Source of the DNA: a virus
IMG/VR virus record: IMGVR_UViG_3300007346_000136
Span: 1 to 30,306 of that record
Reading direction: 5' to 3' (one strand)
Length of the DNA stretch: 30,306 bases
The notes under the pieces are model-generated. The model saw nothing but the letters and a program-made list of their open reading frames with translations, searched no databases and was not told where the DNA came from. Below are positions 1-30,306 of the stretch, piece after piece; positions within the stretch are counted from its first letter, which is position 1; each line of letters opens with the position of its first letter. The position numbers and the translations under genes were made by a program.

Positions 1-12
1 ACCGGAAAGACA

Positions 13-1332
13 ATGCTGGCCTCCCTTCAGGGAGCGATGTCCCGTGGTATGCCGGTCGATCAAGCGATCACTTACGTGAAGAGTATGGCGCAGCAAGGTG
101 TTGCCCCGCTTGTCGATCTGTATTCACTTCTCAAACAATTTGAAAGACTGAAGCAGCCTCCTGTTCAAACTGCACAGGGTGGGAATCTCAAAGAACAGCT
201 TAATAATTTAGAAGCCGGTATCGTTGCTGGGCAACGAAGCATGAGTCCGTTGGGCATACCTATCGGAAGAGGACTTGGCGGATTAAACGCAGGCAGGATG
301 CAGAACCCGCAGTTTGCTGGAGGAGGTATCGTCGCATTTGACGAAGGTGGACAGGCAAAAAGTTTTACGCCGGAGTTTTATACGATACCCCAGACCTATG
401 AAGAATTAGCTAGAGAAAGGATGCGGAGAGCACAAGAGATTAGTACCCCCGAAGGCCGCGCTGCGTATTTAAAACGTATGGAAGAAGAGGATAAGGCTCT
501 TGGGCTTGGGCAGTTTAGTGAATCTTTGAAATTGCGCGAGGAACGTGTTAAGCGTTTGCGTGAGCAGGCTGATCTGTCACCTGAAGAATTAGAAGCGCTT
601 GATAGGGAAGCCTATTACGCTGATATCGCAGCGACGAAAGAGCCTGACTTCTTATCTGCGTTAAGCGCAGCAGAACCAAAAAGAGTGGAGCGTAAGCGAG
701 CAAGTAAGAAAGAAAGTGCCGCTGCAAGAGAAAAAGCTGACCTTGAAGCCATTGCTCGTGCGGAAGCAAGTGAGGCACTCAAAGCGGGAGATATAGCTAA
801 GTACAAAGAAGAGAAGAAAAAAGCGGAGGACCTTAGAGACAAAACTGTTGAGGAGTTCGTAGGCGAGCGGGAGAAAGAATCGGCTGCTGTGAGGGCTTCA
901 GAACGAGCGGGAAAAAATGCTATAGCTCAAGCGCAGGCTCAAAAGGGACAAGAAGATCAGCTTTTACGAAAACTTCAAGAAATTCCGGAGTTCTTAGAAA
1001 ACGGCAGTCCTAATCCTGAATTCCAACGAACAGTACGTTTGTATAACATAGCTAAAGGGCAGAGTAATTCAGCATTAATTACATTCTTTAGAACAACTTA
1101 CGAGGAGGCTGAAAGAGCTTATAGAGCCGCGCAAGAAAATCACGCCGCATATGGAACTAAAGATACGGAAACCACACTAAATAATGCGAAAGCCGCTAGG
1201 GATAAGGCTTTGCAGGAATATAGATCCGCAGCTTCTAGTGCGGGGCTTCCTTCATCCGGTGCTGGTTCCGCACCTGTTGCGGGGGGCGGGGTTCCGGAAC
1301 TTCCCTCACCTGATTTTGAACTTGATCAGTAG
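13..1332 (+). CDS. Virion-associated hypothetical protein, coiled-coil rich
   Basis: Probably a structural or virion-associated protein; the exact role is not recognised. The first 50 residues (MLASLQGAMSRGMPVDQAIT onward) look like a compact helical N-terminus. Near residue 100 there is a Gly-rich segment, FAGGGIVAFDEGG, of a kind I associate with virion proteins of uncultured aquatic phages. Residues 130-310 are very rich in Glu, Lys, Ala and Arg and should form long helices or coiled coils. The C-terminus is a Gly/Pro/Ser tail. The frame is open back to base 1, but a GGAAAG just before the ATG at 13 makes that start acceptable; a start outside the window cannot be excluded. The next gene begins 9 bases after the stop and runs the same way, so the two are probably co-transcribed late genes. 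Confidence 0.75.
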   Translation: MLASLQGAMSRGMPVDQAITYVKSMAQQGVAPLVDLYSLLKQFERLKQPPVQTAQGGNLKEQLNNLEAGIVAGQRSMSPLGIPIGRGLGGLNAGRMQNPQFAGGGIVAFDEGGQAKSFTPEFYTIPQTYEELARERMRRAQEISTPEGRAAYLKRMEEEDKALGLGQFSESLKLREERVKRLREQADLSPEELEALDREAYYADIAATKEPDFLSALSAAEPKRVERKRASKKESAAAREKADLEAIARAEASEALKAGDIAKYKEEKKKAEDLRDKTVEEFVGEREKESAAVRASERAGKNAIAQAQAQKGQEDQLLRKLQEIPEFLENGSPNPEFQRTVRLYNIAKGQSNSALITFFRTTYEEAERAYRAAQENHAAYGTKDTETTLNNAKAARDKALQEYRSAASSAGLPSSGAGSAPVAGGGVPELPSPDFELDQ

Positions 1333-1341
1333 CGCTGAAAC

Positions 1342-4300
1342 ATGTCTTTACAAACCGCGACCAATTCTAAAACGGGAGAGCGCGTTGTATTGATAAATGG
1401 TCAATGGGTACCATTTACGCAATCTGCGACTAATTCCAAAACCGGACAGAAAGCGTTTTTAGTAGACGGTAGATGGGTTACAGAAGATAGCGTTTCTACA
1501 CCTACGCCCGCCCCCACTACTCCCGCTCAACCCGAAACTACATCTAACCCGCTTATGGGATTGGTTGCCCGGGGTGCAGAGTTGGTTGGCTCCGGTATTG
1601 AAGCGGCTGCACGAGTAGGCGAAGAGGTTGGTGACTTTATAGCTGAGAAAGCTCCGATACTTGATACTCGGTTTGTTGTTGATGAAAAAGGCGCTCGCAT
1701 AGAGAGGCCCACTCCTGAACAAATCAGAGACGAGAATCAGTTGCAGTACATGTTTGACTGGGCTGAGAGCTTCAAAAATTGGGGTCGTGAAATAAATTAT
1801 GAGCCATCTACAAAGTTAGGTGATCTTGCAGACAATCCGCTAAACGCGGTGCCGTTTATCGCTGAGCGAGTTGTTACTTCAGTGCCGGATATGGCTGCAG
1901 CATACGCTCAGTTACCGGCGTATATCTTTACACGTACAAATGAAATTCTTAACGAACGTTTAGAAAACGATAACAAAACAATCGACGATGCAACGGTAGG
2001 TGACGTTGCTGCATCCGCTGCCGCTGCTGTAGTGGAAGGTACGTTAGAAAGATTTGCGACAGGTCGTATCCTACAAAAAGGTGCGGAAGCTGCGACACGC
2101 ACAGGACGTATTAGTAAAGAAGCCGCATTACAGTCCGGTACGGAGGCAGTGGAAGAAGCCGCTGCATATACCGGTGCTACGGCTGGCACGGAGCGTGGGT
2201 TTGATCCTAAAGAAGCAGCGCTTGCCGCGCTTGAAGGCGCAATTGTTGGTGGTGGTCTTGGTGCCGCAGCGCAAGGCGTACGCGAAGTGGTGGGTGGAGA
2301 ACCTACTAAACCTTCTGAAACTCCGCCCGTTACACCGCCAACTCCATCTGACACAGGGGTTACACCGCCAACTCCATCTGACACAGGGGTTACACCGCCG
2401 ACCCCACCCGTCACGCCCACTGAACCGCAATCTGCGGAAGACTTACTTAACGCTCCCCCCAAAGTTTTAGCGGAAGACGCGCCTGAAAGTGTGCGATACG
2501 AAGCAAGTGTTCTGAACGAAGAGCAGCTTGATACCGAAGTTGAAAAACTTGAACAGATTCAAGAAGATCTTGCTGATCTTTTGTATAACAGTGAGCGTCT
2601 TGCTCAACAAGCAGCGCTTGCGCGTATGCCGGTAGACACATACCGCAACAACATACAAAACGATTTTGACAATAACAGTACTCGATTAGATGTTTTCTAT
2701 AAAACTTTAGACGGTACATTACCGCCTATTAAGCCAACTGTTACGCAAGCCCAAGCAGCGGCTGCAGGAGTATCGCCTGACGTAGCGAATGCGCTTAATA
2801 TACAAGCTCCGCCCCCAGTTACAGGAGCGCCAAGTGTACCTGCAGATACAACCACAACACCTCCGATTACTCCGCCGGTTGGAACTCAGTCAGTTAGAGG
2901 AGGCACTCCTTTGCCTCCATCAAGACCAGCCCCCGCAAGACCCGAAGTTACTCAGCCTCAAGTCGAAGGATTGGACGTTGCTCAACGAGGTGCTCCTGAT
3001 GTTGTGGGCGGAGCAGAGCGAGTCGAGCCTGCATTAGCTGTTGAAGAAGTTGAAAAAGAAATTGCAGATAGAAAAGTCAAACGACAAGAAGCTATTGACA
3101 TTGCTAGATCAAACGCTGAAAGCGCTTTTGCTGACGGAACTTCCGAACGAACTTCGTTTCAAAATTTAGATGAGTCTATTGGCGCTTATTCAGACAATGT
3201 AAGAGATACGCTACAAGAATACGGACTTGAAGAACATACAGATGCTGCTATTGCTGCTTATGACGCACGAATCAGAGAATTAACTGCGGCTGAACCTGCC
3301 CCTGCACCACCTACAGCAGCCGGTGCTGGAGCGCCACCTGTTCCACCCACACAACCTCCAACAGGTCCTACTCCATCAGGTGCGCCACAGCCTCCTCCGG
3401 GTAGACCTACACCACAATCTCCAACAGGGCAAAGCAGTATTGGTGTGGTGCCTAACGCTACAACGCCGAGTTACTTAAACGCGGTTGGAAATTTCGTAAG
3501 AAACCTTTTGCCGCTTAGCCAAGAAAGATATCAAGCCATACGTGCTTTGTTAGATAGCACCCGAATCACGGATGCGATGCGTGGGGGTCTTTACGCATTT
3601 TATTCCTTACCGCAAAAAGTTGAATTGTTTGCCAACGAGCTTCCCTCTCTACGTGATCTTCTCAACGTTCTAAACGTACGGGCAAGTTCTCTCAAAGCGC
3701 GGAAAGAAGAGTTAGACAGAAATGTACGTCGGTGGAACGACATTCTTACGAACTACAAACAGCCAATGCGGGATAAGTTTTATAGGATCGCGCACGAGTC
3801 CACACGGCTTACCGGTGCTGACGGGCGGATGGGTATTGATTTTAACGATCCCAAAGAAGCCAACAACCCTCTGACTAAAGAGTTCAATGCCTTACCTGAT
3901 GATATAAAGCAGGTCTATTTTCAGATGCTCGAAAGCTACAAAAAAATGGCTGACGAGTACTTAAAACTTTTAAGTAAAAATATGCCGAGGAGGTTGGTAC
4001 GTAAGCTCGAACGTGAGATGGCGAAGAAGCGCGTCAAAGTGTACTTGCCTTTGTTTCGTGAGGGCGACTACTGGCTGCGTTACCAAGATCAGAACAACGA
4101 CACAGTTGTTAGGTCGTTTAAGTCTAACTATGAACGGCAGTTGGCTATCAAAGAAGCTGTCGCTGCGGGGGCCAGCCAATCAAGTATGCAGCCCTTCACT
4201 AGGTCGGAAGGTTTTACAGAGGCCGCAGGTGGGCCTTTCTTCCATCAACTTATGGAGGAACTAAATAAGCAGGGTGTGCCGACAGGTACGAAGCGCGCAT

Positions 4301-6201
4301 TGTTTGAGATGTATCTCGACCTAATCCCTGCTCAATCTGTGCGGCAGTTATATAAACAACGTGACGGATACAAAGGTTACGAAGCTGATTTGATGAATGT
4401 TTATGCGACAGTAGCATCTCGTATGGCTAATCAGCTTACTAATTTAGAGTTCGTGCCTGATATAGATAAAGTCTACGCAGACATCAACAAAGAAGTAGAC
4501 GTTGCAAACGCGCAGGCTACGAATCTTGCGATCAACAAATTGTGGGAGAACCTACAAGGACAGCAGGAATTTTTAAGAGACCCCGGCAACAGTACATTAG
4601 TTAATTCTTTGTCATCGTTTAGTTACTACATGTACATCATTGGTAACGTATCAACTGCTGTGATCAACCTCACGCAGTTACCGATGGTTGTGTATCCGCT
4701 TTTGGCTGGCAAATACGGCGTAGCCGATACCACTAAAGCAATGACAGACGCTCAAAAACAGTACTTCAAAGGCGGCTGGGATAACGACAATGTTCCGGGC
4801 GGAGAAAAAAGATTTCCCTCTGACTATACGTTTGGCGTAGGACTCAAACCCGGTACCCCTTTGCATAAGCTATATGAGGCTGCTGTACGACAAAGTGCGA
4901 TCCGCCGTTCAACCGGATATGACCTCATTGAAGGCAGAAAGAAAACCTATGGTATGGGTGACTACGTAGGTCTGATGGCTAAGACAGAACAGATCTTGGG
5001 CTGGGTATTTCAGAACTCTGAACGCATGAACCGCGAAGTGACTTTGATTGCTGCGTTTAACTTAGAGATGGCGAAGAACGGTGGCAACGTAGATAACGCA
5101 ATCAAGACGGCAATTGACACCGTTACCCAATCCCACGGCGTAACTTTGACTGAAACATCTCCTACTGCATTCCAAAAAGGATTCGGCAAGGTGGCGTTTA
5201 CGTTTAAGAACTTCTCTCAAACGATGATATATCTACAAACAAAGTTGATCAGAGATGCTTTAAAGGGGGAGACGCCAGAAGTTAGGAAGATCGCTGCGAA
5301 GCAGTTTTTAGGTATATCGACGATGGCGTTTACGTTTGCGGGGATTCAGGGCATGCCGTTCTATGGGGCGGCTACTGTGATGGCGGATTTGATGCACGAT
5401 CTTTTAGGAGATGAAGACGAGCCGTGGAAGGCTGACAATGTAGTGCGCGCTTCTGTTAAATCAGTAGCGTACAAAGGCCCCGTCAACGAACTGCTTATGG
5501 CAGATGTGGCTGCACGTACAGGGTTTGCGAACTTGCTTTGGAGGGATGACGATAAACGTCTTGAAGAAGTAGGCCCTATTCTCTATGCGATGGAGCAAAT
5601 TTTCGGACCGTCTTACGCCGCCTTTATGGGATGGGGCAGGGCTTACAACGATTATAAAGAAGGTTACTACGACCGGGCGGTTGAATCTCTCATGCCTTCT
5701 TTTATTAGGAACCCGCTAAAAGCATACCGCTACACCTCGGAAGGCGCACTGACAAGAGATAAAGAAGTTTTGTACGATGACTTCAACAAGTACGAACTTT
5801 TTATGCAGACGCTTGGTTTTACTCCAATAGAAGTATCACGGCGGTCGGAGCAGACAAGAGGTATCGCAGAAAAGAAAAAAGATTTAGAAGACCGTAAAAA
5901 AGCCCTGCTTGACAGGCTGTACCTCGCCCGTATAAGTGGTGATGAAGAAGGGGTCAAAGAGGCCCGTGCTGCAATAAACAAGTACAACGAAGCCGAGTCT
6001 GTTAAAAAGTATGGGCAGCGAATTACTAGCGAGACAATAGCGAGATCATTTAAGGGACGTAAGCAACGTAGCGCACAGTCTACGTTTGGTATCTATTCAC
6101 CACGAAAGATGCAGCGGGCTATACGCGAAGAGTTCCCGGAACCCGAGGAGCCGATACTCAAGCGTATGTTTGGTGGTGAGGAAGAAGAGCCTAAAGATTA
6201 G
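1342..6201 (+). CDS. Very large virion protein, polyvalent/internal-virion type
   Basis: 1619 residues. Such giant multi-domain proteins in phage late regions are usually tape-measure-like, internal virion (ejected) or 'polyvalent' proteins; which applies here is inference. Visible regions: two copies of a short motif at residues 6-46 (TNSKTG followed by L-[IV]-[ND]-G-x-W-V); an Ala-rich helical stretch about 60-320; a Pro/Thr linker with perfect repeats (about 325-360) and more Pro-rich linkers near 490-560 and 650-710; then a long globular C-terminal half. Around residue 1100 the segment SYYMYIIGNVSTAVINLTQL is hydrophobic, and NFSQTMIYLQTKLIRD near 1300 resembles conserved blocks of large phage polyvalent proteins. 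Charged helices precede the acidic C-terminus. No protease, lysozyme or nuclease motif was identified. Its stop overlaps the stop of the converging gene at 6198. Confidence 0.75.
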   Translation: MSLQTATNSKTGERVVLINGQWVPFTQSATNSKTGQKAFLVDGRWVTEDSVSTPTPAPTTPAQPETTSNPLMGLVARGAELVGSGIEAAARVGEEVGDFIAEKAPILDTRFVVDEKGARIERPTPEQIRDENQLQYMFDWAESFKNWGREINYEPSTKLGDLADNPLNAVPFIAERVVTSVPDMAAAYAQLPAYIFTRTNEILNERLENDNKTIDDATVGDVAASAAAAVVEGTLERFATGRILQKGAEAATRTGRISKEAALQSGTEAVEEAAAYTGATAGTERGFDPKEAALAALEGAIVGGGLGAAAQGVREVVGGEPTKPSETPPVTPPTPSDTGVTPPTPSDTGVTPPTPPVTPTEPQSAEDLLNAPPKVLAEDAPESVRYEASVLNEEQLDTEVEKLEQIQEDLADLLYNSERLAQQAALARMPVDTYRNNIQNDFDNNSTRLDVFYKTLDGTLPPIKPTVTQAQAAAAGVSPDVANALNIQAPPPVTGAPSVPADTTTTPPITPPVGTQSVRGGTPLPPSRPAPARPEVTQPQVEGLDVAQRGAPDVVGGAERVEPALAVEEVEKEIADRKVKRQEAIDIARSNAESAFADGTSERTSFQNLDESIGAYSDNVRDTLQEYGLEEHTDAAIAAYDARIRELTAAEPAPAPPTAAGAGAPPVPPTQPPTGPTPSGAPQPPPGRPTPQSPTGQSSIGVVPNATTPSYLNAVGNFVRNLLPLSQERYQAIRALLDSTRITDAMRGGLYAFYSLPQKVELFANELPSLRDLLNVLNVRASSLKARKEELDRNVRRWNDILTNYKQPMRDKFYRIAHESTRLTGADGRMGIDFNDPKEANNPLTKEFNALPDDIKQVYFQMLESYKKMADEYLKLLSKNMPRRLVRKLEREMAKKRVKVYLPLFREGDYWLRYQDQNNDTVVRSFKSNYERQLAIKEAVAAGASQSSMQPFTRSEGFTEAAGGPFFHQLMEELNKQGVPTGTKRALFEMYLDLIPAQSVRQLYKQRDGYKGYEADLMNVYATVASRMANQLTNLEFVPDIDKVYADINKEVDVANAQATNLAINKLWENLQGQQEFLRDPGNSTLVNSLSSFSYYMYIIGNVSTAVINLTQLPMVVYPLLAGKYGVADTTKAMTDAQKQYFKGGWDNDNVPGGEKRFPSDYTFGVGLKPGTPLHKLYEAAVRQSAIRRSTGYDLIEGRKKTYGMGDYVGLMAKTEQILGWVFQNSERMNREVTLIAAFNLEMAKNGGNVDNAIKTAIDTVTQSHGVTLTETSPTAFQKGFGKVAFTFKNFSQTMIYLQTKLIRDALKGETPEVRKIAAKQFLGISTMAFTFAGIQGMPFYGAATVMADLMHDLLGDEDEPWKADNVVRASVKSVAYKGPVNELLMADVAARTGFANLLWRDDDKRLEEVGPILYAMEQIFGPSYAAFMGWGRAYNDYKEGYYDRAVESLMPSFIRNPLKAYRYTSEGALTRDKEVLYDDFNKYELFMQTLGFTPIEVSRRSEQTRGIAEKKKDLEDRKKALLDRLYLARISGDEEGVKEARAAINKYNEAESVKKYGQRITSETIARSFKGRKQRSAQSTFGIYSPRKMQRAIREEFPEPEEPILKRMFGGEEEEPKD
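1357..1479 (+). repeat. In-frame duplicated N-terminal motif of the giant virion protein
   Basis: Residues 6-28 and 29-46 of the giant protein are diverged copies of one unit: ATNSKTG, a variable pair, then L-[IV]-[ND]-G-[QR]-W-V. The DNA copies begin gcgaccaattctaaaacggg and gcgactaattccaaaaccgg and differ mostly at third positions, so selection has kept the protein motif. The G-x-W pattern suggests a small beta-hairpin module, perhaps a particle-anchoring tag; that part is inference. Confidence 0.7.
2330..2400 (+). repeat. 30-bp tandem repeat, 2.4 copies, coding Pro-rich linker
   Basis: Two perfect 30-bp units (2330-2359 and 2360-2389) plus a partial third. Each encodes the ten-residue unit VTPPTPSDTG within the Pro/Thr linker of the giant virion protein. 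Perfect identity at the DNA level points to recent slippage or recombination, so copy number may vary between related phages. Confidence 0.9.
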
Positions 6202-6398
6202 CCGATACGCCAGACGCGCACACCAAGGTGTCCTTCCTTGGACGAGGCAAATGCCTTCACTCTTACTTGAGCGGCCTTGGCGCGGCAGTCTATAACGTAC
6301 AGCATTTCAGGGATCTTAACGGTCGGGATGAAAAAGCTCTCCCCAACCGCCATCGCTTCAAACGGGAAGATCCACTCCGGTTCCACTACCTTTGTCAT
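6198..6398 (-). CDS. Small conserved phage protein of unknown function
   Basis: 66 residues beginning MTKVVEPEWIFPFEAM. The central AVGESFFIP pattern and the basic C-terminus (GHLGVRVWRIG) recall a small protein family common near phage replication genes, with no known activity. It is the last gene of the leftward block. It begins 41 bases inside the primase-helicase gene, so it is probably translated from the same transcript. Its TAA overlaps the TAG of the converging virion gene on the other strand (6198-6201), leaving no intergenic space and no visible terminator. Small size and order agree with a real gene rather than a shadow. Confidence 0.7.
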   Translation of the reverse strand: MTKVVEPEWIFPFEAMAVGESFFIPTVKIPEMLYVIDCRAKAAQVRVKAFASSKEGHLGVRVWRIG

Positions 6399-9192
6399 CT
6401 AAAATCTCTTTGGGTATCTCGTACTGGAAGGCATAAACGTGTACCGGCGGGGAGTTCATACCTGCTTTCCACCCATTAGAGAGCCGTAGTTTCTTCGATT
6501 GTAAGTTCACTGTGGACTTCTCAAGCGCCTTTTCAAACTCGGCGGAGCCTACGCCCTTCTCAGCTAAGAACTTTTTGAACTTGCTCTTAGCGACGTACTG
6601 CGTGCCATTACCGATTTCAACTCGGGCAATAAGTTCACTAAACGGCTCGTGTATGACCCTGCCTTCGTCAAATATCAAAGTGCCTCGTCGCCAATGATCG
6701 TTCAAGAATTCGCCAATCAGACCTTCGTAGTCTACGATGCGATGCTTCTGTGTATCGTCGCGGATCTTAATAGTTTCTAACATAACTTTATCAAACACTC
6801 TCTCTACGTTGATGTTGAAGATACCATTCTCGTAAGCAATCTCTGCCCCTGCAAAAATGGCGCTTAGCCCACTCTCATAAAATCTAAATACAGCGTTCGT
6901 ACCAAGTTTGGTATCGACAATACGCTTACTCCACTTCTCAATCCTCTGCCTAACTTCGTATTCGCCCATCGTTACAATTGCGTCCATAAAGGCGATACCG
7001 GCGTGACCGTAGTTGGTATGCAGCGGGTCGAATATGCTTTTACCTACAGCCATCGTCATTGTTGAAGGTTGAACAAGAACGTATTCTAAGAGACGCATCA
7101 ATTCACCGCTGGCGCTAGATTTCTTACTTAGCACCAAGTCGTACAGCGACACGTTAGAAGACATCAAGCACAGCATTGACGCCACTTCCTGCTGGGTACG
7201 CTCCGCGTTTTTTGAACCCTGCATACGCATCTTGCCCTTACCCTGCGATATCAAGTGAATGAGCTTAGACACTTGCTCGGGGGGCTTATCATGCACCTCG
7301 TCCATACCCATCATAATGTTCTTGAGTGTCAGAGCGCGGTTGTTAAAAGCGTTGTCCGTAGATTCGTAAACGCTCAGCGGCTTGGGCGCACCCCACACAG
7401 ATAGCGCAGCGAGGAGCGATCCGGACTTAGCTGCACCAGATAGCCCCGTGAAACAGAAGGTCATACCGCTAGTCGAGGTGAACTTCATCAGCGGGGAACC
7501 GAAAGAAATAAATAACCCGAACGCCTGCATCTCAAACTCAGGCTGATCTAATTTGTTAACGCAGTTCTTCCAAACTTCAAAGTCCCCCTTGGGTTTGAGA
7601 AGCCTCGATATGTCACGTATTAGGGGACTCGCTGCCGCCCTGCGCGTAACACCGTTACCTATAACTTCAGACTCACCAATCAAGAAGGACTCGTTATCTT
7701 CAGTCCATCCCATCTGCATACAGATTTTGTCAGCAGCAGTCTGACTCTGTAAGTAGTGCGCCCATTTCATTGTGTACTCCACCAGTTTAGGCCATAGGCT
7801 TTGATGCGGCGGGGCTACCCCTGACTTACCTAGTATGCCCCTCATAGTATCTACAGATTGCGCCTCACCCATTGAGATGTACCGCTCTCTAACCTCGTGC
7901 GGCAGTTTGACTCTAAGTAAGAATAGCTCACCATCTTCTTCCCCATACATTCTTTTTACCGGGAAAAATTCATTTGTGGATATCAGTATGGGGTCGGGCT
8001 GTATCTTTATTCCGTCTTCATCCGTCTCGCTCGGCGGTAAGTAATAGACACCCCCGTTCCTTCCTCGGACGTAGGGGAGGACTGCTTTTGGAAAAATCGG
8101 AACTTCTTGGGGATTCGCCTCGATCCGAATTGCGTCCTCTTTACTAATCTCTTGGGTTGGCGCTGATACAAACTTTCGTCCGATAGCGAGAGGGTTTGTG
8201 ATCTTTCCTTTGAATGGACACTCGTCGCATCCTCCGGGGTTTCGTTGGGCAAAGGTGTCACAACTGTGTGGCTTTCCGACCGTCTCGTTGGCTTTTCTAA
8301 TCGTAGCTTCTGGGTCATAGCCCGGATAATCCTCTGACAGCAAATGAATAGCAGTTTCCCAATCGGTGCAGTGCCGTGCGATAGACAGCGCTGAGTGCCA
8401 CAGAGGTTCTGCTAGTGTCTTGGCATTGACTAACGCATTGACGATCTGAGCACAGCCTTTACCTTCAAGACTTTTCTCAGCGATCTCTTGGAACGTAGTC
8501 TCAAAGTTATCTAGCTTGGCTATCTGCCTTGTATCTTCGTCTAAACCTTTTGGGATCAAGTCTAGAATTGAGGATACAGTTGGCTCGACTACACCAAGAT
8601 ACTCTTTGAAAACTTCAAAGTCGTATTGATGGATCTCGTCGGTAAGAAACGCCGTTGGGTTCGGCGGGTCTGTTTTAAAGTTCAACGTCTCAGGGCAGCG
8701 CATGATCCGTGCAACGTCTGCCGTTACAACGGGGTCGATCTTCATGTGATCGAGACAAAGCTGCTTGAACTTTTCTGCATACGGTTTCCATTCCGATGCA
8801 GGCACAGAATCTTCAAAAGGCCAATAGGCGTGTATGCCGTTACCCGAATCAATGACAACGGGCGGCGGGAGTTCAGTGACGTTTAAGAAATAATCGAGGT
8901 CCTCAATAGCTTCTAACTTGCTTGAGTAACACCCCGCCTTATCTGCTTTAACATCAAGATCAATAAAGAACGAACGGCACTCTTTAGCGTAGTCACCCAT
9001 ACGGCTGTGACCACTGAAGCTGCTAAGTGCTATGAAAACATTCTTGCCCTCTGAATTAATCTGTTCTACTAGACTCTCTACCTCGTCAAGGCTCTCTGCA
9101 AAACGGTTAACTACTTTTTTATCTTTAGTAATCTCTGTAACGCAGTAGACGCCATGCGGAGGCAGTACCTTCTCGTAAAATTGTTTTCGCAT
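6358..9192 (-). CDS. AEP primase-helicase (PrimPol-type N-terminus, DUF927/SF3-like helicase C-terminus)
   Basis: 944 residues from the chosen ATG at 9192. A further upstream in-frame start (9243) lies inside a terminator hairpin, so I reject it. The N-terminal third matches archaeo-eukaryotic primases: motif I FFIDLD (D78, D80, metal binding), motif II SGNGIHAYW (116-124) and motif III around D159 (TADVARIMR). A cysteine cluster, H309/C311/C322/C325, suggests a small zinc site between domains. The C-terminal half carries a P-loop, GLSGAAKS (583-590), and a Walker B region, IMMGMDEVHD (D631, E632), as in DUF927/SF3-type hexameric helicases. It probably primes and unwinds for the family A polymerase at 14286-16145. 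It lies directly downstream of a terminator, so its expression may depend on read-through. The assignment is strong; the helicase subtype is less certain. Confidence 0.88.
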   Translation of the reverse strand: MRKQFYEKVLPPHGVYCVTEITKDKKVVNRFAESLDEVESLVEQINSEGKNVFIALSSFSGHSRMGDYAKECRSFFIDLDVKADKAGCYSSKLEAIEDLDYFLNVTELPPPVVIDSGNGIHAYWPFEDSVPASEWKPYAEKFKQLCLDHMKIDPVVTADVARIMRCPETLNFKTDPPNPTAFLTDEIHQYDFEVFKEYLGVVEPTVSSILDLIPKGLDEDTRQIAKLDNFETTFQEIAEKSLEGKGCAQIVNALVNAKTLAEPLWHSALSIARHCTDWETAIHLLSEDYPGYDPEATIRKANETVGKPHSCDTFAQRNPGGCDECPFKGKITNPLAIGRKFVSAPTQEISKEDAIRIEANPQEVPIFPKAVLPYVRGRNGGVYYLPPSETDEDGIKIQPDPILISTNEFFPVKRMYGEEDGELFLLRVKLPHEVRERYISMGEAQSVDTMRGILGKSGVAPPHQSLWPKLVEYTMKWAHYLQSQTAADKICMQMGWTEDNESFLIGESEVIGNGVTRRAAASPLIRDISRLLKPKGDFEVWKNCVNKLDQPEFEMQAFGLFISFGSPLMKFTSTSGMTFCFTGLSGAAKSGSLLAALSVWGAPKPLSVYESTDNAFNNRALTLKNIMMGMDEVHDKPPEQVSKLIHLISQGKGKMRMQGSKNAERTQQEVASMLCLMSSNVSLYDLVLSKKSSASGELMRLLEYVLVQPSTMTMAVGKSIFDPLHTNYGHAGIAFMDAIVTMGEYEVRQRIEKWSKRIVDTKLGTNAVFRFYESGLSAIFAGAEIAYENGIFNINVERVFDKVMLETIKIRDDTQKHRIVDYEGLIGEFLNDHWRRGTLIFDEGRVIHEPFSELIARVEIGNGTQYVAKSKFKKFLAEKGVGSAEFEKALEKSTVNLQSKKLRLSNGWKAGMNSPPVHVYAFQYEIPKEILDDKGSGTGVDLPV

Positions 9193-9210
9193 GAACACCA
9201 GCCCACTTAG

Positions 9211-9241
9211 ATAAAAAAGGCGGGGCGACAGCCGCCCCGCC
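9211..9241 (-). terminator. Rho-independent terminator between HTH gene and primase gene
   Basis: Read leftward, a perfect 9-bp GC stem (GGCGGGGCG / CGCCCCGCC, 9219-9227 and 9233-9241) with a 5-base loop is followed by six T residues (9213-9218). It lies after the stop of the HTH gene (9259) and only about 20 bases before the ATG of the primase gene (9192). It could end the upstream transcript or act as an attenuator for the primase. Confidence 0.88.
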
Positions 9242-9258
9242 AAACCACTTACTCACCA

Positions 9259-9570
9259 CTAAACACTCTTGCCAATCATGCCCTCTATGTATGACTTAGC
9301 GTGTTTGATATTGATAGCAGGCAGCACACCGTTCTTCATGTCTTCTTCAACGAGATACATGAATGCCTCAACTACCTTACGCTTAGCCTCGTTCATCACT
9401 TGACCGCGAAACCAAAGATGAACTGTGTTACGGGACACCTCTAATGCTTCGGCAACGTAGACGACAGGAAGGTTTGCCTCAACACATAAACGACCAAGCT
9501 GAACACCAAGAAGAGACGGATCACCTTCTTTCAACTTGACTAGTAACTTGGAACCATACGTGCGAGGCAT
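9259..9570 (-). CDS. Helix-turn-helix DNA-binding protein
   Basis: 103 residues. A helix-turn-helix is visible around residues 36-56: VYVAEALEVSRNTVHLWFRG, where the second helix SRNTVHLWF fits an XRE or Tnp-like recognition helix. A helical C-terminus follows (KVVEAFMYLVEEDM). It is likely a sequence-specific regulator or origin-binding accessory factor of the replication block; the target is unknown. It follows the zinc-containing protein at 9574 by 3 bases and is followed by the strong terminator at 9211, so it ends a transcription unit. No good Shine-Dalgarno is seen; translation may be coupled to the upstream gene. Confidence 0.75.
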   Translation of the reverse strand: MPRTYGSKLLVKLKEGDPSLLGVQLGRLCVEANLPVVYVAEALEVSRNTVHLWFRGQVMNEAKRKVVEAFMYLVEEDMKNGVLPAINIKHAKSYIEGMIGKSV

Positions 9571-9573
9571 TGA

Positions 9574-10443
9574 TCAACCCTTCTTCGACCACTTCTTAAT
9601 TACGTCAGCCACTTCACCGGACGCTGCGACAGGCTCGGTTTTCTTAGTCTCTCGCAGTACAGGCTCATCAGAGCTATCGGCAACTTCCTCTGCCTGTGCA
9701 GCAGGGGCAGCAACTTCGGTGCCTTCGTCCTGTTGGTAGACCGTGAGCTTGATAGCACTCTCGGCAGCAGGGCTTTCCTTTTGCCTTTGAATAGTGTCAA
9801 CGTCGGCTTCAGGTACTACCCCAACAGGCGAGAACAGCAGCTTCGGTACAGGTGACTTCGTGTCGAACTGCATCTTAGTTACCACGCGCCCTGCGGAGAT
9901 ATTGTTATTAGCCAACATCTGAATGTAGGGACGGAAAGGCCACTTGCCCCCCTCTTCCTTACCAAAGCAAGACGTAGCCGGTAGCACCAACTGCATCACA
10001 TCGCCATCAGGATTGTTCGGCAGCACGACAGCCGTACGCCACGACAGACGACACGCAGCGCCGCTACCACCTTGGCCTGAACCTTTAACAGACCACTGAC
10101 ACGAGTCACAAGCCGATGCTTGTGGGGTCTTAACCTCGGGGTCGGGCTTCTTAGAGTCAGAAGACCAACAGATTGGAGCGATCTTCTCGCCTTCCTTGTA
10201 CGCACCCGTGTAATAGGTACGGCTTGCGGTGTGGGACATCTTCACAAAGATCACATTCATGTGGCGATCTTCAATCGTGCCGACTTCCTTACCACCTGAC
10301 ATCTTACGGAACACGCCGCCCTTGATAGAGATGCGCTTCGAGCCACCCAAACCACCACCGGCAACTGCGCGGGTATCGTCATCCACGCCGGTCTGAATGT
10401 TGGCGAGTTGGCCCTTAATACTTGCAATGATATCGTTACTCAT
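9574..10443 (-). CDS. Putative zinc-containing single-stranded DNA-binding protein
   Basis: 289 residues. The function is inferred from position (between helicase and primase genes) and composition, not from a clear SSB fold. C92, C112, C115 and C131 form a plausible zinc site (C-x19-C-x2-C-x15-C), as some phage ssDNA-binding proteins have. Aromatic and basic residues are spread through residues 40-200, which could be an OB-like core. After residue 210 the chain is low-complexity and acidic (Glu, Ala, Asp, Ser), then ends in a short basic tail, IKKWSKKG. The start has a good ribosome site (GAGG, 6 bases upstream). Alternatives are a recombination mediator or an unknown replication accessory protein. 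Confidence 0.5.
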   Translation of the reverse strand: MSNDIIASIKGQLANIQTGVDDDTRAVAGGGLGGSKRISIKGGVFRKMSGGKEVGTIEDRHMNVIFVKMSHTASRTYYTGAYKEGEKIAPICWSSDSKKPDPEVKTPQASACDSCQWSVKGSGQGGSGAACRLSWRTAVVLPNNPDGDVMQLVLPATSCFGKEEGGKWPFRPYIQMLANNNISAGRVVTKMQFDTKSPVPKLLFSPVGVVPEADVDTIQRQKESPAAESAIKLTVYQQDEGTEVAAPAAQAEEVADSSDEPVLRETKKTEPVAASGEVADVIKKWSKKG

Positions 10444-10449
10444 AAATCC

Positions 10450-10866
10450 TCACTTACTGGCTTTACGTACTGAAACACCGTACTCACGCATCACGTTAAC
10501 TCCGGGCGGCAACCCATCGTTCTCGTTTTCCCTCAAGAATTCTTTGAAATTACTCTGATGTATACGTCGCTCTAGCAACTGTACGGCTTCGTTGTCTAGA
10601 ACAAACTTATAAAAGTTATCCCAATCTTGGCAGAAGAACCGCTCGTTTAGCTTCCGCATCACGGTGCCGTGCCTAGTCTTTAGACTATCCGCGTTAACTG
10701 CGTTACACATATCAAGCATAACCATTTCTAGCTTAGCCATATCTTCTTTGAGCTTAGCGTCTGCTAGTTCGTATTCGTTACGCAATTTATCTCGCTCTGA
10801 CCGTATTAATAAATACGCTTCGACTAACTGATCTGTATCTCCAACTGAACTACTTGCATCACTCAT
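10450..10866 (-). CDS. Coiled-coil replication/recombination accessory protein, unknown function
   Basis: 138 residues from the ATG at 10866; a GTG one codon earlier is also possible. Residues 15-55 form a charged coiled coil (SERDKLRNEYELADAKLKED). The C-terminal half contains SLKTRHGTVMRK, WDNFYKFVLDNEAVQLLERR and LPPGVNVMREYGVSVRK. This layout (coil, 'K-T-x-x-G-T', W-containing helix, PPG-N) recalls Gp157-like or related small proteins found beside phage helicase and SSB genes, whose role is undefined. The start codon overlaps the helicase stop by 8 bases (ATGAGTGA), which suggests coupled translation with the SNF2 helicase and a shared job. Confidence 0.65.
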   Translation of the reverse strand: MSDASSSVGDTDQLVEAYLLIRSERDKLRNEYELADAKLKEDMAKLEMVMLDMCNAVNADSLKTRHGTVMRKLNERFFCQDWDNFYKFVLDNEAVQLLERRIHQSNFKEFLRENENDGLPPGVNVMREYGVSVRKASK

Positions 10867-12454
10867 CACTAACTTCCTCCAACTCCTGTTTGTACAGGTC
10901 TACTAACTTTTGATGACTATCAACTTTGCCTTGGAGCATTGCGTAAATCTTTCTCTCAACTTCCGATCCACGCAGATGCACCACCGACATCTTATTTACT
11001 TGCCCGACTCTTTCGATACGAGCTATGCACTGTAAATATGTTTCCACACTCATTACCGGAGACCAAAAAACTACCGTGTCTGCTGCCGTCAAAGTTACGC
11101 CGTGTGACGCAGATTGAGGCTGAACAATCAAAACTCTTGGATCAGTTTCAGTTTGAAATCGAGTAATGATTGTGTGCCGATTCTGTGCAGTTACCGCTCC
11201 GTTAATTATGTCGCTCGTCACGCCTTCTTTGGTCAGGTATTCGCTGACTACTTCGATAGCATGAAGGAACGGAACAAATACTACAACCTTATTGGTAGTT
11301 TCTTCAAGCACTTCTTTCAGCGCATTTAGCCTTGGTGAGATGTCGAACTGAATGACATCGTGCTTGTCTGTGTAAACCGCACCGGCTGATATCTGTAAGA
11401 GTTTATTCAACGCAGCAGCCGCATTAACGGCGGAGACTTGCTCCCCCGCTGCCTCTATGAGTAATTGTTTTTTAAGCGATGTGTAGTACTTAGTAACTTG
11501 TGGCGTAAGCGGTACGTCTCGGGTTTGATAAATAATTTCTGGCAGATCCAAACATTCTTGCTTGGTATATCTAATCGCTGGCTGTAATGCACGGTGTACT
11601 TCTGAAGTAGAACATTGTTTAGCTATCCATTTGAACTTACTGATAGACACCATCACTCGATCACGCCAAGCAGTTGAAAACTTCGGCACTCGGTTCGGAC
11701 TAACTAACTTAGCTAACCCAAACGCATCGACCGGAGACTGCGCCGCAGGCGTACCCGTCAACATCCAAAGCCACGTGTCAGGGGTGAGTAACTTAGAAAG
11801 GTTCTTCCATCGCTTCGTACTTGGAGTCTTATAAGCGTTGGCTTCATCAATTACGATAAGATCAAAGTTAGCTTGCTTGAGTTCGTCTAGCACCACGGCT
11901 GTGCCGTCGTAATTAATAATCGTGAAGTCGTAATTCTCTTCGAGTATCTTCTTGCGCTTACGTGCGCTGCCGTGCGCTACGCCACAAGTTCTGTGCATAG
12001 CTGTTTTAAATATGTCTGACTGCCACGCTGAATACATAATCGACAAGGGACATATGACTAGGACTTTCTTGATGACGCCAATCTTCATCAAGTAATCTGC
12101 AGCCCACACAACGGCAGAGGTCTTACCTGTACCCGCTTCGTTAAAACAAAAAGCGCGTTGTCTTAGAGATAGAAAGTGCGCGGTGTCACGCTGATGCTCA
12201 AACGGTTTGTGTATTCCGGGCCAGTCGTAGTCCCTCTGCATAGGCGACGGCACTTTAGGAATGTTTTGGTTGGGCAGGTATCGGTCTAAATAATTAGCCA
12301 AAGCCCGCATCTCTTCGTGGTCCCAACAGATAAGAATTTCTTTATTATGCTTGTTATCTTTTATTACTTCGCTCCGTTTAATCTGTTGGGTAATTTCGGA
12401 GGCGAACGTATTAGAGGCGGTGATATGTACCGCCGAGTTATCGACTATTTGCAT
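10859..12454 (-). CDS. SNF2/superfamily 2 DNA helicase
   Basis: 531 residues, a full-length minimal SNF2-type ATPase. Motifs in order: a Q-like HQRDTAHFL near 88; motif I EAGTGKT (106-112); motif II DEAN (203-206), a variant of DEAH; motif III TGTP (233-236); and in the second RecA lobe VVVFVPFLHAIEVV, then motifs V/VI in ASHGVTLTAADTVVFWSPV and QCIARIERVGQ with its arginine finger. Such phage proteins are double-strand translocases or helicases used in replication or recombination. It begins the sub-block helicase, coiled-coil protein, zinc protein, HTH. The upstream gap holds a nested hairpin. The start has only a weak AGGT ribosome site. Confidence 0.9.
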   Translation of the reverse strand: MQIVDNSAVHITASNTFASEITQQIKRSEVIKDNKHNKEILICWDHEEMRALANYLDRYLPNQNIPKVPSPMQRDYDWPGIHKPFEHQRDTAHFLSLRQRAFCFNEAGTGKTSAVVWAADYLMKIGVIKKVLVICPLSIMYSAWQSDIFKTAMHRTCGVAHGSARKRKKILEENYDFTIINYDGTAVVLDELKQANFDLIVIDEANAYKTPSTKRWKNLSKLLTPDTWLWMLTGTPAAQSPVDAFGLAKLVSPNRVPKFSTAWRDRVMVSISKFKWIAKQCSTSEVHRALQPAIRYTKQECLDLPEIIYQTRDVPLTPQVTKYYTSLKKQLLIEAAGEQVSAVNAAAALNKLLQISAGAVYTDKHDVIQFDISPRLNALKEVLEETTNKVVVFVPFLHAIEVVSEYLTKEGVTSDIINGAVTAQNRHTIITRFQTETDPRVLIVQPQSASHGVTLTAADTVVFWSPVMSVETYLQCIARIERVGQVNKMSVVHLRGSEVERKIYAMLQGKVDSHQKLVDLYKQELEEVSDE

Positions 12455-12551
12455 ACTGTACCTACTGTTAAGAAGCCCGTATCGTGGGCCAGACGGTCAA
12501 TGTATGAGCCGCATAGGGAGGTGTAACCCATAAAGCTCACCATCAACAAGC

Positions 12552-12600
12552 GCAGACTTGGGAGAAAAGTGGGGGAAATGCTCCCTAAAAATTAGTCTGC
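12552..12600 (-). other. Nested inverted repeat upstream of the SNF2 helicase gene
   Basis: GCAGACT (12552-12558) pairs with AGTCTGC (12594-12600), and inside it GGGAG (12560-12564) pairs with CTCCC (12581-12585). It lies in the only sizeable gap of this part of the block (12455-12608), between the HNH-like gene and the helicase gene. There is no T-run at its end, so it is not a normal terminator. An RNA-processing or translational control element is possible. Confidence 0.45.
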
Positions 12601-12608
12601 ACAGAAAC

Positions 12609-12890
12609 TTACTTTACCGCCCCACTTGAGGTCCTGCGAAATGACCTGTTGCGACGAACAGATTGTATCGTATACCCATCCTTATTAGTACCGCCCTTCG
12701 ATAACGGCTTCTTGTGGGCAATGTCTTTGCCTTCACGCCGATCAGCCTTACCGTTTTTGTTACGGTCTACACCGTTCTTGTCCACTTTACGTCGGGCGCG
12801 TTGACGCTCCATACGATCAGAGTGTTCCCCGCGAGCTTTCTGCTGTTGGTACTCTTTCTTGTATGGGCGTGGTTTGTTCACGTACGGCAT
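12609..12890 (-). CDS. Small HNH-endonuclease-like protein
   Basis: 93 residues, very basic. Residues 54-82 (REGKDIAHKKPLSKGG, then NRSF) match the core of small phage HNH proteins, where D-[IV]-x-H-x-x-P-x-S-x-G-G-T and N-R-S-F are typical; the second histidine of a classic HNH is not obvious. The N-terminus, MPYVNKPRPYKKEYQQQK, looks conserved-type, and a GGAG ribosome site 7 bases upstream supports the ATG at 12890, even though it overlaps the preceding gene by 74 bases. The lysine-rich middle could bind DNA. It may be a nicking or packaging-linked nuclease, or a degenerate DNA-binding relative. Confidence 0.65.
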   Translation of the reverse strand: MPYVNKPRPYKKEYQQQKARGEHSDRMERQRARRKVDKNGVDRNKNGKADRREGKDIAHKKPLSKGGTNKDGYTIQSVRRNRSFRRTSSGAVK

Positions 12891-13212
12891 CTAGATTCTC
12901 CTGTGGAACCCAACATGTTGCTATTAATACTCTCTGGTTACGCCCTGATTTTCCCGGCTTGCGCGTTCCTGAATCTATAATCATACCCTTATCTAAAAGT
13001 GCGCGGTATCTAGCGGTGATAGAGCTGTATGGGTATCTAGGGTACATGTCTCTTACATTATCGCTTATACACCCATTTATACCGTAAGATTTTATCGCCT
13101 CATAAACCATTCTTTCTAACTTGGTTGTATCAACAGAATACGCTGCTTCATGGCTTGTATCTGGGTCATACCTACGAACCAACAAAAACGGATCTGTGCC
13201 ATACTCAGTCAT
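12817..13212 (-). CDS. Winged-helix-like DNA-binding protein
   Basis: 131 residues. RYDPDTSHEAAYSVD near the N-terminus is a recurring phage motif ('DPDTS-x-EAA') found at the start of small winged-helix proteins. It is followed by helices (LERMVYEAIKSYG), a turn-helix segment (ISDNVRDMYPRYPYSSITAR) and a wing-like strand (LLDKGMIIDSG ... GRNQRVLIATCW). It is probably a DNA-binding regulator; partner and target are unknown. GGGAG lies 8 bases before the start. The last 25 codons overlap the next gene in another frame; this tail looks unconserved in type and may be dispensable. Confidence 0.65.
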   Translation of the reverse strand: MTEYGTDPFLLVRRYDPDTSHEAAYSVDTTKLERMVYEAIKSYGINGCISDNVRDMYPRYPYSSITARYRALLDKGMIIDSGTRKPGKSGRNQRVLIATCWVPQENLDAVREQTTPIQERVPTAESSRGTL

Positions 13213-13213
13213 A

Positions 13214-13867
13214 CTATTTCTCCCTATAAAACTTACAACTACTTACCGGACACCACCCGCACAGCCCACCTGCTTTGGCAGGCCAGACAGCATTTTCAAA
13301 AGCAATCTCTAAGCGTTTCAAGTCCGGTTCAAAAAGCGCCCAAAGACTATCTACATCTTCGCGTTTATACCTTTCGTCTATAAACGTACTGTGCATCACA
13401 AACAGCAAACCAGCTTTAATTAACTCAACTTCAGGAAAGTGCACAAACGTCATCAACGCCATCAACTTTAACTGTTTTGGGTCGGGGTACTTATTGCTGC
13501 CCGTTTTGTAATCCACGATGTAAGCGGAGTTCCCATCGACGATGAGTAGGTCAACGACCCCACGTACCCATCGGTCATCTGCCTTGAAGCCGCAAGGTTT
13601 TTTATCACGGTCGAGCGCCATCTCGTGCTCGCAATACCGAGTGCCCGGTATGTCCAATAAGGCATCGACTTGTGGCTTAAAGATCTCATAATTCTTGGCT
13701 AACGGCGTACCGTCTCTGACGTAATCCTCTAACGCTTTGTGTACAGCAGTCCCATATAGCATCTGTTCGGATGCGCGCTTCTCAAAGTCCTTCGCTACCT
13801 TAGTGTGGTAATACTGCTTCGGACAATTGATAAAGTCTTTAAGACTACTGAATGACCACTGGATCAC
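13214..13867 (-). CDS. PD-(D/E)XK exonuclease, Cas4/RecB-like with iron-sulphur cysteines
   Basis: 217 residues from a GTG start. The nuclease core is clear: YGTAVHKALE (H43), GVVDLLI (D106), VDYKTG (D119, K121) and a following Q132-containing helix, the RecB/Cas4 order. C15 (INCPKQYY) together with C203, C206 and C211 (CGWCPVSSC) gives the four-cysteine arrangement that holds a 4Fe-4S cluster in Cas4 and AddB-type nucleases. Phage versions are thought to process DNA ends during replication or recombination. The start overlaps the stop of the next upstream gene by four bases (GTGA), so the two nuclease-like genes are translationally coupled. No cas1 or cas2 is present, so a CRISPR role is not suggested. 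Confidence 0.85.
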   Translation of the reverse strand: MIQWSFSSLKDFINCPKQYYHTKVAKDFEKRASEQMLYGTAVHKALEDYVRDGTPLAKNYEIFKPQVDALLDIPGTRYCEHEMALDRDKKPCGFKADDRWVRGVVDLLIVDGNSAYIVDYKTGSNKYPDPKQLKLMALMTFVHFPEVELIKAGLLFVMHSTFIDERYKREDVDSLWALFEPDLKRLEIAFENAVWPAKAGGLCGWCPVSSCKFYREK

Positions 13868-14286
13868 TTAATCACCACAAACTTATCAGACGGAATATAA
13901 ACAACCGGTTCAATGTCCCCGTTTTGTCCCCGAGAGTTACCGCCTATCTTGGCATCTAACTCTAAATCTTCCTTTGAAAGATTTACATAAGTTAACTCGT
14001 CGGGCCATTCAATTATGAGAAACACCGGTCGATTTGTCTGCCTAGCAAAGTCCTTCATTCGGTAGTACTTGGCGGCGCTCAAGAGCGCAGTGTCGTACTT
14101 CTTGTGTCGTTTCTTAAACTCCCCATAAGCAAGCACATCACTCTGGCGGCTGAATACCCAATCCACCGGATACAAAAACTCTGATAACTTGTGAACCTCG
14201 CAGTCCCACTTGCTCGCCAATAGCTGAGCTACTCTACCCTCGTTCTGCAAGTCTTCTTCGGTTTCGTTTCGCGGTCGCCAATTCAC
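13864..14286 (-). CDS. Small PD-(D/E)XK-like nuclease candidate
   Basis: 140 residues. I choose the GTG at 14286: it overlaps the polymerase stop as TAGTG and has GGAG at the right distance, while a TTG two codons earlier would sit on top of that site. By eye the protein fits a compact nuclease fold: E16 in the first helix, YPVD with D42, then LAYGEFK with E56-x-K58, followed by a helix (TALLSAAKYYRMKDFARQ) and strand (RPVFLIIEW). This spacing, D-x13-E-x-K, is standard for PD-(D/E)XK enzymes. The family is not recognised. It sits between DNA polymerase and the Cas4-like nuclease, coupled to both, which supports a replication or repair role. Confidence 0.65.
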   Translation of the reverse strand: MNWRPRNETEEDLQNEGRVAQLLASKWDCEVHKLSEFLYPVDWVFSRQSDVLAYGEFKKRHKKYDTALLSAAKYYRMKDFARQTNRPVFLIIEWPDELTYVNLSKEDLELDAKIGGNSRGQNGDIEPVVYIPSDKFVVIK

Positions 14287-16145
14287 TAACAATCTCCATA
14301 CGACTGCCCGTAGTTTGCTTCACACGCAACAGGTAGTCCCGCTGCCCAATCAGGAGGAGTAGACATAACTTTCGTAATAAATCCAACAGCTTGGTCTAAT
14401 TCCTTCTCAGGTGCGACAATGACAGCCGCATCGTGAACTGTCAAGACAGGGCGATACCGCTCCCTGATTCTCAACATTTGCTCACCCACAATGATCCGAG
14501 CAAGAGCTTGCACGATGTTCTCAACCATCGCGCCGCCCCATATACTTACGATGCCTTTGCGAGATTTGTAAGCGTACTTGTTGTCACGTAACCTCAAATC
14601 CGGATATCGTATAAAAAGTTCGTTGGGGAGAAGTATCCCCGATTGAGTAATTCGTACAACACCGTGCTTGCCTATCGTATAAGGTTGTAATCCACGAGGC
14701 CACGACACAATGTGCTGGAGCGAACTCTCACATTCGCGCCACAATGCAGGGATCTTATCGTTCGCTTGCCGATACAGATCGACAATGCGTTTGCATTCCT
14801 CCTCGGGCAGGTCAGCCCCCGGCGGTTGGGTCTTGAGAGTGTGCCGTAACTTCGCTGCCCCTGTGCCGTAACCAAGGCCAAGGATGCAGGTCTTACCTAC
14901 GAATCTTTCTATCGGATTCTCTTTACTGATAGGTTTCTTATATATCTTGGTAGCGAACAGCGAGTACACATCCTCGCCCCGTGCAAACTGCTCGACCACA
15001 TCGTCCTGTCCTGCAAGCCAAGCTAATACACGGGCTTCGATCTGTGAGCTATCACAATTAATAACCACGTGCCCATCAGGTGCTACGACTGAATTCTTCA
15101 GCGCTTTCTTTTTCTTATCACGGCTAGGTAAGTTCTGAAAGTTAACGGCATCCGCACCGGCCCAACGCCCCGTGTGAGCACCGTAATACTTGAGCGGGAT
15201 AGGTAGTAACCCTTTGTTTCGCGCCCCGATATTAATGAAGCGTTCGATGCGAGACTCTTCTATCGTGGACTTCGTACCCAACCTAACAGAGCAAAGCTGT
15301 TGAATGTGCGCCTCACCGTTCTCAAGAAGATCAATAAAACCTTCGTCGTTTTTCGCAAGTGCATAAGTTTCTTTCCCTGTTGTCGGACTCATCTTCATCG
15401 GAGGCTCAATGTTAAAGTCTTTCAAGATGGCAGCGAACTGCGGATTGCTGGCGAGTTTCTTTCGGACTTCTTCTTCCTGATCAACTTCAAGTAAATTCAT
15501 CAAGCCGCGTAACAGTGCAGACTTCTCCTGTTTAATTTCTTTAAGACGCTCAACTAGTAGTGCGTCGTTAACCCGCAACACCGGCTCGGTGTACATCCGT
15601 AGGGTCATGTCGATTAAGTCTAGCTCTGACTGCGGGAAGTGATCAGCTAAAAAAACATTAAACAGTTTGAAAGTCAGGTCTACGTCGTTTATGCAATAGC
15701 TCGCATAGCGATTCATCTCTTCGGCAGAGAAGTCAGACCGCTTCTTGCCCATCGCATTACCGACCTCTGTACCTTTCTGTCCTAACTGATACCGCTCAGC
15801 CAACTTCGCCAAAGATCCACCGGCATCCACACCGTGCTTGGCTCGTGCCATACACAACGTATCAAAGTAATAGGCAGGGATGATGTCAAAAGTCCAAGCG
15901 AGTATCGCCCCGTCAAAATACGTGTTATGGCAGAGTAATGCGGAGTTCTTCCAATCCACCTGATTCAGCCACGCCTTGATCTCAGCATGAGTGCCACTGA
16001 ACCACTGCGTCTCATCGTCATCGATCTTCATGCCAACACCGATCACCTCAAAGCGAGGATCACGGATGTACTCTTCAGTCGTTAGCCTTGTCAGGCTAAA
16101 GTCCTTGGCATAGTACGTCTCAAAATCTAACGTCACAAAACTCAT
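14286..16145 (-). CDS. polA: DNA polymerase, family A, with 3'-5' exonuclease domain
   Basis: 619 residues, the usual size of phage Pol I-like enzymes lacking a 5' nuclease. Exonuclease motifs: DFET (D7, E9), HNTYFD (H73, D78) and Y150-x3-D154. Polymerase motifs: TGRW (325-328); motif A CDSSQIEAR with D365; motif B R414-x3-K418-x3-L422-G-x2-Y426-G; motif C VHDA with H571 and D572. The residue matching E. coli Phe762 is Leu422, a type common in aquatic phage polymerases. Motif C has Ala where most enzymes have Glu (HDE), but the catalytic Asp is kept. It is the main replicase, working with the primase-helicase. Its ATG overlaps the preceding 59-codon gene as ATGA. Confidence 0.95.
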   Translation of the reverse strand: MSFVTLDFETYYAKDFSLTRLTTEEYIRDPRFEVIGVGMKIDDDETQWFSGTHAEIKAWLNQVDWKNSALLCHNTYFDGAILAWTFDIIPAYYFDTLCMARAKHGVDAGGSLAKLAERYQLGQKGTEVGNAMGKKRSDFSAEEMNRYASYCINDVDLTFKLFNVFLADHFPQSELDLIDMTLRMYTEPVLRVNDALLVERLKEIKQEKSALLRGLMNLLEVDQEEEVRKKLASNPQFAAILKDFNIEPPMKMSPTTGKETYALAKNDEGFIDLLENGEAHIQQLCSVRLGTKSTIEESRIERFINIGARNKGLLPIPLKYYGAHTGRWAGADAVNFQNLPSRDKKKKALKNSVVAPDGHVVINCDSSQIEARVLAWLAGQDDVVEQFARGEDVYSLFATKIYKKPISKENPIERFVGKTCILGLGYGTGAAKLRHTLKTQPPGADLPEEECKRIVDLYRQANDKIPALWRECESSLQHIVSWPRGLQPYTIGKHGVVRITQSGILLPNELFIRYPDLRLRDNKYAYKSRKGIVSIWGGAMVENIVQALARIIVGEQMLRIRERYRPVLTVHDAAVIVAPEKELDQAVGFITKVMSTPPDWAAGLPVACEANYGQSYGDC

Positions 16146-16321
16146 TTCTTACTCTTCTTACTCAGTCGTTCCACTTCTTTTCGTAGGAAAACGATCTCGT
16201 CGTAACACGCCCACAGGACGCCACCCACGGTCAAAAACTTCATCTCTGTCGTGGTTCCTATATCGTTTATCTCTTGCGGGAGATCACGAATAAGATCAAG
16301 TACGTCTTCTTCAGTAGGCAT
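16142..16321 (-). CDS. 59-residue protein of unknown function, coupled to DNA polymerase
   Basis: An open frame of 59 codons starting MPTEEDVLDLIRDLPQEIND and ending in a basic tail, LSKKSKK. It is joined to both neighbours: its ATG overlaps the previous stop as TGATG, and its TGA overlaps the polymerase ATG as ATGA. Such double coupling makes a chance frame unlikely. The C-terminal DEIVFLRKEVERL is a short amphipathic coil and resembles EVTYLRKEIEDL at the end of the neighbouring 76-residue protein, so the two may be related or may pair. Function unknown. Confidence 0.7.
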   Translation of the reverse strand: MPTEEDVLDLIRDLPQEINDIGTTTEMKFLTVGGVLWACYDEIVFLRKEVERLSKKSKK

Positions 16322-16551
16322 CAGGGAACTCCGTGAGTGTACAAATCCTCAATTTCTTTTCTCAAGTAAGTCACTTCTGCCTGAAGCGTTTTGATCTCCT
16401 GCTCGACCACCATTGCTTCTTTGAACAGCCCACGCCCACGCATATTAGCGAGCGCGGTTTCTAACCTCATCCCTTGCGTCTGATCATAACGCCACGGCAT
16501 CTTCTCCATCTCGCGCTTCCAAGAACCTGCTTCGCTCTCGTTGTCGATCAT
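16321..16551 (-). CDS. 76-residue coiled-coil protein of unknown function
   Basis: Charged, helical and without known domains. Residues 1-30 contain two Trp (GSWKREMEKMPWRYD), and residues 40-70 form a coiled coil ending in EVTYLRKEIEDLYTHG. The end resembles that of the next gene's product (see 16142-16321). A GGAG precedes the ATG by 9 bases. It belongs to a string of three small genes between the glycosyltransferase-like gene and the DNA polymerase; an accessory or structural role in the replication complex is possible but not shown. Confidence 0.65.
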   Translation of the reverse strand: MIDNESEAGSWKREMEKMPWRYDQTQGMRLETALANMRGRGLFKEAMVVEQEIKTLQAEVTYLRKEIEDLYTHGVP

Positions 16552-16554
16552 GGC

Positions 16555-16824
16555 TCATTCTCCTTTAATCCTCAGTTCTGTTTCAGCAATCGTCACATCA
16601 CGCACCAAGACCAAGAGCTTACTCATCACCTGACTCTGTGTCTTCTCTTTGCCTTCTCGGTGTGCTTCATCAAACTGCTTCGCCATACTCTCAATCATCT
16701 GCCAATCGATGAAAGAAAGATTTAAATCATCTCCGATCTGCGCCCACACTTTTTCTTGTGGCGGCATAGGCATACGGTGCTCGGGCTTAACATCTAAATA
16801 AGAAACGTCGTCTTCGTTATCCAT
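16555..16824 (-). CDS. 89-residue hypothetical protein
   Basis: Start chosen at 16824, where ATG overlaps the stop of the previous gene as TAATG and is preceded by GAGGAGA at good distance; longer forms starting at 16872 lie within the upstream gene and have no such support. The protein begins MDNEDDVSYLDVKPEHRMPM, is acidic at the N-terminus, then helical (FIDWQMIESMAKQFDEAH, MSKLLVLVRDVTIAETELR). No domain is recognised. Its coupling means it is co-translated with the TPR glycosyltransferase-like protein. Confidence 0.7.
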   Translation of the reverse strand: MDNEDDVSYLDVKPEHRMPMPPQEKVWAQIGDDLNLSFIDWQMIESMAKQFDEAHREGKEKTQSQVMSKLLVLVRDVTIAETELRIKGE

Positions 16825-17990
16825 TAACTTCTCCTCAGTTCTTTGATGACAGCTTCGATTTGATCCGTCCACGGTGCAAGCATATGTTCACGTGGAAATA
16901 ACTTAACGGACGGGTAGAACAAACTCCTATTACTATCTTTATGGTTCCAGTACCACAGCTTGTTGGCGTCTAGCACGTACACAGGCTTACCCATCGCCCC
17001 TGCAATATGCACGTTGGCGTTACTGACCGATACCACGGCGTTGCAATTACTGATCGTTGCCGCTACGCCTTCTAGGTCAAAGAAGTTATTGACCATACAC
17101 TGATAGATCTTCTTGCCGGTCTTCGCCTCGAACGGCTCGATGTCGTAGTCAGGCTTGCCGTATTGCAGGCTCACGATCTTCGCGTTCGGGATATCCCACA
17201 GCCCAACCAACTCTTCTAGCTTCACGCTCTTGTGTGGCCCGATCTTCTCGGCAGTGCTTGCCCACGACACACCGATCACAAAATCATCAGGCTTGATGTC
17301 TAACTCATTCTTAATCTGATCCACCCGCGCAAGATCAGACTTGATGTATCCCGTCGCCACCAACTCGGATATGTCTTTTGATGATTTGATGAAGTGACTA
17401 CCGATACTGGCAATAGGTATCTGAGAATCAAAATCAGAATTGCGTAGCTTCGCATCGTGCCGTACAAAATTAATCCACGGCGTAGCGCGTTTGAGCAACT
17501 CGACTAGTCTGATGTCGATCATCACCGTGACCTTCTCACAATGATGTCTTAGCTCTTGTAGCAAAGAACTGTAAATTATTTGATCGCCTATGCCTTGCTC
17601 AGGCCACACCAGTACAGATTTATAGTTCTTATCTGCTTCCCATCGTGGCAGCTTAGTCACTAGCTTGGGGGATTTAAATGCTTGGCTATCCCATCGTCGT
17701 TCGTAGCCTTTCCACCCTGTCTCAAAGTCCCCTTCCTGTAAGGCAATCAAACCCAATGACCACCACGCATCAGCGTTGTCAGGCTCAATCCGCACAGCCG
17801 TCTCAAAAGATTCTCTCGCCTCACGCCATCGGTGCATCTCCCAGTGACACCTGCCTCTCTGCGTATAAGCCGCACGGAGTAGCGGGGTAAGCTCGGTGAT
17901 GGGCTTCAAAGTTTCGATAGCTTCTTCAAACTGATCAGCGTCAGCTTGCTTGACCGCATCGTTATAAATATCAGAGACAGACTTGCTCAT
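16824..17990 (-). CDS. TPR-repeat glycosyltransferase-like protein (GT-B type)
   Basis: 388 residues from the ATG at 17990, chosen because AGGAG lies 6 bases upstream. The N-terminal third has tetratricopeptide repeats (VSDIYNDAVKQADADQFEEA; YTQRGRCHWEMHRWREARES; ADAWWSLGLIALQEGDFETG). A GT-B-like part follows, with LVWPEQGIGDQIIYSSLL (about 127-143), a glycine-rich donor-side motif known from TPR-linked transferases, and near the C-terminus VSVSNANVHIAGAMGKPVYV, the typical second-domain signature. It probably moves a sugar onto a protein, a surface polymer or phage DNA; the acceptor is unknown. It stands out in a replication block and is preceded by the hairpin array at 18008-18142, so it may be a separately regulated cargo gene. 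Confidence 0.78.
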   Translation of the reverse strand: MSKSVSDIYNDAVKQADADQFEEAIETLKPITELTPLLRAAYTQRGRCHWEMHRWREARESFETAVRIEPDNADAWWSLGLIALQEGDFETGWKGYERRWDSQAFKSPKLVTKLPRWEADKNYKSVLVWPEQGIGDQIIYSSLLQELRHHCEKVTVMIDIRLVELLKRATPWINFVRHDAKLRNSDFDSQIPIASIGSHFIKSSKDISELVATGYIKSDLARVDQIKNELDIKPDDFVIGVSWASTAEKIGPHKSVKLEELVGLWDIPNAKIVSLQYGKPDYDIEPFEAKTGKKIYQCMVNNFFDLEGVAATISNCNAVVSVSNANVHIAGAMGKPVYVLDANKLWYWNHKDSNRSLFYPSVKLFPREHMLAPWTDQIEAVIKELRRS

Positions 17991-18007
17991 ATAAACTCCT
18001 GTTAGGT

Positions 18008-18142
18008 GGTGGGAGTAGCACGGACCCACCATACCGCTAGCTCGACATTGGCTACCTCAATGAGTGGCAGTAGCACGGTTCCACTAAACCGGATCAACAC
18101 TGTTGGCTACCTCAGTTTGTGGGCACAGGAGGAACACCCACA
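18008..18142 (-). repeat. Three hairpins at exact 55-bp spacing ahead of the glycosyltransferase-like gene
   Basis: Stems begin at 18008 (GGTGGG/CCCACC), 18063 (AGTGG/CCACT) and 18118 (TGTGGG/CCCACA), each 55 bases apart. The first two loops share AGTAGCACGG (18014 and 18069). TTGGCTACCTCA occurs at 18048 and 18103, again 55 apart. Stem sequences differ but stay paired, which suggests that structure is selected. It fills the 150-base gap between the genes at 18144 and 17990 and would form the leader of the latter. No T-run follows the hairpins. Confidence 0.75.
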
Positions 18143-18143
18143 A

Positions 18144-18446
18144 TTAGCTTCTCCCTCTGATCGCATTAGCCACACCGCTCGGGCAACTGTCGCAGGTTGG
18201 CTCATAAGATTCAGCCACCAAAGCACACGCCTCCCGCTCATGGGCTACGGCTTCTCTCACTCGCACACAAAACGGGTTTTGACATTCGGCATGGCAAGTG
18301 TGAATAGCATTCAGGTCTAGCCTTTCCCGCTCGGCTGCGATCAACTTATCCACTATCGAATACAGCGCAGTCACGTTGATATCTGCACTTGCCGGTGATA
18401 CTCCGCAAGCCGCGCACAGCATCGGGATGGCTTCGTCGCGGGTCAT
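18144..18446 (-). CDS. Cysteine-rich small phage protein
   Basis: 100 residues of unknown function. Cysteines are paired (CAAC 11-14; C51, C55, C60; C85, C88), so metal binding is plausible. The segment AHEREACALVAESYEP and the ending ANAIRGRS recall a loose family of small phage and bacterial proteins with 'EREACA' and 'AIRAR'-like ends, whose function is unknown. Its ATG overlaps the stop of the HTH gene upstream (ATGA). It is the last gene before the 55-bp hairpin array. Confidence 0.65.
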   Translation of the reverse strand: MTRDEAIPMLCAACGVSPASADINVTALYSIVDKLIAAERERLDLNAIHTCHAECQNPFCVRVREAVAHEREACALVAESYEPTCDSCPSGVANAIRGRS

Positions 18447-18658
18447 AGCTCCCCCTCTTTCGCCAAAACATAGTCATACCGCTTGATCCTATTCCTTGAT
18501 GCGTTGATCACCGTACTCGGACGCAAGCCTAGTTCTTTAGCAAGATGTACATAGGTCATCTCTTTGATCCGCTCTTTCGATTCCTTCAACTCCATAATCT
18601 TTTTGTACTGCTCTAACGTAACCTTTGGCTTATTCCCCGGACTCTTAGGCTCCTTCAT
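18443..18658 (-). CDS. Small helix-turn-helix protein
   Basis: 71 residues from the ATG at 18658, which has AAGGTGG just upstream; an ATG five codons earlier has no ribosome site. The second half reads MTYVHLAKELGLRPSTVINA then SRNRIKRYD, a good helix-turn-helix (residues 35-60) of the kind that binds DNA as a sigma-like or homeodomain-like module. The N-terminus is Lys- and Pro-rich. The gene overlaps the preceding one by 14 bases. It is probably a regulator within the small-gene regulatory cluster 18.4-20.3 kb; the target is unknown. Confidence 0.65.
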   Translation of the reverse strand: MKEPKSPGNKPKVTLEQYKKIMELKESKERIKEMTYVHLAKELGLRPSTVINASRNRIKRYDYVLAKEGEL

Positions 18659-18848
18659 CGTATCCACCTTCATCTGCTAGATCCATATGCATCTTGACAA
18701 GACACGCCTCGATCAAACGCAGTACACCTATGGTCTCAGCAAGTGATATCTCACCATCGTATTCGTCAAGAATGTTAAAAATCTTGTCAGCGAGTTCTTG
18801 GTTCTTGGAAAACTTCTTGTTGAAGTTTCGTTTAATAACGTCTCCCAC
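18645..18848 (-). CDS. 67-residue hypothetical protein
   Basis: GTG start at 18848 preceded by GGAGG at ideal distance. The product is helical and acidic after a basic start (MGDVIKRNFNKKFSKNQELA), with IFNILDEYDGEISLAETIGV and a Met-rich helix (LRLIEACLVKMHMDLADE). No family recognised. It lies between the XRE-sigma-like gene and a small HTH gene and overlaps the latter by 14 bases, so it belongs to the regulatory cluster by position only. Confidence 0.6.
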   Translation of the reverse strand: MGDVIKRNFNKKFSKNQELADKIFNILDEYDGEISLAETIGVLRLIEACLVKMHMDLADEGGYDEGA

Positions 18849-18856
18849 ACATCCTC

Positions 18857-19471
18857 CTATAATACGTCTTTAGCATTCTCCAAATATTTACTAACGCGAG
18901 GAAGCCTCAATTTTCTAAGCGCCTTCGCTTCAATCTGCCTTATACGTTCTATTGAAACACCCATATCTTCCCCGATCTCTGTTAACGTTTTCTCCTCACC
19001 TTCAATCCCAAAGTGAGCTTTGAGAACATGAATTTCTCTCTGCGTAAGTACACCCTCCATAGCAGCATTTAGTATTACGTCGGCTTGCTCTGAAGCAATT
19101 AACTTTATCGCAGCGTTATCCTGCATATCTTCAAGTCGGTTGTTCCAATTTTGTTCGGCGGCAATCTTGAGTACTTCTGATTCCGTTACATCTTTGTATC
19201 CTGTGTTAGTTCTCAACCTGACTGTCTTCTGTCTATCGCTGAACAAGTCATCAGGTAGAACATTTAAAACATCTGCCAAATCAAGTGCCGAATTTCGCCA
19301 AGTACCATCCTTGTTGATGGGAGATACTTTCATGTTAATTAAGTCACAAGTTTTACTAACGCTTAACCCATTAGCGCGGCACATAGGTAAGATATGTTTA
19401 TACCCTGCGGCCTCCATTGCTCGTCGAATACGGGCGTTTGATACACTAATTTTTACGCGATAATCACTCAT
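18857..19471 (-). CDS. XRE-type HTH fused to sigma-70 region 4 (phage transcription factor)
   Basis: 204 residues from the ATG at 19471, which overlaps the preceding stop as TGATG; an upstream start (19501) would lie within that small gene. Residues 10-80 form an XRE-like domain (ARIRRAMEAAGYKHILPMCR, LADVLNVLPDDLFSD). Residues 141-192 are a clear sigma-70 region 4: LTQREIHVLKAHFGIEGEE, LTEIGEDMGVSIERIRQIEA, KALRKLRLP, close to the -35-binding domain of housekeeping sigma factors. Region 2 is missing, so it cannot melt a promoter alone. It may redirect host RNA polymerase or bind phage -35 elements such as the two GGGAAC-type sites at 27021 and 28526; that link is inference. Confidence 0.85.
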   Translation of the reverse strand: MSDYRVKISVSNARIRRAMEAAGYKHILPMCRANGLSVSKTCDLINMKVSPINKDGTWRNSALDLADVLNVLPDDLFSDRQKTVRLRTNTGYKDVTESEVLKIAAEQNWNNRLEDMQDNAAIKLIASEQADVILNAAMEGVLTQREIHVLKAHFGIEGEEKTLTEIGEDMGVSIERIRQIEAKALRKLRLPRVSKYLENAKDVL

Positions 19472-19584
19472 CACCAATACTCCACGCCGCCGCGAGAGCA
19501 TCTATAATTAGGATTCGGAACCCACCGCCAGTCGTAGTCCTTACACGCCTTCCAACGTCTAATCAACTCTCTAATGGTATTCAT
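19471..19584 (-). CDS. 37-residue mini-protein coupled to the sigma-like gene
   Basis: A 37-codon frame beginning MNTIRELIRRWKACKDYDWR and ending in GGVEYW. Its ATG overlaps the stop of the 19581 gene (ATGA) and its TGA overlaps the ATG of the sigma-region-4 gene (TGATG). The aromatic-rich WRWVPNPNY and two cysteines look like a folded or binding peptide rather than random sequence. It may be a translational linker or a small modulator of the adjacent sigma-like protein; no function is known. Confidence 0.6.
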   Translation of the reverse strand: MNTIRELIRRWKACKDYDWRWVPNPNYRCSRGGVEYW

Positions 19585-19811
19585 GCTGTTCCTCTCAAAG
19601 CGTTCCAATATCTCAAAAAACGTTCGTGAGCATGAACCAATTGCCTGACTCTTTCCACTGATACAGGTGGATCAAGAAGCTCACCTATCTCTTTATATTT
19701 TAATTTTTGCTGACGGAGTATGTACGCCTGTGCGCGCTTGCTAATCTTATTCTCTCCTATAAGAGACCTATATCTATCACCTGACATACCTTCCGGTTTC
19801 TTAGGATTCAT
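19581..19811 (-). CDS. Small sigma-region-4-like HTH protein
   Basis: 76 residues. Residues 37-67 read LKYKEIGELLDPPVSVERVR followed by QLVHAHERFLR, which parallels the region 4 helix-turn-helix of sigma factors (YKEIGE...VS-x-ERVRQ). A basic helix, SKRAQAYILRQQ, precedes it. It therefore looks like a second stand-alone sigma-4-like DNA-binding protein two genes from the XRE-sigma fusion. Its start overlaps the DUF3310 gene's stop (ATGA). It may bind a -35-like site or RNA polymerase; alternatively it is a general HTH regulator. Confidence 0.7.
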   Translation of the reverse strand: MNPKKPEGMSGDRYRSLIGENKISKRAQAYILRQQKLKYKEIGELLDPPVSVERVRQLVHAHERFLRYWNALRGTA

Positions 19812-20317
19812 GCTCGCTCCCTCGCAGAGATCTCACGCTCCAAGTACCACGCAGCTTTCTTCAGATCTTCTATTGGGTCAGACGCCTTCTTACCTGCGCG
19901 AGATACGTACTTCACCACGTTACCCAATCGGTAGTTAAGATCTTTAGCCTCGATGAAGTCGATAGTCTCGATCCCACCTGCTCGGTAGTGTGGGGGGTGA
20001 TTCACGTTGTCTTGGAAGTCATCGCGGCCCATCATCCGCAGCTTGGGTCTCACAGTCCTACCCTTGTTGTAACGCTCGTACAGACTTTCAGTCGCATTGA
20101 TATCTTTATTGGTCTCTTCCACCGCTTCTAAAATCTTTGACGGTTTACTGAACCCCACCTTCTCAAATACCTTGCTCACGAACTCCGAATTCTCTCGGGT
20201 ATTACGCGCCACTTTACTCACCAACTGGCGAGACACTTTCAAAGATCTCGCAATGTCAGCTTGGGATTTACCTTGCGCGAGTAGGTCTTGGATGCGCGCA
20301 GTCTTAGTCTTTTTCAT
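19808..20317 (-). CDS. HTH domain fused to DUF3310 (nucleotide-kinase-like)
   Basis: 169 residues. Residues 8-38 form a helix-turn-helix (RIQDLLAQGKSQADIARSLK, VSRQLVSKVAR). After a linker, residues 104-165 are DUF3310: NVNHPPHYRAGGIETIDFIE, YRLGNVVKYVSRAGKK and DLKKAAWYLEREI. DUF3310 is the family that includes T7 gp1.7, reported as a nucleotide kinase. The usual phage protein carries DUF3310 alone or behind other enzymes, so the HTH is a notable addition and suggests DNA or RNA contact or self-regulation. It overlaps the VRR-NUC gene by 14 bases. Confidence 0.82.
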   Translation of the reverse strand: MKKTKTARIQDLLAQGKSQADIARSLKVSRQLVSKVARNTRENSEFVSKVFEKVGFSKPSKILEAVEETNKDINATESLYERYNKGRTVRPKLRMMGRDDFQDNVNHPPHYRAGGIETIDFIEAKDLNYRLGNVVKYVSRAGKKASDPIEDLKKAAWYLEREISARERA

Positions 20318-20594
20318 TTGTCAACTCCTTGCGTAGGGTCTCTACGTTTGTTTCATCAATCACTAGTGCGATGCCACCGGCTTTACGTATGTCATCGAGA
20401 TGCTTCAACTGCAATGCGGTGGGCTGTCCACCGTTTGCTTTACACTCTATACCATAAAACAACCCCGCGTTACAAATAATAAAGTCGGGCACTCCGCTGT
20501 TCCCGTACCCCCCTGTAACTGGCATCGTGTAGTAGCAACCAAGTTCTTTAAGAATATCTTTTACACGCTTCTTTACTTTACCTTCGGGTGTCAT
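20304..20594 (-). CDS. VRR-NUC domain endonuclease
   Basis: 96 residues, almost exactly one VRR-NUC domain. Motifs: GVPDFII with D37, YGIECKA with E50 and K52, then GGQPTALQLKHL with Q57 and Q62, the standard order of this PD-(D/E)XK branch (as in FAN1 and many stand-alone phage enzymes). Stand-alone phage forms are Holliday-junction-type or structure-specific endonucleases by analogy. It is followed downstream, with a 14-base overlap, by HTH-DUF3310. The 42 bases upstream include a small GTGAC/GTCAC inverted repeat and the first of the nine 20-bp palindromes. Confidence 0.88.
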   Translation of the reverse strand: MTPEGKVKKRVKDILKELGCYYTMPVTGGYGNSGVPDFIICNAGLFYGIECKANGGQPTALQLKHLDDIRKAGGIALVIDETNVETLRKELTNEKD

Positions 20595-20630
20595 AACTTC
20601 TCATCCTGTTAGCGTGACTTATGTCACGGT

Positions 20631-20650
20631 AGCGTATTAGTTAATACGCT
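20631..20650 (-). repeat. 20-bp palindrome, copy A of nine
   Basis: AGCGTATTAGTTAATACGCT: perfect 9-base arms around GT. Its left half contains the stop of the gene at 20637-20981 (last residues K-R-I-N). Eight further copies, all to the right, are listed separately. Likely a protein-binding operator or an RNA hairpin at gene borders. Confidence 0.9.
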
Positions 20651-20981
20651 TGGTTCCTCGGAGTTCTTCTAATAGTTTCTCTGGCAATATCAACATGTAC
20701 TCCCCGCGTCCACACATCCATCCAATATCTTTTAGCTGTTCGGGCAATGGCAAGTTCGCATTGTTGAGCCACGTATCCCAGTCGAACACGTGGATGATGG
20801 CAAAGATAAATTTTAAATCCTCGGGCATCGTATCCAACGTGAACAACCGGAACTGCTGATGCGCTACGCACAACACGAACGTGTCATCCCCTGCTCTTTC
20901 AGCTACAACTTTGTACAGTGGTGGATCAGAATTTGACACTCTCACTGGCGAGTGCATGTTAAATTTATTTCGATAAGACAT
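20637..20981 (-). CDS. 114-residue hypothetical protein
   Basis: No family recognised. Compact mixed alpha/beta composition with many aromatics: DDTFVLCVAHQQFRLFTLD, FIFAIIHVFDWDTWL, MCGRGEYMLILPEKLLEEL. The start at 20981 overlaps the end of the upstream gene by 17 bases and has no clear ribosome site, so translation may be coupled; an internal Met at position 9 is an alternative. The last codons and stop are formed by palindrome A. Confidence 0.6.
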   Translation of the reverse strand: MSYRNKFNMHSPVRVSNSDPPLYKVVAERAGDDTFVLCVAHQQFRLFTLDTMPEDLKFIFAIIHVFDWDTWLNNANLPLPEQLKDIGWMCGRGEYMLILPEKLLEELRGTKRIN

Positions 20982-22008
20982 AGAACTTGCTCGTCAATGG
21001 GTCTGGACTCTCGTTCGCCATAGCGCAGCCCATCTCTTCCCAAAACCTACCATTGGACGGGAACATCTCATCAGAGTTTCGATGTGCCTTGAGCATCACC
21101 AAAGATAAGTCTACCTGTTGACGTATGTCGGCAGGGATATGTCCGTGCGACGGATACCACTTAAGCGGCATATCCCACTGTGCGTAGTTAAACTCGTTCG
21201 TGAACGGTAGATTCTGACCCGACCCATACTTGTCGATAGCCACCTGCATAGCATCGGTACGGATCGCGCCAAGTGTTACCCCGCCATTCATATTACTAAA
21301 GTAAACCCACTTCTCACCGCTGAACATCTCACGGCTACGGCTCAGTGCGTCAGCAAATTTATTTTTCTTATCAGTAAAACCTTTGTACATTTTATCGAAC
21401 GTGTGCCGTAAACGACTAGGCATTTCTGTGGCGGCAGCCTCCCCTGCAAAATGCAGAGCGAGATAATTACAAAGTTCAACTTCGTTTCTGTCTGAGATGT
21501 AGCTATCACCAAAAACTTTAGGTGACGATGTAAAGGTAGCCCCTGCGGTTACATCAATAAAACCATCCAACATCCCTCGTAGTAGATCACTAACGAACAC
21601 GTTGGCGCAGTTCAGTTTAGAATCAAACAAAGTCGCAGCCTCGTGGTTAGACTTAGGACCAAGTTTGGTCTGTAAATACTTAGGATTAGATGATGATATA
21701 AAATTGCCCAGATTACTGCCCCCGCTCAAGGGGTCGGAGTAAACACCGAAATCGAACCGACAGCCGTACCGTGTAGACAGACGCCCAACCTTCAAACCTT
21801 CAGGCGTGACAATCTCTACGCTATGAATATCGTTCGTTGCTTCAGCCCGTGTGATCATCCCCACACGGATAGACTTCTCTGATCTGTTATATAAATTGGC
21901 GAGGATGCCAAACAACGGCGACCTAATTAGATTTAATCTATCTTCTTGTGTTGTCTGTTCACCAAGAAAGATATCACTGATATTAAACTTAATGACTGAA
22001 CGTGCCAT
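20965..22008 (-). CDS. 347-residue hypothetical protein of the AAA+/VWA module
   Basis: Not recognised. Features: residues 60-95 look beta-rich (HSVEIVTPEGLKVGRLSTRY), GEAAATEMPSRLRHTFDKMY is helical, and GEKWVYFSNMNGGVTLGAIR looks like strands. The C-terminus has several Trp/Tyr (YAQWDMPLKWYPSHGHIPAD). No signal peptide, membrane helix or nucleotide-binding motif. The start has AGAGGTG and belongs to the GAGGTG start-site series (22008-26223). Placed after the VWA gene and two tiny genes, it could be a substrate or partner of the AAA+/VWA pair, but this rests only on position. Confidence 0.65.
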   Translation of the reverse strand: MARSVIKFNISDIFLGEQTTQEDRLNLIRSPLFGILANLYNRSEKSIRVGMITRAEATNDIHSVEIVTPEGLKVGRLSTRYGCRFDFGVYSDPLSGGSNLGNFISSSNPKYLQTKLGPKSNHEAATLFDSKLNCANVFVSDLLRGMLDGFIDVTAGATFTSSPKVFGDSYISDRNEVELCNYLALHFAGEAAATEMPSRLRHTFDKMYKGFTDKKNKFADALSRSREMFSGEKWVYFSNMNGGVTLGAIRTDAMQVAIDKYGSGQNLPFTNEFNYAQWDMPLKWYPSHGHIPADIRQQVDLSLVMLKAHRNSDEMFPSNGRFWEEMGCAMANESPDPLTSKFYVLSK

Positions 22009-22018
22009 ATCACACCTC

Positions 22019-22126
22019 TTAGATACTTAACCAAACTAATGCAGTCCCCACTGCGATCATACCGCCGTGGAATAAACCACGCCGATACACTCTACCCAAC
22101 AAATTATAAAATTCTTCCTGACTCAT
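22019..22126 (-). CDS. 35-residue single-pass membrane protein
   Basis: Start chosen at 22126 because AGAGGTGG precedes it at the right distance; longer readings in this frame overlap the SH3-like gene without a ribosome site. Sequence begins MSQEEFYNLLGRVYRRGLFH and ends in a hydrophobic stretch, GGMIAVGTALVWLSI, that could span or anchor in a membrane with the basic VYRR side in the cytoplasm. It overlaps the previous gene by 23 bases. Function unknown; a tiny membrane protein in this module is unusual. Confidence 0.55.
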   Translation of the reverse strand: MSQEEFYNLLGRVYRRGLFHGGMIAVGTALVWLSI

Positions 22127-22295
22127 CACCCACCTCTTGTAACTGATACTCGTATGCCCAATGACCATTGTCCAAGTCATACACGGGCTGACCATTCTTA
22201 TCCCCTTTGTCGATAATCTTTGCGGGTTGCGGGGCACGTGTACCCCACGACCCCGACCACATCACTTCTTGTCCTATCTCGTATTGATATTCCAT
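22104..22295 (-). CDS. 63-residue SH3-like small phage protein
   Basis: Starts MEYQYEIGQEVMWSGSWGTR; residues 3-52 (IGQEV ... PAKIIDKGDKNGQPVYDLDN ... YEYQLQEV) read as five short strands typical of SH3- or Tudor-like barrels found in many small phage proteins ('Y-x-[IV]-G-x-x-V', '[AP]-x-I-x-x-[KR]', 'Y-x-[VL]-x-x-G'). Strong ribosome site AAGGAGGTGTGAG before ATG, part of the GAGGTG series. Binding partner unknown. Confidence 0.65.
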   Translation of the reverse strand: MEYQYEIGQEVMWSGSWGTRAPQPAKIIDKGDKNGQPVYDLDNGHWAYEYQLQEVGDESGRIL

Positions 22296-22310
22296 CTCAC
22301 ACCTCCTTAC

Positions 22311-23555
22311 TTACGCTTTCATCACAACCTTTTGACCACGGGGCGGGGTAAAAGTTTCACGCCCACCTTCTTTGATGATCCAAATCGGGGGGATGTTTGT
22401 CTGCCACGTGATGTCACGCTCGACATAGCCATCCGTAAACACGATCATGCAGTCTGCGCTAAGATTGTTCTTAACGATGTAGTCACTGACGCATGAGGCT
22501 CTCGTACCTCCGCCGCCTTGGGGCTTGAACATCGACGCAAGGTTAGAGTAATTACCCTCGAACACTTGCTCGCCGTGTACCTCAATGTCCCACCACAACA
22601 CACGGATACGATCAGGCGGTAACGTATCGCACAGTTCTTGGACACGCGCCGTAACCTTAGCGATATCCTTGTCATCAATAGACCCTGATGTATCGATAGC
22701 CAAGATAACCTCACCAATCGTCTCGCTGATTGTGCTCGGCAAGTAATACCCGTCAGCCAAACGATTCTTGTTGAACCGCCGCCAAGTAAACTCATCTGTG
22801 CCACGCACGTTCGATGTCCAAAAGTCTTGTAACACCTCACGCCAATCGATGTCTGGCTCCATCAAGTCTTGGATGACACGGGGAATCTTCGCACCAAACT
22901 TACCCGCCAAGATACCGCCTTGGTGTATCGCCTCGTCGATCTGCTTACCCAACTCACCCAACTCGTCGGGCGTCATGCCTTGTACGTCGATGTCATCGTG
23001 TGAGTCAAAAGATTCTTGAGGACGCGAGTTACTAGGTCTACCCGGGTTGGAGTGTTCGCGTGGATCGTTATTATCTCCACCATCACCACCTTCTTCCTCG
23101 TCCTTCAAGTACTCATACACACGACGCACCGACCAATCACGAAACATCGGATCGTGGAAGCAATCTTTTGGCAGACTAATCAACGTCGGAACCTTCTCGC
23201 TCAACTGCACGATGATGTCATTCACCACGTAGTCCATAGCGATGTTGGCTAAGCGTCGATCTGTCTTCATCAAGTCACGGTGACGGGGAATGTGCTTGAG
23301 CAACACGTGTAAGTTCTCGTGCAGCACAACGCCTGCGATCTCCGTATCACTCAACTTGTCAAGAAAATCTCTGCCATAACGCTTGTTGTACCCGTCTGTA
23401 TACGCAGTCGGACACTTGGCAGGATCATCCACAATCGATGTCTCACCCATCAGGATCACACCACCATAGAGACAAGTCTCGGGGTGACGGATCAATTTGA
23501 CATTCGCTTTCTTCAAGCGAGTCTCAGCGTCAACTAATTTTTCAGCTAAGTTCAT
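22311..23555 (-). CDS. VWA domain protein with HExxH metallopeptidase-like N-terminus (CobT/DUF2201-like)
   Basis: 414 residues. N-terminal part: VVLHENLHVLLKH gives a zinc-protease HExxH (H79, E80, H83), followed by RLANIAMDYVVND. Residues 150-190 are an acidic, Gly/Asn/Ser-rich linker. The C-terminal von Willebrand A domain has a complete metal-binding (MIDAS) set: DTSGS (D288, S290, S292), GGGGTR with T351, and FTDG with D375. This order (putative metallopeptidase plus VWA-like) is that of DUF2201 proteins and of phage 'CobT'-named genes. It works, by family analogy, with the MoxR/CobS-like AAA+ ATPase encoded just upstream as an ATP-driven chaperone or protein-remodelling pair. The cellular target is unknown; no cobalamin genes are nearby. 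Start preceded by GAGGTG. Confidence 0.85.
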   Translation of the reverse strand: MNLAEKLVDAETRLKKANVKLIRHPETCLYGGVILMGETSIVDDPAKCPTAYTDGYNKRYGRDFLDKLSDTEIAGVVLHENLHVLLKHIPRHRDLMKTDRRLANIAMDYVVNDIIVQLSEKVPTLISLPKDCFHDPMFRDWSVRRVYEYLKDEEEGGDGGDNNDPREHSNPGRPSNSRPQESFDSHDDIDVQGMTPDELGELGKQIDEAIHQGGILAGKFGAKIPRVIQDLMEPDIDWREVLQDFWTSNVRGTDEFTWRRFNKNRLADGYYLPSTISETIGEVILAIDTSGSIDDKDIAKVTARVQELCDTLPPDRIRVLWWDIEVHGEQVFEGNYSNLASMFKPQGGGGTRASCVSDYIVKNNLSADCMIVFTDGYVERDITWQTNIPPIWIIKEGGRETFTPPRGQKVVMKA

Positions 23556-23566
23556 AACGCACCTCG

Positions 23567-24643
23567 TTAAACTAACAACGCAAGATTCTTAACAGCCCAG
23601 TCACGTAAGTCAGCATTGTTCTTCGCCAACTTGCACGTACGCTTGGACTCAAACGCCATCGAATAGAAGCACGACTGCACTTCCTCCGACCGTACTCTCT
23701 TCACAAACTTCATAAACTGAGACAGGTCATCCTGTGTCTCGATGGTATCCACCGCATTGAACATCATCAGAAACAACGCAGCGGGTTTCTCAGGTAGCTG
23801 CACAGTTTCAGGGTTAGCGATGACATCCGTAATACTCGTCAACTCTTTCTCCATCGACATAAAGGCAGAGATACCCTCAGCGAATGGCGCACCTGCCAGC
23901 CCAGCTAACGCAGCTTGCGTGACATAAGATCCCAACTTGTCACGGTTCTTGATGACCTCATCCGCGCCAACCAAAGATCGTGGTGTGACGAATGATGTGA
24001 TGGGCTTCGTCGGATTAAAGATATATGGGTTGTTCATCTGATCCCCGTCGAGATACGACGCGAGACTGCTCGGGTTCATCGCTACCCAAGCACGAACAAT
24101 ACGGGAGACACCATTATCTGTTGCCCACAGATTCCAACGCTTCGCATCGGGCTTACGAACATTGACCACACACAGACGATTAAGCACGTGCGCTGACATC
24201 GTATCGCCCACACCATCAGAGACGTTATTACCCGTTGCGAATACGATAGACCCAGCCGGTAACTTCACATCACCGACCGTTCGCTCCAACATCAGGCGAG
24301 TAAAGATAACCTGCAACAACTTGTTTGCCTTGGTGATCTCGTCAAGCATGATGACTTTGGGCTTCGGATCATGCAGACGGAATAGCTCGGACACATAAGA
24401 CTCCAACGCCTTAGTCTCGTGGTTCGGTATCCGCATCGTTACGTCGGACACATCCAATACAGGACAGTCTGCATAGATATAGTCATACCCATTACCTAAC
24501 ACTACCTGCAAATTCTTCAACACCGTTGACTTGCCAATGCCGGGTTCGCCACGCAGCATCACCGTTCGATGATGTCCAATCGTGGCAATCAAGTTCGGAA
24601 CGTCGTTCAGTTCCACTGCGTTATTAAAGTTAATCGTAGCCAT
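23567..24643 (-). CDS. MoxR/CobS-like AAA+ ATPase
   Basis: 358 residues. Walker A GEPGIGKST (32-40), Walker B KVIMLDEITKA (D101, E102), sensor 1 VFATGNN (134-140) and a likely arginine finger in HVLNRL (R156) define a complete AAA+ module; the C-terminal 150 residues are helical. The MoxR/CobS class usually partners a VWA protein, and the next gene encodes exactly that, 11 bases away. Phages of several groups carry 'cobS' homologues whose function is unsettled. The start has GAGGTGTGGT before ATG, directly after palindrome copy B. The phage probably uses the pair to remodel a host or virion complex; that is inference. Confidence 0.9.
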   Translation of the reverse strand: MATINFNNAVELNDVPNLIATIGHHRTVMLRGEPGIGKSTVLKNLQVVLGNGYDYIYADCPVLDVSDVTMRIPNHETKALESYVSELFRLHDPKPKVIMLDEITKANKLLQVIFTRLMLERTVGDVKLPAGSIVFATGNNVSDGVGDTMSAHVLNRLCVVNVRKPDAKRWNLWATDNGVSRIVRAWVAMNPSSLASYLDGDQMNNPYIFNPTKPITSFVTPRSLVGADEVIKNRDKLGSYVTQAALAGLAGAPFAEGISAFMSMEKELTSITDVIANPETVQLPEKPAALFLMMFNAVDTIETQDDLSQFMKFVKRVRSEEVQSCFYSMAFESKRTCKLAKNNADLRDWAVKNLALLV

Positions 24644-24654
24644 ACCACACCTCA

Positions 24655-24668
24655 GTATTAGTTAATAC
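24655..24668 (-). repeat. Palindrome copy B, upstream of the AAA+ gene
   Basis: Core GTATTAGTTAATAC, perfect 6-base arms; outer bases are degenerate on the left. On the leftward strand it is followed at once by GAGGTGTG and the ATG of the AAA+ gene (24643). Confidence 0.85.
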
Positions 24669-24670
24669 GC

Positions 24671-25576
24671 TCACACACCAAACTTGGACAGGATGTCGTC
24701 GATCTCTTCCTTCACCACGACACGCTTGGTGTCGGAGTTCCGTAGTTCCTCGACGCTCAACCCACTTAACACTTTCTCCAATGACGCACGTGCGTCCTCC
24801 AACTTAGAGTCATCCGTCAGATTAAACTTCCTAAATGTTTCACAGAGTTCCTTAGCTCGCTCCAACGTGGAGTCATAAAGTTTTCTACGACGCACCTTGA
24901 GTTCGCCGTTATCCCCCTGCACGACCTCCGTCTCGCAGCAATAACTGATTGACTTCATCACCTCAACCAACTGCTCGGACTGCTTGGACAGAATGTCCTC
25001 GACCATCCGCTTGGCTTGCCTGTTGTAGTGCTTCGCCATATCGTCCACCAATTCCTGCGCTATCTCGCATCGAAAGTCTCCCGTCGGAACCTCGGACTGC
25101 ACCAAGTTCACAGAGAATTTTCTACGTAACTCGGACACATCGGGATACTCACTCCGATCAAACATATCGCCCTGCACGAACGCCATATTCGCCACGATGG
25201 ACGGATACTTATTTAAGAAGTCATCCACCAACTCATTAAACTTCGCCTCGTGCTCGGCATACTCTTTATGGAAGCGAGCGAGATTGATGACAGGTAGTAG
25301 GCGTTGCGATCCCGCCCAGTCATACGTCGCTCGCTGCACCCAGTTATAGATCGTCTGGCGATAGTTCAGTACCGCCTTGTGCTCGTGGTTCTTAGCCAAA
25401 AGATTTTTCATAAACTTGCCTGAGTCTCGGTCAGCTTTCTTGGCAGCAGTCACCTCGTCGCTGATCTCTCGACTCGTCACCGTCGCGTTCCATACGTGCG
25501 ACTCGACCGACACCAACACACACGATGACGCAAGAGAAGTAATGTGTTGGGGCTTAGTTAATAAGTTCGTTTCCAT
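24671..25576 (-). CDS. DUF3150-like protein associated with AAA+/VWA pair
   Basis: 301 residues from the ATG at 25576; the in-frame GTG at 25588 lies in the ribosome site itself (GTGAGGTGTGAGATG). The protein is mostly helical: SLASSCVLVSVESHVWNATV near the start, then ISDEVTAAKKADRDSGKFMK, a Trp-containing middle (YNWVQRATYDWAGSQRLLP) and a charged coiled-coil C-terminus. The layout resembles DUF3150, a family found next to CobS-type ATPases in phages and bacteria; its function is unknown. Gene order DUF3150, AAA+, VWA suggests one complex. The assignment is from memory of the family pattern and needs a profile search. Confidence 0.62.
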   Translation of the reverse strand: METNLLTKPQHITSLASSCVLVSVESHVWNATVTSREISDEVTAAKKADRDSGKFMKNLLAKNHEHKAVLNYRQTIYNWVQRATYDWAGSQRLLPVINLARFHKEYAEHEAKFNELVDDFLNKYPSIVANMAFVQGDMFDRSEYPDVSELRRKFSVNLVQSEVPTGDFRCEIAQELVDDMAKHYNRQAKRMVEDILSKQSEQLVEVMKSISYCCETEVVQGDNGELKVRRRKLYDSTLERAKELCETFRKFNLTDDSKLEDARASLEKVLSGLSVEELRNSDTKRVVVKEEIDDILSKFGV

Positions 25577-25589
25577 CTCACACCTCACA

Positions 25590-25603
25590 GTATTATTTAA
25601 TAC
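25590..25603 (-). repeat. Palindrome copy C, upstream of the DUF3150-like gene
   Basis: Core GTATTATTTAATAC, arms as in the other copies but centre TT. It encodes the end (K-R-I-K, stop) of the 56-residue gene and is followed on the leftward strand by TGTGAGGTGTGAG and the ATG at 25576. Confidence 0.85.
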
Positions 25604-25763
25604 GCTTGTTTAGTTTCTCGATCCGTTCCTGCAAATACCTACGCCAAGCATCTTCGGCTATACATTTAGACCCGATCTCTCGGCGTAAGTTCCGCAGTTC
25701 CTTCAACTTTTCTTCACTTTTTTTGAGTTCCTTGGACAGGTTCTCAATGTTGTCCTCGATCAT
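25593..25763 (-). CDS. 56-residue coiled-coil protein
   Basis: An open frame too short for a 60-codon cut-off: starts MIEDNIENLSKELKKSEEKL and continues as an uninterrupted charged helix to QERIEKLNKRIK. Its ATG overlaps the stop of the 84-residue gene as ATGA. Heptad-like Leu/Ile spacing suggests it dimerises or binds another coiled coil, perhaps the DUF3150-like neighbour (inference). Its last codons and stop are formed by palindrome C. Confidence 0.7.
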   Translation of the reverse strand: MIEDNIENLSKELKKSEEKLKELRNLRREIGSKCIAEDAWRRYLQERIEKLNKRIK

Positions 25764-26014
25764 CTCTCGTCCTCGTACTCCGGATCATCGTCCACACCGA
25801 ACGCATACCCGTACTCTTCGACCAACTCTTCCATCGAAAAGTTCTCGAACCCCTTGAACCCGCCACGTAAGTAACTGTCCAACACGTTCGTGTCTTGGTA
25901 GTGCATCTCATTACGTAAGTAGTGGATCGACTCATCCACCAACGCATCGATCAATTCCTCCCGTGTCATCTCGTTAACGGGTTTGATCTCTCGGATAAAA
26001 ACAAAACTGCTCAT
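25760..26014 (-). CDS. 84-residue acidic hypothetical protein
   Basis: Begins MSSFVFIREIKPVNEMTREE. Helical and acidic (LIDALVDESIHYLRNEMHYQ; FSMEELVEEYGYAFGVDDDP). No domain recognised. GGAGGTGAAGTT precedes the ATG, immediately following palindrome copy D, and the ATG overlaps the previous stop as ATGA. Its strong negative charge could mimic DNA, as anti-restriction proteins do, but nothing more specific supports that. Confidence 0.65.
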   Translation of the reverse strand: MSSFVFIREIKPVNEMTREELIDALVDESIHYLRNEMHYQDTNVLDSYLRGGFKGFENFSMEELVEEYGYAFGVDDDPEYEDER

Positions 26015-26223
26015 AACTTCACCTCCGTATTAGTTAATACGCCACACGCCTCGATGAATCGGTCTCGATCAAAGCGTGGGTTTGTCCGCTCCAACGCATT
26101 GGCAACGTGCCGCGCAGTCAGTCGATGCTGATCGGCATACTTGTCCTGCGACTCCAAACTGCCCGACTGAATGAGCGACCCGTAGATCGCTCGCGCTATC
26201 AACTCGTAATCTTTTCTACTCAT
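26011..26223 (-). CDS. 70-residue small phage protein
   Basis: Start placed at the ATG at 26223, 7 bases after GAGGTG; an in-frame GTG at 26232 is within that site. Sequence: MSRKDYELIARAIYGSLIQS at the N-terminus, then ADQHRLTARHVANALERTNP. This 'MSRKDYELIA-x-A' type of small helical protein recurs in phage early regions; function unknown. Its C-terminus, GVLTNTEVKL, is largely encoded by palindrome D, so the repeat has been absorbed into the reading frame. Confidence 0.68.
   Translation of the reverse strand: MSRKDYELIARAIYGSLIQSGSLESQDKYADQHRLTARHVANALERTNPRFDRDRFIEACGVLTNTEVKL
26026..26041 (-). repeat. Palindrome copy D
   Basis: CGTATTAGTTAATACG, 7-base arms around GT. It encodes V-L-T-N-T near the end of the 26011 gene and on the leftward strand runs straight into the GGAGGTG ribosome site of the 26014 gene. 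Confidence 0.9.
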
Positions 26224-26228
26224 CACAC

Positions 26229-26420
26229 TCACCTCGCTACTTTGTTAAGACACAGCAATAAATTCTTATCCGACACCACCACATAGTTCGACTTGTGCAT
26301 CGGCACGATGGTGTGCCGTACTTTTCTCGCATCGTCCTCGCCACAACGTAGGCAGGTTACGTATCCCGCCTCGTGCCGCTTGGTTGCGACCTCTTCTATC
26401 TGACACTTCACGCAATACAT
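26229..26420 (-). CDS. 63-residue zinc-ribbon protein
   Basis: Two CxxC knuckles, C3-x2-C6 and C23-x2-C26, make a zinc ribbon. The rest, RKVRHTIVPMHKSNYVVVSD, recalls a common small phage zinc protein with 'HT-x-VP-x-HKSNY'. It may bind nucleic acid or a host protein; role unknown. It is the first gene of the leftward operon after the long non-coding region. A GGAG lies about 9 bases upstream of the ATG. Confidence 0.75.
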   Translation of the reverse strand: MYCVKCQIEEVATKRHEAGYVTCLRCGEDDARKVRHTIVPMHKSNYVVVSDKNLLLCLNKVAR

Positions 26421-26429
26421 AGTTCACGC

Positions 26430-26930
26430 TCCGTTGGCCAAACCTCGACTGAAAATAAATACTCATCGCCTAATGGAATAAACACTCACGCAGGGTCGGG
26501 GTTACCAACCCTGCTAGGCTGCTCACTCGTTCATCACGGCTCACAACTTTGTAGGCAGATACTCGGGCACGGGGAATCCCGTCTTTGCCCTACCGCTGCC
26601 GGATGTACATTGCCCATCCGTATCGGCTGTGGGTTGCGTTACCTAGAACGTTCGGGAATCACATAGCGAGTAGGCTTGTCAGCGCGGTTTCTAATTAGCG
26701 TATTAGTTAATACGCTCGCGCCCCGTTGCCATCTTTTGCACTCGCCCCGTCGTTCGACTTGTCGTGCAGCAACCCTGTAGCGTTGGGGAAGTACGTTCCC
26801 GAGTCACGCTCACTCGTCACCCTTGATATGGGGACACCGTACCTTGCCATCGGTACGTCGCGGCTCTACCCACCGCGCCTTCGACCACTACCGGCTTTCG
26901 GCTTGTGGTATCGGAGACTGACTGAAACAC
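26430..26930 (-). ncRNA. Candidate large structured RNA or operon leader
   Basis: No convincing gene here, but many GC-rich hairpins (+ strand coordinates): 26490-26496/26508-26514 (7 bp); 26565-26568/26587-26590 enclosing 26569-26573/26578-26582; 26600-26605/26615-26620 (6 bp); 26786-26790/26796-26800; 26800-26804/26812-26816; 26838-26843/26852-26857 (6 bp); 26859-26863/26873-26877; 26884-26888/26905-26909. Two halves share motifs: GCTCACTCGT at 26521 and 26808, CAACCCTG at 26506 and 26770. The leftward strand is proposed because the promoter-like element at 27000-27028 would transcribe into it and the next leftward gene follows. I do not recognise a known class; GOLLD or ROOL-like phage RNAs are analogues in style only. 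Confidence 0.45.
26697..26716 (-). repeat. Palindrome copy E, inside the structured region
   Basis: AGCGTATTAGTTAATACGCT, perfect 9-base arms, identical to copy A. It separates the two hairpin-rich halves of the candidate RNA region. Confidence 0.9.
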
Positions 26931-26946
26931 CGTATTAGTTAATACG
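26931..26946 (-). repeat. Palindrome copy F
   Basis: CGTATTAGTTAATACG, at the right-hand edge of the structured region and about 50 bases downstream (leftward) of the promoter-like element at 27000-27028, a fitting place for an operator or a 5' hairpin. Confidence 0.9.
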
Positions 26947-26999
26947 CTTGGCTTGATCCTGTTTGGCTCGCGCCGTGCGTTTCTGTCCGTCCTATATAT

Positions 27000-27028
27000 T
27001 TAGACAAGTCAAATCCGTATTAGTTCCC
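27000..27028 (-). promoter_or_regulatory. Promoter-like bipartite element, copy 1 (GGGAACTA / CTTGTCTAA)
   Basis: On the leftward strand GGGAACTA (27028-27021), 12 bases, CTTGTCTAA (27008-27000), then an AT-rich ATATAT. Copy 2 at 28505-28533 has both boxes identical and exactly the same spacing. Taking GGGAAC as -35 and TCTAA as part of the -10 gives a spacer of about 17-18 bases. GGAAC/TCTRA-type boxes are typical of ECF sigma promoters rather than sigma-70. Bases 27016-27025 also contain half of the 20-bp palindrome, so a repressor could overlap the -35. Confidence 0.55.
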
Positions 27029-27033
27029 TTGTA

Positions 27034-27061
27034 TTGATAGATTTTTGATGTTTTTTATGAT
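27034..27061 (+). promoter_or_regulatory. Possible rightward sigma-70 promoter
   Basis: TTGATA (27034-27039), 16 bases, TATGAT (27056-27061): each box differs from consensus at one base. No gene follows rightward for over 1.7 kb, so it may drive an RNA across the iteron region (origin transcription) or be chance in an AT-rich stretch. Confidence 0.3.
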
Positions 27062-27126
27062 GTTTATCATTCGCGGTAGCCGGCTTTTGCAACTCGGTAA
27101 AAGCTGCGTCATTCTTGGATGTTTTC

Positions 27127-27142
27127 CGTATTAGTTAATACG
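27127..27142 (-). repeat. Palindrome copy G, beside the iteron array
   Basis: CGTATTAGTTAATACG, 7-base arms around GT, 19 bases before the first TGTTCC iteron. Confidence 0.9.
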
Positions 27143-27160
27143 CTTGGATGCACAAAAGTT

Positions 27161-27566
27161 TGTTCCATTTGTTCCACGTGTTCCAACAGGTGCGATTGGG
27201 ATTATGGAACAAGGTTCGGGATGGTCGATGTTGGGGGTGGAATCGCAAGTCGTTGATTTTGCTAGGTGTCGTGTTCCGTAGTAGGTCTTATTATTATTAT
27301 TATTTTTATAAAAATATATATATGTAGAGGTTTTGTTCCAATGTTCCAAGGTTTTAGATAATGACTTCCCTGAGCCTGACTTTGTGGGCGGGAGAGAAGC
27401 ACTGCGTGACCCCCCTCATCCTGACTGATCCTCGCCCAGACTCTGCATACTATTTTGGAACATTGGAACAAATGGAACAAAACATCACTTTTCCCAGCAG
27501 AATCAAATACTTATCTTGTTCCAACGTCAAAGAATTCCTTGGAACAAAACCGAACTTTTTGGAACA
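27161..27566. other. Candidate replication origin: 13 TGTTCC/GGAACA iterons around an AT-rich tract
   Basis: TGTTCC starts at 27161, 27170, 27179, 27272, 27334, 27342 and 27517; its complement GGAACA starts at 27206, 27457, 27465, 27474, 27541 and 27561. The first three are exactly 9 bases apart. TTTGTTCCAATGTTCCAA near 27332 is matched in inverted order by TTGGAACATTGGAACAAA at 27455. Between the clusters, 27288-27325 is an almost pure A/T tract, suited to strand opening. No gene is visible here. Clustered short iterons plus an AT tract is the usual look of a replication origin; a regulator-binding array is the alternative. Confidence 0.6.
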
Positions 27567-27600
27567 AACTTTTTCTTGACAGGTCAAAAACCTTCATTTA

Positions 27601-27718
27601 GTCTTGCGTAGCAAGACCTCGCGGAAAGAATTCAGCCCTCGCCCGCACCCAACTAGAACTGGCTTCGCTCAAGAATAACTGGCATCACCCAATAGAACTG
27701 GTCTCGCGGAGCGAGACC
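27601..27718. other. Two tight hairpins and a three-copy ACTGG motif
   Basis: GTCTTGC-GTA-GCAAGAC (27601-27617, 7-bp stem) and GGTCTCGC-GGA-GCGAGACC (27700-27718, 8-bp stem) share a design: long stem, three-base loop. Between them AACTGGC/T occurs three times (about 27656, 27677, 27696), at 19-21-base spacing. Neither hairpin is followed by a T-run on either strand. They may be DNA-binding or cruciform sites next to the iterons. Confidence 0.5.
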
Positions 27719-27745
27719 GAATCGAGCGAGATCGACCGCGCACAG

Positions 27746-27777
27746 AAAAGCCCCACCCCGATTGCTCGGGGCAGGGC
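27746..27777 (-). terminator. Rho-independent terminator after the 27806 gene
   Basis: Leftward strand: GCCC outer and CCCCG inner stem (27774-27777, 27767-27771) pair with CGGGG and GGGC (27756-27760, 27750-27753) around a 6-base loop, followed by TTTT (27749-27746). It lies about 30 bases beyond the stop at 27806 and makes that gene a separate unit. Confidence 0.8.
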
Positions 27778-27780
27778 GTG

Positions 27781-27798
27781 GCGTATTAAGTAATACGC
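27781..27798 (-). repeat. Palindrome copy H, between stop codon and terminator
   Basis: GCGTATTAAGTAATACGC, perfect 8-base arms; centre AG instead of GT. Lies between the stop of the 27806 gene and its terminator. Confidence 0.9.
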
Positions 27799-27805
27799 TG
27801 TCGGG

Positions 27806-28456
27806 TTACTTAGTGGCGATTGGCTTGCCTTGCGAGACGTAGGGACGCGCCGCCTTAACAAGAGCATCTAACCCGTTAAGTAAGGCGAGCGCACCTGTCG
27901 GGTTTTTCTCGGACAGAATCTGCAGCGCCTCAGTGACTAGCGCGAGCGTACCTGTCGGGTCGGGTAGGGTTTCAGACTTAGTGGCGCCGTCTCCCGCCTC
28001 AGGCGCATCGCTAGCGCGTGGGATCAGTTTGGTTACATTCTGTCGAAATGCGACCCGCACATAGTCTTGCGCCGCCTTGCGGATTTTCGCGCCGTTGAAC
28101 GATAGCAATTCTTTTGCCGCCTTGTTGTCCATCGCCCACGTATCATAATTAAAGTCTTCCGGATGGGTCTCGGCACTCACCGCCACTGGCTCTACAGTCT
28201 TGTCATCGGACAGGCGCACAAGGCGCGGCGCGTTGAAATAAGCCTGCGCGAAAATAGCGCGCGCCTCAGTATCGAACGCGACCCACTCAGCAGACTTGGT
28301 AACCTTGTCGATCTCCGCTTGTGTCGTATCCACCTCAAACAGTAGCGGGACAGTGCAGCGCAAGTCAGCGTAGGCTTGAGCCTGTGAGATTCCACCCGTC
28401 GCGATGGTGTTCAGGTTGGCGAGAATGATGTTGTAAATTTCGGTCTGGTTGTTCAT
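27806..28456 (-). CDS. 216-residue hypothetical protein with own promoter and terminator
   Basis: Not recognised. Mostly helical: MNNQTEIYNIILANLNTIAT, then ARAIFAQAYFNAPRLVRLSD, AAKELLSFNGAKIRKAAQDY. The C-terminus contains a 19-residue duplication (DPTGTLALVTEALQ / NPTGALALLNGLDA). The DNA looks more GC-rich than its neighbours. It is flanked by a promoter-like element (28505-28533), palindromes H and I, and a terminator, so it is a stand-alone leftward unit inside the control region. That placement is typical of an early-expressed host-takeover gene or a cargo gene (inference). The protein has no cysteine-rich, membrane or signal features. Confidence 0.7.
   Translation of the reverse strand: MNNQTEIYNIILANLNTIATGGISQAQAYADLRCTVPLLFEVDTTQAEIDKVTKSAEWVAFDTEARAIFAQAYFNAPRLVRLSDDKTVEPVAVSAETHPEDFNYDTWAMDNKAAKELLSFNGAKIRKAAQDYVRVAFRQNVTKLIPRASDAPEAGDGATKSETLPDPTGTLALVTEALQILSEKNPTGALALLNGLDALVKAARPYVSQGKPIATK
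27885..27960 (-). repeat. 57-bp in-frame internal duplication
   Basis: GCGAGCG[CT]ACCTGTCGGGT occurs at 27885-27903 and 27942-27960, 57 bases apart, i.e. 19 codons. It encodes the repeated [DN]PTG[TA]LAL segment of the 216-residue protein. Confidence 0.75.
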
Positions 28457-28504
28457 CTTTTCGATCCTCAGTTAGCGGCGCGGGTTTGCGCCGGTTTCAT
28501 AGAA

Positions 28505-28533
28505 TTAGACAAGGCGGGTTTCCGATAGTTCCC
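28505..28533 (-). promoter_or_regulatory. Promoter-like bipartite element, copy 2
   Basis: Leftward strand: GGGAACTA (28533-28526), 12 bases, CTTGTCTAA (28513-28505), then TTCTATGAAACCGG, which also resembles the bases after copy 1. The ATG of the 216-residue gene lies about 50 bases further on, so this is a well-placed promoter. Conservation of both boxes and the spacing between two otherwise different sequences is the main evidence. Confidence 0.6.
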
Positions 28534-28568
28534 AATATTTAAAACTTTTTTAGTGGTATTTTCGCTAC

Positions 28569-28588
28569 AGCGTATTAGCTAATACGCT
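28569..28588 (-). repeat. Palindrome copy I, perfect 20-bp dyad
   Basis: AGCGTATTAGCTAATACGCT. Unlike the others it is fully self-complementary through the centre (TAGCTA). It lies about 36 bases upstream of promoter-like copy 2 (leftward) and some 230 bases before the terminase genes (rightward), so it could act on both. Confidence 0.9.
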
Positions 28589-28819
28589 ACTAGGTTGGAT
28601 GAGGCGGGCAGCGAAAAGGCGAAAACCGGACAGGCGACACCCCACCCGTACCCACCCCCACGCTGTCAGTTCGAGACCCCCCTATGCCACCTCTACACTC
28701 GACTCCACACAAACGACATCACATTTTTCAAAATTAGGTCAGACCGACCCCCACCCCCCTAAATATAAAACCCCCCCGGTTGTCTTTTTGGTTCCATACT
28801 GTTTTAATTGATATATATT
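28589..28819. other. Non-coding C-rich stretch upstream of terminase, with G-quadruplex candidate
   Basis: With 28457-28588 this completes a 363-base gap without a gene. The + strand is full of C-runs; at 28640-28659 the sequence ccccacccgtacccaccccc gives, on the other strand, four G-runs with loops of 1, 3 and 1 bases, a compact G-quadruplex pattern. More C5-C7 runs occur at 28749-28778. A weak rightward promoter, TTGTCT (28780-28785), 17 bases, TTTAAT (28803-28808), could serve the terminase genes. No clear terminator. Confidence 0.5.
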
Positions 28820-29368
28820 ATGCAGATGGACGTATTGGTCCCCGAGATAGAAGAAAACATTCCTCTCCCGGCTAACGCTGCCGAAGCTCTGCCGACTCTG
28901 ACTGCCGAGCAAGAAATAGAGATGCGGGCGAGGACAATTAAGTTGATATCGGATTTAACCGGTACCCCCCTCACCCCTGACGAGGACGACATGAAAGTGG
29001 CAAAGGAGATTGCCACCTCTCACTTAAAAGATCCTAAGACACGGATTGATTACAGCAAGTATCCGAACGAAGCGATGGCTTATCTTGCTGGTATGGTCGC
29101 GCAGAGTAACTGCGCCATCGTGGAAGACCTTGCAGACCTCAAGCAGTACGTCGTTAATAAGCTCGTTTATGAAGTAGAACACGCCGATAACAGTAAAGTT
29201 CGTATCCAAGCCCTTGCCAAACTAGGCGAGATAGACGGGGTTGACGCCTTTAAGAAGCGTAGTGAAGTCACGCATCAGATCAAACCCATCGAAGAGGTGG
29301 AAAAAGAGCTGCTTGATGTGCTTGAGAACGTGGAATACGCAGTAATAGAGAGCAAAAATGCCGATTGA
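28820..29368 (+). CDS. terS: Terminase small subunit
   Basis: 182 residues from ATG 28820; ATG 28826 is equally possible, and neither has a good ribosome site. The body matches the kind of small subunit seen in aquatic phages: acidic N-terminus (LTAEQEIEMRARTIKLISDL), PDEDDMKVAKEIATSHLKDP, a helical core AYLAGMVAQSNCAIVEDLAD and a C-terminal part with VRIQALAKLGEIDGVDAFKK then ELLDVLENVEYAV, suited to oligomer assembly and large-subunit contact. It would recognise the packaging site and bring in the ATPase. The gene order small subunit, zinc protein, large subunit supports the call. It is the first gene of the rightward late block. Confidence 0.72.
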   Translation: MQMDVLVPEIEENIPLPANAAEALPTLTAEQEIEMRARTIKLISDLTGTPLTPDEDDMKVAKEIATSHLKDPKTRIDYSKYPNEAMAYLAGMVAQSNCAIVEDLADLKQYVVNKLVYEVEHADNSKVRIQALAKLGEIDGVDAFKKRSEVTHQIKPIEEVEKELLDVLENVEYAVIESKNAD

Positions 29369-29564
29369 TTGGAAATTAATGGCGCGTAGCGCTACCGCAG
29401 AGGACCGTCTGTCGCATTGCGAGCCGTGCGAGCACAACAAAATGGGGATTTGTAAGCGTTGCGGTTGCATTATTAAGGCAAAAGTCCGGTTTGCGAACCA
29501 ACGCTGCCCGATTGGGCAGTGGGGAAGAGAGAGTCAGGGGCTTCGTGACCTACTTTCGGACTAA
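29358..29564 (+). CDS. Zinc-ribbon protein between terminase subunits (DUF6171-like)
   Basis: 68 residues with C21-x2-C24, C32-x2-C35 and C37, then C50 in NQRCPIGQW. The pattern HCEPCEHNKMGICKRCGCII followed by KVRFANQRCPIGQW resembles a small zinc-binding family (DUF6171-like) often found beside terminase genes of aquatic phages. Probably assists packaging or binds DNA ends; function not proven. It overlaps the end of the small-subunit gene by 11 bases and ends 2 bases before the large-subunit ATG. Confidence 0.75.
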   Translation: MPIDWKLMARSATAEDRLSHCEPCEHNKMGICKRCGCIIKAKVRFANQRCPIGQWGRESQGLRDLLSD

Positions 29565-29566
29565 AA

Positions 29567-30306
29567 ATGCAGCAAATTACGCCTGAAAAGCTGTCTACGA
29601 TTAAATCCGCATTGCCAACAATGTCGGATAAGCAGAAAAGGTACGTGTTAGACCTTTTAAAGCAGTACCAAACGCAGAAAACTCAGGTGTTGGGCAAGGA
29701 TAACTTCCTCTCCTTTATTAAACACGTGTATCCGGGCTACAAAGTCGGGCCTCATCACGAAAGATTGGGCAAGATTTTCGAGGAAATTGCAGAGGGGAAG
29801 AAGAAACGGGTGATCGTGAATATCGCCCCCCGTCACGGTAAGTCAGAGATGATCAGTTACCTCGCTCCGGCGTGGTTCCTTGGCAAATATCCGCATAAAA
29901 AGGTAATTATGGCCTCCCATACCGCTGACCTTGCGGTTAATTTCGGTAGAAGAGTGAGAAACCTCGTCGATTCGGACCTTTACCATGACATCTTCCCAAA
30001 CGTCTCTCTTCAAGCTGACTCGAAATCTGCTTCTCGGTGGGGTACTAACTTTAATGGCGAGTATTTTGCTATTGGTGTTGGGGGTGCTCTCGCTGGTCGT
30101 GGTGCCGATTTATTCATTATTGATGATCCTCATTCCGAACAGGATGCGAAGCAGGGAAGAGCCGATGTATTCGAGCCAGCTTGGGAATGGTTCCAGTCAG
30201 GACCCGTACAGCGATTGATGCCGGGTGGCGCGATTATCGTCGTGATGACGAGATGGTCGAAGTCGGACTTGACGGGGAAGATTATTGACCACATGACCCG
30301 CGAAGA
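29567..30306 (+). CDS. terL: Terminase large subunit, N-terminal part (truncated by window)
   Basis: 246 codons are visible and the frame is open to the right edge. Start ATG at 29567, two bases after the previous stop: MQQITPEKLSTIKSALPTMS. The packaging ATPase is clear: Walker A-type NIAPRHGKSEM (about 85-95, K92), adenine-side HTADLAVNFGRRV, Walker B GADLFIIDDPH (D186, D187), and the coupling motif MTRWSKSDLTGK near 230. The nuclease domain lies outside the window. It cuts and pumps phage DNA into the prohead in complex with the small subunit. Confidence 0.93.
   Translation, partial: MQQITPEKLSTIKSALPTMSDKQKRYVLDLLKQYQTQKTQVLGKDNFLSFIKHVYPGYKVGPHHERLGKIFEEIAEGKKKRVIVNIAPRHGKSEMISYLAPAWFLGKYPHKKVIMASHTADLAVNFGRRVRNLVDSDLYHDIFPNVSLQADSKSASRWGTNFNGEYFAIGVGGALAGRGADLFIIDDPHSEQDAKQGRADVFEPAWEWFQSGPVQRLMPGGAIIVVMTRWSKSDLTGKIIDHMTRE

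Follow-up and report, generated by a model that had tools for sequence, protein, structure and literature searches.

What does a short palindrome do that recurs at gene borders along one part of a phage genome, and which protein, if any, reads it? These questions are raised by the window analysed here, the 30.3-kb virus record IMGVR_UViG_3300007346_000136, which comes from an uncultured freshwater phage. From the comparison of sequences, the palindrome probably serves as an operator, present in multiple copies, for a DNA-binding regulator that the phage itself encodes and whose specificity diversifies, and gene g33 is the candidate for that regulator. An operator for a phage regulator was among the functions offered in a preliminary description of this DNA, and it is this function that gains support, from the switching of palindrome class together with g33.

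Palindrome copies in the window

Perfect GTATTANNTAATAC cores, with constant arms and a variable 2-bp centre, were found at positions 20634, 24655, 25590, 26027, 26700, 26932, 27128, 27783 and 28572. These are the nine copies of the preliminary description, and its half copy near 27016 was also recovered. With up to three mismatches allowed, the 20-mer had no match in 100 dinucleotide shuffles (nine copies versus none expected by chance). The features of the region are as follows, sites A to I being given without strand.

Site A, 20631-20650: AGCGTATTAGTTAATACGCT, overlapping the stop codon of g23 and the codons just ahead of it, before g22
Leftward genes g23 to g32, 20637-26420, minus strand: bearing sites A to D, with g26, g27, g28 and g32 among them
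Site B, 24652-24671: between g28 and g27, 12 nt before the g27 ATG; slot kept in relatives
Site C, 25587-25606: before g28, directly 5' of the g28 ribosome site; slot kept in relatives
Site D, 26024-26043: before g30, within the 3' end of the overlapping g31 reading frame
Site E, 26697-26716: non-coding control region
Site F, 26929-26948: non-coding control region, just 5' of a structured RNA
Half site, 27014-27025, plus strand: TCCGTATTAGTT, family D3
Site G, 27125-27144: non-coding control region
Terminator-like hairpin after g33, 27750-27777, minus strand: 12 pairs and a T tail
Site H, 27780-27799: between the g33 stop and the g33 terminator; slot conserved in the clade
g33, 27806-28456, minus strand: 216 aa, proposed cognate DNA-binding regulator, co-switching with palindrome class and flanked by sites H and I
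Site I, 28569-28588: upstream of g33, between g33 and the divergent g34 operon

The placement of sites A to I agrees with the earlier view that copies lie at gene ends, between genes or in the control region. Sites B, C and D, described as standing just before a ribosome site and ATG, are indeed 12-14 nt ahead of an ATG preceded by a Shine-Dalgarno sequence (SD). The slot of site A, at the g22/g23 junction, is kept in nearly all relatives having that stretch, and g34 is preceded by a palindrome site at 235-600 bp in nearly all of the palindrome classes described below. Among the leftward genes, g26 encodes a DUF2201/VWA protein, g27 an AAA ATPase, g28 a protein of unknown function and g32 a zinc-finger-like protein. 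Palindrome sites were absent from the late genes examined, and a sigma-70 promoter scan gave sites no more numerous than in shuffles.

The first 20.6 kb had been said to contain no comparable copy. One 20-mer match with three mismatches does occur there, at 10800-10819, in the g6 codons for EAYLLIR. We rejected it as a member of the family because it lies in conserved g6 codons, under coding constraint, and is shared by relatives from all the close palindrome classes. The original statement therefore holds. Here in g6, close relatives of all palindrome classes retain GCGTAT N6 ATACGC at synonymous positions, among them the Ile codon ATA, and it is possibly an unrelated DNA element.

The same palindrome in relatives

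Using the motif alone, at least 119 stretches were gathered from IMG/VR, and at least 56 of these share two or more encoded proteins with the window and belong to the same phage clade. The palindrome thus recurs in related contigs, and it does so in conserved slots. These are the g22/g23 junction, the stretches before g26, g27, g28 and g32, several places in the control region, and two positions next to g33, one immediately behind the gene and one about 110 bp ahead of it. Among the matches listed, a single contig has as many as 11 copies, and in mapped contigs the copies lie between g22 and g34, including the g28-g32 interval, which carries sites and is variable in gene content. Across these genomes protein identity falls to 32-85% while the palindrome arms and slots stay fixed.

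The 87 non-redundant sites from the relatives have invariant arms, an unconstrained centre and flanks that are almost uninformative beyond about 3 bp, confirming outside the window what had been noticed within it, namely that arms are kept while centres vary. An SD and start codon follow within 34 nt in 34 of the 87 sites, versus 9.3 in shuffles, the site being mostly 11-14 nt before the start. The centre of GTATTA-class sites, when read in the sense of transcription, is AC in 31 cases versus GT in 5, and CC in 15 versus GG in 3. This bias relative to transcription is unexpected for a symmetric DNA site and is not accounted for by one.

Allowing mismatches raised the number of sites to 142, and the core GTATT/AATAC was unchanged in all variants with one or two mismatches. 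Only the outermost or innermost arm base was altered, on one side, barring one variant in which both outer bases were changed and were non-complementary. Co-variation of the arms across relatives, which had been raised as a possibility, was consequently not seen, compensatory changes numbering zero among the 142 sites.

Nothing similar to the site region emerged from megablast on 50,697 phage records, and in the phage collection neither tblastn with g28 and g34 nor searches with three slot proteins found relatives. A 7.3-kb contig in a Rhodocyclaceae MAG (L319) encodes a g34 relative (57%) and is possibly a mis-binned phage contig; it is the only hint of a host and too weak for naming one.

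Other palindromes in the same slots

A search with g4 gave relatives that mostly share 70-87% identity with the window in their backbone proteins and do not carry this palindrome. The preliminary description had considered relatives that share the genes and lack palindromes. The absence of this palindrome was borne out, but an absence of palindromes was not: in several of these close relatives the slots are occupied by a different palindrome built along similar lines. The alternative palindromes were found by de novo dyad counting, and a g34 search then added further classes, giving a total of about 13. Those from the g4 search are GCCATTA NN TAATGGC (8 copies), CGTATCA NN TGATACG (7), CCTTACAA NN TTGTAAGG (6) and TTCCAC N6 GTGGAA (4-5), and those from the g34 search are CGTGTCT NN, CGTGTTA NN, CCTAAC N4, TCCTGAC N3, CCTATC N5, TGCGTTAG N4, GTGACGC and TTCTGACA N3; TTCCACCC NN is another alternative palindrome in the same slots.

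The alternative palindromes have 4-9 copies each with enrichment down to 1e-33, and classes with two or three copies (CGTGTTA, GTTACA, GTTTCA) are tentative. In some classes the centre is 0-3 bp. The copies include sites several kb from g33, and sites as far away as 8 kb switch along with it. A stray site of a foreign class beside the phage's own class was seen in only one of 35 compared phages.

g33 as the candidate cognate regulator

We compared the proteins of the g33 slot across 35 phages, with g34 as the backbone control. At g34 similarity of 0.9-1.0, the mean slot-protein similarity was 0.71 (minimum 0.44) for same-class pairs (n=36) and 0.09 (maximum 0.25) for different-class pairs (n=24). 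The observed partial statistic was reached by 0 of 5000 label permutations across the 35 phages, a figure that overstates certainty because pairs share ancestry. On the g34 tree there are at least 14 class changes (minimum possible 12), many classes being single-member, and a single origin of the GTATTA class is marginally disfavoured, not rejected (p 0.053). Palindromes and slot protein were both present in 27 cases and both absent in 6, with 5 mixed (p 5e-4).

Leave-one-class-out profile searches placed the slot proteins of six classes in one family, one per genome, the best member of each left-out class being found at E 3e-25 to 6e-6. The slot proteins of the TTCCAC, TCCTGA and GTGACG classes have no homology to g33 detectable by sequence. 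However, the model of the TTCCAC slot protein (low confidence, pLDDT 63.8) repeats the element order of the g33 AlphaFold2 model (pLDDT 84.6): a helix, a beta hairpin, short helices, a long helix, a linker and C-terminal helices. For g33 we found no Pfam or PHROG family, no helix-turn-helix (HTH) or DNA-binding fold of another kind that could be recognised, and no structural match of high confidence; Foldseek, BFVD and VIA-align on two slot models gave nothing above the expectation for helical proteins (best Z 6.4). A basic helix, residues 120-146 of the window's g33, is near-invariant within class and different between classes. GTATTA-class proteins share an almost unchanging long helix, IRKAxQxYVRVxxxQN (about residues 125-140), whose counterpart is IRRGIQKYIDTGVKQS in CCATTA-class and IWAAVLAFGRTKLQRV in GTATCA-class proteins. 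We propose that this long helix reads the DNA, and GCGTATTANNTAATACGC is the predicted specific target of the g33 protein.

In the gene sets of G001, G010 and the window, no other protein-coding gene follows the class in all same-class genomes. The remaining class-linked candidates are translations of conserved non-coding DNA or occur in some genomes only; the class-linked small ORFs of the control region were rejected as genes, since they lie in conserved non-coding DNA. The HTH proteins encoded in the window, which had been put forward for binding assays, are unlikely to be the binders. The XRE-type g4 is 72-76% identical in relatives with a different palindrome and was rejected because it does not change with the palindrome, and g21 (HTH and DUF3310) was rejected because its HTH varies inside one palindrome class. 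Encoded at 9259-9570, g4 is a small protein that is 51-82% conserved through the wider clade.

Neighbouring RNA, origin-like region and other genes

A structured RNA lies at 26806-26913 on the minus strand, between sites E and F. It has four hairpins, with compensatory double changes in 17 of 26 pairs and 99.3% of cells paired. It is present in phages of the GTATTA, CCATTA and TCCTGA classes and was not found in the other palindrome classes searched. Rfam gave no match anywhere in the window, this RNA included, and it seems to represent a new family of phage RNAs. Another conserved stretch of non-coding DNA, at 26440-26700 on the minus strand, has a better fold than its shuffles (z -3.46) and shares 83% identity with the CCATTA-class record G036 over 178 bases. 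Perhaps the two belong to one long RNA that site E interrupts.

At 27159-27570, TTTGTTCCA / TGGAACAAA boxes form an inverted array around an AT-rich tract. The boxes are matched in relatives of several palindrome classes, and the region looks like a replication origin. Elsewhere, the DUF2201 metallopeptidase/VWA protein, the AAA ATPase and g28, a highly conserved 305-aa protein, are a fixed set in the clade (window 22311-25588), and a protein with a sigma-70 region 4 domain (18857-19501) is rare among the related contigs examined (L016, G059).

Alternative explanations

The palindromes might be bound by a host factor or by another phage protein, with g33 merely hitch-hiking with the control region. 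This is unlikely in our view, even though g33 has no known DNA-binding fold, two sites adjoin it, and the structural part, with genes that the window lacks, is absent from several same-class genomes. A host factor shared by these phages would leave about 13 different palindromes at the same slots unaccounted for, sites up to 8 kb off switch with g33, and in the G001, G010 and window gene sets no second protein-coding gene tracks the class throughout. That g33 adjoins sites H and I also counts against an operator, as local recombination could link them, but this objection is weakened because distant sites switch too. We regard it as improbable that the palindromes are small RNA hairpins before the ribosome site, through which a protein or an RNase controls translation. 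The sites are often directly ahead of the SD, the full 20-mer folds at -7.6 kcal/mol and the centres are biased relative to transcription. However, compensatory changes are lacking, the outer pair being broken on one side only, while the true RNA nearby has plenty of covariation; some classes have centres of 0-3 bp, and the folding of copies beside an SD is no better than that of shuffles (z +0.39, -0.66 and +0.27). A DNA dyad fits better because of this lack of compensatory changes and of any folding gain, and the translation-controlling hairpin of the preliminary description is left unsupported.

Partition or incompatibility (centromere-like) sites, or origin elements, are a very improbable reading: the clustering beside the origin-like repeat region and the resemblance of class-specific sites to plasmid incompatibility would suit it, but no ParA family match was found in 20 related records, the sites reach gene starts kilobases away, and the origin-like repeats do not track palindrome class. 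Finally, mobile or recombination boundary repeats at gene gains, also among the first suggestions, are hardly credible. The variable-content g28-g32 interval does carry sites, but the arms are invariant, the flanks are unrelated and a longer repeat unit is absent, the slots are unchanged across diverged genomes, and the switch to another palindrome is genome-wide. No positive support for them emerged.

Comparison with known phage systems

Cluster A mycobacteriophages such as L5 and Bxb1 have many short repressor sites, the stoperators, in intergenic spaces, and the site motif and the immunity repressor differ between related phages in correlation (PMC6550527, PMC9283540). Here too, motif and putative cognate protein diverge together. 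However, stoperators are 13-bp, asymmetric, oriented sites bound by a monomer with an HTH and a stoperator domain, and the phages that bear them have an integrase or parABS, whereas the sites described here are palindromic, g33 has no recognised fold, and neither integrase nor ParA was detected: PF00589 and PF13614 were absent in 20 related records, all possibly incomplete. The system works most like the cluster A stoperators but is not a member, given its palindromic sites and the absence of detected lysogeny genes; we would place it among distributed, co-evolving phage operators as a new form.

The preliminary description called the palindromes ESAS-like. The SAS and ESAS of cluster K are repeats tied to the translation starts of a subset of genes, the SAS an asymmetric 13-mer and the ESAS imperfect 17-bp repeats upstream with a variable spacer of mostly 4-13 bp (PMC3203893). 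The association with translation starts is a likeness, but the palindrome has perfect arms, a fixed 2-bp spacer and no second element. Neither the 13-bp SAS nor the imperfect 17-bp ESAS repeats are present, and the comparison stands as an analogy only. In ParB/parS partition a ParA-family ATPase is encoded with the sites, whereas PF13614 had no match in the 20 possibly incomplete records.

The temperate Streptomyces phage phiC31 has conserved inverted repeats bound by the characterised phiC31 repressor, and in phage P1, also temperate, operators are bound by the likewise characterised C1 repressor. In both, as proposed here, the operators of one phage repressor are repeated around the genome, a likeness by description only.

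A proposed multi-copy operator

The palindrome sites, their constraint, their slots, their class switching and their link to g33 are observations, and on these we base the following model. A dimer of the g33 product would read both arms, GCGTATTA on each side of the 2-bp spacer. Bound sites would mark three places: the region of the g33 promoter, the control region and, among the leftward genes, the starts of g22 to g30. The g33 protein would regulate itself, via site I, and the leftward region, because sites lie upstream of g33, in the control region and before leftward starts. Binding would most likely lower transcription, both by acting at promoters and by forming a roadblock shortly ahead of start codons; by analogy with the stoperators, such roadblock repression is the likeliest action (PMC6550527, PMC9283540), although activation is also possible. 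Each palindrome class would control its own genome only, because protein and sites change together between phages, and this may result in class-specific exclusion between co-infecting relatives. Classical prophage immunity is unsupported because no integrase or ParA family was found in the 20 related records.

About 13 natural pairs of palindrome and candidate binder occur in one phage clade without a cultured member in the collections searched, and the code from protein helix to DNA site is therefore directly testable. The results also suggest that operator specificity, whose evolution has mostly been followed in temperate phages, may evolve where lysogeny genes are not detected. It is possible, though we hold it doubtful, that these phages, which have no detectable lysogeny module, use a rapidly diversifying pair of operator and regulator, the regulator coming from a DNA-binding protein family with a new fold, to silence or exclude co-infecting relatives of the same class. 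If true, this would be immunity specificity without lysogeny.
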